Of a DNA stretch of 64,000 nucleotides, positions 1 through 64,000 are shown in pieces (positions within the stretch are counted from its first letter, which is position 1; the number at the start of each line of letters is the position of its first letter). The position numbers and the translations under genes were made by a program. Below the pieces are notes generated by a model, which saw only the letters and a program-made list of their open reading frames with translations, did not search any database and was not told the DNA's origin. The DNA is from Cyclobacterium marinum DSM 745 (GTDB taxonomy: Bacteria; Bacteroidota; Bacteroidia; Cytophagales; Cyclobacteriaceae), in NCBI RefSeq assembly GCF_000222485.1, contig NC_015914.1, positions 4,260,001 to 4,324,000 on the forward strand, read 5' to 3'.

Positions 1-2
1 TC

Positions 3-752
3 AGACGATGGTTGGAAGCACCCGTTGTTACAGTATCTGGGCAACAAATCGAAAAGCAAGGAAAAGGAACACCACAGGGTGGAGTAATCAGCCCGTTATT
101 AGCAAATCTTTTCTTACATTATGCTTTTGATAAATGGTTAGAAAAGATAGATAAAAATGTAGTTTTTACACGTTATGCCGATGATGTAATACTACACTGT
201 AACACAAAATCCCATTCAGAACAAATATTACGATTGGTACATCAAAGAATGGAATCGGTAGGGTTAGAACTACATCCACAGAAGACAAAAATTGTCTATT
301 GCCGAGATTTTAGAAGAAGAGGAAAATACCCAACAGTCAAATTTGATTTCTTGGGATATTCTTTTCAGCCAAGAACTGCCTACTCTAAGAAAAAGGGAAA
401 GCTGTTTATAGGTTATGATTGTGCTATAAGTATAAGTTCAAGAAAACGAATTGCAGACAGGCTTGAAGAACTTAAGGTAAACAAACTTACTTTTAAAAGT
501 ATTGTAGGGGTGGCTCAATTCCTTAATCCAATGATTAGAGGATGGGTGCATTATTATGGTAAATTTAAGATGTTTGAACTTACCAAAGTCTTCAGATTAT
601 TGAGTAAGCGATTGGTTTGGTGGGCAAGGAAAAGGTATAAGCGATACAAAACCAGTATCAGGAAAGGTTACAAATGGTTAGCAAGAGTACGGAGTCAATA
701 CCCCACCTTGTTTTACCATTGGCAATTTTCAGAAATAAATGTAGTAGCTTAG
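3..752 (+). CDS. Group II intron reverse transcriptase/maturase, C-terminal part (partial)
   Basis: The reading frame is open from the window edge, so the gene begins upstream; the ATG-like starts inside are not real starts. Visible parts are the RT palm with the YADD catalytic motif (codons near 173-184), the GTPQGG motif of RT domain 4, the thumb, and a basic maturase (domain X) tail rich in R/K/W. No HNH endonuclease domain follows. The protein is identical to the C-terminal part of the complete copy at 5335-6663. It would assist intron splicing and copy the intron RNA into new DNA sites. Confidence 0.92.
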   Translation, partial: RRWLEAPVVTVSGQQIEKQGKGTPQGGVISPLLANLFLHYAFDKWLEKIDKNVVFTRYADDVILHCNTKSHSEQILRLVHQRMESVGLELHPQKTKIVYCRDFRRRGKYPTVKFDFLGYSFQPRTAYSKKKGKLFIGYDCAISISSRKRIADRLEELKVNKLTFKSIVGVAQFLNPMIRGWVHYYGKFKMFELTKVFRLLSKRLVWWARKRYKRYKTSIRKGYKWLARVRSQYPTLFYHWQFSEINVVA

Positions 753-765
753 ATTTGTACAACAA

Positions 766-799
766 GAGCCGTGTGAAGGGAGACTTTCAAGCACGGTTC
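766..799 (+). ncRNA. Group II intron domain V (copy 1)
   Basis: A 34-nt hairpin, 5' arm GAGCCGTGTGAA and 3' arm TTCAAGCACGGTTC, matches the highly conserved catalytic domain V of group II introns. It lies just after the RT stop codon and 40 nt before the intron 3' end, the normal arrangement. Confidence 0.88.
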
Positions 800-839
800 T
801 GTGAGAGGCTTAGGGCGAAATTCCCTTTGCCTACTCGAT

Positions 840-854
840 GCCGGGCCGTTGAAC
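840..854 (+). other. attC-like site, 3' remnant with R' box GTTGAAC
   Basis: Immediately after the intron 3' end come 8 nt and then GTTGAAC (848-854), a perfect match to the attC R' consensus GTTRRRY. The intact attC rebuilt around the second intron copy also has exactly 8 nt between the intron end and its R' box (6759). The 5' half of this site is outside the window. The IS91-type element starts directly after it. The call rests on analogy with the other sites. Confidence 0.6.
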
Positions 855-986
855 AAAACCTCCTACGTCGGTAGTTTTTCACTTTTCCTATATTAATTCT
901 CTTATTTTCAGGCATATAGGTTATTTTTATTCCATGTTTAACTTTTAAACTTTACTTATCATGGAAAAAAAAGCCTACGTCAGCAG

Positions 987-1796
987 ATGTATCAGGAGAT
1001 GCAGATCAGAAACTACTCTCCCAGAAGTATCCAAAATTACATTTCCCAAGTATCACTAGTTTCCGGCCATTTTGAAAAAAGTCCCGACCAGATCAACCTA
1101 TCCGAGCTAAAAGAGTATCTTTCTCACAAGATTGAGACAAAAAACCTGTCGGCCTCGAGCGTAAACCAGACTATCAGTGCGTTCAAAATTCTTTTTAGGG
1201 ACGTTCTCGGCAGAGACTGGAACCCGGTGAAGATCAAACGGCCCAGACGTCCTAAACCTCTTCCGGTCGTCTTTTCAAAAGAGGAGATATCCCATATCCT
1301 CGACGGTATTATAAACAGAAAACACTATTGCCTGGTTGCTCTCACCTATGGCTCCGGCCTGAGGCTTGGTGAGGTGATTGGCCTTAAGTTTGGCGATATC
1401 GACAGCGACAGGATGCAGTTGAGAGTCCGCGGAGGCAAGGGAAACAAGGATAGGTATACTCTCCTTTCCATGGAACTGTTGGAAAAGCTACGAGAGTATT
1501 ACAAGTACTACCGTCCCAAAACCTATCTTTTCGAAGGTCGTACGGCAGGTAAGGCATACAGCAAAAGGAGTGTCCAGGACCTGTTCAAAAAGATCCTTCT
1601 GCAAAGCAAGGTAAAGAAGGATGCCACTTTCCATACACTCCGGCATACATTTGCCACACATCTTCTTGAGCAGGGCACCAACATTAGGGTGATCCAAGAA
1701 CTCTTGGGGCATAGATCCCTGAGAACGACCTCGGTTTATCTGCATGTAACCAACTTCGATCCCTCGAAGATCAAAAGTCCTCTGGATAAGCTGTGA
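987..1796 (+). CDS. Tyrosine recombinase (XerC/D-like) of the IS91-type element
   Basis: This 269-residue phage-integrase-family protein has an N-terminal SAM-like core-binding domain (about residues 1-85) and a catalytic domain (about 100-265). The catalytic set is visible: Arg in YGSGLRLGEV, Lys in GGKGNKDR, HTLRH, His in LLGHRS, and the nucleophile Tyr in TSVYLHV. It lacks the roughly 20-residue extra segment between the second and third motifs that marks IntI integron integrases, so it is not the array's integrase. Its TGA overlaps the ATG of the transposase (TGATG). Recombinases like this accompany some IS91-family transposases. The ATG at 987 is the first plausible start. Confidence 0.88.
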   Translation: MYQEMQIRNYSPRSIQNYISQVSLVSGHFEKSPDQINLSELKEYLSHKIETKNLSASSVNQTISAFKILFRDVLGRDWNPVKIKRPRRPKPLPVVFSKEEISHILDGIINRKHYCLVALTYGSGLRLGEVIGLKFGDIDSDRMQLRVRGGKGNKDRYTLLSMELLEKLREYYKYYRPKTYLFEGRTAGKAYSKRSVQDLFKKILLQSKVKKDATFHTLRHTFATHLLEQGTNIRVIQELLGHRSLRTTSVYLHVTNFDPSKIKSPLDKL

Positions 1797-2968
1797 TGGA
1801 AACGGCCAATAGCAGGAACTGTGGGGCGGAGCTTTCCGATATTCTGGGTTCCCAAAAGGAAAACTTTTTGGGAAAGGGGAGGCTATGCGCCGACCAGGCG
1901 AAGGCCTACAATGACATTCTAGACTGCAGGACTGCAAAAATGGGCAGTCATACCCTCACCTGCGACACCTGTGGCAAAAGCAGGGTAAGTTACAACAGCT
2001 GCCGTAACCGCCACTGTCCCAAGTGCCAGTATGTCAGGCAGCTTTTATGGGTGGAAAAGCTGCAGTGTAGGTTGCTCCCAGTTAGGTATTTTCACGTCGT
2101 GTTCACCATACCGAAATTCCTCAAGCCCCTGTTCTATCTCAACCAGCGGGAATGCTACGGCATGCTCTTTGCCGCATCGGCCCTTGCGGTGAAGAAGGCA
2201 GCATCGAACCCTGCCTTCCTGGGGGTGGACAGTGGCTGCCTGTCGGTGCTCCATACCTGGGGACAGGCACTCAATTACCACCCCCATATCCACATGCTGG
2301 TGCCTGCCGGAGGGCCCGACCCCGACAACATGGAATGGATAGCTGCGAACAAAAAGTTTTTTGTGCCAGTGAAAGCCCTCTCAGGTATATTCAGGGGGGT
2401 ATTCATGGAAAATCTCTTTCATGCCTTGCGGTCAAACCAGCTCAGGATACCTGAAAAACAGAAAGGGATGTACGCCACCCCGGAGCTTGTAAAAAAGGAA
2501 GCTTATTCGAAGTCCTGGCATGTCTATATCAAAAAAACGTTCAAAGGTACCAACCAGGTAGTTAGCTATCTAGGCAGGTACACCCACAGGGTGGCCATCA
2601 GCAACAGCCGGATACATTCTGTCGAAAACGGCACGGTAAAGTTCAGTTGGAAGGATTACAGGGACCGTAAAACCAAAATCATGGAACTTCCGTGCGGCGA
2701 ATTCACTCGCAGGTTCATGCAACACGTCCTTCCAAGCGGATTTTACAAGATAAGGTATTATGGGATCATGTCATCGGCGAACAGCAAGACCAAAATGGAG
2801 GACTGTTTTAGGCTGCTGAAAGCGCCAAGGCTCATTTCCTTTTATGAGGGATTGTCGACCTATGAGATTTTGGAGGAAATACTGGGTCAGGACCCGTTCA
2901 GGTGTCCGGGATGCGAAACCGGAAAGATGATGTATGGCCTTGCTGAGGGGAAAGGAACAGACCCATAA
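1796..2968 (+). CDS. IS91-family HUH transposase (Y2-type)
   Basis: The protein has about 390 residues. The N-terminal zinc-binding region has paired cysteines (CDTCGK, then CRNRHCPKCQ) typical of IS91 transposases. It is followed by a Rep-like HUH domain with YHPHIHMLVPAGG and the downstream Tyr segment YLGRYTHRVAIS. The chemistry is single-strand nicking and rolling-circle-like transposition. It is translationally coupled to the recombinase upstream by the TGATG overlap; a GTG at 1793 is an alternative start. The reading frame is intact, so the element may still be active. The C-terminus carries another CxxC pair (CPGC). Confidence 0.92.
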   Translation: METANSRNCGAELSDILGSQKENFLGKGRLCADQAKAYNDILDCRTAKMGSHTLTCDTCGKSRVSYNSCRNRHCPKCQYVRQLLWVEKLQCRLLPVRYFHVVFTIPKFLKPLFYLNQRECYGMLFAASALAVKKAASNPAFLGVDSGCLSVLHTWGQALNYHPHIHMLVPAGGPDPDNMEWIAANKKFFVPVKALSGIFRGVFMENLFHALRSNQLRIPEKQKGMYATPELVKKEAYSKSWHVYIKKTFKGTNQVVSYLGRYTHRVAISNSRIHSVENGTVKFSWKDYRDRKTKIMELPCGEFTRRFMQHVLPSGFYKIRYYGIMSSANSKTKMEDCFRLLKAPRLISFYEGLSTYEILEEILGQDPFRCPGCETGKMMYGLAEGKGTDP

Positions 2969-3173
2969 GATCGCCCAAATAGCAAAGTTCTTTGAAATCA
3001 TGGCTACAAATCAAAACGCAGCAGGGCGTTAATGGGAAGGGACTGCCCCTACAGTATCCAAAACAACCAGAAGTCATCGGTTAGGGAGATCAAAACTGGG
3101 GTTCCTGGTACTAAACACCCCAAACTCTCCCAAATAACGAAACATAAATGCCCATAGACAGGCCCCCGGTTTC

Positions 3174-3265
3174 GTCCAACTAAGTTTTAACCGCAATCTA
3201 AGGGACTCCACCTCAAATAGTTATTTTTTTTGGCTAGATTGCGTTTAAAACTCTTTACGTTATGG
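3174..3265 (+). other. attC-like recombination site
   Basis: The R'' candidate GTCCAAC (3174-3180) fits RYYYAAC exactly, and the R' candidate GTTATGG starts at 3259. Between them is a long imperfect palindrome: GTTTTAACCGCAATCTA pairs with TAGATTGCGTTTAAAAC with one mismatch, leaving an AT-rich loop. The next gene starts 22 nt after the start of R', as in the other cassettes here. The upstream cassette gene appears to have been replaced by the IS91-type element. A covariance search for attC would be the decisive test. Confidence 0.6.
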
Positions 3266-3280
3266 ACTATTTCAAGAACG

Positions 3281-3988
3281 ATGAAGATAACCTTCTACAT
3301 ATTTTTCTTTCTGACTCTCCTTTCATGCAATAAAAGAGAAGAAGAAAATATTTCTCAAAAACTAAATGGATTTTGGTTTAACGATGATAAAATTCTTTTA
3401 TTCAGGGATTCAGTAATGATGCATCCTATTTATGAAGCTCCAGGCTTGTTTGAGTTCACCATTAATGATGGAATGCTAATCGTCAAGAACACTCAGGAAT
3501 ACTTTGAAAACATCTATGATACCTGCTTTGTAAAACTTGAAAAAGAAAATGAATTAACCTTAGTAATTGATGATGTAGGTTACACATTCAAAAAATTTGA
3601 ATCTACACCAAGCATGAATTTTCATAGGCTATACTTTGAAATTGAACCTTGTCATGGGTTTTGTCCAGTTTTTCAAGTAGAAATTTTCCCAGATGGCACA
3701 GTTAATTTTAATGGAATAGAGTACACTGAAATAGAAGGTCCAAAGGAGTATAATTTGAATATAGAAATAATAAATGAATTAAATAACCTATTAGAAGTGG
3801 TTAAAATAATAGATTATCCTGATGATAAATTTTCAAACCCACCTGATTCTCCAAGATTTAATATGGTTGTGGAATATCCAAATGAAATAAAAATTTCAAT
3901 AATTGATGGATTGTTTGAAGGGAAATATGAAAACATCGTAAGGTATTTTTACTTTTTTGAAAGGCAGTTAATTGAAAACAGTCCATAA
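3281..3988 (+). CDS. Cassette-borne lipoprotein with DUF6438-like domain
   Basis: I place the start at 3281, not the upstream in-frame ATG at 3230, because only this gives a clean lipoprotein signal (MKITFYIFFFLTLLSC, lipobox LLSC). The upstream codons lie in the attC site. The mature part of about 220 residues has an N-terminal lipocalin-like segment and a C-terminal region with the pattern EPCHGFCPVFQVEIFPDG, typical of DUF6438, whose function is unknown. The TAA stop (3986-3988) lies inside the R'' box of the next attC-like site. AT-rich composition and a solitary gene suggest a mobile cassette. Confidence 0.8.
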   Translation: MKITFYIFFFLTLLSCNKREEENISQKLNGFWFNDDKILLFRDSVMMHPIYEAPGLFEFTINDGMLIVKNTQEYFENIYDTCFVKLEKENELTLVIDDVGYTFKKFESTPSMNFHRLYFEIEPCHGFCPVFQVEIFPDGTVNFNGIEYTEIEGPKEYNLNIEIINELNNLLEVVKIIDYPDDKFSNPPDSPRFNMVVEYPNEIKISIIDGLFEGKYENIVRYFYFFERQLIENSP

Positions 3989-4113
3989 CATCACCTTGGA
4001 TCCAGCGGGCGGTACCGAGTAACTATAAAAATCAGTATCTTTATGAAGTTAGGAGTGGCATGGAAGAGAACGTTTTCAAATGCCCGCCGTCTCCAAGCTG
4101 AATCACGTTACCT
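3983..4113 (+). other. attC-like recombination site
   Basis: R'' CCATAAC (3983-3989) contains the TAA stop of the preceding gene, and R' GTTACCT starts at 4107. The arms TTGGATCCAGCGGGC and GCCCGCCGTCTCCAA pair with few mismatches, with an asymmetric spacer next to R' and a roughly 60-nt central loop. The total of 131 bp is in the range of the longer attC sites. The following ATG is 19 nt after R' starts. Confidence 0.72.
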
Positions 4114-4125
4114 GCCATTAAAAAA

Positions 4126-4740
4126 ATGACGAAGCTGACACCATTAATATCAATTATTCTTTTGACAATACTCGGCTGCAATCCAGGCGGACAAAATGTC
4201 GACACAAAGACAAGATTGTTGCCTGAACCCGATTTAATTGAACGACTTAAAGGACAAAAAGCTCAAATTGACACCCTATTCCAAAGAAACCCAAATGAAA
4301 TCAAAGTTTTTGCATTGATTGAAGGTGACCAAATTCCAATAGAAATAAACGACCAAAACCTTCCTGATAAAGTGGTTACGACCTTCAATTTGTTGCGGGA
4401 CAGTACAGGTAGAGTAATAACAATTTCAGAATTTCCATTTAGTGAAAGTGGTGATTGGTATATAGAATTAACTCATTATTTTGACAATCAAGGAAAAACA
4501 TTTGCATTTGAGCGACAAACGAATTTTTTCAATAGCATATGTGCCGAAATCGCATTTGAAACTGTGACTGAATTTTACGACTCTGACTTTAATCGTGTTG
4601 ACAGTATTTACCAATTGATAGACCGAGATAATAAAGAATTAAAAAGAGATAACTGTCAATTTCCATACGACTATGAATATTCGGTTGTAAAAGAATCTGA
4701 CATTATTTTAAAAAGAGAAAAAATAAAAAACGGCAGGTAA
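4126..4740 (+). CDS. Cassette-borne lipoprotein of unknown function
   Basis: This 204-residue protein has a lipoprotein signal (lipobox TILGC, Cys18), so it is probably anchored in the membrane. The mature part is acidic and beta-rich, with no family I recognise. Its TAA stop (4738-4740) lies in the R'' box of the next attC-like site, which is interrupted by the group II intron. Base composition is AT-rich like the neighbouring cassettes. The ATG at 4126 is 19 nt after the preceding R' start. Confidence 0.75.
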   Translation: MTKLTPLISIILLTILGCNPGGQNVDTKTRLLPEPDLIERLKGQKAQIDTLFQRNPNEIKVFALIEGDQIPIEINDQNLPDKVVTTFNLLRDSTGRVITISEFPFSESGDWYIELTHYFDNQGKTFAFERQTNFFNSICAEIAFETVTEFYDSDFNRVDSIYQLIDRDNKELKRDNCQFPYDYEYSVVKESDIILKREKIKNGR

Positions 4741-5334
4741 CAAAGCATATAGCTTATGGCGGGTGAACGGCTTCCAGCAAGGTTTTCGCTCCGTAGCCAG
4801 CTTTGGTTTCGGTGGACAGGAAAGTGCTTCGAAACCGCCACAAGCCATAGTGTGCCAAGAATCAACCACGGCAATAAAAGGTTGAATGCTTTAAATAAGA
4901 TGATGGTAGGTCCATCAGGGTCGTTGTATAGGCGATGGCTCTAAACCACCTAAAGGTGCTTTGATTAATAGTCTTGGTGCTGAGCGTTTAGGAGAATCTA
5001 GTCCAAAGAGGCTAGCAGGTACGAATAAAGGAGTTGAACGAAAGTAAACCATTGAAGAGGTGTCGAGAAGTAGGAACCCCCAGTCAAAAGCTACGAAGTA
5101 TGATACGGAGTCAAAAGTGATGTTAGTGATAACATTAATTACAGAGTTAACCTATTTATCTTCTGTAAGGCTGGCGTCATTCAGATGGCAAGAACTTTAT
5201 TCAGGCTTATTTACGGAACTTGGGAAACTACACACAAATGCCAAGGGAAATACACAATAAGATCAACTTAGAGGTAGAAAACCGATAGTGTGTGTAGAGA
5301 CAGATTGACTTGTAGTAGCGTTGAGATTTCTGTA

Positions 5335-6663
5335 ATGGGAATGGAGCAAAGGGGTCAAGTTGTACAGTTACATTTTATTAACCAACTCATAAGAATGAGG
5401 ATGAATTTATGGAATGAAACAAAATCAATACCGATAAGTCGCCAAATGGTTTGGGAGGCTTATCAAAAAGTGCGTTCCAACAAAGGGAGTGCAGGAGTTG
5501 ATGCGATAAGTATGGAAGAATTCGATGTGGACCGTAGAAAACATTTGTACAAACTTTGGAATCGTATGTCATCAGGGAGTTATTTTCCCCCAGCAGTCAA
5601 AGAAGTGGAAATACCCAAGAAAGACGGTGCAGTCCGTAAATTGGGCGTTCCCACAATCAGTGACAGAGTTGGGCAGATGGTTGTCAAAATGTTCATTGAG
5701 CCAAGATTAGAGGCAATATTCAGTACAAACTCTTACGGTTATCGACCCAATAGAAATGCCCATCAGGCATTGTCAGAGGTACGAAATAACTGTTGGAAAA
5801 ATAATTGGGTAATTGACCTAGATATCAAAGGTTTCTTTGACAACATTGACCACAATAAACTGATGCTTGCTTTAGAGAAACACGTGCCTGAAATCTGGGT
5901 AAAACTCTATGTCAGACGATGGTTGGAAGCACCCGTTGTTACAGTATCTGGGCAACAAATCGAAAAGCAAGGAAAAGGAACACCACAGGGTGGAGTAATC
6001 AGCCCGTTATTAGCAAATCTTTTCTTACATTATGCTTTTGATAAATGGTTAGAAAAGATAGATAAAAATGTAGTTTTTACACGTTATGCCGATGATGTAA
6101 TACTACACTGTAACACAAAATCCCATTCAGAACAAATATTACGATTGGTACATCAAAGAATGGAATCGGTAGGGTTAGAACTACATCCACAGAAGACAAA
6201 AATTGTCTATTGCCGAGATTTTAGAAGAAGAGGAAAATACCCAACAGTCAAATTTGATTTCTTGGGATATTCTTTTCAGCCAAGAACTGCCTACTCTAAG
6301 AAAAAGGGAAAGCTGTTTATAGGTTATGATTGTGCTATAAGTATAAGTTCAAGAAAACGAATTGCAGACAGGCTTGAAGAACTTAAGGTAAACAAACTTA
6401 CTTTTAAAAGTATTGTAGGGGTGGCTCAATTCCTTAATCCAATGATTAGAGGATGGGTGCATTATTATGGTAAATTTAAGATGTTTGAACTTACCAAAGT
6501 CTTCAGATTATTGAGTAAGCGATTGGTTTGGTGGGCAAGGAAAAGGTATAAGCGATACAAAACCAGTATCAGGAAAGGTTACAAATGGTTAGCAAGAGTA
6601 CGGAGTCAATACCCCACCTTGTTTTACCATTGGCAATTTTCAGAAATAAATGTAGTAGCTTAG
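5335..6663 (+). CDS. Group II intron reverse transcriptase/maturase (complete)
   Basis: The protein has about 442 residues from the ATG at 5335; the frame is open from 5290, where a GTG could also serve. It has the full RT order: N-terminal RT0, SNKGSAGVDAI, YFPPAVKEVEIPKKDG, GVPTISDRVGQ, FSTNSYGYRPNRNAHQAL, DIKGFFDNIDH, GTPQGGVISPLL, YADD (6084-6095), a thumb, and a basic maturase domain. No HNH endonuclease domain follows, as in bacterial class C, D and E intron proteins. No clear Shine-Dalgarno sequence is seen. The frame is intact, so the intron could be active. Confidence 0.95.
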   Translation: MGMEQRGQVVQLHFINQLIRMRMNLWNETKSIPISRQMVWEAYQKVRSNKGSAGVDAISMEEFDVDRRKHLYKLWNRMSSGSYFPPAVKEVEIPKKDGAVRKLGVPTISDRVGQMVVKMFIEPRLEAIFSTNSYGYRPNRNAHQALSEVRNNCWKNNWVIDLDIKGFFDNIDHNKLMLALEKHVPEIWVKLYVRRWLEAPVVTVSGQQIEKQGKGTPQGGVISPLLANLFLHYAFDKWLEKIDKNVVFTRYADDVILHCNTKSHSEQILRLVHQRMESVGLELHPQKTKIVYCRDFRRRGKYPTVKFDFLGYSFQPRTAYSKKKGKLFIGYDCAISISSRKRIADRLEELKVNKLTFKSIVGVAQFLNPMIRGWVHYYGKFKMFELTKVFRLLSKRLVWWARKRYKRYKTSIRKGYKWLARVRSQYPTLFYHWQFSEINVVA

Positions 6664-6676
6664 ATTTGTACAACAA

Positions 6677-6710
6677 GAGCCGTGTGAAGGGAGACTTTCA
6701 AGCACGGTTC
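6677..6710 (+). ncRNA. Group II intron domain V (copy 2)
   Basis: This is the same 34-nt catalytic hairpin as at 766-799, GAGCCGTG through CACGGTTC, lying between the RT stop and the intron 3' end. Confidence 0.88.
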
Positions 6711-6778
6711 TGTGAGAGGCTTAGGGCGAAATTCCCTTTGCCTACTCGATTGCAAACCGTTACCTGCAATTAGAGAAG

Positions 6779-7771
6779 ATGAAAAATAAGATTGAAAATT
6801 TAATATCGAAACTTCTTGATGACTCTTTAGCCCCTGGAGAATCTTTACCTGCTGGAACTTCTTATGACTCTTCCAAAACGGTAGCTTTTCAGGCGTCAAA
6901 GGAAATTCAGGAATTAGATAAAACTTCCATTGATGCGGTTAAAGAAATATTATTAAAAGAGAAAAACAAGGATAGAAAAAGTAAAGCATACTCAATACTT
7001 AGAATTTTAGCAGAAAAATATAATGATGTAGAATTGATTTATTTCATACTCGATAACTTAAATCTTGAAAAGACGAAAAACATCATTAGTCTTCATTTAG
7101 GAGGACTTGCTTGGACAAAACTTAAACTAACTGAAAGGCTTGACATTGTTTTGAATTTTGCAAAAAGAAAAGAATGGCAAATACGACATTCGGCTATTCA
7201 ACTTCTTGCTCATTATTCAGTTCAAATTAGTGAAATAGAAAATTTGTTGATTACTATCCTTAATAATAGTAAAGACGAATATGATTTATTGTATACAAAT
7301 TCAACTTTACGAATAGTTGGAAGTAGTAAGTCTATAGAATCCTTAAAAACTGTAATTATTGAGAATAATAAGTCGGATGTTTTAACAACAGGAATCTACG
7401 CTTTAAGCAAAATTGACGGGGAAAATCAAGTGGATTTTTTTATGGAAATGATGAAGGATAAAAGAGATTCGTTCGTGAAGTCAACTTTAACCAAACACAT
7501 TACTAAGTTCTCTGACCAAAGAGCTATTGAATTACTAATTGACAGAGTAAAAAAGATATTAGCAAAAAAAAGAAGTACTAATATGCATTATGGTTCTGAC
7601 CAAAGTCCAGAAATTGTCTATGCAATTGATTTCTTAAAAAAATATGAATCTGAGGATGAAAGAATCCCTAAATTATTACAATGGATTGTCAATAAAAAGG
7701 TGGATTTCTTAGATGAAACTGAATTAAAATGGGTAAAAGAAAATATTAAAAAAGCAGGTAACACTGTATAA
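6779..7771 (+). CDS. Cassette-borne HEAT-repeat-like protein
   Basis: This 330-residue, almost wholly alpha-helical protein has no signal peptide. Helical pairs recur about every 35 residues (for example LGGLAWTKLKLTERLDIVL, WQIRHSAIQLLAHYS, DVLTTGIYALSKIDG), suggesting an ARM/HEAT-like solenoid used for protein binding. I do not recognise a specific family, and no catalytic motif is visible. It starts 20 nt after R' of the attC-like site that the intron interrupts. Its TAA (7769-7771) falls in GTATAAC, the R'' box of the next site. Likely cytoplasmic; role unknown. Confidence 0.78.
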   Translation: MKNKIENLISKLLDDSLAPGESLPAGTSYDSSKTVAFQASKEIQELDKTSIDAVKEILLKEKNKDRKSKAYSILRILAEKYNDVELIYFILDNLNLEKTKNIISLHLGGLAWTKLKLTERLDIVLNFAKRKEWQIRHSAIQLLAHYSVQISEIENLLITILNNSKDEYDLLYTNSTLRIVGSSKSIESLKTVIIENNKSDVLTTGIYALSKIDGENQVDFFMEMMKDKRDSFVKSTLTKHITKFSDQRAIELLIDRVKKILAKKRSTNMHYGSDQSPEIVYAIDFLKKYESEDERIPKLLQWIVNKKVDFLDETELKWVKENIKKAGNTV

Positions 7772-7822
7772 CAAATCATAACACCCTACGGGATGCTACG
7801 CTTGTTATACTAACCGTTTGTG
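7766..7822 (+). other. Short attC-like recombination site
   Basis: R'' GTATAAC (7766-7772) contains the stop of the preceding gene. The inner arms ATAACA and TTGTTAT pair around a small loop. The right side ends AACC followed by R' GTTTGTG (7816-7822), the same AACC-GTT junction seen at 6756 and 8650. At 57 bp it would be near the lower size limit for attC. The next ATG is 20 nt after R' starts. It is weaker than the longer sites because R'' and R' pair imperfectly. Confidence 0.55.
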
Positions 7823-7835
7823 GGGTATATAAAAA

Positions 7836-8621
7836 ATGACAAATAGAGACTTTAAATCAGAATTCGACTCGATAATAAAGGAAGTTATCGCACCAGTTTT
7901 TAAGGCTAATGGCTTTAAGAAAAACGGTAATAACTTCTATCGTGACTTAGGAGAAGTCGGTCAGGTATTTAATGTTCAGCAAAGTCAATGGAACTCAAAG
8001 GATGACAAGACATTTGTTTTCAACCTTGGACTGCTTGACAAGGAAATTCAGAATGAGATTTACAAAAGAGAACTTCCAAAATTCCCTAAAGAATACGACT
8101 GTGAAATCAGATTAAGACACGGTCAATTAGTGAATAAAGGAGACGTTTGGTATAATTTAAACAAACGAATCAACCTTGAGAAACTTAAAGCACAAATTGA
8201 AAACGACCTGGAGAAATTTGTTCTGCCTTTTTTTGACAAATACCAACAACCGAAAAAATGGATTGAATTCTTCGACTGGGAATTTGAACCTCTTACAGGA
8301 CCAATCGGAAAGTTCTTGATTATTGAAAAATATGGACAAAGGACAAAAGCTGAAAAATTTTGGAACGATTTATATAACGAAGCATTAGTTCCAAAACCTC
8401 AGGTTACTGAAATCAGAACTAAGAATGGACAAGTGATTAGAGACGAATCTGAACCGACAGTAAATCACGAATGGATAAAACGACTTGAAGACTTTGCTGA
8501 AAAGAAAGAAGTGAAATTAGAAATACGCCCCACAACAACACCTATAAGCAAGCGGGCAGACATTGCTAAACGAAACGATAATACAATTAAGAAACTTTGG
8601 TCTAAGCTGACAGGTAAGTAG
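7836..8621 (+). CDS. Cassette-borne DUF4304-like protein
   Basis: This 261-residue soluble protein has no signal peptide. The N-terminal pattern FDSIIKEVIAPVFKANGFKK, followed by a Tyr-Arg-Asp segment and VFNVQQSQWN, matches the DUF4304 layout. That family's function is unknown; I recall it as common among small mobile genes but cannot check this. A long charged C-terminal tail (from about residue 205) includes a proline-threonine stretch encoded inside the left arm of the next attC-like site. The stop lies in that site's central loop, so the gene and the recombination site overlap by about 90 bp. Confidence 0.78.
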   Translation: MTNRDFKSEFDSIIKEVIAPVFKANGFKKNGNNFYRDLGEVGQVFNVQQSQWNSKDDKTFVFNLGLLDKEIQNEIYKRELPKFPKEYDCEIRLRHGQLVNKGDVWYNLNKRINLEKLKAQIENDLEKFVLPFFDKYQQPKKWIEFFDWEFEPLTGPIGKFLIIEKYGQRTKAEKFWNDLYNEALVPKPQVTEIRTKNGQVIRDESEPTVNHEWIKRLEDFAEKKEVKLEIRPTTTPISKRADIAKRNDNTIKKLWSKLTGK

Positions 8622-8659
8622 CTTTTAAAGCCCGCCTGCTCATAGCTAAACCGTTGTAG
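8530..8659 (+). other. attC-like site overlapping the 3' end of a cassette gene
   Basis: R'' CCACAAC (8530-8536) and R' GTTGTAG (8653-8659) flank a long imperfect palindrome. The left arm CTATAAGCAAGCGGGC pairs with the right arm GCCCGCCTGCTCATAG with two mismatches, with unequal spacers next to the boxes as in attC. The 130-bp site has a roughly 75-nt central loop containing the TAA of the preceding gene at 8619-8621. This is one of the best-looking sites in the array. Confidence 0.75.
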
Positions 8660-8705
8660 TACATATCGACTGAACGGAAACTTTAAAGAACATAAATAAA
8701 TACTT

Positions 8706-9496
8706 ATGAAAAAAATTCAATATTTTATAATAGTAATTTCTCTATTCCTATCCTGCAAAAACAAAGAAATAGTTCCCGAAAGAATAATACAATTTTCTGA
8801 AGAAGCAATTGAAAAATCAATAAGCACATACTCCTTAAAGGGTTTTTATAATGATACTTATTTTGGCAAAAATGTACCAAAAGAATATCTTAACAGATTG
8901 AATACAAAAGCTATAATCTGGAAAGGAATGGAACATAATACTGAACTACGAGAAGCTAATTTGATAAATCAATATGGGGACAATTCCGAGTATCTTTTAA
9001 AATATTGGGTGACTTTTAAGGACAATAGAAAGTTCTCTTATTTACTTAATGTATTGGATAAAAAAGGAAAAATAACATTGACTAAGTTCGAACCATTAAA
9101 TGTAAATATTGCAAGTACATTTTATTCTCCTGACACAAAATTTAATATTCCTAATTTCTCATCTAACAGAATTAAAATTTATTCTGCTTATATATTAATA
9201 GGAGCTACACTTCTCGTATCATAGTTTTAGCAATAAGGAAACGGAAATATTTACTTCTACTTGCTATACCCTTACTTTTTATTTACAACCAAGGAATGAC
9301 GATATTTAGTTTTGAAGGAATTAAAACCCTATCATCTAAAACATACTTCGGATTACCTCTTTTTCAAAAAATAGACCTTCACTTCACCTCTATTTCGTTG
9401 ACTACAACGGGAGTATTCTTTGTTTGGGGTATAATTGGACTTTTTATAATTTTATCATTTAAAAAAAACAAAAATACGCACTACAACAATGTATAA
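8706..9496 (+). pseudogene. Cassette-borne membrane lipoprotein, apparently frameshifted
   Basis: Frame one (8706-9224, 172 residues) starts with a lipoprotein signal (lipobox FLSC) and ends in a hydrophobic segment, YSAYILIGATLLVS. A second frame, open across the same spot (about 9185) and ending at 9496, continues with another hydrophobic helix (RKYLLLLAIPLLFIY) and a last one (FVWGIIGLFIILSF) with a positive tail. The simplest reading is one protein of about 260 residues, anchored by a lipid and three helices, broken by a single-base indel near 9205-9218. Alternatively the first 172 codons are a complete lipoprotein gene and the second frame (ATG at 9296) a small separate gene. No family recognised. 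Confidence 0.55.
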
Positions 9497-9610
9497 CCGC
9501 AATTACGGCGGATTCGACTACGTCCGAATCCACTCGGAATGGCTAAAGCCAGTTCTAAACCGAAAATTAACGCATATAAACCCGTAACTGACGGTTATAC
9601 GAGACCGTTG
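9481..9610 (+). other. attC-like site interrupted in its R' box by an intron remnant
   Basis: R'' CTACAAC (9481-9487) is followed by GTATAACCGCAATTACGG. The right arm CCGTAACTGACGGTTATAC pairs with it, with a one-base offset near the middle, and is followed by GAGACC and GTTG (9607-9610). The intron remnant starts directly after GTTG, so R' would be completed by the sequence after 10079. Counted across the removed intron, the next ATG lies about 15 nt after R' begins, similar to the other cassettes. Confidence 0.65.
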
Positions 9611-10079
9611 GTGTGCCACGAAGCTGTGGTAATCCAGTAGGTGTAAATCCTACCTAAATAATTTGCTGTTCATTTAGAAGAGCTTCACCCGTGAGGGTTT
9701 CGCTGAAGCTCGGTATGCTCAAATGTGCAAGCCGTAATGCGTAAGCGTAAACCCATAGTAGCTTTGAGAAGTGTATCAGGAGATGGGGAGAGTTTTAACG
9801 GTCTCAAACCCTGGAAAGTTGCATGGATTAACAGCAATGTGAAGTGTAATGGTCTACCGGAGTCATAGGGGTGGCGTGGTTATAGATGGATTATACCTAT
9901 GCTTGATAGATTCATTTGAAAAGCATATAAATAATGCTATCGGTGAGCCGTATGAGGGGAAATCTCGTAGTCTGCCTGCCTTTTACAGGATGCGTTTTGA
10001 TGGAGGGGGTGCTAATGGTCTGCTTCTTATTATTATCTTTATAAGAATAAATAAAGTAAGCTATCAGGCGCTACTCTAC
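9611..10079 (+). mobile_element. Degenerate ORF-less group II intron remnant
   Basis: It begins GTGTGCC like the full intron and ends CTACTCTAC, resembling the CTACTCGAT end. A domain-V-like 5' arm, GTGAGCCGTATGAGGGG, starts near 9942, but the expected 3' arm (GTACGGTT) is broken: about 20 unrelated nt sit between CTCGTA and CGTTTTGATGG. No RT frame exists in the 469 nt, so it cannot encode its own maturase. The 5' part (9611-9850) has short stems consistent with domain I fragments. It is probably inactive and of a different lineage from the 4850 intron, because it enters attC inside R' rather than 8 nt before it. Confidence 0.65.
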
Positions 10080-10090
10080 GCAGTAAGTTT

Positions 10091-10711
10091 ATGAGAAAGA
10101 CCAAATTATATAACCTACTAACAACGTTCGTTCTGATAATGGCAATTATCCAAGCGCCATTAATTTATTATTATACGTCTGGACTATTTGCATTCATTGT
10201 TTTAATTCCATATCTGATAATGGGGTTGGCACTTACAGTTTGGTTACTGACGATATTACTGAAAAGTAAAAATTCAGTGAAAACAAGATTTCAGAAAATT
10301 GGAGTTATCCTGACAATCTCAATTGGTAGTTTGACCCTGTTTTTCGGAGAAGATCTGATTGAAAAACTAGATTGGCATTTAAGAAAAAAATCAAGAGAGG
10401 AAATTATTCAACTAATTAAAGAGGACAAATTAAGACCTAATGTAAGCCATAACAACATAATCTGTACTTTGGATAATTGGAATTTACCCCCTATTTCGAA
10501 TGGAGGAAATGAAATTGCGATATTTAAGATGGAGGATAATAAGTTTACAGTTGAATTCTATATAGACAGAGGGTTTTTAGATCATTATTCTGCTTTTGTT
10601 TATACAAATAACAAAGACAAAATACAAGAATTGGAAGAAAGAATGACATGGAAAAAGGAATTGCACAACAACAAAAAACTTGAAGAAAATTGGTACAGAG
10701 TATCATACTGA
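10091..10711 (+). CDS. Cassette-borne membrane protein of unknown function
   Basis: This 206-residue protein has three hydrophobic segments in the first half (about residues 9-30, 33-57 and 72-88) and a soluble C-terminal domain of about 110 residues that is rich in charge and ends with Trp-Tyr-Arg. I recognise no family. The ATG lies 11 nt after the intron remnant's 3' end and would be close to R' once the intron is removed. It is the last gene with an attC-like site in front of it. I see no convincing attC-like palindrome after its stop, so the array may end here. Confidence 0.7.
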   Translation: MRKTKLYNLLTTFVLIMAIIQAPLIYYYTSGLFAFIVLIPYLIMGLALTVWLLTILLKSKNSVKTRFQKIGVILTISIGSLTLFFGEDLIEKLDWHLRKKSREEIIQLIKEDKLRPNVSHNNIICTLDNWNLPPISNGGNEIAIFKMEDNKFTVEFYIDRGFLDHYSAFVYTNNKDKIQELEERMTWKKELHNNKKLEENWYRVSY

Positions 10712-10799
10712 AAGAAAAAAAACGACACCAAAATAACTAAATATTCTGACGACTGGAACCCTTCGAAAGGCTCAGGATCCACTTCGGTCCTTTAAGAAT

Positions 10800-11165
10800 T
10801 AGGGTTAGTATGGGGAATGGTTTTCCTTCTTTTGTTTTTTAGCGCTTAGGAATAAAAAAATTGGTGACTATAGGTTGTTCCTTTGTGTTTTTTTTTAGGT
10901 GATTAATGGAGCTTTTCTGGTGGTTTAAGCTGGATTTTTAGGCTGTTTTTACCATTTGGAAATACCTGACTCATTAAGCTATTTGATTCTTACAGTTTTG
11001 CCTCTAAATCTTTAGATATGCCAATCAGATCTAACTGGGAGGTCCTATTTTTGCCATTACCAATAAAAAGGTGGTCTCTCCCTTAGATTCCTTGACCGAA
11101 ACACTTAATTTGTTAGAAAATAATAAAGTGAAGGGGTTGGGGCATAGGTCATTACTCAACTCGAA
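10800..11165. repeat. Degenerate dispersed intergenic repeat, copy 1; no gene in 10712-11207
   Basis: The stretch shares ordered blocks with 12985-13300: TTTGTTTTTTAG-like, TTTACCATTTGGA, CCAATCAGATCTAACTGG, CAATAAAAAGGTGG, then TTGACCGAAACACTTAATTTG. Similarity is clear but broken by many indels, so this is an old repeat. Just before it, 10755-10790 has the CTTCGAAAGGCTCAGG-type short repeat that recurs at 12915-12960. No ORF or promoter stands out. Confidence 0.5.
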
Positions 11166-11207
11166 GGCTAAATATAAAAGTGTATAATTGATAGACTCAA
11201 TTCTAAA

Positions 11208-11540
11208 ATGGCAAAACAGAATCCTTGGATAATCGGAATATTAGGGCTTGGAGTTTTTCTATACCTGGCGTGGAATAATTTTGAAATACCCTTTGCTCCT
11301 TTGACAAAAACAGCAGAAACAAAAGCTGTAATTACAGAAAATGCACTTGGGTATGGACCCAAAGGAATGGGATTTATTCAAATTATCACAATAACCTATC
11401 AAGTTGGAGATTCCGTCTATGTACAGAAGGAAAAACTTTCTCAGAGAGTCAATAAAAAAGAAGTAGGATCGAAGGTTTTAATTGAATATGCTATAAATAA
11501 TCCTGGTAATTTCGAAATCAAAGGATTATCAAAGCAATGA
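11208..11540 (+). CDS. Small membrane-anchored protein
   Basis: This 110-residue protein has one N-terminal transmembrane helix (about residues 7-25, WIIGILGLGVFLYLAW). A beta-rich domain follows, containing KAVITENALGYGPKG and a GSKVLIEYAINNPGNFEI segment close to the DUF3592-type layout (an extracytoplasmic beta domain with VxVxYxPxNP-like ending). The family match is tentative. It is a lone gene between two copies of a degenerate repeat, with no attC-like palindrome on either side. Confidence 0.7.
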   Translation: MAKQNPWIIGILGLGVFLYLAWNNFEIPFAPLTKTAETKAVITENALGYGPKGMGFIQIITITYQVGDSVYVQKEKLSQRVNKKEVGSKVLIEYAINNPGNFEIKGLSKQ

Positions 11541-11579
11541 ATTAATATTTTCATCAAATAACATTATATATCAATTAGT

Positions 11580-11790
11580 CCTGGGCGATCAGGATTAGGG
11601 CTTAGCCTTCGGTAGATTTCTCCTATGGGGATTAAATAGGTGTGATTTGTAGCTTTTGGAGTGTCATATTATTGCCATTTTCAATAAAAATGTGGTCTTT
11701 CCCTTCGGTTTTTTGCCCGAAACACTTATTTTGATAAATATTAGCCCTAAGTGGTTGATAACATTGTCAATATAAACGAAATGCCAAGGT
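11580..11790. repeat. Degenerate dispersed intergenic repeat, partial copy 2
   Basis: This copy keeps only the 3' half of the repeat: CAATAAAAATGTGGTC, TTTTTTGCCCGAAACACTTA, TTTGATAAATATTAG and CCCTAAGTGGTTGA, in the same order as at 13185-13270. It fills the gap between the genes at 11208 and 11850 together with a CTGGGCGATCAGGATTAGGG stretch. Confidence 0.5.
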
Positions 11791-11849
11791 TAAATATACC
11801 AATCTAGAATGGTTGCGGTTGATTAAGAAAACTGTCGTTCATTAAAATT

Positions 11850-12881
11850 ATGACTCAAAAGAAGACCTTAATAATAAGAATCATTTTGTTCGGTGGAACG
11901 GCAATTTCCTTGTTTTTTGTGCCATGGATTTTAGTTAAAGCCTGGATTTTACCTCTTCCTGATACGATTCAAGAACAAGTAGTGGAAGCGCTAGGCCATG
12001 GTTTTGATGGCATGATTGTTTACGTGGACCAAGCAGGAAAATCACCGAAACATTATACTGGTGGTTGGAAAGATAGAGAAAATAAGATACCAGCTGACCC
12101 AAATTCATTGTTTAAAATTGCAAGTATTAGCAAGTTATATACCGCTGTAGCAGCTACTAAATTGGTCAAAGAACAGCGTTTGTCTTTTGATAAATCACTC
12201 GCTGATTATCTTCCTGAACTTACAGGTAGAATTGAAAATGCTGAAGAAATTACCTTGAGGATGATGATCCAACACCGTTCCGGTATTCCAAATTTCACAG
12301 ATAATCCAGCGTATTGGGAAAACGAACAAGAAAATGGCAATAATGCTTTGGATTTTGCTCTCGACCTACCTGCTAGTTTTAAACCCAATGAGGGATATGA
12401 ATATTCCAACACGAATTATTTATTGCTTCGGAGGATTATGGATGATGTTTTGGGGTATAGCCACAATCAGTATATCAAAGAGGAAATATTGATTCCACTT
12501 GAGCTTAAAAACACTTTTTTTTCGATTAATGAAGTCGATTTAGATGATGTTATGAGTGGGTATTATGTTGGGTATGAAGAAGATTTCAAAGCACGTGACT
12601 ATGGGATGTTGGCTACAGCAAAAGATGTGGGTATATTTTTGAGAGCCTTAAACGATGGTTCGGTATTTGACGAAGGAGAAAAGGAAATCTATCCTTATGA
12701 ATACAATCATGGAGGATTGGTGGTTGGCTATCAAAGCCTTGCAGAATACCACAAAGATATCGATGCGGTAGTGGTTCAATTTATCAATACCACAGATTTT
12801 AATGGCTATGAGTGGAATTTATCTGAAATTACAATTAATCGAATCGTAAAAATCATTAGAAAGAATAACGAGATACAATAA
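11850..12881 (+). CDS. Serine hydrolase of the beta-lactamase/PBP-like fold
   Basis: The protein has 343 residues with an N-terminal membrane helix (about residues 8-30), so the catalytic domain should sit outside the cytoplasmic membrane. The class C beta-lactamase/DD-peptidase motifs are present: SxxK as SISK (Ser92-Lys95), YxN as YSN (in YEYSNTNYLLL), and HxG as HGG (YNHGGLVVGY). Families like this include esterases, D-aminopeptidases and PBP4-like proteins, so the substrate cannot be named and resistance should not be assumed. The C-terminal region is shorter than in true class C beta-lactamases. It stands alone between degenerate repeats. Confidence 0.88.
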   Translation: MTQKKTLIIRIILFGGTAISLFFVPWILVKAWILPLPDTIQEQVVEALGHGFDGMIVYVDQAGKSPKHYTGGWKDRENKIPADPNSLFKIASISKLYTAVAATKLVKEQRLSFDKSLADYLPELTGRIENAEEITLRMMIQHRSGIPNFTDNPAYWENEQENGNNALDFALDLPASFKPNEGYEYSNTNYLLLRRIMDDVLGYSHNQYIKEEILIPLELKNTFFSINEVDLDDVMSGYYVGYEEDFKARDYGMLATAKDVGIFLRALNDGSVFDEGEKEIYPYEYNHGGLVVGYQSLAEYHKDIDAVVVQFINTTDFNGYEWNLSEITINRIVKIIRKNNEIQ

Positions 12882-12984
12882 CCAAGCCTTTTAACGGTAC
12901 GAATCCATGACAACCTTCGACCCTTCGACAGACTCAGAAACCACCGGCTCAGGATCCGGTTTTCGGTATTGGATCCAGCTCATA

Positions 12985-13300
12985 GTATCGGGAATTTGGG
13001 TTACTATGTGGGAAGGTTTTCCCTCTTTTGCTTTTTTTAGATGATTAAAGCCACTTTTCCGATGGTTTAAGGTTGATTTTTGGACTGTTTATACCATTTG
13101 GACTATGCTATTTGATCCTTACTTTTTTGTTTCCATACTTTTATACAAGCCAATCAGATCTAACTGGATCGACAGACTATTGGCTATTCCAATAAAAAAT
13201 GTGGACACTCCCTAGATTCTTTGACCGAAATACTTAATTTGATAAATAATAGACCTAAGTGGTTGAAAGCATAGGTTATGTATACGCAACGCATTAGCAA
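12985..13300. repeat. Degenerate dispersed intergenic repeat, copy 3; no gene in 12882-13376
   Basis: Ordered blocks shared with 10800-11165 include TTTTTTAGATGATTAA, TATACCATTTGGA, CCAATCAGATCTAACTGG, then TTTGACCGAAATACTTAATT and CCTAAGTGGTTGA. At 12915-12960 are CTTCGACAGACTCAG and GGCTCAGGATCC, pieces of a short repeat also seen near 10755. No coding potential is seen. Confidence 0.5.
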
Positions 13301-13376
13301 CCCATATAAATGATTGGTAAAAAAAGATAAATAAATATTCTTATGCATTTTAAATGTTTTTGGTAAATGAACAACA

Positions 13377-14516
13377 ATGACCGAACTGAAAATTTGTCTG
13401 TTAGCTATATTGGCCATTTTTTGTACTTCTTCGGTGAAGTCGCAAAATGAATCCTCGAATGAGACCTCCGGAAATGAAATACTTTTCAAAATTTTTCAGT
13501 TTCCTAAAGATCAGATGCCACGTATCGATGGGAAATCCGATGACTGGGAAATAGTACCAAGTTCATATGAATATGGCAATGAAATGTTGAAAGATACAGA
13601 GGATGGATTGGGAAATGCTATTGATCATACCAATGATTTGGATGTAAGCGTCAAAGTAGGTTGGGTAGAGGGTTTGAACAGGTTATACTTTTTGTATGAA
13701 GCTACTGATGATTTTTGGGATTTTGGGAGGTTTAGTAACAAGGGTTACCTGAATGATATTTTCGAAATAGTGGTTGATGGCGACCTTTCCGGTGGTCCTT
13801 TTATTTATAACCCGGTTTATACTAAAGAAGACCTGAATTGGGATAGCCAAACGGAAGCCTATTTAGAAAATCATTTTACATTCAGTGGTGTCCACGCTCA
13901 GAATTACCATATCTATACCCCGCCTGTTAATAACGCATGGGTTTTGATTTGGGGAAATCAACATTGGATAGGTGATTTTCCTCAATCCAATTATGCTTAT
14001 GATTACAACTTTGAACCTGGGGAAGAAGGGAAACTCGTTTTGGAGTTTTGGGTTACTCCTTATGATTATGCCCCTTTTGAAGGTCCTCAAAAGGCCATTG
14101 AATCGGAACTCATACAAGGGGAGAGCATTGGACTCTCCTGGTCAATATTGGATTTTGATGGTGGGGAAAGAGAGGGACATTTTAACTTATCCCATGATAC
14201 GCGCATGGTAAAAGATGCAAGCTACCTTCGCAAGTTTAAATTGATGCCCATAGAGAGTGAATTAAAGGATTTGCTCAAGGCAGACTGGTCCTTTGAAGTA
14301 ATAGATATGGAAAACAAGCGTGTGTCCTTCAGAGATGAATCACAAGGTGAGATTTTAAAATGGGAATGGGATTTTGGGGATGGTAATTACTCGAATCAAC
14401 AAAATCCCATCTATGAATTTAAAGAAAAAGGAATTCACAAAGTAGTGACATTAACCGTAGAAGGTCCGGCTGGTAAATCTAAGCACACGAAGTACTGGGA
14501 AGTAATGATTAGGTAA
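13377..14516 (+). CDS. Secreted DOMON/CBM9-like protein with C-terminal PKD domain
   Basis: This 379-residue protein has a signal peptide (about residues 1-22, cleavage near SSVKSQ). Residues about 50-280 resemble a CBM9/DOMON-like sugar- or haem-binding beta sandwich: RIDGKSDDWEIVP at the start, then LYFLYEATDDFWDF and NDIFEIVVDGD. The C-terminal 85 residues form a PKD domain (WEWDFGDGNYSNQQNP, HKVVTLTVEG). There is no catalytic motif, so binding to polysaccharide or the cell surface is the likely role. It lies 41 bp before the rhamnosidase gene on the same strand, probably in one operon with it. Confidence 0.82.
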   Translation: MTELKICLLAILAIFCTSSVKSQNESSNETSGNEILFKIFQFPKDQMPRIDGKSDDWEIVPSSYEYGNEMLKDTEDGLGNAIDHTNDLDVSVKVGWVEGLNRLYFLYEATDDFWDFGRFSNKGYLNDIFEIVVDGDLSGGPFIYNPVYTKEDLNWDSQTEAYLENHFTFSGVHAQNYHIYTPPVNNAWVLIWGNQHWIGDFPQSNYAYDYNFEPGEEGKLVLEFWVTPYDYAPFEGPQKAIESELIQGESIGLSWSILDFDGGEREGHFNLSHDTRMVKDASYLRKFKLMPIESELKDLLKADWSFEVIDMENKRVSFRDESQGEILKWEWDFGDGNYSNQQNPIYEFKEKGIHKVVTLTVEGPAGKSKHTKYWEVMIR

Positions 14517-14557
14517 ATGCTATGGTTTTCGCTTACGAGTTTCACAAAATCTAAAAT

Positions 14558-17293
14558 ATGAAACGAATTGTACGACTAATAGGAATTTTTTTGATAGGGC
14601 TGACTTTTTCCTGTTCCGAGAAATCAGCATATAAAGTCACTGGCCTAAAAGTCAACCACCTTACCACTCCCTTAGGCTTGGAGGATAATCCGGTTTTTAG
14701 TTGGCACATGGAAGATAGTTTAGCCGATTTCTTCCAAAAAACCTACCGCATATTGCTGGCCTCAAAATCGGGAGATTTAGAAGTGGGGAAAGCAGACCTT
14801 TGGGATTCCGGATTGATTTTCTCTAATCATTCTTTAGGGATTTCCTATACCGGAAAAACCCTTACTTCCGGAAAAAGAGCCTATTGGAAAGTAATTATTG
14901 AGGATGATAAGGGAATATTTTATGAAAGCGAAGCCACTTGGTTTGAGATGGGGCTTGTAAAGCCTGAGGATTGGAAGGCTTCATGGATAGCTGCTACAAA
15001 TATAGTGGACAGTGATCCCGAATTGACAGCAGCCCCTTATTTCCGAAAAGAGTTTTCCTTTGATAAGTCCATACAATCTGCAAGGCTTTATATTTCAGGG
15101 CTAGGCTATTATGAAGCCTTTATCAATGGAACTAAGGTGGGAGATCATGTGCTGGATCCTGTAATGACCCGTTATGATAAAAGTGTAAAATATGTGGTCC
15201 ATGATGTGACTGCGCTGCTTAATCAGGGGGGGGATGCTATAGGTGTGGTATTAGGAAATGGATGGTACAACCAGCATACCAGAGAAGCATGGGATTTTGA
15301 TCAGGCCCCATGGCGCGGTGTACCGGTCTTAAGCGCACAATTGAAAATCATTGATGCTGAAGGAACCGAGCATTGGATTTACACAGATGGCAGCTGGAAA
15401 TTCACCTTGGATGGTCCAATTTTATTTGATAGTGTACACAATGGGGAGACTTATGATGCCGGAAAGGAAATGAATTCCTGGAATATGCCTGATTTTGAAG
15501 CGAATGACTGGAAAATGGCCCATTTGGTAAGGGGGCCAAAAGGGAAAATGGTCGCACAGGTAATGCCTCCGATAAAGGTTATTCAATCTCTTGAACCCAA
15601 GGCTCAATGGGCAATTGACGACAGTACCCTGATGTTTGATTTAGGACAAAATATCACTGGGTGGGCCAATATCAAAGTAAAGGGACCGGCCCATTCAAAG
15701 GTGAAAATCAGATATGGTGAAAGGATTTATTCTGACAGTACTTTGGATATCGAGGAGCTTAGCCGATTTATATGGTCAGGAGATACCCAAACAGACAGGT
15801 ATTACCTGAAAGGTGGGGAAGAGGAAACATGGCACCCTGTTTTCACCTACCAAGGTTTCCAATACATGGAAGTTACTCTAAGTGAACCTGATATAGATAT
15901 ATTGGAAATTAAGGCAGATGTAGTGCATACAGACTTGTCAGAAAAAGGATATTTCAGAAGTTCAAATGCCATGTTTAATCAATTGCAGGAAAACATGTGT
16001 TGGTCTTTTTTGGGAAATTATCACGGGTATCCCACCGACTGTCCCCATCGAGAAAAAATGGGATGGACAGGTGACGCGCTATTGGTAGCAGAGATGGGGA
16101 ATTACAATTTTGATATGGTGCCGGCTTACGGTAAATGGTTGGATGACTTTGTGGACGAGCAGCAAAAAAATGGAGATCTTCCCGGCATAATTCCAACCAG
16201 CGGCTGGGGCTATACTTTCAATCAAGGACTTGATCGGGAAAGAGGCTATGGTCCCCATTGGGAGGGAGCTTTTCTGGAAGTAGCCTGGCAGATGTACCGA
16301 TTTTCAGGAGACAGCTTATTGTTGGCCAAGTATTATCCCCATATGAAAAAATATATAGATTATCTGGCAGACCATGCGGATGGTTACCTGTTAAATTTTG
16401 GAATTGATGATCACAAGCAACTAAAGAAATTAACGGAAGGCCCATTTTTATCTACTGCCTTTTTTCATTATTTCAGCAATTTACTGGCTAAGATGGCAGG
16501 TTTTTTGGGTGAAGAGGAAGACAGGGAAACTTATGGGGCATTGGCAGCAAATATTGCAAATGCCTTCAATAAGGCTTATTTAAACCCTCAAACCGGTCTA
16601 TATGACCATGGAGGGCAAGCTTCTCAAGCTGTACCGCTATTCACTGGAATGGTTCCTGAGGAGAAAGAAGCGTTAGTGTTGTCAGGCTTGTTAAGGGCCA
16701 TAGCTGCCAAAGACGGGCATATTGATGCGGGGGTGGTGGGGACCAAAGCCATTCTTCATGTGTTGATGGATTACCATCAGGAGGAGGTATTGTATGAAAT
16801 GGCCAATAAAAGAACCTTTCCGAGCTGGGGATATTGGATAGATGAGCTGAATGCCAACACCATGTTCCAAAATTGGGATGGGAGTCAATCTCGAAACCAT
16901 ATCATGTTCGGTACTATAGGGGATTATTTCTTTAAAAGCCTAGGAGGTATCCGTCCAACTGATGAAAGTTCAGGATTCAAAAAGTTTATGCTCACCCCTT
17001 CTTTTCCTTCAGCACTGGAATGGGTAGAATCAGGACATTCCTCTCCCTATGGAATGATCAAAAGTCACTGGAAGCGAATACCGGAAGGAGTAGAATGGAC
17101 CATTACCGTCCCTTCCAATACAGAGGCAGAAATAAGGTTGCCGGTAAAAGGAAAGAAGATGCCCTATTTTTTAAACCAAAAAAGAAAAAGTTTCGAAAAA
17201 ACAATAGATAAAAAAGGTGCTTTGTACTATTCATCAAAATTGTCCTCCGGGGTTTATGAGGTAGTGGTAGTAGAAATTAAGTCTATTTTCTAG
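14558..17293 (+). CDS. Alpha-L-rhamnosidase, GH78 family, lipoprotein
   Basis: This 911-residue protein begins with a lipoprotein signal (lipobox TFSC), placing it in the periplasm or on the surface. The order fits GH78: an N-terminal fibronectin-like segment (PVFSWHMED, YRILLAS), a beta-sandwich (ARLYISGLGYYEAFINGTKVG; VVLGNGWYNQ), then the (alpha/alpha)6 catalytic barrel with DCPHREKMGWTGDA starting at Asp494. The Asp and Glu of this motif are key carboxylates in the family. The C-terminal part has the usual small beta domain (KSHWKRIPEGVEWTITVP). It should release terminal alpha-linked L-rhamnose. It precedes the regulator and SusCD genes. Confidence 0.93.
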   Translation: MKRIVRLIGIFLIGLTFSCSEKSAYKVTGLKVNHLTTPLGLEDNPVFSWHMEDSLADFFQKTYRILLASKSGDLEVGKADLWDSGLIFSNHSLGISYTGKTLTSGKRAYWKVIIEDDKGIFYESEATWFEMGLVKPEDWKASWIAATNIVDSDPELTAAPYFRKEFSFDKSIQSARLYISGLGYYEAFINGTKVGDHVLDPVMTRYDKSVKYVVHDVTALLNQGGDAIGVVLGNGWYNQHTREAWDFDQAPWRGVPVLSAQLKIIDAEGTEHWIYTDGSWKFTLDGPILFDSVHNGETYDAGKEMNSWNMPDFEANDWKMAHLVRGPKGKMVAQVMPPIKVIQSLEPKAQWAIDDSTLMFDLGQNITGWANIKVKGPAHSKVKIRYGERIYSDSTLDIEELSRFIWSGDTQTDRYYLKGGEEETWHPVFTYQGFQYMEVTLSEPDIDILEIKADVVHTDLSEKGYFRSSNAMFNQLQENMCWSFLGNYHGYPTDCPHREKMGWTGDALLVAEMGNYNFDMVPAYGKWLDDFVDEQQKNGDLPGIIPTSGWGYTFNQGLDRERGYGPHWEGAFLEVAWQMYRFSGDSLLLAKYYPHMKKYIDYLADHADGYLLNFGIDDHKQLKKLTEGPFLSTAFFHYFSNLLAKMAGFLGEEEDRETYGALAANIANAFNKAYLNPQTGLYDHGGQASQAVPLFTGMVPEEKEALVLSGLLRAIAAKDGHIDAGVVGTKAILHVLMDYHQEEVLYEMANKRTFPSWGYWIDELNANTMFQNWDGSQSRNHIMFGTIGDYFFKSLGGIRPTDESSGFKKFMLTPSFPSALEWVESGHSSPYGMIKSHWKRIPEGVEWTITVPSNTEAEIRLPVKGKKMPYFLNQKRKSFEKTIDKKGALYYSSKLSSGVYEVVVVEIKSIF

Positions 17294-17440
17294 TTTTTCA
17301 GACGCAACAACATTACTAAAATTTACGGTATAATGCTCAAATATGTAATTGTTCTATTTTTTAGGCAATAATTTTAATTTTAAATAGTGAGTGTTCAAAA
17401 TATCCTTATATTTAAAAATTAAGCAACAATAAACCCTAAA

Positions 17441-18049
17441 ATGCCTCAATTTAAACTTGATTCTTTTTCAAGTGAAAAGTTCAATATTAATAATTTGGAG
17501 TCCCCCGAATTATTAAAAGATAGTGTGTTGTGGGATGAATTCAGAAAAGGTGCAGATGCGGCCTTAATTCAGATTTATGAGCAATTTTTTGATAGCCTAT
17601 TTGCATATGGTATGCGTTTATCAAAGGATGAATACCAGACCATGGACGGGATCCAGGAAGTCTTTTTTGACCTAAAGCACCTACGTCACAAAATAGGCCC
17701 TACTGAAAATATTAAGTTCTATTTACTCAAATGCCTTAAACGAAAGCTTCAGCGTCAGTTTTCTAAATGGGAACAAAGACGAGAAAATCTTGACTTCGGA
17801 AAGGATTTTGATTTTACGATATCCTATGAACAGCAGTTGATTGATCAACAAATGGATATGGAGAAGATTGAGGAGTTAAATAGCGCTATTGCCAAGCTTA
17901 GTCCTAGAAAAAAAGAAATCATTTATTATTTTTTTTACGAAGGTTTCAATTATTCTCAGGTTCAAGAAATTATGGGATTGGACAGTGTTAAAACAACTCG
18001 AAATCTAATGTACAAGGCATTGGGTTTTTTGCGTGAAACCCTTAGATAG
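17441..18049 (+). CDS. ECF-type RNA polymerase sigma factor
   Basis: This 202-residue protein has a sigma-70 region 2-like part (about residues 30-95: ALIQIYEQFFDSLFAYGMRL, GIQEVFFDLKHL) and region 4 (about 145-200: LSPRKKEIIYYFFYEGFNYSQ, then a helix-turn-helix and a final helix LMYKALGFLRETLR). It is followed by a FecR-like anti-sigma gene and an STN-domain SusC, the usual Bacteroidota trans-envelope switch in which substrate uptake through SusC releases the sigma factor. It likely drives the SusCD operon. Confidence 0.92.
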   Translation: MPQFKLDSFSSEKFNINNLESPELLKDSVLWDEFRKGADAALIQIYEQFFDSLFAYGMRLSKDEYQTMDGIQEVFFDLKHLRHKIGPTENIKFYLLKCLKRKLQRQFSKWEQRRENLDFGKDFDFTISYEQQLIDQQMDMEKIEELNSAIAKLSPRKKEIIYYFFYEGFNYSQVQEIMGLDSVKTTRNLMYKALGFLRETLR

Positions 18050-18175
18050 GGTACCACAAAAGGTGTAATTTTTAGCTTTCAACGCTTCATTTTAAAATAA
18101 TTCGAAAATAATCAGATTTTATAGGTGTTCTTTTGTAGGAGCTTTGTATTTACATATAAAGTCAAGAAAATTTAA

Positions 18176-19180
18176 ATGAATACCAAAGAGGATTTTTTAA
18201 TGGACCCTGAGTTTATTGCCTGGACATTACATCCCAATGATCAGTTGAATGACTATTGGGTGAAATGGATGGATGCCAATCCCGAACAGGTAAGGGAATT
18301 AAAACTTGCCCGTGAAGTTTTATTGCGCTCTAGGTATAAGGAATATAAGGCTCCTGAAGGCATGAAAGAGGATATTAGGCAAAAGCTTTTGACCGAAAAA
18401 TCCACAGAATACATAAATGAAAAGAAAAGCTACCGTTGGCTATTTAATTTGGCAGCGATGCTGCTCATAGGTTTTACTTTGGTGTGGTTATCCGGAATTT
18501 TCACAAAAGATTTATTAGCGCCGGTTGAAGAAGCTTTGGTTATGCTTCACAAAAATACAGGCCCAGGTGAAAAATTGCAATTGACCCTTCCTGATGGCAC
18601 ACGGGTTTGGTTGAATAGCAATAGTGAAATATCCTTTCCGGAAAAATTCGGAAGTGTGGAGCGCAAAGTAAGATTAGCAGGAGAAGCATTTATAGAAGTG
18701 GAGAAGGATAGTCTTAGACCGTTTAAGGTGGAGGCTCAGGGATTGGTGACCACTGCTTTAGGTACTTCATTTAATATTAAGGAAAAAGGGGAGGCAGAAA
18801 TTAGTATTTCATTGGTAACCGGTAAAGTTAAGGTTGAGAATGTTGCCAAAAGAGAAGATTTCTTTCTTAGTCCGGGAGAACAATTGCATAGAGACCCTGT
18901 TACAGGTAAAAAAAGCATTCGGAAGTTCGATAGGCATACTATTTCATCATGGAAGGAAGGGACTATTTTATTTCAGAAATCAAATCTTGAAGAGGTGGTT
19001 ACAATACTAGAAAATTGGTATGGGGTAAAGATTGAGGTTGAAAATTCTACAATTGCTAATTGGGAATTTTCCGGTGAATACCATAGACAAAGCCTAGAGA
19101 ATGTGTTGAAGAGTATGGGGTATGTACAAAACTTTGAATTTGAGTTAAATGGAAAAAATGTTACGATTAAGATTAAATAG
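18176..19180 (+). CDS. FecR-type anti-sigma factor
   Basis: This 334-residue protein has a cytoplasmic N-terminal part, one transmembrane helix (about residues 85-105, LFNLAAMLLIGFTLVWLSGI), then the periplasmic FecR domain (GPGEKLQLTLPDGTRVWLNS, VRLAGEAFIEVEKD, ALGTSFNIKEKGE, LVTGKVKVEN) and a C-terminal STN-like domain (LEEVVTILENWYGVKIEV). It would hold the sigma factor encoded just upstream (126-bp gap) and sense the SusC receptor in the outer membrane. Confidence 0.94.
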   Translation: MNTKEDFLMDPEFIAWTLHPNDQLNDYWVKWMDANPEQVRELKLAREVLLRSRYKEYKAPEGMKEDIRQKLLTEKSTEYINEKKSYRWLFNLAAMLLIGFTLVWLSGIFTKDLLAPVEEALVMLHKNTGPGEKLQLTLPDGTRVWLNSNSEISFPEKFGSVERKVRLAGEAFIEVEKDSLRPFKVEAQGLVTTALGTSFNIKEKGEAEISISLVTGKVKVENVAKREDFFLSPGEQLHRDPVTGKKSIRKFDRHTISSWKEGTILFQKSNLEEVVTILENWYGVKIEVENSTIANWEFSGEYHRQSLENVLKSMGYVQNFEFELNGKNVTIKIK

Positions 19181-19206
19181 AATGATAAAAATACCACCTT
19201 AATAAA

Positions 19207-19230
19207 ACCGGTTGGATTGATCCAACCGGT
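19207..19230 (+). terminator. Strong hairpin between fecR-like and susC-like genes
   Basis: ACCGGTTGGAT and ATCCAACCGGT form a perfect 11-bp stem with almost no loop. No run of T follows, so it is more likely a transcript-processing or mRNA-stability element, or a protein site, than a simple terminator. It separates the regulator genes from the SusC leader. Confidence 0.5.
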
Positions 19231-19317
19231 AATAAGCGGTCTAAAGATGGAGAACATTGGGGAATGGGACCATCTGAAGACCCTGTGAATTGAATAAATC
19301 AATAAACCCTTAAAAAT

Positions 19318-22300
19318 ATGAAAAAAAAATTACTTAAGACAATTATGATATTGTCCAAAGGTTTCTTGTACGGCTTAGTTTTCCAAATGTTGGTAGTTAA
19401 TTTTACCAGTGTTATACAAGCAAAAGGTCAGTATAAAAGCATAGAAGAGGTAGAAGTCACCCTCTCAGGTAATAAATTAGGTGTTTTTACTTTTTTTGAA
19501 GAGGTCAAGCGTCAAACCTCTTTTAGGTTCTCCTATGATAAAAAAAGTCTTAATAGGTCGAAAGCCATATCATTTAGTTCCACCAATGGCACTGTAGAAG
19601 ATTTTTTAATAGAAGTTAGTCATCAGTCCAATCTATTTTTCCGACAGTTTAACAATACCATTGATGTAAAAATGGTAAATAGAGAAATTGTTATTAAAGA
19701 TCAGTTTTTAGATCCGATCACAATTTCCGGTACGGTAAAGGATGCTACAGGAGAGCCATTACCTGGTGCTACTATTTCTGTTATGGGAGGAAACAAAGGA
19801 ACAGTTACCGGAATAGATGGGACTTATTCAATAGAGGTTGAAACAGGAGTAACGCTTGTATTTTCTTATATAGGTTTCCAAAATCAAAGCTTTGATATTG
19901 GAAACCAAACTACTATAGATGTGACCTTATTGGAAGATGAATCTTCTTTAGAGGAGGTTGTCGTTGTAGGGTATGGCACGGTTAATAAAAGGGATTTAAC
20001 CTCAGCTATTTCACAGGTAAGTGGCAAGGAAATTGAAAGCCGTTTCACTTCAAGAATTGATGAGGCCCTTCAGGGCAAACTTGCTGGGGTATCTGTCCAG
20101 CAAACCAGCGGCTTACCCGGAGCAGCGCCTGTAATCAGGATTCGTGGCACCAGTTCAATTACCGAGGGCAATCAACCGCTTTGGGTGGTGGATGGCATGC
20201 CCATCGAAGATGCCAACATAATTGCTAATATTAACATGAGTGATGCCGAGAGTGTTGAGGTACTCAAAGATGCCGCAGCAGCTGCCATTTATGGTTCTCG
20301 GGCATCTAATGGTGTGGTTATAATCACTACCAAAAAAGGCAAGTCTGGCAAACCAAATATTTCCTATAACATGAGATATGGTATACAGGAACCTGAAAAA
20401 TTAGTTGATTTTGTTTCAGGGCCTGAACATGCTGAGATTCTGGCAGAATGGAGGTCATGGCGTTGGGAATCAACCGGTGGTGATCCAAATCTGCCGAATG
20501 CAAGCAGACCGGCCAATATGAGGATTGACCCCAACTGGCTGACTGGGGATGTTCCTGATCATAATATCCAGGATCTTCTATTCCAGACTGCCACTATTCA
20601 AAACCACAATGTTTCTCTTTCAGGCGGTTCTGACAATACGACTTATTTCATGTCATTAGATTACATGGATCAGGAAGGCATTGCTGTCGGGACCTCTTTT
20701 GAAAGGTTCTCGTTAAGGACCAACATTGAATCAAGAGTGACAGATCTTATCACTATTGGGTTAAATATGGCAGGAAGCACTTCTACTCAGATTGATGCCA
20801 ATTCTGAAGGTAAAGATAGAAATATAAATGTTTCATTGAGGAATGGTGCTCTTGTAGACGCCTCAGATTATTATTTTTTGGATAATGGTTTTTTATTCAG
20901 AAATGATTATTCCTTCGAGTATGGGCTAGGTAATTCTTCAAAAAGTGTCTATGAGCTTAACAATCTACAACAGAAATTTACCAGGCCACAGGCACTCATT
21001 AATACGCACATCGATTTTAACCTAATTGATGGCTTGGTCTTCAAGGTGGCCGGATACTATAGATATAATTCTCTTAAGTTTTCAGACAGAAGAGATGCGA
21101 TACTTGGGGGAGGGAATCCAGTTGCTTCAATTTCGAACGAATATCAGAGTAATTGGACGCTGGAATCAACACTCAATTATAACAAAAAAATCGGTAAACA
21201 CGCTTTTACAGGGTTATTGGGATATAGTAGTCAGAAAGACTACTCCGAATTTTCATCCTTATCAGGCAGGGGCTTTCCCAATGACCTTTCTCTTACTTTG
21301 AATAATGCATCCGAGATATCGAATTGGAACGAAAATATCAATGAATGGTCCCTTATTTCCATGTTTGCAAGGGCTACTTATGGTTATGACTCTCGTTATT
21401 TAGTCACGGCGAGCACTCGGAGAGATGGTAGTTCGAGGTTTGGTACTAATAATAAATGGGGCTTATTCCCATCTGTTTCCGCAGCCTGGAATATTTCTAA
21501 TGAAACCTTTTTGAGAGATAATTCAATCATTAGTAACCTAAAGTTACGAGCAAGCTATGGTAAGACAGGTAATAACCGAATTGGAAACTACCGGCACTAC
21601 GCTACACTGGCAAATGCCAATGCCGTACTGGGGTCAGGTGAAGTACTTGTTAGCGGTTTGACACCAGGTGGTTTTGAAAATAGAGATTTAACCTGGGAAA
21701 GAACAGCAACCACTAATATCGGGATTGACCTTGGATTCTTCAGCGATAGAATTAATTTGTCTATTGATGCCTATGAAGCGTTAACTGATGATCTCCTTTT
21801 ATCAACCCCGCTACCGCTAACAACAGGATTTTCATCCACTATATTAAATGTTGGTGATGTAAGTAATAAAGGTATAGAGATAGAATTGAATACAAGAAAT
21901 ATTACTACCTCTGATTTTCAGTGGAGTACTACTTTTAATTATTCTTTTAATAAGAATGAAGTCTTGAAAATGGGTCAAAATGATGCTCCGATCATAGATG
22001 GTGAGTGGTACTCTCGTGTCAGTTACACCGGAGTAGGGGAGGCAATTGGAAGTTTCTACATGTGGGAAGCAGATGGTATTTTTCAAAATGAGGCAGAGGT
22101 AGAAGCCGGACCTATTTTTAAGGATGAAGGGGTGGGAGACGTACGCTTCAAGGATCAGGATGGTGATGGGGATGTCGATGAGGATGACAGAAAGATCGTA
22201 GGTCAGCCAATGCCCAAGTGGCAATTTGGTTTGACAAATAATCTGAGTTACAAAGATTTCGACTTTAGTATTTTTATCAATGGCTCGGGGGGACATCAAA

Positions 22301-22761
22301 TTTATAATGCTCAAGCCAGATATTATGACAGGGCAAGTGCTGCTGATGGAAATTTGATGAGCCGATGGGCAGATAGATGGCGTTCCGAAGCTAATCCTGG
22401 TGATGGTATCACGCCAAAAATCTCTTCTACAACCGGTACCAATGGGACGGATGAAGAACAAGATGCATGGCTTTATGATGCAGACTGGTGGAGAATTAAA
22501 AACATCACACTTGGCTACAATTTACCAGAAACCTTATTATCAAAAATAAAGGTTTCCCGATTGAGAGTTTACGTCTCAGCTGATAATCTTTTCCTAAATA
22601 CAGATTATGTGGGTTACAATACAGAAGGAGTGTTTGCTCCCGGCGCGGCAAACAGAGGTGCCAACCAAACAGAGGCCAGCGCAAGCGGAAGTTGGGGTTA
22701 TGATTTCGGAACTTTGCCACTACCAAGAACTTTTGCGGTTGGTTTAAATCTCACATTTTAA
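19318..22761 (+). CDS. SusC-family TonB-dependent receptor with STN domain
   Basis: This 1147-residue protein has an N-terminal signal (about residues 1-36), an STN signalling domain (about 45-125, VTLSGNKLGVFTFFEEVKRQ), a carboxypeptidase-D regulatory-like domain (about 137-215, ISGTVKDATGEPLPGATISV), a plug domain (EEVVVVGYGTVNKRDLTSAI, GKLAGVSVQQTSG, VEVLKDAAAAAIYGSRASNG) and a long outer-membrane barrel. The STN domain explains the neighbouring sigma/anti-sigma pair. It imports oligosaccharide with its SusD partner 12 bp downstream. The substrate is probably a rhamnose-containing glycan judging from the GH78 gene; that is inference. Confidence 0.95.
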   Translation: MKKKLLKTIMILSKGFLYGLVFQMLVVNFTSVIQAKGQYKSIEEVEVTLSGNKLGVFTFFEEVKRQTSFRFSYDKKSLNRSKAISFSSTNGTVEDFLIEVSHQSNLFFRQFNNTIDVKMVNREIVIKDQFLDPITISGTVKDATGEPLPGATISVMGGNKGTVTGIDGTYSIEVETGVTLVFSYIGFQNQSFDIGNQTTIDVTLLEDESSLEEVVVVGYGTVNKRDLTSAISQVSGKEIESRFTSRIDEALQGKLAGVSVQQTSGLPGAAPVIRIRGTSSITEGNQPLWVVDGMPIEDANIIANINMSDAESVEVLKDAAAAAIYGSRASNGVVIITTKKGKSGKPNISYNMRYGIQEPEKLVDFVSGPEHAEILAEWRSWRWESTGGDPNLPNASRPANMRIDPNWLTGDVPDHNIQDLLFQTATIQNHNVSLSGGSDNTTYFMSLDYMDQEGIAVGTSFERFSLRTNIESRVTDLITIGLNMAGSTSTQIDANSEGKDRNINVSLRNGALVDASDYYFLDNGFLFRNDYSFEYGLGNSSKSVYELNNLQQKFTRPQALINTHIDFNLIDGLVFKVAGYYRYNSLKFSDRRDAILGGGNPVASISNEYQSNWTLESTLNYNKKIGKHAFTGLLGYSSQKDYSEFSSLSGRGFPNDLSLTLNNASEISNWNENINEWSLISMFARATYGYDSRYLVTASTRRDGSSRFGTNNKWGLFPSVSAAWNISNETFLRDNSIISNLKLRASYGKTGNNRIGNYRHYATLANANAVLGSGEVLVSGLTPGGFENRDLTWERTATTNIGIDLGFFSDRINLSIDAYEALTDDLLLSTPLPLTTGFSSTILNVGDVSNKGIEIELNTRNITTSDFQWSTTFNYSFNKNEVLKMGQNDAPIIDGEWYSRVSYTGVGEAIGSFYMWEADGIFQNEAEVEAGPIFKDEGVGDVRFKDQDGDGDVDEDDRKIVGQPMPKWQFGLTNNLSYKDFDFSIFINGSGGHQIYNAQARYYDRASAADGNLMSRWADRWRSEANPGDGITPKISSTTGTNGTDEEQDAWLYDADWWRIKNITLGYNLPETLLSKIKVSRLRVYVSADNLFLNTDYVGYNTEGVFAPGAANRGANQTEASASGSWGYDFGTLPLPRTFAVGLNLTF

Positions 22762-22773
22762 ATTCTACTTACC

Positions 22774-24156
22774 ATGATGAAATTAAATAAGATATATAGG
22801 ACAGTTCTATTACTTTTTGCAATCTGTTTGGGGGCATGCAGTGAGGAATTTCTAGACCTGCCACCACAGAGCAACGGTACAGTGGGTCAGTTCTATTCCA
22901 ATCAGGCTGACTTTGAAACAGCGGTAGTAGGTTTATATTCCGGATTTAAAGGAGCAATAATTGAATTACAGATGCTTGAAGAATACCGTGGAGATAATTT
23001 GACGAATATTCAATATTGGTATCTCGAACTTGCGGAAAATCAGTTCGGTCCGAATACAACTAGTATGTTTTGGGATCTGTATACGGAATTAGTCTATCCT
23101 GCTAACATTATCCTAGACAGAATTGATGAAGTAACTATGGATGATGCAGCCAGAGACAGAATAAAAGGTCAGACCTACTTCTTTAGGGGGTTTGCTTATT
23201 ACACTTTGAATTTATGGTTTGGAGGTGTACCAAGTGTTACAGCACCACTAGGTGTGGATGAATCCTATAGTCTCGGACGATCTACTGAAGCTGAAATTTG
23301 GGCTTTAGTGGAATCTGACTTCTCTCAGGCTGTCTCATTACTCGACCCTTCAGTTGAAATAGGAAGAGTGGATAAGTTTGATGCAGAAACTTATCTAGCA
23401 AAAGCCCTTATGCAACAACAAAAATGGGGTCTGGCAGAAACTGCTTTAGCAGATGTTTTTAATAATAGCGGGGCTGCCCTTGAGACCAATTGGAATAACT
23501 TGTGGACAATGGATGCTGAGAAAAATTCTCAGGAATACATGCTTTCAGTAATATTAAGCCCAGTTGCTCCAGCCAACAACTGGGCGCAGCAGTTTTTATT
23601 TATGGAAAACACACCGGGTTTACAGGGTAACTTCTTATACAAGCCAGGATATTACGAATCATTTGAAGCTGGTGATATCAGAAGGGATGAGACACTGGGT
23701 TTTACCCCTAATCAATTGAAAGAGGAGAATAGAAAATATGACTTTGGATATGACTTAAATGAATTTAGGTTTATTGGAGATCTGATTGTGCTTAGATTCG
23801 CAGATGTGCAACTGCTGTATGCTGAAGCTATCTCCATGAACGCAAATTCAACCCAACAAAAGTCGTTGGATCTGATGAACGAGACAAGAAACAGAGCAGG
23901 TTTAGCCCCTTTGACTCTTGCTGATGTCCCTACACTCGAAGATTTTATTACTGCTATTTTAGCAGAAAGAAGGGCTGAACTGGCATTTGAAGGACATAGG
24001 TATTCTGACCTGAAAAGGCAGAATAGACTTGTAAAATATGTAAATGCCATGGGTGGAGTCTATAATTTTGATGAAACTTACAACTATGTTCCAATCCCAT
24101 TGCAGGAGATTGAAAAGGTAGGGTCTGATATCCTGAAACAAAATGAAGGCTACTAA
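22774..24156 (+). CDS. SusD/RagB-family glycan-binding lipoprotein
   Basis: This 460-residue protein has a lipoprotein signal (lipobox LGAC, Cys22) and mature start SEEFLDLPPQ. It has the TPR-like helices of SusD (GQTYFFRGFAYYTLNLWFGG, AETYLAKALMQQQKWGLA) and the typical C-terminal SusD block (FRFIGDLIVLRFADVQLLYA, AILAERRAELAFEGHRYSDL, YNYVPIPLQEIEKVG). It acts as the surface lid and glycan-binding partner of the SusC receptor and is surely co-transcribed with it. Confidence 0.94.
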   Translation: MMKLNKIYRTVLLLFAICLGACSEEFLDLPPQSNGTVGQFYSNQADFETAVVGLYSGFKGAIIELQMLEEYRGDNLTNIQYWYLELAENQFGPNTTSMFWDLYTELVYPANIILDRIDEVTMDDAARDRIKGQTYFFRGFAYYTLNLWFGGVPSVTAPLGVDESYSLGRSTEAEIWALVESDFSQAVSLLDPSVEIGRVDKFDAETYLAKALMQQQKWGLAETALADVFNNSGAALETNWNNLWTMDAEKNSQEYMLSVILSPVAPANNWAQQFLFMENTPGLQGNFLYKPGYYESFEAGDIRRDETLGFTPNQLKEENRKYDFGYDLNEFRFIGDLIVLRFADVQLLYAEAISMNANSTQQKSLDLMNETRNRAGLAPLTLADVPTLEDFITAILAERRAELAFEGHRYSDLKRQNRLVKYVNAMGGVYNFDETYNYVPIPLQEIEKVGSDILKQNEGY

Positions 24157-24353
24157 TACCAACCCTCTCAGCTTCTATGAAATAAATTATTAGTGATTTG
24201 ATATTGATCTTATAACCGAATGAGGTGGATTATATCCACTTTATTTGCTTTATATGTTCGGGGTTATAGTTATTCGGGGTTATGGTTATTTCTCACTAAT
24301 AGTTTATTAAATTAATTTAAAAAAAACAGCTTTATCATAATTAAAAAATCATT

Positions 24354-26138
24354 ATGAAGCATATAACCAATGTTTTGCTAATTTTCTTTTTAATGGCAAT
24401 TGTCCAATCATGCTCTAATAAGGATATTGAAAACAGGTATATCAAATACGAAAGTGTCAGGTTAAATTCTGAAGAGAGAAAGATCGTGGAGAAAATACTG
24501 GACGAACTTCACGAAAAATTCGATCCTAAGGAGAACATGATCACAAAGACGCTGGGTGGATACAATTACCACACCGATGCGGATAGTGGCGTATTTCATG
24601 AAGTCCGAGGCTCATTTTATTATGCGGCTTTATTATTGGATTTGGCTGATGACCAATACACGGATCGGGCTTTTAATATTATTGAAAAGACAATCACTTT
24701 GCAGGATCAGGATACCACTTCCAAATCAGTTGGTGTATGGCCCTATTATCTGGAAGAGCCACTTTCAACCAAAAAATCACCTATTGATTATAACTGGGCC
24801 GATTTCAATGCTGTAAGTCTACTAGATGTTTGGATGGGGCATCAGGATAGGATTCCAAGCGACCTAAAACCCAAAATCAAAGACGCGCTGATTCTGGCAG
24901 CTAAGTCAATCCAAAAACGAAATATGCGCCCTGGTTATACCAATATCGCTATCATGGGGGCTTATGTTACCTATATGACTTCAAATCTGTTTAATCTTCC
25001 AGAAATGAGTGAATATGCTAGTGGAAGACTGAAACGATTCTATGATTATACGCTTGAAAAGGGAGGGTTTTCGGAATACAATAGCCCTACATATACGATA
25101 GTAGCTTTAGATGAATTGTTTCGCATGAAATCACACATTATTGAGCCCACTGCCAGACAACAGGTTGACTCATTGTATTCCATCGGTTGGGAAATCATTG
25201 CCAGACATTATCATAAACCCACCGGTCAATGGGCTGGCCCTCATAGCCGTTCATACAGTACATTGGTTCAGCCAACTTTTTATTCAATATTAAAAGAAGG
25301 TTCAAATGGACAAATAGATGTAGGAATTGAACAAAAACGCAAGAATGTAAAGATCAAACATCAAATCCCACTGTATTTGATGCCCTATTTTCTTTCTCCT
25401 GAATACCCACGTACAGAAAAAGATGTCTTCGAGAAAGAGAATCCTCAAACCATTGGTACAAGTTACCTAACTGATAAATATGCACTTTCTACGGCAAACA
25501 GATCAAGCCTTTGGAATCAGCGCCGTCCATTTTTATTGTATTGGGGACAGGTTCAAAAACCGAAATACTTACAGGTTAGGTTTCTGCATGATAATTATGA
25601 TTTCAGTTCTTCCACTTTTTACAGTGAGCAGGAACAAAATAAAATTCTTGCAGGTATCAACTTTATTTCCAACGGGGGAGATAAACATATTAGTATAGAC
25701 CGGTTAAAAGAAGGGAAATTCATTGCTAAAGATCTTCGGTTACGTTTTGAGTTTGGTAATATGAATGAGCAGGATAAACTTGTCTTACCAAAGTCAGTTA
25801 ATGACTTGATCAAAATTAACCTTGATCAAATAAATTTGAATATGCAGCTATATAGTGCCCAATTTGACGAATTTACCGGTAGTTGGGAAAAAGGTGGTGA
25901 TGATACTAACTGTTGGATTGATCTTGTCTTTTATTCGGGAGTTGAGAAGGAATTTGATTTAACTAAAATTGACAAAGCTTTTGCGGGGTTTATATTTGAA
26001 GTTAATACGACAGGTGATCGCCAGGAGAATAGGGAAGTTGAAATCGCCGAAACTGATGGAGTATTAAATATCGAGTGGAAAGGACTTAAACTTGAAACCC
26101 CTGTAAAACCTCAATCCCCGGAGAATACATTCATTTAA
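24354..26138 (+). CDS. Lipoprotein, probable alpha/alpha-toroid carbohydrate-active protein, family unrecognised
   Basis: This 594-residue protein has a lipoprotein signal (lipobox VQSC). The N-terminal two thirds are helical with features that suggest an (alpha/alpha) toroid of the lyase/hydrolase kind: FHEVRGSFYYAALLLDLA, YNWADFNAVSLLDVW, NMRPGYTNIAIMGAYV, EYNSPTYTIVALDEL and GQWAGPHSRSYSTL. Conserved-looking Asn, Tyr, His and Arg in these segments could be catalytic. The C-terminal part is beta-rich. It follows the SusCD genes by 197 bp, so a role in breaking down the imported polysaccharide is likely. I cannot place it in a CAZy family; it could be a polysaccharide lyase or a glycoside hydrolase. 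Confidence 0.7.
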   Translation: MKHITNVLLIFFLMAIVQSCSNKDIENRYIKYESVRLNSEERKIVEKILDELHEKFDPKENMITKTLGGYNYHTDADSGVFHEVRGSFYYAALLLDLADDQYTDRAFNIIEKTITLQDQDTTSKSVGVWPYYLEEPLSTKKSPIDYNWADFNAVSLLDVWMGHQDRIPSDLKPKIKDALILAAKSIQKRNMRPGYTNIAIMGAYVTYMTSNLFNLPEMSEYASGRLKRFYDYTLEKGGFSEYNSPTYTIVALDELFRMKSHIIEPTARQQVDSLYSIGWEIIARHYHKPTGQWAGPHSRSYSTLVQPTFYSILKEGSNGQIDVGIEQKRKNVKIKHQIPLYLMPYFLSPEYPRTEKDVFEKENPQTIGTSYLTDKYALSTANRSSLWNQRRPFLLYWGQVQKPKYLQVRFLHDNYDFSSSTFYSEQEQNKILAGINFISNGGDKHISIDRLKEGKFIAKDLRLRFEFGNMNEQDKLVLPKSVNDLIKINLDQINLNMQLYSAQFDEFTGSWEKGGDDTNCWIDLVFYSGVEKEFDLTKIDKAFAGFIFEVNTTGDRQENREVEIAETDGVLNIEWKGLKLETPVKPQSPENTFI

Positions 26139-26364
26139 AAAGAGGTATATGAAGATCACCAATTGGTTCTGATCGAACTAGAAAAGAATAAAATATCTTC
26201 TAGAATAATTATAAACCTCCTATTCAATCCCTTATCCTTTTATTTCATAGTAAAATCATACAAAATTCCATAAAATTGCGGCTTATTTTTATAACTTTAA
26301 AAACCAAGTAAAAATAAACTGAAATTAGGAATTGGTTAAAATTTAATTCTGATATAAAAACATT

Positions 26365-28269
26365 ATGAAATATATTATAGTAGTAATATTTTTTGTGACA
26401 GTAATTATTAACCCTGCTGAAAGTCAGGAGTTGGATTCAATTCCCAACCTCAAATCCGTACCCTATCACTCTCCTTCTCCACCTCCAGAATGGGCTTTGC
26501 TACAAAGGCAAATGATGGAAGCACTCTATCCTGCCACCATGGAATTTGTTGAAAAATATACCAATCCTGATGGTACTTTAATTTGGAGAGATGAATGGCC
26601 TGGGATGGATGGTTCTGATGACGGATATGAGAGCTTTTATAATTTCCCACTGTATTATGCGCTAGGCGGACCAAAAGAAATTGATCTGCTTTCCAGAAAA
26701 TTATGGGAAGGAGTTACCAGACAGTTTACCGGCTATGGTCAGATAGTGGATGAATTTGATGCAGGCTATGATTGGATGCATCATGGGGAGTCCTATACCT
26801 ATTTTTACTTTTTCGGCCTGGCAGATCCTACAGATAAAAAGATGCGGGATAGGGCCATGAAATTTGCAAAATTGTATTTTGATAATGGTACCGAAAACTC
26901 CAATTTTGACAGTAAACTGAAACTTATTCGTTCACCACTTACAGGTAGCCTTGGTCCCAGGTTTGTGAATACTGCTGAAGACTGGGTTACCCATAGACCC
27001 ATTTTAAGTAATTATCCCCTTCCTTATGACGACATACCTAATGTTACATCCGGAAAAGATTGGAACAACGACAACAAATTCCAATTTATTTTGGAGGCTT
27101 TAAATAACCGGATGATGAAAGGAGATGTGCCCTTAAATTTGGCTTCAACAAGCATGATGCTGAATGCCTATATGTACACTGGGGAAGATCAATACAAAAA
27201 ATGGGTAACCTCCTATGTCAATGCCTGGATGGAAAGGACAGAAAAAAACAATGGGATAATCCCGGATAATGTAGGCCTTTCGGGGGAGATTGGAGAACAT
27301 ATGGATGGGAATTGGTGGGGAGGATATTATGGGTGGAAATGGCCCCATGGTGTCAAAAATAAGTTGGAAGCCACCACAATTGGCGCTTCAAATGCCTATT
27401 TGATTTCTGGAGATGATAAATACCTGGATTTACCCAATGCTGTAATCGCATCCGTTTCAAATGAGGCAAAGGAAGAAAATGGTAAAAAATTGGTTCCCCA
27501 CCGTTATGATCAAAGAGGCTGGTACGACTACCGGCCCATGCAACCCATGTATCCTACGCATTTATGGTACATGTCCCGGGAAAATAAGGATTGGGAAAGG
27601 GTAAAAGACTTGTTGGATCCTGAGGAAATGGAAAAATTGACTTATAAAAAGGGCAAAGGAGATGAAATTAATACGGCAACATGGTTAGGGTATTTGGAAG
27701 GGAAGGTTCCGACCTATCCGGTAGATATTTTAAAAGCCACGTACAATGAAATGCTTTCCAGACTGGACCGTATAAGAAAAGATACTACCACACCAGATTT
27801 CCAGGATGTTCATCATTGGCTGAACCTGAATCCGGTTGTTTTAGAAGGACTTGTTCAGACCATGCTTGGTGCTCCCAATCATATCTACCATGGAGGACTA
27901 TTGCATACTTCAGTCCGCTATTTTGATCCAGAAAATAGAAGGTCAGGCATTCCTGCAGATATGGCAGCCTTGGTTGAACAAATCACAGATGCCGGTATTT
28001 CCCTTACCTTGGTAAATCTTCATCCTACCGAAACAAAAAAAGTTGTCATTCAAGGCGGGATGTTTGGAGAACATCAAATCAAGCGGGTAAATATGATTGA
28101 CAAATACCCTTATCAATTTGATACAATCGATCACAAATTTTTTCAAGCTGAGATAGCACCGGGATCGGTTGTGAAACTGGAAATTGAAATGACCCGGTTT
28201 CAAAATCCTCCGACATATGCCTTCCCATGGCATGGAGATAACATACCGGAAAGAGAGATTAATTATTAG
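26365..28269 (+). CDS. Large secreted protein of a polysaccharide utilisation locus, family unrecognised
   Basis: This 634-residue protein has a signal peptide (about residues 1-20, cleavage near ESQE). It is rich in Trp, Tyr and acidic residues, with helices compatible with an (alpha/alpha)6 barrel (RDEWPGMDGSDDGYESFYNF, EFDAGYDWMHHGESYTYFYF, TSMMLNAYMYTG, GEHMDGNWWGGYYGWKWPHG). The C-terminus is a small beta domain (ISLTLVNLHPTETKKVVIQG). An aromatic-rich cleft with Asp and Glu suggests a sugar-processing enzyme, but no known motif is seen. It is the last gene of the rhamnosidase/SusCD block on the + strand and is followed by 2.3 kb of non-coding repeats. Confidence 0.68.
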   Translation: MKYIIVVIFFVTVIINPAESQELDSIPNLKSVPYHSPSPPPEWALLQRQMMEALYPATMEFVEKYTNPDGTLIWRDEWPGMDGSDDGYESFYNFPLYYALGGPKEIDLLSRKLWEGVTRQFTGYGQIVDEFDAGYDWMHHGESYTYFYFFGLADPTDKKMRDRAMKFAKLYFDNGTENSNFDSKLKLIRSPLTGSLGPRFVNTAEDWVTHRPILSNYPLPYDDIPNVTSGKDWNNDNKFQFILEALNNRMMKGDVPLNLASTSMMLNAYMYTGEDQYKKWVTSYVNAWMERTEKNNGIIPDNVGLSGEIGEHMDGNWWGGYYGWKWPHGVKNKLEATTIGASNAYLISGDDKYLDLPNAVIASVSNEAKEENGKKLVPHRYDQRGWYDYRPMQPMYPTHLWYMSRENKDWERVKDLLDPEEMEKLTYKKGKGDEINTATWLGYLEGKVPTYPVDILKATYNEMLSRLDRIRKDTTTPDFQDVHHWLNLNPVVLEGLVQTMLGAPNHIYHGGLLHTSVRYFDPENRRSGIPADMAALVEQITDAGISLTLVNLHPTETKKVVIQGGMFGEHQIKRVNMIDKYPYQFDTIDHKFFQAEIAPGSVVKLEIEMTRFQNPPTYAFPWHGDNIPEREINY

Positions 28270-28585
28270 TTGGGATTTGGATATTGAAAAAAATGTAAGG
28301 GAATGACGCTTGCGTGAGAGATTTTGTCAGCATTGTTGCAGAAAAAAAGCAACAATACCGCCAAAATCAGTTTGTGCTTTTTGCCTTAACCAAGGCTTAA
28401 CAGCCTTGGCTACAAAAATGGCACCCCCAATGGGGTTTTGGGCCATTTCTATTACAGCTGATTGGAGTTCCTGACTTGCTGCGCATCAGGACGGGGCACT
28501 ACAAAGGTTGAACTCTGCTGGAGTGATTTATTGTTTATAGTCATCTTAACTCTGAGCTTTTAAAATGTAAAGTCTCGGAATGACG

Positions 28586-28920
28586 TTTTTCGGTCACTGA
28601 GCTTGTCGAAGTGTACCGAATTAGCCCTATACCATTTCGTCATTGCGAACCCTTTTTTGGGGAGGAGAAGTGAAGAAAAAGGGTGTGGCAATCTTATTAC
28701 GTTGGAGATTCCTTCGACTTTCTACGCGCAAAGCCCCTGCAAAGTCAGGGAATGATGTTTTTTCGGTCACTGAGCTTGTTGAAGTATACCGAATTAGCCC
28801 TATACCATTTCGTCATTGCGAACCCTTTTTTGGGGAGGTGAAGTGAAGGAAAGGGTGTGGCAACCTCATTACGCTGGGGATTTCTTCGACTTCCATTACT
28901 CAAAGTCTCTGAATGACGCA
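28586..28920. repeat. Direct repeat of about 183 bp, two copies; other short repeats in 28270-28950
   Basis: TTTCGGTCACTGAGCTTGT (28588 and 28769), followed by TACCGAATTAGCCC, CATTGCGAACCCTTTTTTGG, and a GGTGTGGCAA segment, occurs twice in direct orientation with few differences. These are pieces of short dispersed repeats common in Bacteroidota intergenic DNA. A further hairpin-like pair (GTTGC and GCAAC) lies near 28335. The stretch 28270-28585 has no gene. Confidence 0.65.
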
Positions 28921-28953
28921 TTTTAAATAAACCTGATTAGGGTTCAGTTCATA

Positions 28954-30600
28954 CGATAAATTAATTTCCGCCCTGTAGATTTTCGACGTTAAGAAATTTA
29001 AGAAGCGATGGAAAGGACACAGGCATGGTTGGAATAGAATTTAGAGGATGAGCCTCTAGAAATAGCAATTGTTAAAAGCGAAACCATAGATACCGGAGTT
29101 TGCCTGTGTGCGGAAGGCCTTAAATTTTAGTCGAAAAGATACTCAGCGGCGGGCTTTTTTGGCCTGCAGCAAAAAAGTGACAATGGTTATTTTATATGAC
29201 ATGGTCTAGTAAAAAACTGGTTTGCAATATAAAAATTAATCCCTGGCAAATTTCAAATCTTTACTAATAGGAAAGTATAAGAATTAATAGAACTGTTACT
29301 GGTTCAACGTTGTCTGGTGAGTTTGGCTTACTAAAGTGATTTCATCCCTGAAAGCAGAGGTTTTCCGTTCATTTCTTTTCCATTGATGAAAAGAAACGAA
29401 CCAAAGAAAAATCTAGCTAAAACTAAACTTCCCCCCGCAAGGCCCTCGCCCCCTAGTAGTTTTGGCCCGGCCACCCCGCCCTTAATACAGTGATTGCGTT
29501 AAAAATCGCCCATTATTAATCAAATGGTAAATTAATTTCCGCCTTGTAGATTTTCGACGTTAAGAAATTTAAGAAGGGATTGGCAAGGGCACAGGCATGG
29601 TTGGAATAGGATTTAGAGGATGAGCCTCTAGAAATAGCAATTGTTAAAAGCGAAACCATAAATACCGCAGTTTGCCTGTGTGGGCGAGGCCTTAAATTTT
29701 AGCCGAAAAGATACACAGCGGCGGGCTTTTTTGGTTACTTTTTGGGCCTGCAGCAAAAAAGTGACAATGGTTATTTTATATAACTTGGTTTAGTAAAAAA
29801 CTGGTTTGTAATTTAAAAATAATCACTGGCAAATTTCAAATTTTTACTAATAGGAAAGTAAAAGAATTAATAGAACCGTTTCTGGTTAAACGCTACATGA
29901 TAAGTTTGGCTTTCTTAGTAATTTCATCCCTGAAATCAGAGGTTTTCCGTTCATTTCTTTTCCATTGATGAAAAGAAACGAACCAAAGAAAAATCTAGCC
30001 AAAACTAAACTTCCCCCCGCTAGGCCCAACCCCGCCTCGTAGTTTTGGCCCGGCCACCCCGCCCTGAGTTTGGCGAATGCGTTAAAAATCGCCCATTATT
30101 AATCAAATGATAAATTAATTTCCGCCTTGTAGATTTTCGGCGTTAAGAAATTTAAGCGGGGATGGCAAAGGCACAGGCACTGTTTGACGAAGTTTTTGGT
30201 TAGGGGAATACCCAATAAATAACGAAATATGTGAAAACCAAAAACTAAGGAGTTTGCCTGTGCGCGGGAAGCCTTAAATTTTAGCTGAAAAGATACTCAG
30301 CGGCGGGGTTTTTTGTTTACTTTTTTGACCTGTAGCAAAAAAGTAAAAAATGGTCATGATAAATAACATGGTAAATATATATAAGGAATATTAATGTAAA
30401 ACGCATCATGGACCTATTAAAGTTTTTGATAAAGGTAAAGGCCTAAATAAAAATTTACCCGTTCATTTCTTTTCTCCTGAGTTACTTCGTTTCAGGGCTT
30501 GTCCTGACTTGCTACGCATCAGGACAAGCCCTGAATAAGGCAGTGTTAACATGATAAAAAAAAACGAACCAAAGAAAAATTTAGCCAAAACTAATCTATA
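28954..30600. repeat. Three tandem copies of a structured repeat of about 575 bp (repeat A)
   Basis: Copies start at about 28954, 29526 and 30109. Each has TTAATTTCCGCC, GACGTTAAGAAATTTAAG, a CACAGGCA ... TGCCTGTG inverted repeat, CTTAAATTTTAG, the GCGGCGGG(C/G)TTTTTTG block, then TTCATTTCTTTTC ... GAAAAGAAACGAACC with the tail GAAAAAT(C/T)TAGC(C/T)AAAACTA. Copies 1 and 2 also have GTAGTTTTGGCCCGGCCACC-like ends. In copy 3 the segment inside the CACAGGCA stem is replaced by a different hairpin (AGTTTTTGGTT/AACCAAAAACT). No long frame is conserved, so these are non-coding, possibly transcribed structured elements. The core is shared, inverted, with 47041-48990. Confidence 0.75.
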
Positions 30601-30618
30601 GAAATAACCTTTACCTTC

Positions 30619-31781
30619 TCAATACCTTACCCGATCCTTTTTATTAAAAAGTAAACCTTCATCCTGAAGCAATTGATAAACAGTGACTTTTTCCTGAATA
30701 TCATTGTTGATAAAGGAGCTAATCAATTTACTATGCAACATTGAACCACCTAATTTCCCAAAGGAATGCCCATCCCGAATAAGCAATAAGGTGGAATTTA
30801 AATAAAACTCTGCCAACACATCATAACAAAATCTGGAAAGCAATTTGTCATGTACTGCACCTACAATCAATACCTTACCACTAAAATCTAATCCCCGGTC
30901 ATAATTTACCCCATATACAGAGAAAGGTATGCGTTCAAACTGCTTCCATATTTCATGACTTTCTAGCATCATCCACTTCGCTATTTTAGATTCTAGTAAA
31001 TTGGAAGCTGCATTATAGGTCAATCCATAACTGTGCTCAAAAAGCCTAATCTTCTGAGCGATATCGGCTTTATCTGCTTCTACTAAAGATGGTAACAGAA
31101 ACCGCCATTTTAAATAAAAATAAAAGGCCAGATCAATGTATTCAGTCCCCGTTTGTTCCTTACAAAGGTTCTCAGAATTGTTGTACCACAAAAAATCAAG
31201 GTAGGAAGCATTTTCAAGTGGTATTGCTTCCAGGCACTGTGAGGGGTTGATAAGATTCAGGTTTTTTGAAGGTCAAAGAGTAGGGGGTTGAAGGAAATCA
31301 AGGATTTGACGTTTTCAGGGAAAAGGCCAAGGTAATAATGCAGGTAGGCAGCGGCACCTGAAAAGCCCAGTAAATGTACCCTGTGGTTTCCGGTCAAGGC
31401 ATTACGGATCAACTCTATGTCCCTTGCTTGTTGGTCCATATTTAGCAATTGATAAGCTTTTGCCCAATCAATTTCCCCTGAAGAATTGATAATTTGCAAA
31501 ATGGCATCAGCCTCATTCCGACCTTTGATATGAACGATATTAAATTCATCCAACAGCGGCTGCATGTCTATGCTTTCCTGAAAATACTTGTCCAAAGGAT
31601 CCTCAATTAGCAGAATGGTTTCCTTTTGCTTATCGTAGGGATGCATTAGGGTATAGCTAATTTCTATTTTCCTAGCATTCTTTATATGATGATCCAGCGG
31701 TACCAGTAAAAAATGAGTTGTATCAGAGGGAGGAAAGTGAAAACCTGTGATTGCACTTAGAAACAGTAGAAAAGCTATCAA
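30619..31781 (-). pseudogene. Alpha/beta-hydrolase-like protein, split by a homopolymer frameshift
   Basis: The gene starts at 31781, overlapping the end of the propeller gene upstream by 4 bp (ATGA-type coupling). Frame one ends at 31257 after FNPLLFDLQKT. Adding one A to the run of six A near 31262 joins it smoothly to NLINPSQCLEAIPLENAS and on to the stop at 30619. The fused protein of about 387 residues has a signal-like N-terminus, a nucleophile elbow GFSGA, an Asp candidate (VGAVHDKL) and a His candidate (RDGHSFG), the alpha/beta-hydrolase layout. Either it is a real frameshift, a slippage-controlled switch, or a sequencing error in the A run. Confidence 0.65.
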
Positions 31782-32875
31782 AATTTGTCATTCCTTAATT
31801 TTACAACATGGAACTCTAGGGTATTTTCCTTCAATGCAGGATTTGCAGGATGTGCTAGGTTTAAAAATAAACCCTTTTTAGTTGCAAACCAATTATTGAT
31901 CTGGTAAGTATAATCAGGTAATGAATAGTGCTGAAGTTTTTTCAATTTGGAATCAAAAACGGTAAGTGAGGTTTTCTTTTTTAGAAATAAAATTTCTTTC
32001 CCTTTAATTGGCGCTTCCCAATTGAATCTATAAATAAGTTTCCGCCAAGGGTCAGGTATTGGGGAAAGATAATGCGTATTGTTTATGGCATGCGAATCAA
32101 TATTATCTAAGTTGATTAAAGGCAATATATGCTTAACCTCTTTTCCTTCCTTCAATTTTCCTTTGGTATTTAAACTATAAATATTGGATTGGTACTGATA
32201 ATTAAAAATCATATTTCCCTCGAAAAAATTATTGAATCCTAAATAGGTAACAAAACCAACATTTCCATAATTTTCCTTAAAAAAATCGGTATGATAAATT
32301 GGTAAATAGTTAGTTTCTAATGTTTCAAGATTAAGTAAGCCTATAAGAGGAAGATTTCCTTTTGATTTTTGATCTGTATTGTGGTAAACTATAAAGAAAG
32401 CTACACTTTTTGACACAGGGTTATACCGAAGCTTAAAATAGAAATTTATAGATGGTTCTCCTCCACCATCAAAATTAAACAACTCATAAAGTGAATGAAC
32501 TTTACTTATTTTTCCATTCAATGAAGAGATGTATAGTTTGCCTCTCGAGTACAAAAAAACAGAATCTTCATTGTGGAAATCTAGCCCGTCAACTTTGTCT
32601 ATACCATCAGGTCCTTCACGTTCAAGTGGTATTTGGTTTAAAGTTGATTGTTTATCCAAGCTAAACAAATCAAATGAATGCCTTGTTGCGTTATAGGCAA
32701 GGAGTTTGGATTCCTTATTCTCATAATAAGAATCCCAAACCTGATAAGTATTTAAGAAATTTTCATCAATTGGGATTTGAATCTTTTCGATATCAAGTGC
32801 TAGATGCTCTTTATTAGTGGGTATTGAACAAGAAAAAACGAGAGAAATTAAAACAAATAGCATAAAGTTATTCAT
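31778..32875 (-). CDS. DUF4221-like beta-propeller lipoprotein
   Basis: This 365-residue protein has a lipoprotein signal (lipobox VFSC). The mature part is built of short beta blades (FDLFSLDKQSTLNQIP, DSVFLYSRGKLYISSL, SVAFFIVYHNTD) and fits the six-bladed DUF4221 group. It differs from the other three propellers of the cluster. No NVEA-type peptide gene precedes it; only a decayed fragment of a glycosyltransferase gene is seen upstream at 33090-33150. It is coupled to the hydrolase-like gene downstream. Proteins like this usually sit on the outer membrane or in the periplasm; the role is unknown. Confidence 0.75.
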   Translation of the reverse strand: MNNFMLFVLISLVFSCSIPTNKEHLALDIEKIQIPIDENFLNTYQVWDSYYENKESKLLAYNATRHSFDLFSLDKQSTLNQIPLEREGPDGIDKVDGLDFHNEDSVFLYSRGKLYISSLNGKISKVHSLYELFNFDGGGEPSINFYFKLRYNPVSKSVAFFIVYHNTDQKSKGNLPLIGLLNLETLETNYLPIYHTDFFKENYGNVGFVTYLGFNNFFEGNMIFNYQYQSNIYSLNTKGKLKEGKEVKHILPLINLDNIDSHAINNTHYLSPIPDPWRKLIYRFNWEAPIKGKEILFLKKKTSLTVFDSKLKKLQHYSLPDYTYQINNWFATKKGLFLNLAHPANPALKENTLEFHVVKLRNDKF

Positions 32876-33014
32876 ATTAACTAAACTAAAAACAAATGTT
32901 GATTTTAACCAAAATATTTAGTTTTTTTAACAACTTATAGAATTGATAAACTGTTGACGCTCAATTTTTCCGAGTACATGGGTGTCATTTTTCGTGCATG
33001 GAAATTTTTTGCTA

Positions 33015-33062
33015 AGTGATGTGGTGATCTAGTGAGTTGGTGATGTGGTGATCTGGTAATTG
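33015..33062. repeat. Degenerate GTGATSTRGTG short tandem repeat
   Basis: Units such as GTGATGTGGTGATCT follow one another with small changes, up to TCTGGTAATTG at the end. The same motif occurs in other gaps of this cluster (around 42565, 44248 and 44868), always in non-coding DNA. Confidence 0.55.
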
Positions 33063-33089
33063 TGTAAATGATTACTTCCAGGTGATCAC

Positions 33090-33150
33090 TTCCAGGCACA
33101 AGGGTATAGCCAAGAGGGAAATAATTCAGGGAGCTTAAGATTAAAACCCA
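33090..33150 (-). pseudogene. Decayed glycosyltransferase fragment
   Basis: GGGTATAGCCAAGAGGGAAA and ATAATTCAGGGAGCTTAAGA match the glycosyltransferase gene around 40740-40790 (GGGTAAAGCCAAGTGGGAAA, ATAATTCAAGGAGCTTAAGA). In that gene the stretch encodes the segment SLNYFPLGFTLVPG. It lies in the 437-bp gap between two propeller genes. It shows that a second copy of the tailoring gene once stood here, consistent with duplication and loss of peptide-propeller-enzyme modules. Confidence 0.6.
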
Positions 33151-33312
33151 TAGTTTTTGTAATTAATTTTTCAATCCGGTTTCTGAAGGGGTAAGCTTAA
33201 TTCTGGGAGGTATATTAATAATTGCCTTCATTCAAAATCAGGTCATATGGCAAACTTAAGTAATTGCAATTTCCTAGGCCATAAACCTAGATTTTACCAC
33301 AAATCTATAAAA

Positions 33313-34401
33313 TCAAAAATTATCAGGTAGGCTAAACACAGCCAGTCCAGGATCCCGATCTGTGGTAATACCATAAAGCTTACCGGACTTTTCATCTACA
33401 GCAATGGATTGTAAAGACCTGTCTAATATCAACTCAAATTTCGAATTTCCTTCATAATCAAATACATAAACTGTTGTTGAGTTGATTTCACTATTTAGTA
33501 ATTCTTCCCTATTCCTTCCGCAGAAAAGCCCATAAATGTATTTATTTCCCAAACAAGCGCTTGAATAGGCATAGGGTTCTCCCTCATTTATTACCAATCC
33601 AGCACCGCTCCCTTTTCCAACAATAGAAAATCCCGGGACATGGTTTAATGGTCCATTTATCGCTAAAATTTCTCCTGTTTTTCTGTTTAAAATCTCGATC
33701 CTGTCTCTTCTTATCCCCACATGAACAAATATATCACTATTGGGTTTCCTCAACAGTTTTCCTTGGTGTAAATCCCCAAGATTAAAATTGGAAATTCCCT
33801 TGAATTCCTTTTTGGGCTCTATCTCCTTCCACGTGCCAAATTCATTTATTCTATCTCCCTCCAATTTAAATTCAATGTATCGGGCAGGATCGTTTGCCAT
33901 CCTGGTCATCACACTGGAATCAGTAGCCCAAACTAAATTAATAGCCGTAATAAAATTTTCTTTTTGTTTTATTTGTTGAGTTGGTTGATGCGAATCATCT
34001 CTTAGTTCAAATTCAGAATAAGTCTTTCCACCTAAGCTGTAAACCCAAAAAGTACCCTCATCATTGCCAAAATCAAACATAAAAGAATCCGTAATTTCTC
34101 CGGGGCCGAAACCAGATTCACCTTTCGAATTTAAGTATTGAAGTGTTTTTTTATCCAGTATGTGCATGGGGGGTTGATTGGTCAACTCCTGTATTACAAT
34201 AAAATCATTTTTAACTAGAAGATTATTTGGTTTTAATAATTCAGGATAATAATATTTTTGGCTAACTAAATCAATGCTTTTTGGTATGGTCTCTTTTGTG
34301 AATACCTTGTTAGAAGGATCTGACTTCTTGCAGGCACAAAGTAATAGACCTGAAATTAAGATCAATAAATTATTTTTATTTAATAATAATAGTATTTTCA
34401 T
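33313..34401 (-). CDS. TolB-like six-bladed beta-propeller lipoprotein
   Basis: This 362-residue protein has a lipoprotein signal (lipobox LLCAC). It is built of repeated blades (MHILDKKTLQYLNSKGESGF, GPGEI, then FDYEGNSKFELILDRSLQSI and GKLYGITTDRDPGLAVF). It is a clear paralogue of the protein at 40985-42097: both start the mature part with FT(K/E)(E/K)TIP and end with GITTD(R/E)DPG. It follows the peptide gene 34465-34686 with a strong hairpin between them. A propeller gene after an NVEA-type peptide gene is a recurrent pairing here and, from what I know, in other Bacteroidota. A role in peptide export or recognition is only a guess. Confidence 0.82.
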   Translation of the reverse strand: MKILLLLNKNNLLILISGLLLCACKKSDPSNKVFTKETIPKSIDLVSQKYYYPELLKPNNLLVKNDFIVIQELTNQPPMHILDKKTLQYLNSKGESGFGPGEITDSFMFDFGNDEGTFWVYSLGGKTYSEFELRDDSHQPTQQIKQKENFITAINLVWATDSSVMTRMANDPARYIEFKLEGDRINEFGTWKEIEPKKEFKGISNFNLGDLHQGKLLRKPNSDIFVHVGIRRDRIEILNRKTGEILAINGPLNHVPGFSIVGKGSGAGLVINEGEPYAYSSACLGNKYIYGLFCGRNREELLNSEINSTTVYVFDYEGNSKFELILDRSLQSIAVDEKSGKLYGITTDRDPGLAVFSLPDNF

Positions 34402-34422
34402 ATATCAATTAGTCTGCGATTT

Positions 34423-34458
34423 AAGCTCTGAAGCCATTTGATTAAGGCTTCAGAGCTT
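34423..34458 (-). terminator. Perfect 13-bp hairpin between peptide and propeller genes
   Basis: AAGCTCTGAAGCC and GGCTTCAGAGCTT pair perfectly around a 10-nt loop. On the coding (minus) strand no T run follows, so it may protect the 3' end of the peptide mRNA or partly block read-through. On the plus strand a T-rich run follows (CTTTTTATTTT), so it could also stop opposing transcription. Confidence 0.6.
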
Positions 34459-34464
34459 TTTATT

Positions 34465-34686
34465 TTAAACTGTGCATGAATCTGTATTACATTTTTTTTC
34501 ATCACCTATCCAGGGTCTTCCCTTTTCATCGTAACATATGGTATTAGGTAAACCAGCTTGACAACACACCCAACTTGTACAACAACCCCCTTCGGCCTCC
34601 ACATTAAAGGAATTAAATAATCCCACACTCATGGCCACTACTCCCATGGCAACAGTAGCTTTCTGCAAAGTTATTTTCTTTTTCAT
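34465..34686 (-). CDS. NVEA-type Cys-rich peptide precursor 1
   Basis: This 73-residue product starts with a 31-residue leader almost identical to those at 42224 and 43820: MKKKITLQKATVAM, a hydrophobic run and FNSFNVEA. Then comes a variable Cys-rich tail with GGCCTSWVCCQAG and three more Cys (seven in all). The motif matches the NVEALA-type small proteins of Bacteroidota, whose function is unknown. The leader resembles a secretion signal, and the tail could be disulfide-bonded or modified. A conserved 5' region with LytTR-type repeats precedes it. Confidence 0.85.
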   Translation of the reverse strand: MKKKITLQKATVAMGVVAMSVGLFNSFNVEAEGGCCTSWVCCQAGLPNTICYDEKGRPWIGDEKKCNTDSCTV

Positions 34687-34768
34687 GCTATTTTTTGGTT
34701 TATGGTTAAAAGATGTTTTAATTAAACCAATTAAATTTATTTTTCATAAAGAGATAATTATATTTATT

Positions 34769-34796
34769 GTGAACTGGCTGCTTTTTCCCGTGAACT
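34769..34796 (-). promoter_or_regulatory. LytTR-type direct repeat upstream of peptide gene 1
   Basis: On the minus strand AGTTCAC occurs twice (plus-strand GTGAACT at 34769 and 34790), 21 bp apart start to start. LytTR regulators bind two direct repeats spaced by two helical turns with a GTT core. The nearer repeat is 83 bp before the start codon, exactly as at the two other peptide genes. A LytTR protein is encoded at 35763-36122. Confidence 0.68.
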
Positions 34797-34885
34797 AGCG
34801 GTTTTATCGGACGTGGTGAGTTGGAGAAGGTTTTATGTAGTGATGTGGTAATTGAAGATTAGTGAAAGAAACTGGGTTTTAGGTA

Positions 34886-35785
34886 TTATTTGTAATTTAG
34901 CTTGATCCTCATTTCCTTTGTTAACTCCTTAAACATTTCTTTTTCCCTTATGGGCCACTGTTCAAAGGGTGGGAGGTACTCTACCTTGGTTGCATTCGAC
35001 TTTTGATTCATGATATGGTTTATTTTGTTCCAATCTGCATCCCTTTTTTCGGTTAATTTCAAAAATTCTATAACTTGTAAAATTGTTTTTTCCCTGATAG
35101 ACTGGTTTTTTGAAAAGAAATCTTCGTACTTAATTTGTAGGGAATTTTCACTGTTTTGCAAGGATTCCTGAATAATGCTATTGACTTTATTCCAGTACCA
35201 GGCTATTTTGTGAACCCGGTTGAAATCGGGCCATTCTTTTTCCCATCCATCGCCTGGAAAGTCCTTGGGGCAGATCCTTTTCCTGTGATCGTTTTCCCCA
35301 TAAAACAACATTTCCCCACCACTATCTTTTGGAGATTTAGCATAAAATGACCTGACGGAGTCTATTGGATTTCTGACTACATACAAAAACTTGATAGATG
35401 AAAATGTAGCCATTAGTTCCGGAATAAGGTATGCAGCGTGCGGATTTGATTCTATATAGGTGGTCTCTGGAGTGGAAAGCACTTGCTTTAGTAATGGTTT
35501 TCTGAATTCACATATATTTTGGCAGCTGACGTCAAAAATCAAATCTGTCCTAATTTTTTGCATACCCATGTCAAAAAAATCAGGTTGGGGCTCATGAACT
35601 GCATATACCTGACTGAAACAGGTATTAAAAAAATCCTGGAAAAAACGGGTGCCTGTTCTACCTGCACTGAGGATAAAAATTGTTTCTACCTCAATGCTTT
35701 CTTTGGGTTTTGACTTCCTGCTATTATTTCCAGTTTTATCTTTAAATAAACAAGAGATAGGATTAATTTGTATTTTCCAAGCCAT
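34886..35785 (-). CDS. Sulfotransferase-family protein
   Basis: This 299-residue cytoplasmic protein has the PAPS-binding loop (FILSAGRTGTRFFQDFF, a P-loop-like 5'-phosphosulfate motif) and the 3'-phosphate-binding segment (KFLYVVRNPIDSVRSFYAKS). It would transfer sulfate to a hydroxyl of a sugar, peptide or other acceptor. It overlaps the LytTR gene by 23 bp, so the two are translationally coupled. Placed in a peptide-modification-like operon with three glycosyltransferases, sulfation of a glycan or peptide is plausible but not shown. The frame is intact. Confidence 0.82.
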   Translation of the reverse strand: MAWKIQINPISCLFKDKTGNNSRKSKPKESIEVETIFILSAGRTGTRFFQDFFNTCFSQVYAVHEPQPDFFDMGMQKIRTDLIFDVSCQNICEFRKPLLKQVLSTPETTYIESNPHAAYLIPELMATFSSIKFLYVVRNPIDSVRSFYAKSPKDSGGEMLFYGENDHRKRICPKDFPGDGWEKEWPDFNRVHKIAWYWNKVNSIIQESLQNSENSLQIKYEDFFSKNQSIREKTILQVIEFLKLTEKRDADWNKINHIMNQKSNATKVEYLPPFEQWPIREKEMFKELTKEMRIKLNYK

Positions 35786-36122
35786 TATTTAGTTGGTTTA
35801 GTAGAATCATTTTCTTTTTTATTTCAGTCCATTTTGATTTGGCCACCTTAAGGCGAAAATCGTTTTGCATAATTATTTCCCTTTTTTTTACTTGAAGAGA
35901 ATAGATTAAATTTACATTTACTATGCAGTTTCGGTTTATTTTGAAAAAGTTTTCCGGCAACTTATCTTCCATACTTTTAAGAGAAGAACAGAAAGAATGG
36001 CTGTTTTTATTCAAACAAAAGACCGTGAGCAGGTAATCATTTACTAAAAAATGCGTTATTTTTTTCAACTCTAGTTTTAGTATGGTTTGGCTGCATTTGA
36101 GAATTAAATAGGAGGTTTCCAT
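35763..36122 (-). CDS. Stand-alone LytTR DNA-binding regulator
   Basis: This 119-residue protein consists almost wholly of a LytTR domain: KKITHFLVNDYLLTVFC, SLKSMEDKLPENFFKINRNC, IVNVNLIYSL and the closing FRLKVAKSKWTEIKKK. There is no receiver domain, so activity may be set by expression level or another ligand. Direct repeats of the LytTR type with 21-bp spacing sit upstream of all three peptide genes, the obvious targets. The gene lies in the tailoring operon, between the broken glycosyltransferase and the sulfotransferase. Confidence 0.88.
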   Translation of the reverse strand: METSYLILKCSQTILKLELKKITHFLVNDYLLTVFCLNKNSHSFCSSLKSMEDKLPENFFKINRNCIVNVNLIYSLQVKKREIIMQNDFRLKVAKSKWTEIKKKMILLNQLNNGLENTN

Positions 36123-36338
36123 AAAAAATATTTAGTAGTATAACTATATTGTTAAAGTAAAAAAAAATAGAATTTAACAAAATAATAGGTGTTAATTTGA
36201 CATTTGTATTGGAATTACATTTTTAATCTCAGAATTATGTAATAGACGATCTATTTTCTATTACCGATTAAAATTTATTTGTATATATTTTTTGTTTAAT
36301 CAGTGCTTTTAAACAAAAATATTTGAGTCCTAAATGAC

Positions 36339-37580
36339 TTATAGCAGATCAGTATATATTTTTTCCAGTTTTTTACCTAAATGGAAGTTGTCAAACTTGT
36401 GTTCTATAAATTTTCTACCACTATTTCCCATATCCTTTCTAACCCTTGGATGTTCAATAAGGTATTTCATTTTTATTTGAAGGGCATTGATATCTTTTTC
36501 GGGAACTAGGTATCCAGTGATGCCATCCATTACTCCTTCAGGTATCCCATTGTGTAAGGTAGCAATTACCGGTAATTGCATGGCTTGGGCTTCCTGAAGT
36601 ACCAGACCCTGTCCTTCAGAATTGCCATCACTCGCCGTAATGCTAGGAAGTACAAAAATGTCGGAATTTCTGTAAAAATTGATAATGTCAGCCTTTTTTT
36701 TCTCTCCATGAAAGAAAACCTTTTCCTCCAATCCAAGAAAGGTTACCAGTTCCATTAAAGGTTTCATCAATTCACCATCGCCCACGATGTCATAAAAGGT
36801 ATTTGGGTGAAGTTCTACAAGCTGGTGAAAAGCTGAGATGGATTAGTACAATCCTTTTTTCTCTACTAATCGCGCAACCCTTAACAGTCGAATGCAATTT
36901 TTGTCTGTTTTCTGCTTATAAGGTATAAATTCTCCAGGATTCACACCAATGGGCAAAACCACAATTTTATTCTTGTCAAATCCAGCTGAAATTGCATTTT
37001 CCCTGATAAAATTAGAAATGACAATAAATATATCGCTATTGGAAAACAGGTTTTGATAATAGTTTTCACCCATTGCCCGATGAGTGATATCATAGCCATA
37101 AAAGGTGGTGAGCATTTTACCATCTAAAAGTCCTAGTGATCTCACAAAAACTGCTCTCAAGCCGGTAGGGCCAAAATGACAATGAATAATATCATATTTA
37201 TTTTTTGATATAAATGGATAGAAGAGAGAAATCAAATATAACCGACGTATCATATCCTGATTGCGGTAAAAATCCTGAGAATCAAGTAACTTAACCAATT
37301 TTCGAACAGCCTACTTAATATTTACCAACACAAAGAATTTTAGCCAAGCCCATATTTTGTTTTGGGGTACTTTAGGTGGATAAAAAGTACGCTGGAGTAA
37401 TCCTAATCGGTGAATCTCATCATGTACTTTAGTTTCTTCAGACTTGCCTGCCGGAAAAATATCCACCTTATGGCCTGCCTCAATCAAATAACTAATTTGG
37501 TTGAGTATAAATGTTTCGGATAATTTGGGGAAACGCTCAACTAAGAACGCAATTTTTAATTTTTTTGAAGTTTCATTCAT
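36339..37580 (-). pseudogene. GT4-family glycosyltransferase with two in-frame stop codons
   Basis: One continuous frame from 37580 to 36339 (411 sense codons) encodes a GT-B glycosyltransferase. The N-terminal part has AFLVERFPKLSETFILNQI, the middle HCHFGPTGLRA and GYDITHR, and the C-terminal part GDGELMKPLMEL, VLPSITASDGNSEGQG and LVLQEAQAMQLPV (the GT4 EX7E-like region). It is interrupted by TAG (37311-37313) and TAA (36843-36845) with no frameshift. Downstream residues still fit the family, as in SISAFHQLVELHPNTFYDIV after the second stop. So the decay is recent, or the stops are read through or are sequence errors. It lies between the FkbM and LytTR genes. Confidence 0.85.
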
Positions 37581-37583
37581 TTT

Positions 37584-38363
37584 CTAAAGCTTGTTTTTAA
37601 GTGACTCGATGGAATGAAAGTCAAGAAGGTATTTTATGTCTTTTTTAGATAATTCGTTATATCCGACTTTTGAAAAGCACAAAAAGTCCCCCTCAAACTG
37701 ATAAACCTGATAGTCATTGTAAAGTAATAAAAGTGCTGCTTTTAATTCTTCCCGGTTCAAGTGTTTCATTTCAAATAATATAAGAGAGGGTTTAAATCTG
37801 GTCAAATCCAATTGTCTAAGTATTTTCCAGTCGTGGCCTTCACAATCTATCCGCAATAGATCGATTTGTTGAATTCCATGCTTTTGAAGCAAAGTTTTCA
37901 GGGTAATTCCCTTTATGCTTGTGGAAACAATAAAGGGGGTTAAAATACCGTTCAGATGTTTACTGATATGGTTTTTGTCAAAGGAGCCCAATTGGTCATA
38001 CCAGTCCGGAAGATTGCCTAGGATGTATTTGGCCTTTTGGTCTACCCAATAAAATTCCTGCCTTGTGCCATTATTGATGGCGGTGTTTTCGAATAAAAAC
38101 CTAGTTGAATCGGGGTAATGGGTCTTTAGTTTTTCAAATAGGTAGGGAACGGGCTCTACGAAAAGCATTTTCCATTTTTTATTTTTTAAAATAGACTTAT
38201 GAAGTGGGTCTTTGGTTTTGCCGTCATTGGCTCCAATTTGTACTACCGTCCAGTTTTTCTTATTCCCAGTAATATGAATCCAGTACTCAACCTGGGATTT
38301 AATCTTCAATTTAGGATTCAATTTTTTAGTTAAATTTGTAAAATAATTTAAGATTGAGACCAT
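37584..38363 (-). CDS. FkbM-family methyltransferase
   Basis: This 259-residue protein has the SAM-binding Rossmann start (WTVVQIGANDGKTKDPLHKS), the acidic segment LFVEPVPYLFEKLK and the FkbM core (LLRIDCEGHDWKILRQLDL, PSLILFEMKHL). Members O-methylate sugars or polyketides. It overlaps the upstream glycosyltransferase gene by 16 bp, so both belong to one operon. Methylation of a glycan attached by the neighbouring transferases is a reasonable inference. Confidence 0.86.
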   Translation of the reverse strand: MVSILNYFTNLTKKLNPKLKIKSQVEYWIHITGNKKNWTVVQIGANDGKTKDPLHKSILKNKKWKMLFVEPVPYLFEKLKTHYPDSTRFLFENTAINNGTRQEFYWVDQKAKYILGNLPDWYDQLGSFDKNHISKHLNGILTPFIVSTSIKGITLKTLLQKHGIQQIDLLRIDCEGHDWKILRQLDLTRFKPSLILFEMKHLNREELKAALLLLYNDYQVYQFEGDFLCFSKVGYNELSKKDIKYLLDFHSIESLKNKL

Positions 38364-39130
38364 TCTTGGATTTTGTTGTTTAACTCCTTTTTCCCCAGTG
38401 ATTTAATATAAAGAATGTCGTTCCATTTTCCCTGGTCTTCACGATTACTATGGAAACTACTATTGATTCCACGAGGATGAGAAAGATGGAACAAGGGTCC
38501 GTCTATGCGGTTATGATTGTAACCTAGCCCTTTCCATCGGTGTATTCGCTCTCCATCTTCCCTTCCCCACCCGTAAAAGTTCGGGTTTTCAATCCCCGTT
38601 GCCTTGTAATCCTGAAGGTTTGCAAGAAAAGCACCACCTATGGGGTCAGGTCCATACATTGACATCATTTTAGCTTTGTGTGAAGTAAATACTGTAAGAT
38701 CCCGATTTTTTATAAAAATTTCCCTAAGGATCATACCCGTATCTAAAAATTCTTTGGCATAGGGAAAAACGAAACTTGATTCGCCATCTTTCATGCATTT
38801 TAGGGCTGCTATGATTTGTTTTGGTGGAATGATAACATCACAGTCCCAAATTGCTACAAATGGTGTCTTAGAAAACCCTACCAATGTATTGATGTATTTT
38901 GTCCGGTGGAAGATATCGTCCCTATCTTCTTCAAACCAATAATTTATTTTATTCCCTGCTAAAGCAGAAATAATCCCGGTTTTATAAGCGGAAGCTTCAA
39001 GGACTAAAATAGGAGAGCGTAAGTGATGGTGTAGAAAGTCTATCACCACCATTAGGTTTTCCAACCGAATGACTGAATCCAACCGGACAGGAATAAGAAA
39101 GCTGATATCTTGCAGAGACGCTTTATTCAT
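38348..39130 (-). CDS. Glycosyltransferase with galactosyltransferase-like (GT7-C-type) features
   Basis: This 260-residue GT-A-fold enzyme starts ISFLIPVRLDSVIRLENL. It has a DxD motif (FVAIWDCDVIIPP) and the GT7-C-type block PIGGAFLANLQDYK, followed by NFYGWGREDGERIHRW, which binds metal and acceptor. It overlaps the LanC-like gene by 8 bp and the FkbM gene by 16 bp, so it is in the same operon. The acceptor is unknown. A glycan on the Cys-rich peptides or on the cell surface is possible. Confidence 0.82.
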   Translation of the reverse strand: MNKASLQDISFLIPVRLDSVIRLENLMVVIDFLHHHLRSPILVLEASAYKTGIISALAGNKINYWFEEDRDDIFHRTKYINTLVGFSKTPFVAIWDCDVIIPPKQIIAALKCMKDGESSFVFPYAKEFLDTGMILREIFIKNRDLTVFTSHKAKMMSMYGPDPIGGAFLANLQDYKATGIENPNFYGWGREDGERIHRWKGLGYNHNRIDGPLFHLSHPRGINSSFHSNREDQGKWNDILYIKSLGKKELNNKIQEWSQS

Positions 39131-40187
39131 GTTGAGGATCTTTAATTTGTTTCAAAAAAAGGAGAGCGTAATGAATTCCTGTAATTCCGTAAATAAACCC
39201 CATTTCGTTTTCTGGATTTTTTTCGGTGGCTCTCCAATACTCGGATTTCTCCAGATGTTGCATCGCTAGTTGTACGTTTTTTTCATCATTAAACAAGCCC
39301 TTCCAATCATCTATTTCCAACCCTACTTGCTTGTCTAATAAAATCAAACCGGAAAGACCGTTTTCTACATACAGGCTTTTATTTGCAAGCCTAAAAGAAG
39401 TGATTGAAGCACTATTTAATTTTTCTTGCAGAAGTCGGGTGTGTGCTGACCAATCCTCATGTGCCACCTTGCTCATTCCGTAAAGCAAACTGAGACAGTT
39501 TCCTAAATTTTGGGGAATCAAGGAAAGCAGCAGAGGAGAAATGTTTCGAATCATTTGTCGGGTTTTGTTGGGCATTATGTTCAGGCGGTTGATTTCACCC
39601 AACACATACAGGTAATTGGGTAGGTCCCAGAATAGGTTAAATTCTTTTGGCTCAGTAAAATTGCCCCTGTTTTCTTCGGCCATTAGGTGGATGCGGTTGA
39701 TCAGTAAAACTGCAAGAGAAGTGAATATTTCACTGTTTACCTTCTCTGGCGCATTTTTAGGCTGGACTGAAACACGGTCGAGGATATAGATCAGGTAGCC
39801 TAATATTCCACGCTTTAAGCCAAATTCAAGCTCGTTCGTTTTTTCAGAAATAACCTTGAAAAGGATTGTGTCTATTTCCATTAGCAATTCATCGGCATTA
39901 CCCTCCAAATAACCTCTTTTGATTAATTGGTTAATTCCCCAGGCAATTCCGGCCAGTCCATTGTCAAATGAGGTCGGCATCGGGTTTTGGTGAATAAAAT
40001 TGTACCCCTCTTGTAGTAAATGTTCCGCTGCATGCTGGTATTTTAGTTCTTCGCACTGTTGAAAGGCTTCGAAGAAGTAAAGGCAAAGGCCAAACTTGCC
40101 TTTAAAGAGTCCAGGATTTTCGAGGCTGGTGTAATGTCCCAACAATAGCTCATCTCGTGTATGGAAAAGTTGTGTAACCTTATTCAT
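39123..40187 (-). CDS. LanC-like alpha/alpha-toroid protein, zinc ligands not seen
   Basis: This 354-residue protein has the repeating Gly-rich turns of the LanC family: FKGKFGLCLYFFEAF, SFDNGLAGIAWGINQLI, GLKRGILGYLIY, YVENGLSGLILL and MGFIYGITGIHYALLFL. True LanC cyclases bind zinc with a Cys and a Cys-His pair in the last third. I do not see the CHG motif, so classical thioether formation is doubtful. LanC-like proteins without ligands may act in binding or in another reaction. Its ATG overlaps the stop of the extended glycosyltransferase frame upstream (ATGAATAA). Confidence 0.75.
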   Translation of the reverse strand: MNKVTQLFHTRDELLLGHYTSLENPGLFKGKFGLCLYFFEAFQQCEELKYQHAAEHLLQEGYNFIHQNPMPTSFDNGLAGIAWGINQLIKRGYLEGNADELLMEIDTILFKVISEKTNELEFGLKRGILGYLIYILDRVSVQPKNAPEKVNSEIFTSLAVLLINRIHLMAEENRGNFTEPKEFNLFWDLPNYLYVLGEINRLNIMPNKTRQMIRNISPLLLSLIPQNLGNCLSLLYGMSKVAHEDWSAHTRLLQEKLNSASITSFRLANKSLYVENGLSGLILLDKQVGLEIDDWKGLFNDEKNVQLAMQHLEKSEYWRATEKNPENEMGFIYGITGIHYALLFLKQIKDPQHE

Positions 40188-40977
40188 CTGTTATTTTTAC
40201 AGGGTGGTAAAGTTTATTTTTCAAATTCCCTGTTTTTTCGAAAACGGGTCTCCATCGCATGGTGCCGTCGGAAAGTATACCTCTTTTGTTAGGTGTATTT
40301 TCCGAATAAAATTTGTTTTCAAGGCCTTCGGGTACAAATTCCCCTTACCCACCAAAGTCTTGGATGGAAAATCCACTTTCATAAAGCAGGGTAGGAATGA
40401 GTACTTCATGATGCCCACACCACTTGCTTAAGAGTGCTTTGTGAAGTAATTCTAAAGCTTGACGTGAAATTCGGTAGATGGGGTTAAAGGACCGGATCCG
40501 TTGCTCTTGTGGGATAACGGTGTAGGGATGGGCCAGGGTAGGCCACCAAGGCCATTCCGGTTCTTCTTTATAGCGGCGGATATGACTACTGATAAAATCA
40601 GTGTCAATAGAGGAAAAATCTTCAAAAAAGGATTTCCAATCCCCCGAGAATTCCACGTCGTCTTCAATGCACCAATAGTAATCGTAATGTGGATGAGAAA
40701 GGTAGAATTTTAGCAAGGGGAAATGATTGCTACCCGGTACCAGGGTAAAGCCAAGTGGGAAATAATTCAAGGAGCTTAAGACTTCATCGTCAAAGATGTG
40801 CGTATTCACGTCTTCTAAGTTTGGATTAGAATTATCCCCTAGCAAATGGTACAACACCACTGTATCTCCCATATTTTGGGTAGCTGTAAACAGCTTATGG
40901 TAATTTTGAATTAAAGGGAGTGAGGTTTTATTGGTGAGGATTAAAAAAGATTGTTTTAGCGAAGTATTTTTGCCCAT
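40180..40977 (-). pseudogene. Glycosyltransferase-like protein with one in-frame stop codon
   Basis: From 40977 the frame gives 210 residues ending IQDFGG, then TAA (40345-40347). The same frame continues for 54 sensible residues (GEFVPEGLENKFYSENTPNK, and later WRPVFEKTGNL) to a stop at 40180-40182, where it overlaps the LanC-like ATG. That overlap shows the longer frame is the original one. The N-terminal part has FLILTNKTSLPLIQNY and an acidic metal-site candidate, YYWCIEDDVEFSGDW. A decayed second copy of part of this gene lies at 33090-33150. The shortened product might still fold. Confidence 0.8.
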
Positions 40978-40984
40978 TGAGGTA

Positions 40985-42097
40985 TTATTTTAGGTCAGGT
41001 AAGTCAAAAACAGCAATTCCTGGATCTTCATCTGTGGTGATGCCATATAATTTTTGGGATTCCTCGTCTACCGCCAATCCTCTGATAGAAATATCCAATA
41101 TAAAATTACATTTAATTTTACCTTCCAGGTCAAATGCATAGATATCATTGGCGATTTCATTACTTTCCCTCAATTGTTTTTCGGTTTTATCAGAATATAA
41201 ACCAAAAATATAGTTTTTGGATATAGCAATGTCCAAATAGGCCAAGGGTTCGGCTATACCCACGATTAATTTATTAGATGAGCCACTGGAATTAGCAATT
41301 GTAAATTTGGGAATGTAATTGAAGGGGCCATCTGTAATGAAAATTTTTCCTTTCTCTTTGTTTAAAATTTCAATTCTATCTCTATAAACACCAGCAGATG
41401 CATAAACATTATTTATCTGGTTTCCTTTAAACCATCCCATATGTAAATCCGACATCATATAATTGGTTAGGTCTTCTCTGACTAAATGATCTTCCCATTT
41501 CCCATAATTCGCTAAGCGCCTTCCATCAATCGAAAATTCTACAAATTGATGGGGATCATTTACCATGCGGCACATAACTGTACTATCGGAGGACCAAGCC
41601 ATGGCCATGGCCATATAGAAGTCTCCTTCTTGTTTGATTTGATTTTTTGACAATGATGTGGTATCATCAAGGTCGAATTCTGAAAAATGCTTTGACATTG
41701 CGCTATAAACCCAGAAAGTATTATCATTGGCACCTAAATCAATTCCTGAGACGTCAGAAACTTCACCGGGTCCAAACCCTATTTTACCGAATGGCCGCAA
41801 ATATTTCATTTTTTTTGCATCGAGGACATGAATTGGAGGAAAATCTTCAGGTACCCTTCTGCTTTCGCCAATGATCAACTTATTGTTTTTAATGAAAATT
41901 TTAAGCGGCACTTTTATTTCCTCAAAAAAGTATTTTTTGCCAGCCAGGTTTACTGTTCTAGGTATCGTTTTTTCAGTAAAGCTTTTTACATTATCAGATT
42001 TCAATTTGTCTTCTGAACAATTCGATAAAGACAATAGTATAATGATTAACATTGCCGCATTTAATAAAACCTTATTTGATTTTTTAGTTAATTTCAC
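40985..42097 (-). CDS. TolB-like six-bladed beta-propeller lipoprotein
   Basis: This 370-residue protein has a lipoprotein signal (lipobox LSNC). Its mature part starts with a variable segment then FTEKTIPRTVNLAGKKYFF, followed by blades such as IHVLDAKKMKYLRPFGKIGF and GPGEVSDVSG, and ends KLYGITTDEDPGIAVFDLP. It is the paralogue of 33313-34401. It lies downstream of peptide gene 2, with a long-stem hairpin between, and 7 bp upstream of the glycosyltransferase-like gene. It thus links the peptide gene to the tailoring operon. Confidence 0.82.
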   Translation of the reverse strand: MKLTKKSNKVLLNAAMLIIILLSLSNCSEDKLKSDNVKSFTEKTIPRTVNLAGKKYFFEEIKVPLKIFIKNNKLIIGESRRVPEDFPPIHVLDAKKMKYLRPFGKIGFGPGEVSDVSGIDLGANDNTFWVYSAMSKHFSEFDLDDTTSLSKNQIKQEGDFYMAMAMAWSSDSTVMCRMVNDPHQFVEFSIDGRRLANYGKWEDHLVREDLTNYMMSDLHMGWFKGNQINNVYASAGVYRDRIEILNKEKGKIFITDGPFNYIPKFTIANSSGSSNKLIVGIAEPLAYLDIAISKNYIFGLYSDKTEKQLRESNEIANDIYAFDLEGKIKCNFILDISIRGLAVDEESQKLYGITTDEDPGIAVFDLPDLK

Positions 42098-42127
42098 AAC
42101 AGTATTAAATTTACAATTTGCTAAAAA

Positions 42128-42199
42128 GCTTCACGATAAACCGAAAGATTCTAACTAACCTAAATAAATCTAGATATAAAATAACTCTTATCGTGAAGC
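42128..42199 (-). terminator. Hairpin between peptide gene 2 and its propeller gene
   Basis: On the minus strand the perfect 12-bp arms GCTTCACGATAA and TTATCGTGAAGC, 48 nt apart, are followed by CTTTTT, so this can act as a partial intrinsic terminator. It would let the peptide be made in excess over the propeller and the tailoring enzymes. Confidence 0.62.
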
Positions 42200-42223
42200 C
42201 TTTTATTTACTATTTACCATAGA

Positions 42224-42445
42224 TTATTGATGATTCGTACAGGTATCACCTGGAAAATCTCTATCAACCGGTCTGTCCTCTGACCATACTATTCCAGATT
42301 CATCAGTACAGTATGAGGTGCCTGGGCAACACATATAGCCACAACCTCCATCTGCTTCTACATTAAAAGAATTAAATAATCCAACACTCATGGCCACAAC
42401 CCCAGCGGCCACCGTAGCTTTTTGTAAAGTTATTTTCTTTTTCAT
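42224..42445 (-). CDS. NVEA-type Cys-rich peptide precursor 2
   Basis: This 73-residue product has the shared leader (MKKKITLQKATVAA, hydrophobic run, FNSFNVEADGGC) then a tail with GYMCCPGTSYCTDESG and a final Cys near DTCTNHQ, five Cys in all. The leader and about 130 bp of 5' region are nearly identical to the other two peptide genes, while the tail diverges completely. That is the pattern of a precursor family under diversifying selection on the tail. LytTR-type repeats lie at 42528-42555. Confidence 0.85.
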   Translation of the reverse strand: MKKKITLQKATVAAGVVAMSVGLFNSFNVEADGGCGYMCCPGTSYCTDESGIVWSEDRPVDRDFPGDTCTNHQ

Positions 42446-42527
42446 GCTATTTTTTGGTTTATGGTTAAAAGATGTATTAATTAAACCAATTAAATTTATT
42501 TTTCATAAACGATTAATTATATTTATC

Positions 42528-42555
42528 GTGAACTGGTTGCTTTTTCCCGTGGATG
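42528..42555 (-). promoter_or_regulatory. LytTR-type direct repeat upstream of peptide gene 2
   Basis: The near repeat (plus-strand GTGAACT at 42528) and the far repeat (GTGGATG at 42549, two changes) are 21 bp apart. The spacer GGTTGCTTTTTCCC is almost the same as at 34776. The near repeat is again 83 bp from the start codon. The weaker far repeat may lower regulator binding. Confidence 0.62.
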
Positions 42556-42561
42556 GGCATA

Positions 42562-42640
42562 TTTATTGGATATGGTGATGTAGTGATCTTGTGATGTAGT
42601 GATTGGGTGATAGAGTGACCTTGTAATCTACTGGAGGTGA
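42562..42640. repeat. Degenerate GTGATSTRGTG short tandem repeat
   Basis: GGTGATGTAGTGATCTTG is followed by TGATGTAGTGATTGGGTGA and weaker units. It is the same motif as at 33015, 44248 and 44868. It lies directly upstream of the LytTR-type repeats of peptide gene 2 and after the end of propeller gene 3. Confidence 0.55.
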
Positions 42641-42656
42641 GTTCTTAAGGAATTGG

Positions 42657-43811
42657 TTAATCCTTTATTTGATATATGGCAAAAACAAAAGAAACTGTTT
42701 CTTGTTGTAGTGACTCAAGCAGGGGATGGTCTGAATTTTCCATCTGTTCAATTGTAATAAATTCATCGGGATAATGGACGCTAATGAGTGTATTATTGGA
42801 TAAATATTTAACATTTAAATAAGGTAATAACCCATCTAAATCATTGGTAGCATTGGAGATGGATTTAGATGTTTTTTTTGTTCTATTATAGAGTAGCGTA
42901 CTTCTGTAATTTTTCTCCCTAAAACAAGTGACCAAATATTTTCCGGATAGGTGTAAATTGGGCATGTGGTATACATAGTCTTGCATGTACTCCAAGTTAT
43001 TTAGAATATTTGAGTCATGTTCCTGAAATATATTTAACTTTAACTTTCTAGAATTCTCAAAATCCAAATACATCTTTTCTTTCAATTCCTTACCTTCAAA
43101 TACGTAGATTGTATCGGAAAAATGCTTTGTAAAGAAAGTTTTGTTGTCTAAGTAGACCAAGATATTCCTGTCGGCAAAAAACGGAATTTTTTCTTCCATA
43201 AATTTAGAGGTAAAAAAAGGATGGACTTTCTGGTTTTCATATGAAAATAATATATTATCGCCATGCTTAGGGTCAGCCGACGAAATGTTTGGAGGAACGT
43301 AAAATATCAACTCGTCCTTTTTGGTAGCTAAGAATTTATATCCACCACTTATTGGTCTGTCTAAATCTTCAACGAAATTTCCATTGAAATCGAATGCCAA
43401 TATTTTTTTGGTAGATAAAATAAGTACTTTCGGGTCTTCATGATGTATGACAAAGTCGTTAATTTGAGTGTACTCCCCCGGTCCTTCCCCAAATGCGTTG
43501 ATACTGCTTAGGAAATTACCCTCCTTGTCAAGGATAATTACTTTGGGATTTTGGTAAAAGTCTCCAATGAATATATTATCTTCAGTTATAATTACTTTAT
43601 CGGCCTGGCCAATGGATGATTCAAGTGGTAATTGGACAGTTATATAATTTACTTTATTAAAAACTTCTGAAAATCTTTCGATATTTTCTTCAGGTATGGG
43701 AATTGCCATATTTTGGGAACCCAAATTATTGTTATTGGATGTATTTGAGCAGGAGCAGAGAAATAAAAAACTAAAGATAATTCCGGGTAATGTTTGAGAG
43801 AAAGAATTCAT
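42657..43811 (-). CDS. Six-bladed beta-propeller lipoprotein (PF17170-like)
   Basis: I use the ATG at 43811 (MNSFSQTLPGIIFSF, lipobox LCSC) rather than 43835, because this leaves an 8-bp gap after peptide gene 3 and gives a clean lipoprotein signal. The protein has about 384 residues with blades such as VIITEDNIFIGDFYQNP, VIILDKEGNFLSSINAFGEG, PGEYTQI and KKILAFDFNGNFVED. This is the typical six-bladed propeller group that often neighbours NVEALA-type peptides. It is clearly different from the two TolB-like propellers. It should be membrane-anchored outside the cytoplasm. Confidence 0.83.
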   Translation of the reverse strand: MNSFSQTLPGIIFSFLFLCSCSNTSNNNNLGSQNMAIPIPEENIERFSEVFNKVNYITVQLPLESSIGQADKVIITEDNIFIGDFYQNPKVIILDKEGNFLSSINAFGEGPGEYTQINDFVIHHEDPKVLILSTKKILAFDFNGNFVEDLDRPISGGYKFLATKKDELIFYVPPNISSADPKHGDNILFSYENQKVHPFFTSKFMEEKIPFFADRNILVYLDNKTFFTKHFSDTIYVFEGKELKEKMYLDFENSRKLKLNIFQEHDSNILNNLEYMQDYVYHMPNLHLSGKYLVTCFREKNYRSTLLYNRTKKTSKSISNATNDLDGLLPYLNVKYLSNNTLISVHYPDEFITIEQMENSDHPLLESLQQETVSFVFAIYQIKD

Positions 43812-43819
43812 TGTTTTTC

Positions 43820-44065
43820 TTAAAAGCCTCCACATGCGAGACTACATGGGTTTTGCATCCAAACTTCGCAGGTAAAAATTCCTTCTTCACGGCATTTTTT
43901 TACTACAAAGGTACAATTGGGATAATAATTTTGGCAGTAGTCGTTCTCTTTATAATAGCCACAACCTCCATCTGCTTCCACATTAAAAGAGTTAAATAGT
44001 CCAACACTCATGGCCACAACCCCTGCGGCCACAGTAGCTTTTTGTAAAGTTATTTTCTTTTTCAT
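43820..44065 (-). CDS. NVEA-type Cys-rich peptide precursor 3
   Basis: This 81-residue product has the same leader as the other two (MKKKITLQKATVAA ... FNSFNVEADGGC). The tail has Cys in GGCGYY, DYCQNYYPNC, VVKKCREEG, FTCEVW, NPCSLACGG, eight Cys in all and the longest of the three. It is the first gene of the minus-strand cluster. Its stop is 8 bp before the propeller start, so the pair is surely co-transcribed. LytTR-type repeats lie at 44148-44175. Confidence 0.86.
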   Translation of the reverse strand: MKKKITLQKATVAAGVVAMSVGLFNSFNVEADGGCGYYKENDYCQNYYPNCTFVVKKCREEGIFTCEVWMQNPCSLACGGF

Positions 44066-44147
44066 GCTATTTTTTGGTTTATGGTTAAAAGATGTATTAA
44101 TTAAACCAATTTAATTTATTTTTAATAAAGAGATAGTTGTATTTATT

Positions 44148-44175
44148 GTGAACTGGCTGCTTTTTCCCGTGAAAG
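44148..44175 (-). promoter_or_regulatory. LytTR-type direct repeat upstream of peptide gene 3
   Basis: Plus-strand GTGAACT (44148) and GTGAAAG (44169) are 21 bp apart with the spacer GGCTGCTTTTTCCC, the same as in copy 1. The near repeat is 83 bp from the start codon, as at the other two peptide genes. Conservation continues through the 5' untranslated region. Confidence 0.65.
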
Positions 44176-44247
44176 GGCATATTTATCTTGTGAATAGCAT
44201 GTTTGAAGACTGTAATGAGAAGAAAATCAGGAATTTGTGGTATAGAG

Positions 44248-44312
44248 ATTGAGTGATGGTGTGATGTGGTGGTGGGGTGATAGTGTGATGTAGTGAATCG
44301 GTGGCTGTGGTG
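44248..44312. repeat. Degenerate GTGATSTRGTG short tandem repeat
   Basis: GAGTGATGGTGTGATGTGG, TGGTGGGGTGATAGTG and TGATGTAGTGAATCGG follow one another. It marks the upstream edge of the peptide cluster. Confidence 0.55.
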
Positions 44313-44523
44313 TGCCATTCTTTTGCCTTTACCTTTTTTAGCACCCGTTAGGAATGAAAATTTGACATCTTGTATAATGGTGAATTATCTTTTTGGGAAT
44401 CTTGACATAAGAAAAAATGATCTTGTAAGCTATCTACTAGAATGTAAAATACGTTTAAAAACACTTATTAAAACCACTATAAAAAAATCACTATATTTAA
44501 AGGAGCTAATTCTACCAAACAGC

Positions 44524-44736
44524 ATGGAAAAATTTGAAGAATTTGAACATCCTATTAAGCGGGCTTTGAACAACATGGATGCCAAAATTTCCTATTTACA
44601 TGATTCAACAGGTCAACTCAAAAACTCCTTTGGAGAATTCCAGGAAGAGATGGATGAGTTTATGCATTTTGTCGGGAATCACGTTTCAGATCATGAACAG
44701 CGTCTCATCCGGATTGAGAAGCACATGGGTATTTAA
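44524..44736 (+). CDS. Small helical protein of unknown function
   Basis: I choose the ATG at 44524 because an AAAGGAG-type ribosome site lies 17 bp upstream (44500-44506) and codons before it look non-coding. The 70-residue product (MEKFEEFEHPIKRALNNMDA to the end LIRIEKHMGI) is acidic and helical, with heptad-like spacing of hydrophobic residues that suggests a short coiled coil. It has no signal or known motif. It is a solitary gene on the + strand between two minus-strand blocks. Confidence 0.6.
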   Translation: MEKFEEFEHPIKRALNNMDAKISYLHDSTGQLKNSFGEFQEEMDEFMHFVGNHVSDHEQRLIRIEKHMGI

Positions 44737-44867
44737 ATAATTGTTTGTTCTTTTTTGACTTGGGTTTTAATTATGGAGGTTTAGCAATATTGATATTAAA
44801 TGAGAATGATTAAGAATTCTAATCTTTTATACCCTCTATTTGTTAACAGGTATCAATTTATTGATGA

Positions 44868-44925
44868 TAAAGTGATCTGGGAATGTAGTGATCTTGTGAT
44901 CTGCGATGGGGTGATGTGGGATTAG
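44868..44925. repeat. Degenerate GTGATSTRGTG short tandem repeat
   Basis: AAGTGATCTGGGAATGTAG, TGATCTTGTGATCTG and GGGGTGATGTGGG are spaced like the units at 42562. It lies between the small helical protein and the kelch gene. The rest of 44737-44992 has no gene. Confidence 0.5.
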
Positions 44926-44992
44926 GTTTAGGAGACTTTAATATTTGGGTTTATGCTTAACTAGGATTTATCTAACAAAAGTAAATTGAGCT

Positions 44993-45997
44993 TTACCAGT
45001 CCTCAGGCAAGTCTAGTGACCAAACGTCATTGACTAGGGGAGGGAGCATGCCTCCGGCAACAAATATTTTATCCTGAAATACAAATGCCGAATGTTCGTG
45101 TCGGCCGGGCCAGCTAATTTCCTGTTTGTATTCAGTCCAGTTTATGCCATCCCTGCTGTACCAGACATCTCCCCAGTTTTTGTAAGGGTTGTTGGACCAT
45201 CCTCCCATTACCCAGATACAGTCCCTGTACACGACAGATGAAAACCATATCCGCTTATGCCAGGGGGCAGCTTCGGTTACCTGTTCCCAATTGATGCCGT
45301 CTTCTGTGACCCAAACATCGTTATTTGCATGGTATTCAGGGGTGTAATTGCCTCCGCCGAAAACATACATCTTGCCATTGAGCACAGCGGACTGATGGTA
45401 AGCTCTTGGAGACCAGCCGGCATCGGCAGTGGCCAATTCCCAATCCTTACCATTTTCGGAAACCCAAACATCGTTTTTAAGGCTTTTTTCATCCCCAAAA
45501 TAGTAATTCTCTACACCACCCATTAACCATAGCTTGCCTTTGAATTCCACTATGGTTGATGCAATTCTAGCTGTCCAGGAAGCTGCCTTCTTTTCCAATT
45601 TCCAGTCTGCTCCATTTGTGGAGGACCAGATGCTATTGCTGGCAGAATGTCCTTCCAGTCGGCCATTGTACCAACCACCTGTAATCCACATTTTGTCCTT
45701 AAAAACAAAAGTCATGGGCAGGTCACTGTGGATCCATGGCGCATTGGATGCTACTTTGTTCCAGTCCTTTCCATTGGCAGAGGACCACACATCTCTTGGT
45801 GGCGCGTGATGGGAGTCAAACCAGCCACCTAAAATCCAGAGTTTGTCTTTGTAAACCAGTTCTCCTTGTGAATCCCTGGCCTGCCAGTCCGCCTTTTCGC
45901 TCACCTGTTCCCAATTGGGCAAAAGGTTTTGGGCCTTCAGGTCATTTACCAAAAGACTAAAAAAAAGTAAAGGGAGGAGGAAATTTCTTTTGTTCAT
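44993..45997 (-). CDS. Secreted kelch-type beta-propeller protein
   Basis: I use the ATG at 45997 (MNKRNFLLPLLFF, signal peptide cleaving near LKAQ); an ATG 7 codons earlier is the alternative. About 334 residues carry six blades of the kelch kind, with the repeated pattern KDKLWILGGW, DVWSS(A/T)NGKDW and WVSENGKDWEL. The shape resembles the sialic-acid epimerase (NanM-like) group, but the catalytic residues cannot be checked by eye. It follows the ThuA-like gene with no gap, so both are one operon. Confidence 0.82.
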   Translation of the reverse strand: MNKRNFLLPLLFFSLLVNDLKAQNLLPNWEQVSEKADWQARDSQGELVYKDKLWILGGWFDSHHAPPRDVWSSANGKDWNKVASNAPWIHSDLPMTFVFKDKMWITGGWYNGRLEGHSASNSIWSSTNGADWKLEKKAASWTARIASTIVEFKGKLWLMGGVENYYFGDEKSLKNDVWVSENGKDWELATADAGWSPRAYHQSAVLNGKMYVFGGGNYTPEYHANNDVWVTEDGINWEQVTEAAPWHKRIWFSSVVYRDCIWVMGGWSNNPYKNWGDVWYSRDGINWTEYKQEISWPGRHEHSAFVFQDKIFVAGGMLPPLVNDVWSLDLPEDW

Positions 45998-46018
45998 TTT
46001 AGGAAGCATATTACTCAT

Positions 46019-46828
46019 TTACTCTTTTTCCAAAGCCCAATGAATACTATTGATCAACAATTGAATAAAGGGCGCTTGTTTGAAATCCGTAGGATAGCCC
46101 AATGAGGTGTAAAAAACCTTTCCACCATAAGCTGTGGTTCTTGTCCATGCAATGGGTTCGATGTCGGATTTTCCTCTTGGCTTACCATTGAGTAAAATTA
46201 CCGCATTTGGGTCAATGATTGGCTTTACTTTATATACCTGACCCTTGCTCTTCCAGTTTTTTAAGTCTATGTCGGCTAGAATTGGATGGCCTTCTGTATT
46301 GGGGAAAGCAGTCACAATTGTCCCTAATTTCTCAGGGAAATAACCATTGTTTTCACAACCCAATATGTCCGGTACAAAACCCCACCAACCCTCGAAACCG
46401 GGCTCCACTTCATCTCTAACCGAAAACCCGTGATTGGCTGTTCGCAAACCCACCATTGGTTTGCCTGACCTCAGATAATTTTTGAGGCTTGTCATTTGGT
46501 CAAAAGGCAGGGCCAGTCTTCTGCAAAAGACAACCAATAGGTCCGCCTCTTCTAGTACCTCAAGATTAGGAAAGCGGTAGGCACCATGTGTACCCTCACC
46601 TTTCAGCACGGTTATTTTTAAGTCTTCATATTTTTCATCTAACATCTCCGCAAAAGGAGGGACGGTAAGGTGGGCTTCATAGTTTAAAGGATCCTCACTG
46701 ATTAGAAACACCACATGTTTTGATTCCTTAGGTTTATTGGCGCCTAAGGTTGTTGCAAAGATAGTTACAGGTAAGCCTAGAGCACAACAAATTAAAAACG
46801 CGACCAAAAGGTATTTGTGATTTTTCAT
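46019..46828 (-). CDS. Secreted ThuA-like domain protein
   Basis: This 269-residue protein has a signal peptide (about residues 1-26). The class-I-amidotransferase-like fold of ThuA is seen in VVFLISEDPLNYEAHLTVPP, LEEADLLVVFCRRLALP, GKPMVGLRTANHGFSV and TTAYGGKVFYTSLGYPTDF. Proteins of this kind occur in sugar-degradation loci of Bacteroidota and Planctomycetota. The exact reaction is unknown. It is the first gene of a two-gene unit with the kelch protein. Confidence 0.83.
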   Translation of the reverse strand: MKNHKYLLVAFLICCALGLPVTIFATTLGANKPKESKHVVFLISEDPLNYEAHLTVPPFAEMLDEKYEDLKITVLKGEGTHGAYRFPNLEVLEEADLLVVFCRRLALPFDQMTSLKNYLRSGKPMVGLRTANHGFSVRDEVEPGFEGWWGFVPDILGCENNGYFPEKLGTIVTAFPNTEGHPILADIDLKNWKSKGQVYKVKPIIDPNAVILLNGKPRGKSDIEPIAWTRTTAYGGKVFYTSLGYPTDFKQAPFIQLLINSIHWALEKE

Positions 46829-47040
46829 TAGTTGGGTATATAGGTAAGAGAAAGCGTGTTTGAATTTAAAATAGTGAAATAGACAAATTTAAATTTTGCA
46901 CGGTTACGTTACCTAAATATGGTTTAAATTTTTTAAGTATTGAAATATTATCTTATAAAATATGGAGTAAGTAATGGATTTAAACGGAGCCTAAGGGAGT
47001 TGAAGGGGTAAGAGTTAACCCTTCAAGGTAGAAAAAATAC

Positions 47041-48990
47041 GAATAATGCCGTAGCATATTTTTTTCCAATTATGGTAACTTTTACACTATACTATCGCAA
47101 GAAGCGCGGGGGCATGCCAGAGAACGAGGCAGCGTTGGGCCATGCGGGGAGGAGTTTTCTTATGGCTTGATTTTTCTTTGCTTCGTTTCTTTTCATCTAA
47201 GGAAAAGAAATGAAGAGGTCAAAAGATTCTTTGCTGAGGAAAATTAAAATTTTAACCTCTCAATTATGCTAAGCCAAATACCAGATCATCACGTCACTCC
47301 CCACCCTAAGGATTCAGCTTCGCTCATCCACCGGGTTAAATTGTGGTTATTTACTTTGATACGTCTAACATACCTTCTTTCTTACAATGGGACTGCCTGT
47401 ATTTCTTCTAAATTTCAAACGAAGCCTACTGGACAGGAAAAAATGCCAATAATGGCATACCATGTTTTTTCCAATTATGGTAACTTTTACACTATGTTAT
47501 CACAAGAAGAGCGGGGGCATGCTAGAGAACGAGGCAGCGTTGGGCCATGTGGGGAGGAGTTTTCTGCTGGCTTGATTTTTCTTTGCTTCGTTTCTTTTCA
47601 TCTAAGGAAAAGAAATGAAGAGGATAAAAGATTCTTTGCTGAGGAAAATTAAAATTTTATCCTCTCTAATGGACTAGGCATAATACTGTATCATCAAACC
47701 ACCCTAAGGCTTCAGCTTCGCTCATCCACCGGGTTAAATTGTGGTTATTTACTTTAATGCGTCTAACATACCTTTTTTCTTACAATGGGACTGCCTGTAT
47801 TTCTTCCAAATTTCAAACAAAACCTACTGGACAGGAGAAAATGCCAATAATGGCATACCATGTTTTTTCCAATTATGGTATCTTTTACACTATGCTATCG
47901 CAAGAAGCGCGGGGACATGCCAGAGAACGAGGCGGCGTCGGGCCATGTGGGGAGGATTTTTCTGCTGGCTTGATTTTTCTTTGCTTCGTTTCTTTTCATC
48001 TAAGGAAAAGAAATGAAGAGGTCAAAAGATTCTTTGCTGAGGAAAATTAAAATTTTAACCTCTCTAATGGGCTAGGCCTAATACTGTATCATCAAATCAC
48101 CCTAAGGCTTCAGCTTCGCTCAGCCTCCAGTTTGAATTGTGGCTATTTACTTTAATGCGTCTAACACACCTACTTCCTTGCAATGGGATTGCCTCTATTT
48201 CTTTCAAGCACAACCTACAAGTCAGGAGAAAATGCCAATAATGCCCTAGCATGTTTTTTCCAATTATGGTAACTTTTACACTATGCTATCGCAAGAAGCG
48301 CGTGGGCATGCCAGAGAACGAGGCGGTGTCGGGCCATGTGGGGAGGAGTTTTCTGCTGGCTTGATTTTTCTTTGCTTCGTTTCTTTTCATCTAAAGAAAA
48401 GAAATGAAGAGGTCAGAAGATTCTTTGCTGAGGAAAATTAAAATTTTAACCTCTCTAATGGACTAGGCATAATACTGTATCATCAAACCACCCTAAGGCT
48501 TAAGCTTCGCTCAGCCACCGGGTTAAATTGTGGCTATTTACTTTAATGCGTCTAACACACCTACTTCCTTGCAATGGGATTGCCTCTATTTCTTTCAAGC
48601 ACAACCTACAAGTCAGGAGAAAATGCCAATAATAACATAGCATGTTTTTTCCAATTATGGTATCTTTTACACTATACTATCGCAAGAAGCGCGGGGGCAT
48701 GCCAGAGAACGAGGCGGCGTTGGGCCATGCGGTGAGGAGTTTTCTGCTGGCTTGATTTTTCTTTGCTTCGTTTCTTTTTATCATGTTTACCCTGTCTTAT
48801 TCAGGGCCTGTCCTGATGCGCAGCGGTCAGGAGAAAAGAAATGAAGAGGTCAAAAGATTCTTTGCTGAGGAAAATTAAAATTTTAACCTCTCTAATGGGC
48901 TAGGCCTAATACTGTATCATTAAATCATCCTAAGGCTTCAGCTTCGCTCAGCCACCGGGGAAGGGGTGATTTCCTTTATTATCTCATCTT
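47041..48990. repeat. Five tandem copies of a structured repeat of about 395 bp (repeat B); no convincing gene in 46829-49313
   Basis: Copies start at about 47041, 47442, 47840, 48229 and 48621 (periods about 390-400). Each has AATGCC.TAG/TGGCAT, TTTTTTCCAATTATGGTA, TTTTACACTAT(A/G)(C/T)TATC, GAACGAGGC(A/G)GCGT, TTGGGCCATG, TTGATTTTTCTTTGCTTCG, TTTCTTTT...AAAAGAAATGAAG, then TTCTTTGCTGAGGAAAATTA. The core from GAGGC to AAATGAA also occurs, inverted, in the repeat at 28954-30600. Short open frames exist in copies 2 and 3 but are broken in the others, so this is non-coding. Copy 5 has an extra 50-bp insert in the hairpin loop. Confidence 0.75.
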
Positions 48991-49013
48991 ATAATTTACT
49001 CGAGAATTTAGGT

Positions 49014-49085
49014 GCTCCAGAGGAGCAATATTTTTGTAGTATATGAAGTCAGTTTCGATTATTAGCTCCAGAGGAGCGGCACCTA
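49014..49085. repeat. GCTCCAGAGGAGC hairpin repeat, two units
   Basis: The palindromic GCTCCAGAGGAGC occurs twice, followed first by AATATTTTTGTAG and then by GGCACCTATTGAT. Short repeats like this are scattered in Bacteroidota genomes. The region 49100-49313 has further pieces (CCCGACTTAGGCCGGGACAA, CCCCCCTTTTTGAAAGGGG) and no gene. Confidence 0.6.
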
Positions 49086-49313
49086 TTGATTTATAACGTT
49101 CAAATTAAGGTGTAGTTCACACCACCCTGAGGCTTCGGCTCCGCTCAGCCACCGGGGAAGGGGGAATTTCCTTCATTTATTTTTTTCGATTAATTAACAA
49201 TTCGTTGAAGAAATCCCTCCCGACTTAGGCCGGGACAAGCTCTTTGCCCCCCTTTTTGAAAGGGGATTTTGATCCGTTCGGGTATAACGTACTAACCTAC
49301 GAAGCCCCAATTC

Positions 49314-50726
49314 CTATTTATAATCTAAACTCATGTTCTTCAGATCATACCCAATATAAAGAGGGCCATAGCCAAAATCATAAGACATGATACCACCAAG
49401 GTTGGGCTCAAATTGATTTTTCATAAACAGACTGTAAATGCCTTGATTAAACGCCTTCATGTCAAAAGTAAACACCACATACAATGTTTGTTCGGTATTT
49501 GCTTCAATTTGAGTTTGCTGGGAGGGTACTTCTCCCAACTTTATTTCTCCCATGTCTTTTGGCTTTACATACATGGTAAAGGGATGTCCTCCTGGCAATA
49601 TTACGCTGGAACGGAAAATAGGTATGCTTACAGGAAAGGCATTTTGATTTTTAAAAATAAAAGGAACAAGGATTTCAAAGCCTCTGGTCTGTGGTCCGGG
49701 TAGCTGATCAGGAAATACGGTATACTTTAGCTGATTATAGGAAGCTTGAAAACTGTCCCATTTTTCTGAAGCATCAGGGAAACCTGCAGGATCCAAGAAA
49801 TTGTCTACAAAGTAATCCGTTGCTTTAAAGCTGTTGGTCCTGTACATTATATTTTTTATCTCTGCCCATTTATTGTTGATATTGGGGTCAAAGGGACTGA
49901 GTAAATTCAATACATGGTCTTCAATTTTCACATTAACGGTTCTGTCCCACTGAGTAATAGTAGGAGCAGGAACAGGGATGGTCAAACTAGTGACGGCATC
50001 AATAAATGGGTTTTTTAGCCCATTCAGTTCTCCATTAATTAATAAATCGCCAAATGGTATCAGGGCTGTTTTGATGGCATTGGGATTGATCAGGTTGCTT
50101 CCTTCACCTAGAAGTCGGATCTCAATGGGTTGGTTTGACTTGCTGATCAGGGGGGGAGCAGGGATTTTTACCTGTGTGCTGTGCTCATAGGAAAAGTCAA
50201 ACTTTCCGATTTTTTTTTGAAGCATTTTTCCCACATAAGGTTTTAGTTCCGAAAACTCCAAATCAAATTCGTCACTAAGGGCAAGCTGAAAATCAGGGAG
50301 CATACTGCTATAATCTGTGAGGTCAAGAGAAATGGCAGTTTTAAATGCGAGGTTGTTGTTTTTCCCTATCAATTGCTTTAGTTGGTTTGAGTTTAGTGAA
50401 AAAGTGTACCTGAGCAAGGAGTTGGATTTTGCAGGTATAAGCACTTCTGCATGGCTTTGGGCCAAACCTATATCTTTGTCATCTACAAATATCCCCATGA
50501 CATGATCTGGTATAGGAAGGTCTTTTTGATAGGGATTGCTGATTTGATAAACCAGATCAAAGTTTACCGAAAAATCAGTTAGTGTGGCTTGACTAAATTT
50601 CACTTCAAAGGATTTTTGTTTGGCTCTTGGCAACATGTCTTCCAAGACCATTAAGTTGGTACTGCAGCTAATCAAAAGGCAAAGGCCAATACAATAGCTG
50701 AGTTGAATCAGTAAATTGTTTTTCAT
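49314..50726 (-). CDS. LEA14-like (WHy-domain) lipoprotein
   Basis: This 470-residue protein has a lipoprotein signal (lipobox LISC). Segments such as FSVNFDLVYQISNPYQKDLP, IPDHVMGIFVDD and LIPAKSNSLLRYTFSLN match the WHy/LEA14 fold, in which a beta sandwich contains xxNPxxxxLPI. A second, similar block follows near residues 340-450 (FIFKNQNAFPVSIPIFRS). The function in Bacteroidota is unknown; an envelope-protecting role is a guess. It is divergent from the phosphoesterase gene at 51181. Confidence 0.72.
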   Translation of the reverse strand: MKNNLLIQLSYCIGLCLLISCSTNLMVLEDMLPRAKQKSFEVKFSQATLTDFSVNFDLVYQISNPYQKDLPIPDHVMGIFVDDKDIGLAQSHAEVLIPAKSNSLLRYTFSLNSNQLKQLIGKNNNLAFKTAISLDLTDYSSMLPDFQLALSDEFDLEFSELKPYVGKMLQKKIGKFDFSYEHSTQVKIPAPPLISKSNQPIEIRLLGEGSNLINPNAIKTALIPFGDLLINGELNGLKNPFIDAVTSLTIPVPAPTITQWDRTVNVKIEDHVLNLLSPFDPNINNKWAEIKNIMYRTNSFKATDYFVDNFLDPAGFPDASEKWDSFQASYNQLKYTVFPDQLPGPQTRGFEILVPFIFKNQNAFPVSIPIFRSSVILPGGHPFTMYVKPKDMGEIKLGEVPSQQTQIEANTEQTLYVVFTFDMKAFNQGIYSLFMKNQFEPNLGGIMSYDFGYGPLYIGYDLKNMSLDYK

Positions 50727-51180
50727 GTGGTAGAGGGTTTTATTGCTTTAATTTACGATCAATCAAAATTAAATTGAATATTTATTACTAATAATAAATT
50801 ATAGTGATTGATTTTTTTTGCTTTTCGTAACAAAGTGTTGAATACTTTTACATTAATATGATCAATTAATAAGGTATAGGTTAAGTTTAAATGCACCTTT
50901 TTATAATTTATTATTTAAACTTTTTAAGGGATTTAGAGCGATAAAGCAACTTATTTTCCCGAAGGATAAACTTACAACTGGGGCAGTTGAATAACTTTAG
51001 ACAAAATGAAAAGGAATTGACTAAAAATAGATGCTACTTTTTCAAAATTGTCAAAAATCCTATGACTTTGGTTTGTGTTGGATTATATTGAAACTTATTT
51101 AACAAATTTTTATAGACCACAGGAAATAGCAACAGCCTACAAAAATAAATAATTGACCCCAAATTAGCTTTAATACAATT
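50727..51180. other. Divergent intergenic region without a gene
   Basis: This 454-bp AT-rich gap separates the minus-strand lipoprotein from the + strand phosphoesterase. It should hold the promoters of both. One candidate Bacteroidota-like element is TTTTTTG near 50813 followed by TACTTTTA after about 22 nt, but this is weak. No repeat or ORF stands out. Confidence 0.4.
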
Positions 51181-53790
51181 ATGAAAAGAAGAAAAGCCAT
51201 CAAATCAATCGCCTTAGGAACAGTAGGTTCATCATTGGTCCTTACTGAAAATTGGGCCGCAACAAGGCCCCTACAACCCTTTAAAAAAGGAAGTCCGCTT
51301 AAAAGCAATTGGCAAAATTGGCCGGACATGGCTTGGGTAGGTCCTGAATACTGGGGAAATCGCCTGCAAGATTGGGAGTTGAGAGATGGAAAAGCGGTTT
51401 GCAACCTCAGCGCCAAGAACCGTACACTCCATAGCCTCACCCATCAGTTAAGCCCTAAAAACGACTCATTCAAGGCTGAAGTAAAGGTAAAATGGCTCAA
51501 TGAAGATAATATTGGGAACCCAGCCTCCTATGTAGGCATGCGAATTGGTGCCAAAGGAAAATTTGAGGATTATCGGTCTGCGGCAGTTTTCGGCAAAGGC
51601 CTTGATGCTGGCATCAATGGTGGGGGTAATTTATTTATTGGTAACCAAATGGGTTCTGAGAAATTGCCTTTGGATAAAGAAATTATCTTGGTGGTGAAAG
51701 GAGAGCGTGGGGATTTGCTTTTAGAAGCTTTTGCTTCTGAAAGCAAGCAACTCCTGGGGGTATTGAAAATTGAAAATTATAAGGGTGACCTAGGAGGAAA
51801 TATTGCGCTGGTATCTCACTTTCCGGAAGAAGCACTTTTCCAAGACTCAGTGGCTTTTTCAGATTGGGTTGTTACTGGCGAGAAGGTATTGGCTGCAGAA
51901 AATCAAACTTTTGGACCAGTGTGTTTTGCCCATTATACCTTGCACGATGGAGTATTAAAATTAGCTGCGCAACTGGCGCCTATTGAAAAAATAACGGGAA
52001 ATAAAATCAGCCTGCAACTAAAAAAGGGTGCGGCTTGGAACACTGTGCAAGAAGCAGCTATTGATAAATTGGGAAGAGTTGTCCACTTCCGACTTGAAGA
52101 CTGGGCAGAGGAACGTGCAGTTCCTTACCGAGTGAAAGTAGACTTACCCTTAAAAAGTGGGGTAGAAAGCCATTTTTATTCAGGGACTATCGCTGAAGAG
52201 CCGGTCAATCAGGATCAGGTAAAACTAGCGGTCTTTAGTTGCAATGCAGATTATGGATTCCCGGACAATGAAGTTAGCCTACATTCTCTTAAACATACCC
52301 CGGATATGGCGGTGTTTTTAGGGGATCAATTTTATGAAAGTACCGGTGGATTTGGTATTCAAACTTCACCATTGGAAAAATCAAGCCTGGATTATCTTCG
52401 AAAATGGTACATGTTTGGTTGGTCCTACAGGGAAATTTTTAGACATATACCTTCGGCTTTTATTCCGGATGACCATGATGTTTACCATGGCAATGTTTGG
52501 GGAGAAGCAGGAAAGGTGGCTCCAACCGATGAAGGATGGACCTATGTAGCCCAAGATCAGGGAGGTTATAAAATGCCGGCAGAGTGGGTAAATATGGTGC
52601 AATTGACACAAACAGGCCACCTTCCGGATGCATTTGATCCAACACCTGTAAAACAAGGTATAGGTACATACTATACCGATTGGGTTTATGGGGGAATTAG
52701 CTTTGCTATTCTTGAAGACAGAAAGTTCAAATCTGCACCAAAAAATGTATTGCCTGAGGAGGCTAAGGTTACCAATGGTTTTATCCAAAACAGGGAATTT
52801 GACATCAAAGAATACTATGATATTGAAGCAGACTTATTAGGCGAACGCCAGTTAAAATTTTTAAAGCATTGGTCTACAGATTGGAGCAAAGGTGCAGAAA
52901 TGAAGGCGGTTTTATCGCAAACCAACTTTTGTACCGTAGCGACCCTCCCGGAGGGTAGTATAATCGACAGTATTGTGCCAAAATTACCCATTCCTGAATT
53001 GGGAGAATATGTGCCTGGAGATGCGCCTACTTCTGACATGGATTCCAACGGTTGGCCACAGAAAGGGAGAGATGAAGCCATAAAAATTATTAGAAAGGCT
53101 TTTGCCTTGCATATTGCCGGAGACCAACATTTGGCCTCGGTTGTGCAATATGGGGTAGATGAATTCAAAGATTCCGGCTATGCTTTTGCCGGGCCTGCAT
53201 TGAATAATTTATTTCCTAGGCGCTGGTGGCCACCGGTACCTGAAAGTCATGAACCTTTACCAGGAAAGCCAAAGTATACAGGGAATTTTAATGATGGATT
53301 TGGAAATAAAATGACCGTGCATGCGGTGGCAAATCCACGAAAAACAGGCGTTGAACCTGCATTAATTCATGACCGTTCTACCGGCTATGGAATTGTCACT
53401 TTTGATAAGAAAGGTAAGCAAATGACCATGGAATGTTGGCCTAGATACGTAGATCCAAAATCCAACCCAAACGGGCAATATGAAGGTTGGCCGATAACGG
53501 TTTCTCAAAAGGAAAATTATGCAAGAAATGCCAAAGGAACGCTTCCTCCTTTGGATTTAAGCAATTGTAACAAACCGATTGTAGAAGTATTTGAAGCACA
53601 ATCAGGGGAATTGGTTTATTCACTTAGGGTCAATGATAAGGTTTTCCGGCCGAAAGTTTTCAGGGAGGGAAATTACTTCGTGAAAGTTACAGACGATAAG
53701 TTAGGAAAAAGCATGGTGTTTAATGCGTTGAATACCTTTTCTGATCAATTGGCAACCCTTAAAGTTGATTTTGATGCCGATATGGTATAA
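51181..53790 (+). CDS. PhoD-like metallophosphoesterase with N-terminal beta domain
   Basis: This 869-residue protein begins with MKRRKAIKSIALGTVGSSL, a Tat-like signal with paired arginines (weak form). The first about 220 residues form a lectin-like beta domain (NRTLHSLTHQLS, YVGMRIGAKGKFEDYRSAAV). The phosphoesterase core starts near residue 345: LAVFSCNADYGFP, DMAVFLGDQFYES (Asp of GDxx), FIPDDHDVYHGNVWG (the DDHD motif of PhoD), and HIAGDQHLASVVQYG (GDxH). It should act on phosphodiesters or phosphomonoesters in the periplasm. It leads a + strand block with the sulfatase. Confidence 0.85.
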   Translation: MKRRKAIKSIALGTVGSSLVLTENWAATRPLQPFKKGSPLKSNWQNWPDMAWVGPEYWGNRLQDWELRDGKAVCNLSAKNRTLHSLTHQLSPKNDSFKAEVKVKWLNEDNIGNPASYVGMRIGAKGKFEDYRSAAVFGKGLDAGINGGGNLFIGNQMGSEKLPLDKEIILVVKGERGDLLLEAFASESKQLLGVLKIENYKGDLGGNIALVSHFPEEALFQDSVAFSDWVVTGEKVLAAENQTFGPVCFAHYTLHDGVLKLAAQLAPIEKITGNKISLQLKKGAAWNTVQEAAIDKLGRVVHFRLEDWAEERAVPYRVKVDLPLKSGVESHFYSGTIAEEPVNQDQVKLAVFSCNADYGFPDNEVSLHSLKHTPDMAVFLGDQFYESTGGFGIQTSPLEKSSLDYLRKWYMFGWSYREIFRHIPSAFIPDDHDVYHGNVWGEAGKVAPTDEGWTYVAQDQGGYKMPAEWVNMVQLTQTGHLPDAFDPTPVKQGIGTYYTDWVYGGISFAILEDRKFKSAPKNVLPEEAKVTNGFIQNREFDIKEYYDIEADLLGERQLKFLKHWSTDWSKGAEMKAVLSQTNFCTVATLPEGSIIDSIVPKLPIPELGEYVPGDAPTSDMDSNGWPQKGRDEAIKIIRKAFALHIAGDQHLASVVQYGVDEFKDSGYAFAGPALNNLFPRRWWPPVPESHEPLPGKPKYTGNFNDGFGNKMTVHAVANPRKTGVEPALIHDRSTGYGIVTFDKKGKQMTMECWPRYVDPKSNPNGQYEGWPITVSQKENYARNAKGTLPPLDLSNCNKPIVEVFEAQSGELVYSLRVNDKVFRPKVFREGNYFVKVTDDKLGKSMVFNALNTFSDQLATLKVDFDADMV

Positions 53791-53857
53791 TACATCCCAA
53801 AAAATATGGCCATATTTGAAAGTATAATTAAAATTTGCTTAATCACATAAATTAAGA

Positions 53858-55393
53858 ATGAAAAACAGATTACTATTATTATTACCTTTTATTGTTTCCC
53901 TATTGCCAGCTTGCCAAAGTCAGGAAGAGGAAAATGTTCCTCCCAATATTATATACATCCTGGCAGATGATTTGGGATATGGAGATTTGGGGTGTTATGG
54001 ACAAGAAAAAATTGAAACGCCCAATATTGATGCTTTGGCAGCCTCAGGAATGATGTTTACCCAACATTATTCAGGGGCACCTGTTTGTGCACCCGCCCGT
54101 GCAGTATTGCTCACCGGGCAACATTCCGGTCATTCTCAGGTAAGGGGAAATGATGAGTGGGGTAGTAGAGGTGATGTTTGGAATTACCATGCCATGTTAG
54201 CAGACTCGACCCTCGAAGGCCAGAGACCAATAGCCACAGGTACTTATACCCTTGGGCGTATGCTTCAAGAAGCCGGTTATACCACGGCTGTCGTTGGAAA
54301 ATGGGGTTTAGGGGCTCCACATACAGAAGGAATTCCCACCAATCAAGGTTTTGATTATTTCTTTGGCTACAACTGTCAAAGGCAGGCCCATACCCTTTAT
54401 CCGGTCCATCTTTACGAAAATGAACACCGGGTATATTTGAACAACGATACAATCGCTCCAAATAAAAAATTGGCGGAAGGTGCTGATCCCTATAATTTGG
54501 AAAATTATGGAGATTATTTTCTTACTGACTATGCTCCTGAGCTGATGTTTGATAAGATTACCAACTTTGTGGACGAACAGAGTAGCGAAGAACCTTTCTT
54601 TTTATATTGGGCAACCCCAATACCTCATGTACCTCTTCAAGCCCCTACAAAATGGATAGACCATTATGTGGAAAAGTTTGGTGAAGAAGAACCTTATTTG
54701 GGAGAAAATTCTTATTATCCATCGCGCTACCCAAGGGCCACTTATGCAGCCATGGTTAGTTATATGGATGAGCAAGTAGGGGAACTTGTTGAACAATTAA
54801 AAAGTAAGGGACTATATGAAAATACATTGATTATTTTCACTTCTGACAATGGTCCTACCTTCAATGGGGGAACAGATTCTCCATGGTTTAATAGTGGGGG
54901 AGCGTTTCGAGAAGAAAAAGGTTTTGGCAAAGGCTTTCTTTATGAAGGTGGTATTCGGGTACCGATGATCGCCTCATGGCCAGGGAAAATCAAAGAAGGA
55001 TCGGTTAGTGACCATGCATCAGTTTTTTATGATGTCATGCCCACCTTGGCCGAAGTAGCAGGGAAACCTTTAGAAATAGCCACTGATGGAACCAGTTTTT
55101 TCCCAACATTACTGGGGCACGAACAGTCTCAACCTGAATTCCTTTATTGGGAATTTCCTTCCTATGGCGGCCAGATAGCCGTCAGAATGGGAGACTGGAA
55201 AGCCTTAAAATTGGATGTTCAAAAAGGAGGTTCTTCTTGGTTATTGTTTGATTTAAAAAGTGATCCTTTGGAAATGCATGATGTAGCTAAAGAAAATCCG
55301 GATATAGTAAACAAAGTTGAGGAAATTGTAGCCAGAGAACACACAACATCCCCTAATGAGCGTTGGAGATTTGAGGAATTGGATGGAGTTTAA
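53858..55393 (+). CDS. Sulfatase of the S1 type, lipoprotein
   Basis: This 511-residue protein has a lipoprotein signal (lipobox LPAC, Cys19). It has the metal-site Asp pair (ILADDLGYGDLG) and the formylglycine motif CAPAR (Cys77, from CxPxR), followed by AVLLTGQHSGHSQVRGND. Further sulfatase motifs are VVGKWGLG and LIIFTSDNGPTFNGGTD. The Cys must be oxidised to formylglycine by another enzyme not in this window. It resembles arylsulfatase A-like enzymes that remove sulfate from polysaccharides. It lies 67 bp after the PhoD-like gene. Confidence 0.92.
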   Translation: MKNRLLLLLPFIVSLLPACQSQEEENVPPNIIYILADDLGYGDLGCYGQEKIETPNIDALAASGMMFTQHYSGAPVCAPARAVLLTGQHSGHSQVRGNDEWGSRGDVWNYHAMLADSTLEGQRPIATGTYTLGRMLQEAGYTTAVVGKWGLGAPHTEGIPTNQGFDYFFGYNCQRQAHTLYPVHLYENEHRVYLNNDTIAPNKKLAEGADPYNLENYGDYFLTDYAPELMFDKITNFVDEQSSEEPFFLYWATPIPHVPLQAPTKWIDHYVEKFGEEEPYLGENSYYPSRYPRATYAAMVSYMDEQVGELVEQLKSKGLYENTLIIFTSDNGPTFNGGTDSPWFNSGGAFREEKGFGKGFLYEGGIRVPMIASWPGKIKEGSVSDHASVFYDVMPTLAEVAGKPLEIATDGTSFFPTLLGHEQSQPEFLYWEFPSYGGQIAVRMGDWKALKLDVQKGGSSWLLFDLKSDPLEMHDVAKENPDIVNKVEEIVAREHTTSPNERWRFEELDGV

Positions 55394-55441
55394 CCGCCAT
55401 TAATCTTCTAATGCTCTTTTGAGTTGATCACAAGATAAAGT

Positions 55442-55491
55442 CATTATCCGCCTTATGCTAACAAAGTTAATTAGGGCGGATAATGTTTTTT
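55442..55491 (+). terminator. Rho-independent terminator after the sulfatase
   Basis: CATTATCCGCC pairs with GGCGGATAATG (11 perfect pairs, extended by TTA/TAG-type weak pairs), followed by TTTTTT. It ends the PhoD-sulfatase transcript 49 bp after the stop codon. Confidence 0.8.
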
Positions 55492-55600
55492 AGTGGGTAG
55501 GCAGTGGTTATACTAAATAAAAATCCTCATAAATAGAATAGTTTTAAAATACAACTACGGAAGAAATGTTGGCAATCTGCTTGATATCCATTAAATTAGA

Positions 55601-57946
55601 ATGGTAATTAAAGTAAACCCGGTAGGATTGAAGAATAAAGCAGTTTTTACGTCAATATTAACGATGCTATTTATTGCCGCAGTGGCTTTAAACAGCTGTT
55701 CAAACGAGAATAACTATAAGCAAGCTTCAATTCCTGATCAGGTCAGTTATAATTTCCATATTAGACCAATATTATCTGACAATTGCTTTGCCTGCCATGG
55801 GCCTGATGCCAACAAAAGAGAAGCGGGTTTAAGGTTGGATACAGAGGTAGGGGCTTACGCAGCTCTCAATGATAACCCTAATGGACATGCCATTGTCCCC
55901 GGTAAATCCAATCAATCTGAAGTGATTGCAAGAATTTTTTCTGAGGATGTTACTGAAACAATGCCTCCCCTTGAATCCAATTTAAGCCTTTCCGATCAAG
56001 AAAAACAATTGATTAAGAAGTGGATTGATCAAGGTGCAATTTATGAAAAACATTGGGCTTTTGAGCCACCTGTAAAGAAAGACATCCCCCTATCATCTCT
56101 ATCGGACTGGAATCAAAATCCAATTGATGGTTTTGTATTGGCGAAAATGAAAGAAAATGGGCTTACACCCAATCCAAAAGCAAAAAAGAATTTCTTGTTA
56201 AAAAGGTTAAGTCTGGACCTTACCGGATTGCCACCCACTTCTGAAGAAGTGCGGAGCTTCAATTCAGGCGAAAAATCCTGGGAGCAAATGATTGACCTGT
56301 ACCTTAGCAAACCTGCTTATGGAGAAAAATTGGCTTTGTTGTGGTTAGATATATCCAGATATGCAGATTCATTTGGTTACCAGAATGACAATATCAGGAC
56401 CCAATGGCCGTACAGGGATTGGGTTATTCATGCTTTTAATAAAAATTTCCCCTACGATAAGTTTTTAAAATGGCAATTGGCAGGAGACCTATTTCCCGAG
56501 CCCAACAGGGAACAACTTTTAGCTACGGCCTTTAATAGGAACCATAAAATCACTGAAGAGGAAGGAGTAATTCATGAAGAGTACAGGGTGGAATATGTTT
56601 TGGACAAAACCAATACCTTTAGCAAGGTGATTTTGGGCATGACCATGGAATGTGCCCAATGTCATGACCACAAGTATGATCCAATTTCTCAGAAGGATTA
56701 CTATAATCTTTATGCTTTTTTTAACAATACACCCGAAAAGGGTTTTGAAGGAGGGGCAGGTTCTCCGGTACGTGCCAAATCACCACTGATGTGGGTGGAT
56801 ACTGAGGATACGGAAGGTATCCTGAATTTTATCAATCATCCGGATTCCAATAAGATAGCTGTTTCCATTATGCAGGACTTAAAGGATTCTATTCGACCCA
56901 CTTTTATTCTGGACAGGGGCATATATGATGCGCCAACAGGCGAACCCCTCAACCCTAAAACACCGGATATCATCAAGCCATTTTCAAAAGATTTGCCCAA
57001 AAATAGGCTAGGCTTGGTAGAATGGGCTTTTGCCGAGGATCATCCTTTGACATCAAGGGTCTTTGTCAACCTTATTTGGCAGGAAATTTTTGGTGTGGGG
57101 CTCGTGCCCTCTTCCGGAGATTTTGGCATGCAGGGCAAACTCCCGACCCATCCAGAATTATTGGATTGGCTGGCAGTGGAATTTCGTGAAAGTGGTTGGG
57201 ACATCAAACAGCTTATTAAGCTTATTGTTAGCTCTACCACCTATCAACAATCCTCTGCCATAAGCAAGGAAACCTTAGCCATTGATCCGGATAATACCTA
57301 CTTGTCGCGTTTCCCACGCTTGCGCTTGCACGCGGAGTTAATCCGAGACATGGTTTTGGCAAGCAGTGGCTTGTTGGTAGACGAGTTGGGTGGGCCTAGT
57401 GTTAAACCTTATCAACCGGAAGGGCTTTGGGAGGCCTCCAGTTCCGGAAGAGGAGAGTTGAATATTTATCGGCAAGACAAGGGGGACAAATTGTATAGAA
57501 GAGGTATATATACCTTTATTAAACTCACTTTGCCTCCTCCTTCACTACTTATTTTTGATGGCAGCAATCGTGACATTTGCCAAGTCAATAGAAACCGTAC
57601 GAATACCCCTTTGCAGGCTTTAGCCCTCCTCAATGATCCTTTGGTTTTGGAAGCCTCAAGGGTTCTGGCAGAAAAATTAGTCCATGAATTAAAAGATGAA
57701 GAGGCGGCAATTGCAGAGGCATTTGTAAGAATCCTGGGTCGCTTGCCTAAAAACGAGGAAAATCAATTGCTTTTGGGTTTTTATGCAGAGGAGGTGTTAC
57801 GCTTTGAGAATAGTCCTGAAATTGCCTCCGGTTCTTTGGATATAGGCGAATCGCCGGCTTCAAAAAAAGAAGCGGTGAGGACTGCTGCGCTGATGCAAGT
57901 CATCGTAGCCCTTTATAATTTGGAAGAAGCCATCACCAAAACCTAA
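55601..57946 (+). CDS. PSCyt1/DUF1549/DUF1553 cytochrome-type lipoprotein
   Basis: This 781-residue protein has a signal sequence with lipobox LNSC (Cys33). The N-terminal PSCyt1 domain has the haem motif CFACHG (Cys62, Cys65, His66), then PSCyt2/DUF1549 (LKRLSLDLTGLPPTSEEV, EKLALLWLDISRYADSFGY), MECAQCHDHKYDP with a second CxxCH, and DUF1553 (RVFVNLIWQEIFGVGLV, SGDFGMQGKLPTHPELLDWL). Proteins of this group are common in Planctomycetota and marine Bacteroidota near sulfatases; the function is unknown. The usual DUF1501 partner gene is not seen downstream. Confidence 0.88.
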   Translation: MVIKVNPVGLKNKAVFTSILTMLFIAAVALNSCSNENNYKQASIPDQVSYNFHIRPILSDNCFACHGPDANKREAGLRLDTEVGAYAALNDNPNGHAIVPGKSNQSEVIARIFSEDVTETMPPLESNLSLSDQEKQLIKKWIDQGAIYEKHWAFEPPVKKDIPLSSLSDWNQNPIDGFVLAKMKENGLTPNPKAKKNFLLKRLSLDLTGLPPTSEEVRSFNSGEKSWEQMIDLYLSKPAYGEKLALLWLDISRYADSFGYQNDNIRTQWPYRDWVIHAFNKNFPYDKFLKWQLAGDLFPEPNREQLLATAFNRNHKITEEEGVIHEEYRVEYVLDKTNTFSKVILGMTMECAQCHDHKYDPISQKDYYNLYAFFNNTPEKGFEGGAGSPVRAKSPLMWVDTEDTEGILNFINHPDSNKIAVSIMQDLKDSIRPTFILDRGIYDAPTGEPLNPKTPDIIKPFSKDLPKNRLGLVEWAFAEDHPLTSRVFVNLIWQEIFGVGLVPSSGDFGMQGKLPTHPELLDWLAVEFRESGWDIKQLIKLIVSSTTYQQSSAISKETLAIDPDNTYLSRFPRLRLHAELIRDMVLASSGLLVDELGGPSVKPYQPEGLWEASSSGRGELNIYRQDKGDKLYRRGIYTFIKLTLPPPSLLIFDGSNRDICQVNRNRTNTPLQALALLNDPLVLEASRVLAEKLVHELKDEEAAIAEAFVRILGRLPKNEENQLLLGFYAEEVLRFENSPEIASGSLDIGESPASKKEAVRTAALMQVIVALYNLEEAITKT

Positions 57947-58726
57947 TCATAATTTTTTTGCTTTTTATCTCCTAACACATTGCTTAAAGCATTCTTTCAA
58001 TCCTATCATAGAACTTTTATTACTCCATAAAGTACTCCAATAGTCACTTTGGGATCCTTATTTTTAGCCTTTTCTAAGAGGAGATAGATGTAATCATGGC
58101 AGCCCTAGATATTAACCTTCCAATAGCTTGAACCCGAAATATGCAATTGATAATCTATTACGTGCTGAAATCGCCTCAAAATCAGCCTCTTCTTTACTGT
58201 TTTCAATTTCACCATAGCGGTGCTATGCTAAAATCTCCAAACAGCCTGATTTTCCTTCGATTGCAACACTTCCTGTAAACACGGGACAGGCTTCACCCCT
58301 GACAGTCAGGGCGGAGAAATCCTATTACATAATCCGGGTTGAATTTGATTTGAAATCAACAATGGTCACTAGATCTAGATATTGATGCCGAGTTTTCCTG
58401 CTTTATAAAATTGAGATTTGAGTGTAATATTTCCCAGTAAATTCAACTGCAATAGAATTACAAAATTTACATTTATTGGATAATAATACCACATATCTAA
58501 TAAAATATGGTTTAGATACATAAAAATCTTTTATTACAACAAATTAATTTTTATGTTGTACAAAATTTTCAAATTAATATTTTAATAAATAATTCTGTGA
58601 CAATCATAATCTTATAAAAATTGCCCGATAGGATTATTAAGGCCCTACCTCTGGGAAATTTGACTGAGATAGTACCTTGATAATCGAAATTTACCAAAAT
58701 CAATTACTTAATAAACCCAAATAATT
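57947..58726. other. Intergenic region before the second susC, no gene
   Basis: About 780 bp without a plausible gene. It includes ACGGGACAGGCTTCACCCC, CAGTCAGGGCGG and CCATAGCGGTGCTATGC pieces, which look like short dispersed repeat remnants. The last 250 bp are very AT-rich and probably hold the promoter and leader of the susC-like gene. An attenuator is possible but I see no strong hairpin. Confidence 0.45.
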
Positions 58727-61700
58727 ATGAATAAACCTATACGCTACCTTTGTGGTAAGGTGTCTAAAACCTTGTGTTTTGGAAGTTTATTGCAATGTTT
58801 ATTATTACCAACCCTTCATGCTAAAGAAGGAAAAAGCATTGCAGAAACAAGCCCATACAAAGCCTCCTTTTCCTACCTGAACCCAGCAATAGAAGATTTT
58901 AAAAATGTTTCAGGAACAGTTACTGACAATGAAGGTGAACCTGTTCCCGGAGCAACGGTGGTTATTGAAGGGTCCACTACCGGTACTGTTACTGATATTG
59001 ATGGGCAGTTTAGCCTGGATGTACCTGAAGGTGCAGTCCTATTAATTTCTTTTATTGGATACGAAACACAAAGAATCAATCCCGGCAATCAAACCAACCT
59101 TAGTATTACTTTGGTAGAAGATGCTACTTCCTTGGATGAAGTGGTTGTGGTGGGATATGGGGTTCAAGAGAAAGTAAATCTTACAGGAGCCATTTCCACC
59201 GTTGATTTTGACGATGAATTAACCAATCGCCCATTGACCAATGCCTCCCAAGCCTTAGGAGGAACTGCATCAGGTGTCTGGGTAAGCCAAAACTCAGGTA
59301 AACCAGGAAGTGATGGGGCCCAAATTAGGGTCAGAGGATGGGGGACACTCAATAATTCCAACCCTCTGATAATAATTGATGGTGTTGAAGGGTCTTTCAA
59401 TCAACTGAATCCCAATGATATTGAAAATATTTCTGTGTTAAAAGATGCTGCAAGTGCTGCCATTTATGGTTCAAAAGCTGCCAATGGAGTAGTTTTGGTT
59501 ACCACCCGAATGGGTAAAAAGAATGAGGCCATGCAGATTAATATCAACTCTTATTTTGGTGTACAATCCTTAGGTAGAAGGTATGATGTGATCAATAACA
59601 GTGCAGAACACATGGAATTAACCAATACAGCTTTAATGAATGAGGGATCGACTCCACTTTTTTCAGATGAACTGATTGCTGCATTTAGAAATGGAACCGA
59701 CCCTTACAAATATCCCAATACAAATTGGTTTAAGGAGATATTTAATTCAGCCAGTATCCAGGAGCACAATGTTTCGATCCGTGGAGGTTCAGAGCAATCT
59801 TCCTCCTTCCTTTCTTTCAATTACCTCAATCAGGATGGGATGGTGCCCAATACAAATTCTGAGCGCTATGGGCTGAGGGCCAATATTACTTCCAATGTTA
59901 AAGATTGGTTGACTGTAAGTGGTCGCTTCAATTATATTCACAAAGATTCCAATGAACCCTATGCTGACGTTACCTATGGTTCCCTAGGAAGGGTATTCGA
60001 AATGCTTGGTGGTTCTGCTCCCTATATTGCTCCCTATACCCGAGATGGAAGATTTGGCTCCGTTCAGGCCATTAGTGAAGATGGTAATTTGCTTTTTGAC
60101 AATAGAAATGCTTTGATTGATGCTGCCAATGGTTTAACCAATACAGAGCAGAACATTTTGACGCTAAACCTAAGTGCAGATGTCAAATTAACCGATTATC
60201 TTTCTTTTAAAACCACAGTTTCTTCCAATGGTAACTGGAATTTGGTTGATCGATACAATACCAGCGTTTTTGGTTATACGGATACAGGAATTGAAACAAC
60301 CACGAGGAACTATAACCGCGAAGGTTTAGAAATCAATCGATCACAAGTTTCAAGTCTTCAAAATAATTTATTCTCCACCTTTAACTTCAAAAAAGATTAC
60401 AATGAAATCCATAGTGTCTCGGCGATAGGGGGCATACAAGTGGAGACTTTCAAGGTAAAGAATATGTTTTCTAGGCGTTCAGAACCGCCAAAAGAAGGAT
60501 TAACCCAAGTGGATGCAGGTACTTCCGGGATTCAAGGGGAAGGGAATATGAATGGCTTCCGTATTTTCTCGTATTTCGGAAGGGCGAATTATACCCTGAT
60601 GAGCAAGTATTTATTTGAAGCGAACGTGAGGGCGGATGCATCCTCCAGATTTAGTAAAGCCAACCGATGGGGAGTTTTTCCCGGCTTTTCTGCAGGCTGG
60701 AGATTGTCTGAGGAAAATTTCATTAAAGATGTTTCTGCAATATCTAACCTTAAATTGAGGGCTTCATGGGGGCAATTAGGAAATCAGAATATTTCAGGAT
60801 ATTGGCCTTACCTGACAGTAATTGGCCAAAATAACAATCTAAGTTATAGTTACAATGGGAGTTTTTCTCCGGGGGCTGCTGTAACGGCATTAGTAGATGA
60901 GAACATAACTTGGGAAACCTCTTCTTCTTTAGATATTGGATTAGAAGTAGGTGTTCTGGATGATAGGATTACTTTGGAAGCGGATTACTTTAGGAAAACG
61001 ACCAAAGACATTCTAGTGCAGCTTCCTATCCCGTCGGTGATGGGAGGGATTTCTTCACCTTTTGAGAATGTAGGTCAAATGGAAAACAATGGCATTGAGT
61101 TTATCCTCAATTACAATAACTTAAAATTTGATAGGGACCAATTGGGATTCAATATGGGGCTTAACTTGACTTATATCCAAAATGAAGTGACCAAATTCAG
61201 GGGAGGAGACTCACCTGATCAATTGTACCTACTTAGAGAAGGCTATTCTTTTAGAACCCTATATGGATACAATGCTATTGGTATTTATCAGTCAGATGAT
61301 GAAGCTTTGGAACATATGCATGCCAATCCATTTACCCCCAAAGCCGGGAATTTAAAATATGAGGACCTAAACAACGATGGGAGATTGAATTATGAAGATA
61401 AGATGGCGCTGGGAAATACTTTACCTAAGTATACTTTCGGCATCTCTCCAAGCTTTAAATACAAAGGATTTGATTTGAACTTATTGTTTCAAGGGATTTT
61501 AGGAGTTAACATGTACACCCAAAATAATTTCACCGACCTAGATTGGGAAAACAGAATGATTTCTACTCGTTGGAGAGATGCTTGGTCTCCTGACAATCCG
61601 GATGCTGAAAATCCAAGTTTAAAATTTAATAATCCTTGGGATAGCAACCAATCATCTTATTGGGTGAATGAGGTTAATTTTATCAAATTGAAAAATGTTC

Positions 61701-61903
61701 AATTAGGCTATTCATTTCCAACCACTATGGCTGAAAAATTGGGGGTACAAAAAATTTACCTCTATGTAAATGGACAAAATGTTTTTTCTATCGCCAGCGA
61801 TGGGTATGAAGGGTATGATCCCGAAAGAAATACTTTTGATGCGGGATATCAGGTGTATCCGACCCCTCGAATTTTTTCAGCTGGTATCAATTTAAATTTC
61901 TAA
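58727..61903 (+). CDS. SusC-family TonB-dependent receptor (second)
   Basis: This 1058-residue protein has an N-terminal signal (about residues 1-32), no STN domain, a carboxypeptidase-D regulatory-like domain (about 60-140, VSGTVTDNEGEPVPGATVVI), a plug (DEVVVVGYGVQEKVNLTGAI, VRGWGTLNNSNPLIIIDG, ISVLKDAASAAIYGSKAANG) and an outer-membrane barrel ending NLNF. Without STN it is not of the anti-sigma-linked kind, so its control must differ from the receptor at 19318. It is followed 5 bp later by its SusD partner. Confidence 0.95.
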   Translation: MNKPIRYLCGKVSKTLCFGSLLQCLLLPTLHAKEGKSIAETSPYKASFSYLNPAIEDFKNVSGTVTDNEGEPVPGATVVIEGSTTGTVTDIDGQFSLDVPEGAVLLISFIGYETQRINPGNQTNLSITLVEDATSLDEVVVVGYGVQEKVNLTGAISTVDFDDELTNRPLTNASQALGGTASGVWVSQNSGKPGSDGAQIRVRGWGTLNNSNPLIIIDGVEGSFNQLNPNDIENISVLKDAASAAIYGSKAANGVVLVTTRMGKKNEAMQININSYFGVQSLGRRYDVINNSAEHMELTNTALMNEGSTPLFSDELIAAFRNGTDPYKYPNTNWFKEIFNSASIQEHNVSIRGGSEQSSSFLSFNYLNQDGMVPNTNSERYGLRANITSNVKDWLTVSGRFNYIHKDSNEPYADVTYGSLGRVFEMLGGSAPYIAPYTRDGRFGSVQAISEDGNLLFDNRNALIDAANGLTNTEQNILTLNLSADVKLTDYLSFKTTVSSNGNWNLVDRYNTSVFGYTDTGIETTTRNYNREGLEINRSQVSSLQNNLFSTFNFKKDYNEIHSVSAIGGIQVETFKVKNMFSRRSEPPKEGLTQVDAGTSGIQGEGNMNGFRIFSYFGRANYTLMSKYLFEANVRADASSRFSKANRWGVFPGFSAGWRLSEENFIKDVSAISNLKLRASWGQLGNQNISGYWPYLTVIGQNNNLSYSYNGSFSPGAAVTALVDENITWETSSSLDIGLEVGVLDDRITLEADYFRKTTKDILVQLPIPSVMGGISSPFENVGQMENNGIEFILNYNNLKFDRDQLGFNMGLNLTYIQNEVTKFRGGDSPDQLYLLREGYSFRTLYGYNAIGIYQSDDEALEHMHANPFTPKAGNLKYEDLNNDGRLNYEDKMALGNTLPKYTFGISPSFKYKGFDLNLLFQGILGVNMYTQNNFTDLDWENRMISTRWRDAWSPDNPDAENPSLKFNNPWDSNQSSYWVNEVNFIKLKNVQLGYSFPTTMAEKLGVQKIYLYVNGQNVFSIASDGYEGYDPERNTFDAGYQVYPTPRIFSAGINLNF

Positions 61904-61907
61904 AAAC

Positions 61908-63470
61908 ATGAAGACCAATAAATATATACTATACCTATTATCAATAGTTTTGCTTTTACCACTTTCAAGCTGTGAAGATGACTTTCTTGAATTTTATCCG
62001 GAAGACAAAATTACTTCAGCCAATTTCCCCCAAAATGAAGAGGACATAAAACTACTACTCAATGGGGTTTATGCGCTCTTACGCGAAAACTCAATTTATA
62101 ATGAAGGGCTTTTTGGTTTCGGTGTGCTGGATGGAGCGACACCGAATGCGTTCAATTGGGGGAATACACCAATTGCAAGGGCTGGAACGGGGCAATTGAA
62201 TTCTAGTGATGGCAGTATTGTAAGTTTTAGGTGGACGAGGTCCTATGCAATAATCTTTAGAGCAAATTATCTTTTACAAGCATTGGATCAGATAGATATC
62301 CCCGAAGCCGATAAAACAATCTACAGAGCAGAAGCTAGATTTCTACGCGGATTGGCTTATTCTATACTTGCTGAAGGCTTTGGTGGTGTTCCGATTATTT
62401 TAACAGCCATTTCCACAGAAGAAGCAAGGTCTATAACGAGAGCAAGTAGGGAGGAAACTTGGGAGCAGGTTTTGGCTGATTTTAATATGGCCATAGATAA
62501 TCTTAATGCAGAAGCTCCTGAGCTTGGCCGGGCAACGAAAGGGGCGGCTTTGGGAATGAAAATGAGGGCTTTACTTTACCAAGGTAAATATGAAGAGGTA
62601 TTGCAAGTCATCAATGAAATTGATGCTTTGAATAAATATGAGCTTTTCCATAGCTATGAAGGATTGTTTAGGTTAGAAAATGAAAATAATTTGGAAGTGA
62701 TCTTTGATATTCAATACATCTCCGGAGAAAATTCTCAAGGATCTTTGCATGACCAGTATTGTGGTACAGGTACCGGCAGCTGGACCCGGGGAAGCCGCTA
62801 TGTACCTACTGATGATTTGGTCAATGCTTATGAGATGATTGATGGTTCGGAAGTTGATCCCAATAATCCATTTGAAGGGAGAGATCCCAGACTCGAGTTT
62901 ACCGTAGTGGTGCCCGGTGCCTATATTTTGGGATATAGGTTTCCAAATTATGAATATCCGGGAGGCGCTTTCAACCATCCGGGAAACCGATTAAAGCATC
63001 TTAGTGCAAGGAAATATCGAATTGAACCTGAATCAGATTTGCCCCCTTCCGGCCAATCAGGCCTTAATAATATAGTATTAAGGTATGCGGATGTGATTTT
63101 ATCTAAGGCAGAAGCCATTATTGAAACCAATGGCGACATTGATGAAGCCATCAGTTTAATTAATAGAATTCGAACAGAAAGGGATGATGTGAAGATTACT
63201 CCTTTGCCCACTGGGCTTTCTCAAGAAGAAGCACGAGAAAAACTAAGGCATGAAAGAAGGATAGAGTTTGCCTTAGAGGGATTGTATTGGGCAGACATTA
63301 AAAGATGGGGAATTGGGCCTGAAATTTATCCTGTAGAAGTAAAAGATCATAATGGCGATGTAATTGAGACAAAATTCCCGAATGGATACCTCGATTTTTA
63401 TCAGTTACTTCCAATCCCCGATAGTGAGATATCACTGAATGAAAATTTGACCCAAAACCCCGGTTGGTAA
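61908..63470 (+). CDS. SusD/RagB-family glycan-binding lipoprotein (second)
   Basis: This 520-residue protein has a lipoprotein signal (lipobox LSSC, Cys22) with an acidic start EDDFLEFYP. Typical SusD helices are seen (IYRAEARFLRGLAYSILAEG, GFGGVPII) and the C-terminal block (NIVLRYADVILSKAEAIIET, HERRIEFALEGLYWADIKRW, YQLLPIPDSEISLNENL). It is the surface partner of the SusC receptor just upstream. A hairpin follows at 63486 before the sulfatase gene. Confidence 0.94.
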   Translation: MKTNKYILYLLSIVLLLPLSSCEDDFLEFYPEDKITSANFPQNEEDIKLLLNGVYALLRENSIYNEGLFGFGVLDGATPNAFNWGNTPIARAGTGQLNSSDGSIVSFRWTRSYAIIFRANYLLQALDQIDIPEADKTIYRAEARFLRGLAYSILAEGFGGVPIILTAISTEEARSITRASREETWEQVLADFNMAIDNLNAEAPELGRATKGAALGMKMRALLYQGKYEEVLQVINEIDALNKYELFHSYEGLFRLENENNLEVIFDIQYISGENSQGSLHDQYCGTGTGSWTRGSRYVPTDDLVNAYEMIDGSEVDPNNPFEGRDPRLEFTVVVPGAYILGYRFPNYEYPGGAFNHPGNRLKHLSARKYRIEPESDLPPSGQSGLNNIVLRYADVILSKAEAIIETNGDIDEAISLINRIRTERDDVKITPLPTGLSQEEAREKLRHERRIEFALEGLYWADIKRWGIGPEIYPVEVKDHNGDVIETKFPNGYLDFYQLLPIPDSEISLNENLTQNPGW

Positions 63471-63485
63471 AAAGGATTAACTTAT

Positions 63486-63519
63486 CCGGTCTCTGAAATT
63501 ATGCGATGGCAGAGACCGG
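63486..63519 (+). terminator. Hairpin between susD and sulfatase genes
   Basis: CCGGTCTCTG and CAGAGACCGG form a perfect 10-bp stem with a 14-nt loop, 16 bp after the SusD stop. A mild T-rich run (TTAAACCTTTTCTTT) follows. It probably attenuates, so SusCD is made in excess of the sulfatase. Confidence 0.62.
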
Positions 63520-63557
63520 TTAAACCTTTTCTTTAAAAACTGAAAATAGAGGAAAAA

Positions 63558-64000
63558 ATGAATGTGTCAAGAATACTTTACCCGCTCCTTATTTTGACTC
63601 TATACCTAGGGGCATGCAATAAGCTGGAGATGAAGCAGGATATTCCTCCGAATTTTATTGTCATTTTAGCTGATGATTTAGGCTATGGAGGACTAGGAGC
63701 TTATGGGGATAGTACACTTAAAACACCTAATATTGATTATTTGTCTGAAAATGGGATTCGTTTTACCGATTTCCACTCCAATGCCCCCGTTTGTTCACCC
63801 ACACGGGCTGCACTTATGACCGGTAATTACCAGCAGCGTGCTGGAATGGAGGGTGTCATATATGTAAGAGGAGAAACCAGAAAGGTGGGCCTCGATACGG
63901 GTCAGTTGACTGTTGCCAAGTTGCTACAATCGGTTGGTTATCAAACTGGAATAATGGGAAAGTGGCATTTGGGATATGAAAAGCAATACAACCCTGTGCA
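63558..64000 (+). CDS. Sulfatase, S1 type, lipoprotein (runs off the window end)
   Basis: The start ATG at 63558 has a GAGG ribosome site 5 bp ahead. The first 147 residues show a lipoprotein signal (lipobox LGAC, Cys20), the metal pair FIVILADDLGYGGLGAYG and the formylglycine motif CSPTR (Cys79), then MTGNYQQRAGMEG and GIMGKWHLG. The frame is open to the window edge, so the gene is truncated only by the window. It belongs to the SusCD locus and removes sulfate from the imported sugar. Confidence 0.92.
   Translation, partial: MNVSRILYPLLILTLYLGACNKLEMKQDIPPNFIVILADDLGYGGLGAYGDSTLKTPNIDYLSENGIRFTDFHSNAPVCSPTRAALMTGNYQQRAGMEGVIYVRGETRKVGLDTGQLTVAKLLQSVGYQTGIMGKWHLGYEKQYNPV

Follow-up and report, generated by a model that had tools for sequence, protein, structure and literature searches.

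The window, a stretch of 64,000 nucleotides from the marine bacterium Cyclobacterium marinum DSM 745, contains three small peptide genes with one leader and three different cysteine-rich cores, set among genes for propeller proteins, glycosyltransferases (GTs), a methyltransferase, a sulfotransferase, a LanC-like protein and a LytTR regulator. The question raised by this locus is whether the neighboring genes modify the peptides, and what the propellers do for them. The cluster comprises the following features (window positions):

43820..44065, minus strand, peptide C: shared Sec-type leader and 7-Cys core
42657..43835, minus strand, propeller C: DUF5128/DUF4934 six-bladed propeller, lipobox by eye
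42224..42445, minus strand, peptide B: shared leader and 5-Cys core (CC type)
40985..42097, minus strand, propeller B: TolB_like, PF15869, six-bladed, lipobox by eye
40180..40977, minus strand, glycosyltransferase-like gene: short DUF3405 match, one in-frame nonsense codon
39123..40187, minus strand, LanC-like protein: LanC fold, no conserved Cys/His
38348..39130, minus strand, GT7C-like galactosyltransferase: just below the Pfam cut-off, short beta-1,4-galactosyltransferase 7 match
37584..38363, minus strand, FkbM-type methyltransferase: Pfam domain
36339..37580, minus strand, GT4 glycosyltransferase: reading frame interrupted by two nonsense codons
35763..36122, minus strand, stand-alone LytTR DNA-binding protein: LytTR domain, E=2e-13
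34886..35785, minus strand, sulfotransferase: PF00685/PF13469, overlaps the LytTR gene
34465..34686, minus strand, peptide A: shared leader and 7-Cys core (CC type)
33313..34401, minus strand, propeller A: TolB_like, six-bladed, lipobox by eye
33055..33141, minus strand, remnant of a DUF3405-like GT after propeller A: 29 residues, E=3e-6
31778..32875, minus strand, DUF4221 protein: no upstream leader peptide detected
34763..34796, minus strand, predicted LytTR-type tandem repeat upstream of peptide A
42522..42555, minus strand, predicted LytTR-type tandem repeat upstream of peptide B
44142..44196, minus strand, predicted LytTR-type repeats upstream of peptide C: three half-sites in 21-bp steps

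In a Pfam scan of the cluster, the LANC_like, DUF3405, FkbM, GT4, sulfotransferase and LytTR domains all scored above cut-off, while the GT7C match reached 22.6 bits against a cut-off of 23. Several genes overlap by their ORF coordinates, including those of propeller C and peptide C (16 bp). A sequence-only reading of the window had described a LanC-like protein, three GTs, an FkbM methyltransferase and a sulfotransferase in overlapping genes, which holds except that the GT7C assignment falls just under its cut-off. It had also placed a propeller lipoprotein after each peptide, and this is borne out by a DUF5128 match for propeller C and TolB_like matches for propellers A and B, with a lipobox recognized by eye in each.

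Leader peptides and export

Residues 1 to 31 are common to peptides A, B and C except at one position, and the DNA similarity of their genes begins ~110 to 120 bp upstream of the start codon, confirming an earlier remark that leader and 5' region are nearly identical. The 6.22-Mb genome has no strong copy of this 5' cassette beyond these three, the best remaining match having an E value of 0.06. The tails are indeed three different Cys-rich cores, but they contain 7, 5 and 7 cysteines rather than the 7, 5 and 8 counted previously. Peptide C matches ShK weakly, at 12.7 bits against a cut-off of 20.9.

The leader reads by eye as a Sec signal and not, as had been proposed, as a recognition leader of the RiPP type. 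In the window peptides, VEA is followed by D or E and not by Q, whereas Q follows EA in 9 of 14 peptides of Echinicola and G472 (10 of 14 if an ambiguous one in locus L137 is counted), which fits the Bacteroidetes Q-rule as presented in the available text of PMC5837995. No TIGR04149 (GG-leader) match was found in the three window peptides or in the G451 copy of peptide B, and the source genome has no C39 peptidase match at E<=1e-5, although such matches occur in 18 of 22 genomes and in 8 of 14 controls. TIGR04149 GG-leader RiPPs with a C39 exporter are nevertheless a related arrangement, being found near LanC-like genes in sister loci L068, L070 and L072, together with GT7C and LytTR in L068 and L070; the GG leaders of these sister loci also fall below the TIGR04149 cut-off.

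NVEALA peptides (PF14055) resemble those of the window in being short, exported and Cys-rich and in having a propeller-type gene next to each (6 of 6 immediately downstream in G427, one of the six being Pfam-tested). No window peptide matched PF14055 above the curated cut-off, and its score rules out that family; by eye the two leaders are unrelated save for the letters NVEA. Searches by name for NVEALA, DUF4221, DUF5128, DUF4934 and PF15869 found no relevant literature, text matches to pf14055 being titles on malaria parasites or enzyme models.

Core-propeller pairing

When clearly related cores are compared, the propeller type can be predicted from the core type, even across different leaders. 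In G043, a core and a propeller similar to pair C are found together behind another leader, and similar cores are in this way seen behind both leader types, the Sec-type leader of the window and the NVEALA leader. BLAST identified 71 propeller-type genes, of which 46 had a small Cys-rich ORF upstream. The pairing set of 40 was obtained from these 46 by dropping four spurious frames (L063_253, L123_3761, L124_11567 and L124_16963), two peptides that the leader rule failed to split and three near-copies of the window in L120, and by adding the three window pairs; at least L124_11567 was lost wrongly, as a true leader peptide exists in another frame. Global Mantel correlations were 0.30 for core versus propeller, 0.36 for leader versus propeller and -0.02 for core across leader types. 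After this result the comparison was limited to clearly related cores, at Z cut-offs of 6 and 3 picked by hand, with subsequent shuffling within loci. Within that scope, and at the level of sequence comparison, the propeller follows the core and the leader is exchangeable. The recurrence of this pairing in relatives with swapped export tags suggests a little-studied peptide system.

Conservation of the neighborhood

The leader-peptide set comprises 27 loci in 22 genomes and was compared with 20 control stretches at hand-chosen, round-number coordinates in 11 of the 22 genomes, the peptide stretches in the count measuring 4.3 to 20 kb. With profiles trained on members of the leader-peptide and sister loci, propellers were found in 24/27 peptide loci versus 1/20 controls, LytTR in 16/27 versus 1/20, LanC-like genes in 10/27 versus 0/20 and sulfotransferases in 8/27 versus 0/20. 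The C39-exporter count was reversed (1/27 versus 5/20), and the control matches are probably other ABC transporters. Of the 16 LanC-like matches in the 22 genomes, 13 have a leader peptide less than 5 kb away, two do not and one is at contig ends; several of the matches are fragments. The tailoring genes are thus tied to the peptides in other genomes, a point on which the earlier reading could have failed and did not.

Next to leader peptides of Lunatimonas salinarum (G018, L057), the genes are again ordered DUF3405-GT, LanC-like, GT7C, FkbM, GT4, LytTR, with GT4 split by a 361-aa ORF. In a Lunatimonas metagenome-assembled genome (MAG; G095, L059) the same block is open and borders the end of a contig, the peptide being on a different one, and in a Cytophagales MAG (G105, L058) the block is partly deleted. 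Echinicola loci have the order LytTR, sulfotransferase, peptide, propeller and then a LanC-like gene or fragments thereof. In G464 most of the tailoring block is absent, whereas peptide and propeller genes are retained. Because LanC-like genes are present in only 10 of the 27 loci, peptide and propeller are the constant unit and tailoring is optional. In L068 and L069, LanC-like, GT7C, DUF3405-GT and LytTR genes accompany a C39 exporter and Cys-rich peptides with GG leaders. Cys-rich peptides are thus one of the few features common to leader-peptide and GG-leader loci, along with LytTR and, for L068, a DUF4221 gene of propeller type.

Predicted LytTR regulation

A LytTR-type tandem repeat with a 21-bp period precedes the peptides in three genera, and the TTCACGGG repeats are the predicted LytTR targets at the peptide promoters (leave-group-out weight matrix, 18 of 42 peptides). 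Among 249 background upstream regions, two were as good as the peptide A promoter and one as good as that of peptide B. Of the eight Echinicola promoters, a weaker result was obtained for L125a (1/249 background regions as good) and L066 (39/249). The matrix for the whole-window scan was trained on the window's sites too. LytTR control, as claimed earlier, is consistent with the LytTR domain and this 21-bp-period operator, the latter predicted from sequence.

According to the available text of PMC6193735, LytTR repeats of 9 bp with a 12-bp spacer, giving a 21-bp period, lie upstream of bacteriocin genes, so the Streptococcus LytTR bacteriocin loci share with the window a LytTR regulator and direct repeats of this period upstream of small peptide genes. 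The Streptococcus systems in that text differ in including a membrane inhibitor gene and in belonging to a different phylum, the window cluster being read from Pfam matches only.

LanC-like protein

The LanC-like protein has a LANC_like match at E=2e-9. VIA-align ranked LanC proteins first and matched the fold over the whole chain, as in nisin cyclase and the class III LanKC cyclase domain; Foldseek returned CuvL in its first two rows (E=0.16 to 0.17) and nothing at E<=0.001. Nisin cyclase has zinc ligands (Cys...Cys-His), whereas no Cys/His column reached 90% among 12 aligned LanC-like sequences and none was seen in an alignment of 14. In one relative (G195), the LanC-like protein is fused to a sulfotransferase. 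No dehydratase occurs among the Pfam matches of the cluster, and a genome search with PF04738 (LanB dehydratase) gave 0 matches, as in the control genomes.

It is very improbable that the cluster encodes a lanthipeptide or other thioether RiPP in which the LanC-like protein cyclizes dehydrated Ser/Thr onto Cys. The LANC_like match and fold favor this possibility, as does the functioning of class III cyclase domains without zinc, described in the available text of PMC10604976; peptide B scores 10.8 bits with the class I lanthipeptide leader model, far below the cut-off of 22. The absence of conserved Cys/His, the Sec-type leader and the lack of a dehydratase match in the cluster argue against it; the PF04738 search was empty in the genome and in the controls alike. 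Lanthipeptide membership is rejected, given the missing zinc ligands and the lack of a dehydratase match in the cluster, zinc-free class III cyclases notwithstanding.

Among the closest known systems are the Bacteroidales clusters with LanC-like proteins but without LanB (BGC3-5), whose LanCs the authors, in the available text of PMC10352776, considered not to be involved in lanthipeptide clusters. According to that text, BGC3-5 have radical SAM enzymes and mostly GG-type precursors; the window instead has a Sec-like leader, a sulfotransferase, FkbM and LytTR, and no radical SAM match among the cluster proteins scanned with Pfam.

The cluster works like a modified-peptide cluster, not a lanthipeptide cluster, with the modification surmised from gene content. 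The peptide-natural-product or modified-surface-peptide system envisaged previously is partly upheld by the linkage of tailoring genes elsewhere, but not by the LanC-like protein, which lacks conserved zinc ligands and is found in only 10 of 27 loci.

Proposed pathway and alternatives

The explanation proposed here, whose chances we judge to be even, is LytTR-controlled export of Cys-rich peptides that are tailored beforehand and each made with an envelope lipoprotein propeller of its own. The sequence shows three different cores behind copies of a single upstream region and leader, and the leader would act as a Sec signal cleaved after VEA. Before export, cytosolic GTs, the FkbM methyltransferase and the sulfotransferase may add Tyr sulfate or a short glycan bearing methyl or sulfate groups, while the LanC-like protein would hold the peptide for them and form no lanthionine. 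Gene linkage makes it probable that the neighboring genes equip the peptides with sugars or sulfate. The least certain step is that each propeller may bind its own peptide at the producer's surface, most likely to protect the producer from the antagonist that it secretes; a receptor role is the other one considered.

The tailoring arm may be decaying in this strain, leaving only peptides and propellers at work, but this is somewhat doubtful. GT4 carries two nonsense codons, the DUF3405-like GT one, and a hydrolase is split, and all are open in the near-identical genome G451 (the DUF3405-like GT also in L. salinarum, L. lonarensis and a Cytophagales MAG). The LanC-like, GT7C and FkbM genes are nevertheless identical in DNA to those of G451, the sulfotransferase gene differs by three bases, and the nonsense codons may be assembly errors. 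Alternatively, the peptides could be exported unmodified with disulfides only, and the GT/FkbM/sulfotransferase block could make a surface glycan, its adjacency reflecting the shared LytTR regulator. Glycan pathways often contain such enzymes. LanC-like genes are missing from 17 of 27 loci and sulfotransferases from 19, and G464 has peptides and propellers with most of the block missing; these gaps also count against pre-export tailoring. This alternative is nonetheless unlikely: the LanC fold handles peptides in its known bacterial enzymes, LanC-like, GT7C, DUF3405-GT and LytTR genes are found again at loci with a C39 exporter and GG-leader peptides, and the G195 fusion joins the LanC-like protein to a sulfotransferase.

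That the peptide is a signal, with the propeller as its receptor or carrier and the LytTR protein closing the loop, is likewise unlikely, if marginally less so. LytTR in 16 of 27 loci and the predicted operator favor it, and "putative signaling proteins" follow the precursors in Bacteroidales BGC5, for which the available text of PMC10352776 suggests signaling. The LytTR protein is, however, a bare DNA-binding domain, with no sensor domain among the cluster's Pfam matches, and three cores under copies of one promoter would better fit a repertoire of antagonists.

The tailored-peptide reading can be extended, tentatively and with rather less confidence, to a general Bacteroidota peptide-propeller system in which core-propeller pairs move between interchangeable leaders and, in a subset, a zinc-less LanC docks the peptide for GTs and a sulfotransferase, yielding sulfated glycopeptides. 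The interchange is shown by two swaps for the Sec-type and NVEALA leaders and suggested by gene order for the GG/C39 type. If true, this would give a role to propeller families now of unknown function, to dehydratase-less, zinc-less LanC proteins and to short Cys-rich export peptides, families that would be testable jointly, since every core points to the partner that it is likely to bind. Leader swaps behind constant core-propeller pairs would be a natural experiment on the determinants of specificity. The core-propeller rule, the LytTR-type repeats in three genera, and the LanC-like protein without conserved Cys/His, with its sulfotransferase fusion, go beyond the sequence-only reading.

Structure searches gave no credible solved relative for the sulfotransferase or the DUF3405-like GT, whose predicted model was useless (pLDDT 32), and PADLOC returned nothing for five proteins. 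Peptide genes in relatives are broken by stops, namely those for peptide C of G451, for peptide B of G464 and for the C. roseum peptide; these, like the window's lack of Q after VEA and its two GT genes with nonsense codons, are observations that run counter to the proposed pathway.

Peptides, leader and propellers

The peptide-propeller system of the Cyclobacterium marinum DSM 745 cluster (window positions 30.6-44.2 kb, minus strand) is real and conserved, and its tailoring genes are optional. Three peptides share one leader:

43820-44065, minus strand: peptide C, shared leader, tail with seven Cys
42224-42445, minus strand: peptide B, shared leader, tail with five Cys
34465-34686, minus strand: peptide A, shared leader, tail with seven Cys

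As the sequence-only reading had it, leader (residues 1 to 31, a single position differing) and 5' region are nearly identical; its Cys counts of seven, five and eight become seven, five and seven. DNA likeness begins ~110-120 bp before the start codon and ends just past the leader, and the 6.22-Mb genome holds three strong matches to this 5' cassette (next-best match, E = 0.06). To the eye, the leader resembles a Sec signal that would be cleaved after VEA. The residue after EA is D or E in the window peptides and Q in 9 of 14 Echinicola and G472 peptides (10 counting an ambiguous one), which fits the Q-rule, as given in PMC5837995, that Q follows the signal cut. No C39 peptidase was found in this genome (E ≤ 1e-5); the same search was positive in 18 of 22 genomes and 8 of 14 controls.

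A six-bladed propeller, a lipoprotein by a lipobox read by eye, comes after each peptide; domain matches confirm the propellers proposed earlier (DUF5128 downstream of peptide C, TolB_like downstream of B and A). From B to A, the order is propeller B, a glycosyltransferase (GT) with a short DUF3405 match, LanC-like protein, GT7C-like galactosyltransferase, FkbM methyltransferase, GT4, a bare LytTR domain protein and a sulfotransferase. All the tailoring enzymes named earlier are present, the GT7C match scoring slightly below cut-off. TolB_like matches number 90 in 21 of 22 family genomes, many on other contigs or distant from leader peptides; these scattered genes are a reservoir of orphan propellers.

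By analogy, the cluster would work like a modified-peptide or bacteriocin locus, with putative modification, binding and role. Assignment to lanthipeptides, to GG-RiPPs or to NVEALA peptides was rejected. For LanC-like clusters of Bacteroidales, the authors of PMC10352776 thought their LanCs probably outside lanthipeptide clusters; among open-licence papers, none was found on these propellers or NVEALA peptides.

Distribution and neighborhood

A profile built from 17 leader peptides (E ≤ 1e-4) matched leader peptides in 22 of 390 family genomes and 7 of 84 genera, including Cyclobacterium roseum, Lunatimonas, Echinicola and a Cytophagales MAG. Three relatives have the block in the same order minus sulfotransferase: Lunatimonas salinarum, whose GT4 is divided by a 361-aa ORF; a Lunatimonas MAG, where the block is open and sits at the end of a contig; and the Cytophagales MAG, where part of it is deleted. 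Short versions lacking the LanC-like gene occur in L. lonarensis and C. roseum, and Echinicola loci begin with LytTR and sulfotransferase, followed by peptide, propeller and LanC-like genes or fragments.

Genes in 27 leader-peptide stretches (22 genomes) versus 20 control stretches; the profiles' training set included members of these same and sister loci
Propeller: 24/27 versus 1/20
LytTR: 16/27 versus 1/20
LanC-like: 10/27 versus 0/20
Sulfotransferase: 8/27 versus 0/20
DUF3405-like GT: 7/27 versus 0/20
GT4: 7/27 versus 1/20
GT7C: 5/27 versus 0/20
FkbM: 3/27 versus 0/20
C39 exporter: 1/27 versus 5/20

Across the 22 genomes, 13 of 16 LanC-like matches, several of them fragments, lie ≤5 kb from a leader peptide; two, both in G047, lie farther away, and in the last case, in the Lunatimonas MAG (G095), both genes stand at contig ends.

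Predicted LytTR operator

Of 42 listed peptides, 18 were examined, and in 17 of these (exception, L066) a tandem repeat, TTCACGGG, with a 21-bp period begins 106-129 bp ahead of the start codon. When the matrix was trained on Cyclobacterium, Lunatimonas and Cytophagales MAG sites, six of eight Echinicola peptides reached a score found in 0 of 249 background upstreams; the other two scored at levels reached by 1 and 39 of 249. Conversely, an Echinicola-trained matrix found a site before 10 of 10 first-group peptides, with 0-2 of 249 background upstreams as good. The best four sites of the 64-kb window precede the three peptides, on which the matrix was also trained. The repeats used by LytTR regulators are 9 bp long with spacers of 12 bp, and bacteriocin genes belong to the targets (PMC6193735). 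A LytTR switch of the peptide genes through this predicted operator is probable.

Broken genes and flanking sequence

Two nonsense codons interrupt GT4 and one interrupts the DUF3405-like GT; both genes are open in the near-identical genome G451, where LanC-like, GT7C and FkbM DNA is identical. A 29-residue DUF3405-like GT fragment lies downstream of propeller A, as though peptide, propeller and GT had at some time been copied together. The congeneric G464 keeps the C and B peptide genes and propellers and lacks most of the tailoring block. Stops interrupt peptide C of G451 (one), peptide B of G464 (one) and the C. roseum peptide gene (two).

Degenerate 8-bp tandem repeats (GTGATNNN), possible recombination sites, precede peptides B and C (42574-42611 and 44253-44303) and also stand between propeller A and a DUF4221 gene (33016-33057). 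That gene (31778-32875) has no leader peptide; its G451 counterpart (L120:2798-5239) is split by a 390-aa ORF, perhaps a transposase. An alpha/beta-hydrolase (30619-31781) is two ORFs here and one in G451, C. roseum, G067 and G464. Dispersed intergenic repeats at 28.6-30.4 kb match several places in sister loci L120 and L121.

Sister loci with other leaders

In genome G427 (loci L133 and L134), all six over-cut-off NVEALA (PF14055) matches are followed by a propeller-type gene (BLAST; one Pfam-tested), with no LanC-like or GT match to the reference gene set. GG-leader Cys-rich peptides accompany an ABC exporter, HlyD, LanC-like, GT7C and LytTR genes in L068 (3190-13834, genome G195), L069 and L070. 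The exporter's C39 domain is Pfam-confirmed in L068, a DUF3405-like GT also lies within L068 and L069, and LanC-like and sulfotransferase form one fused protein at L068:10453-12204.
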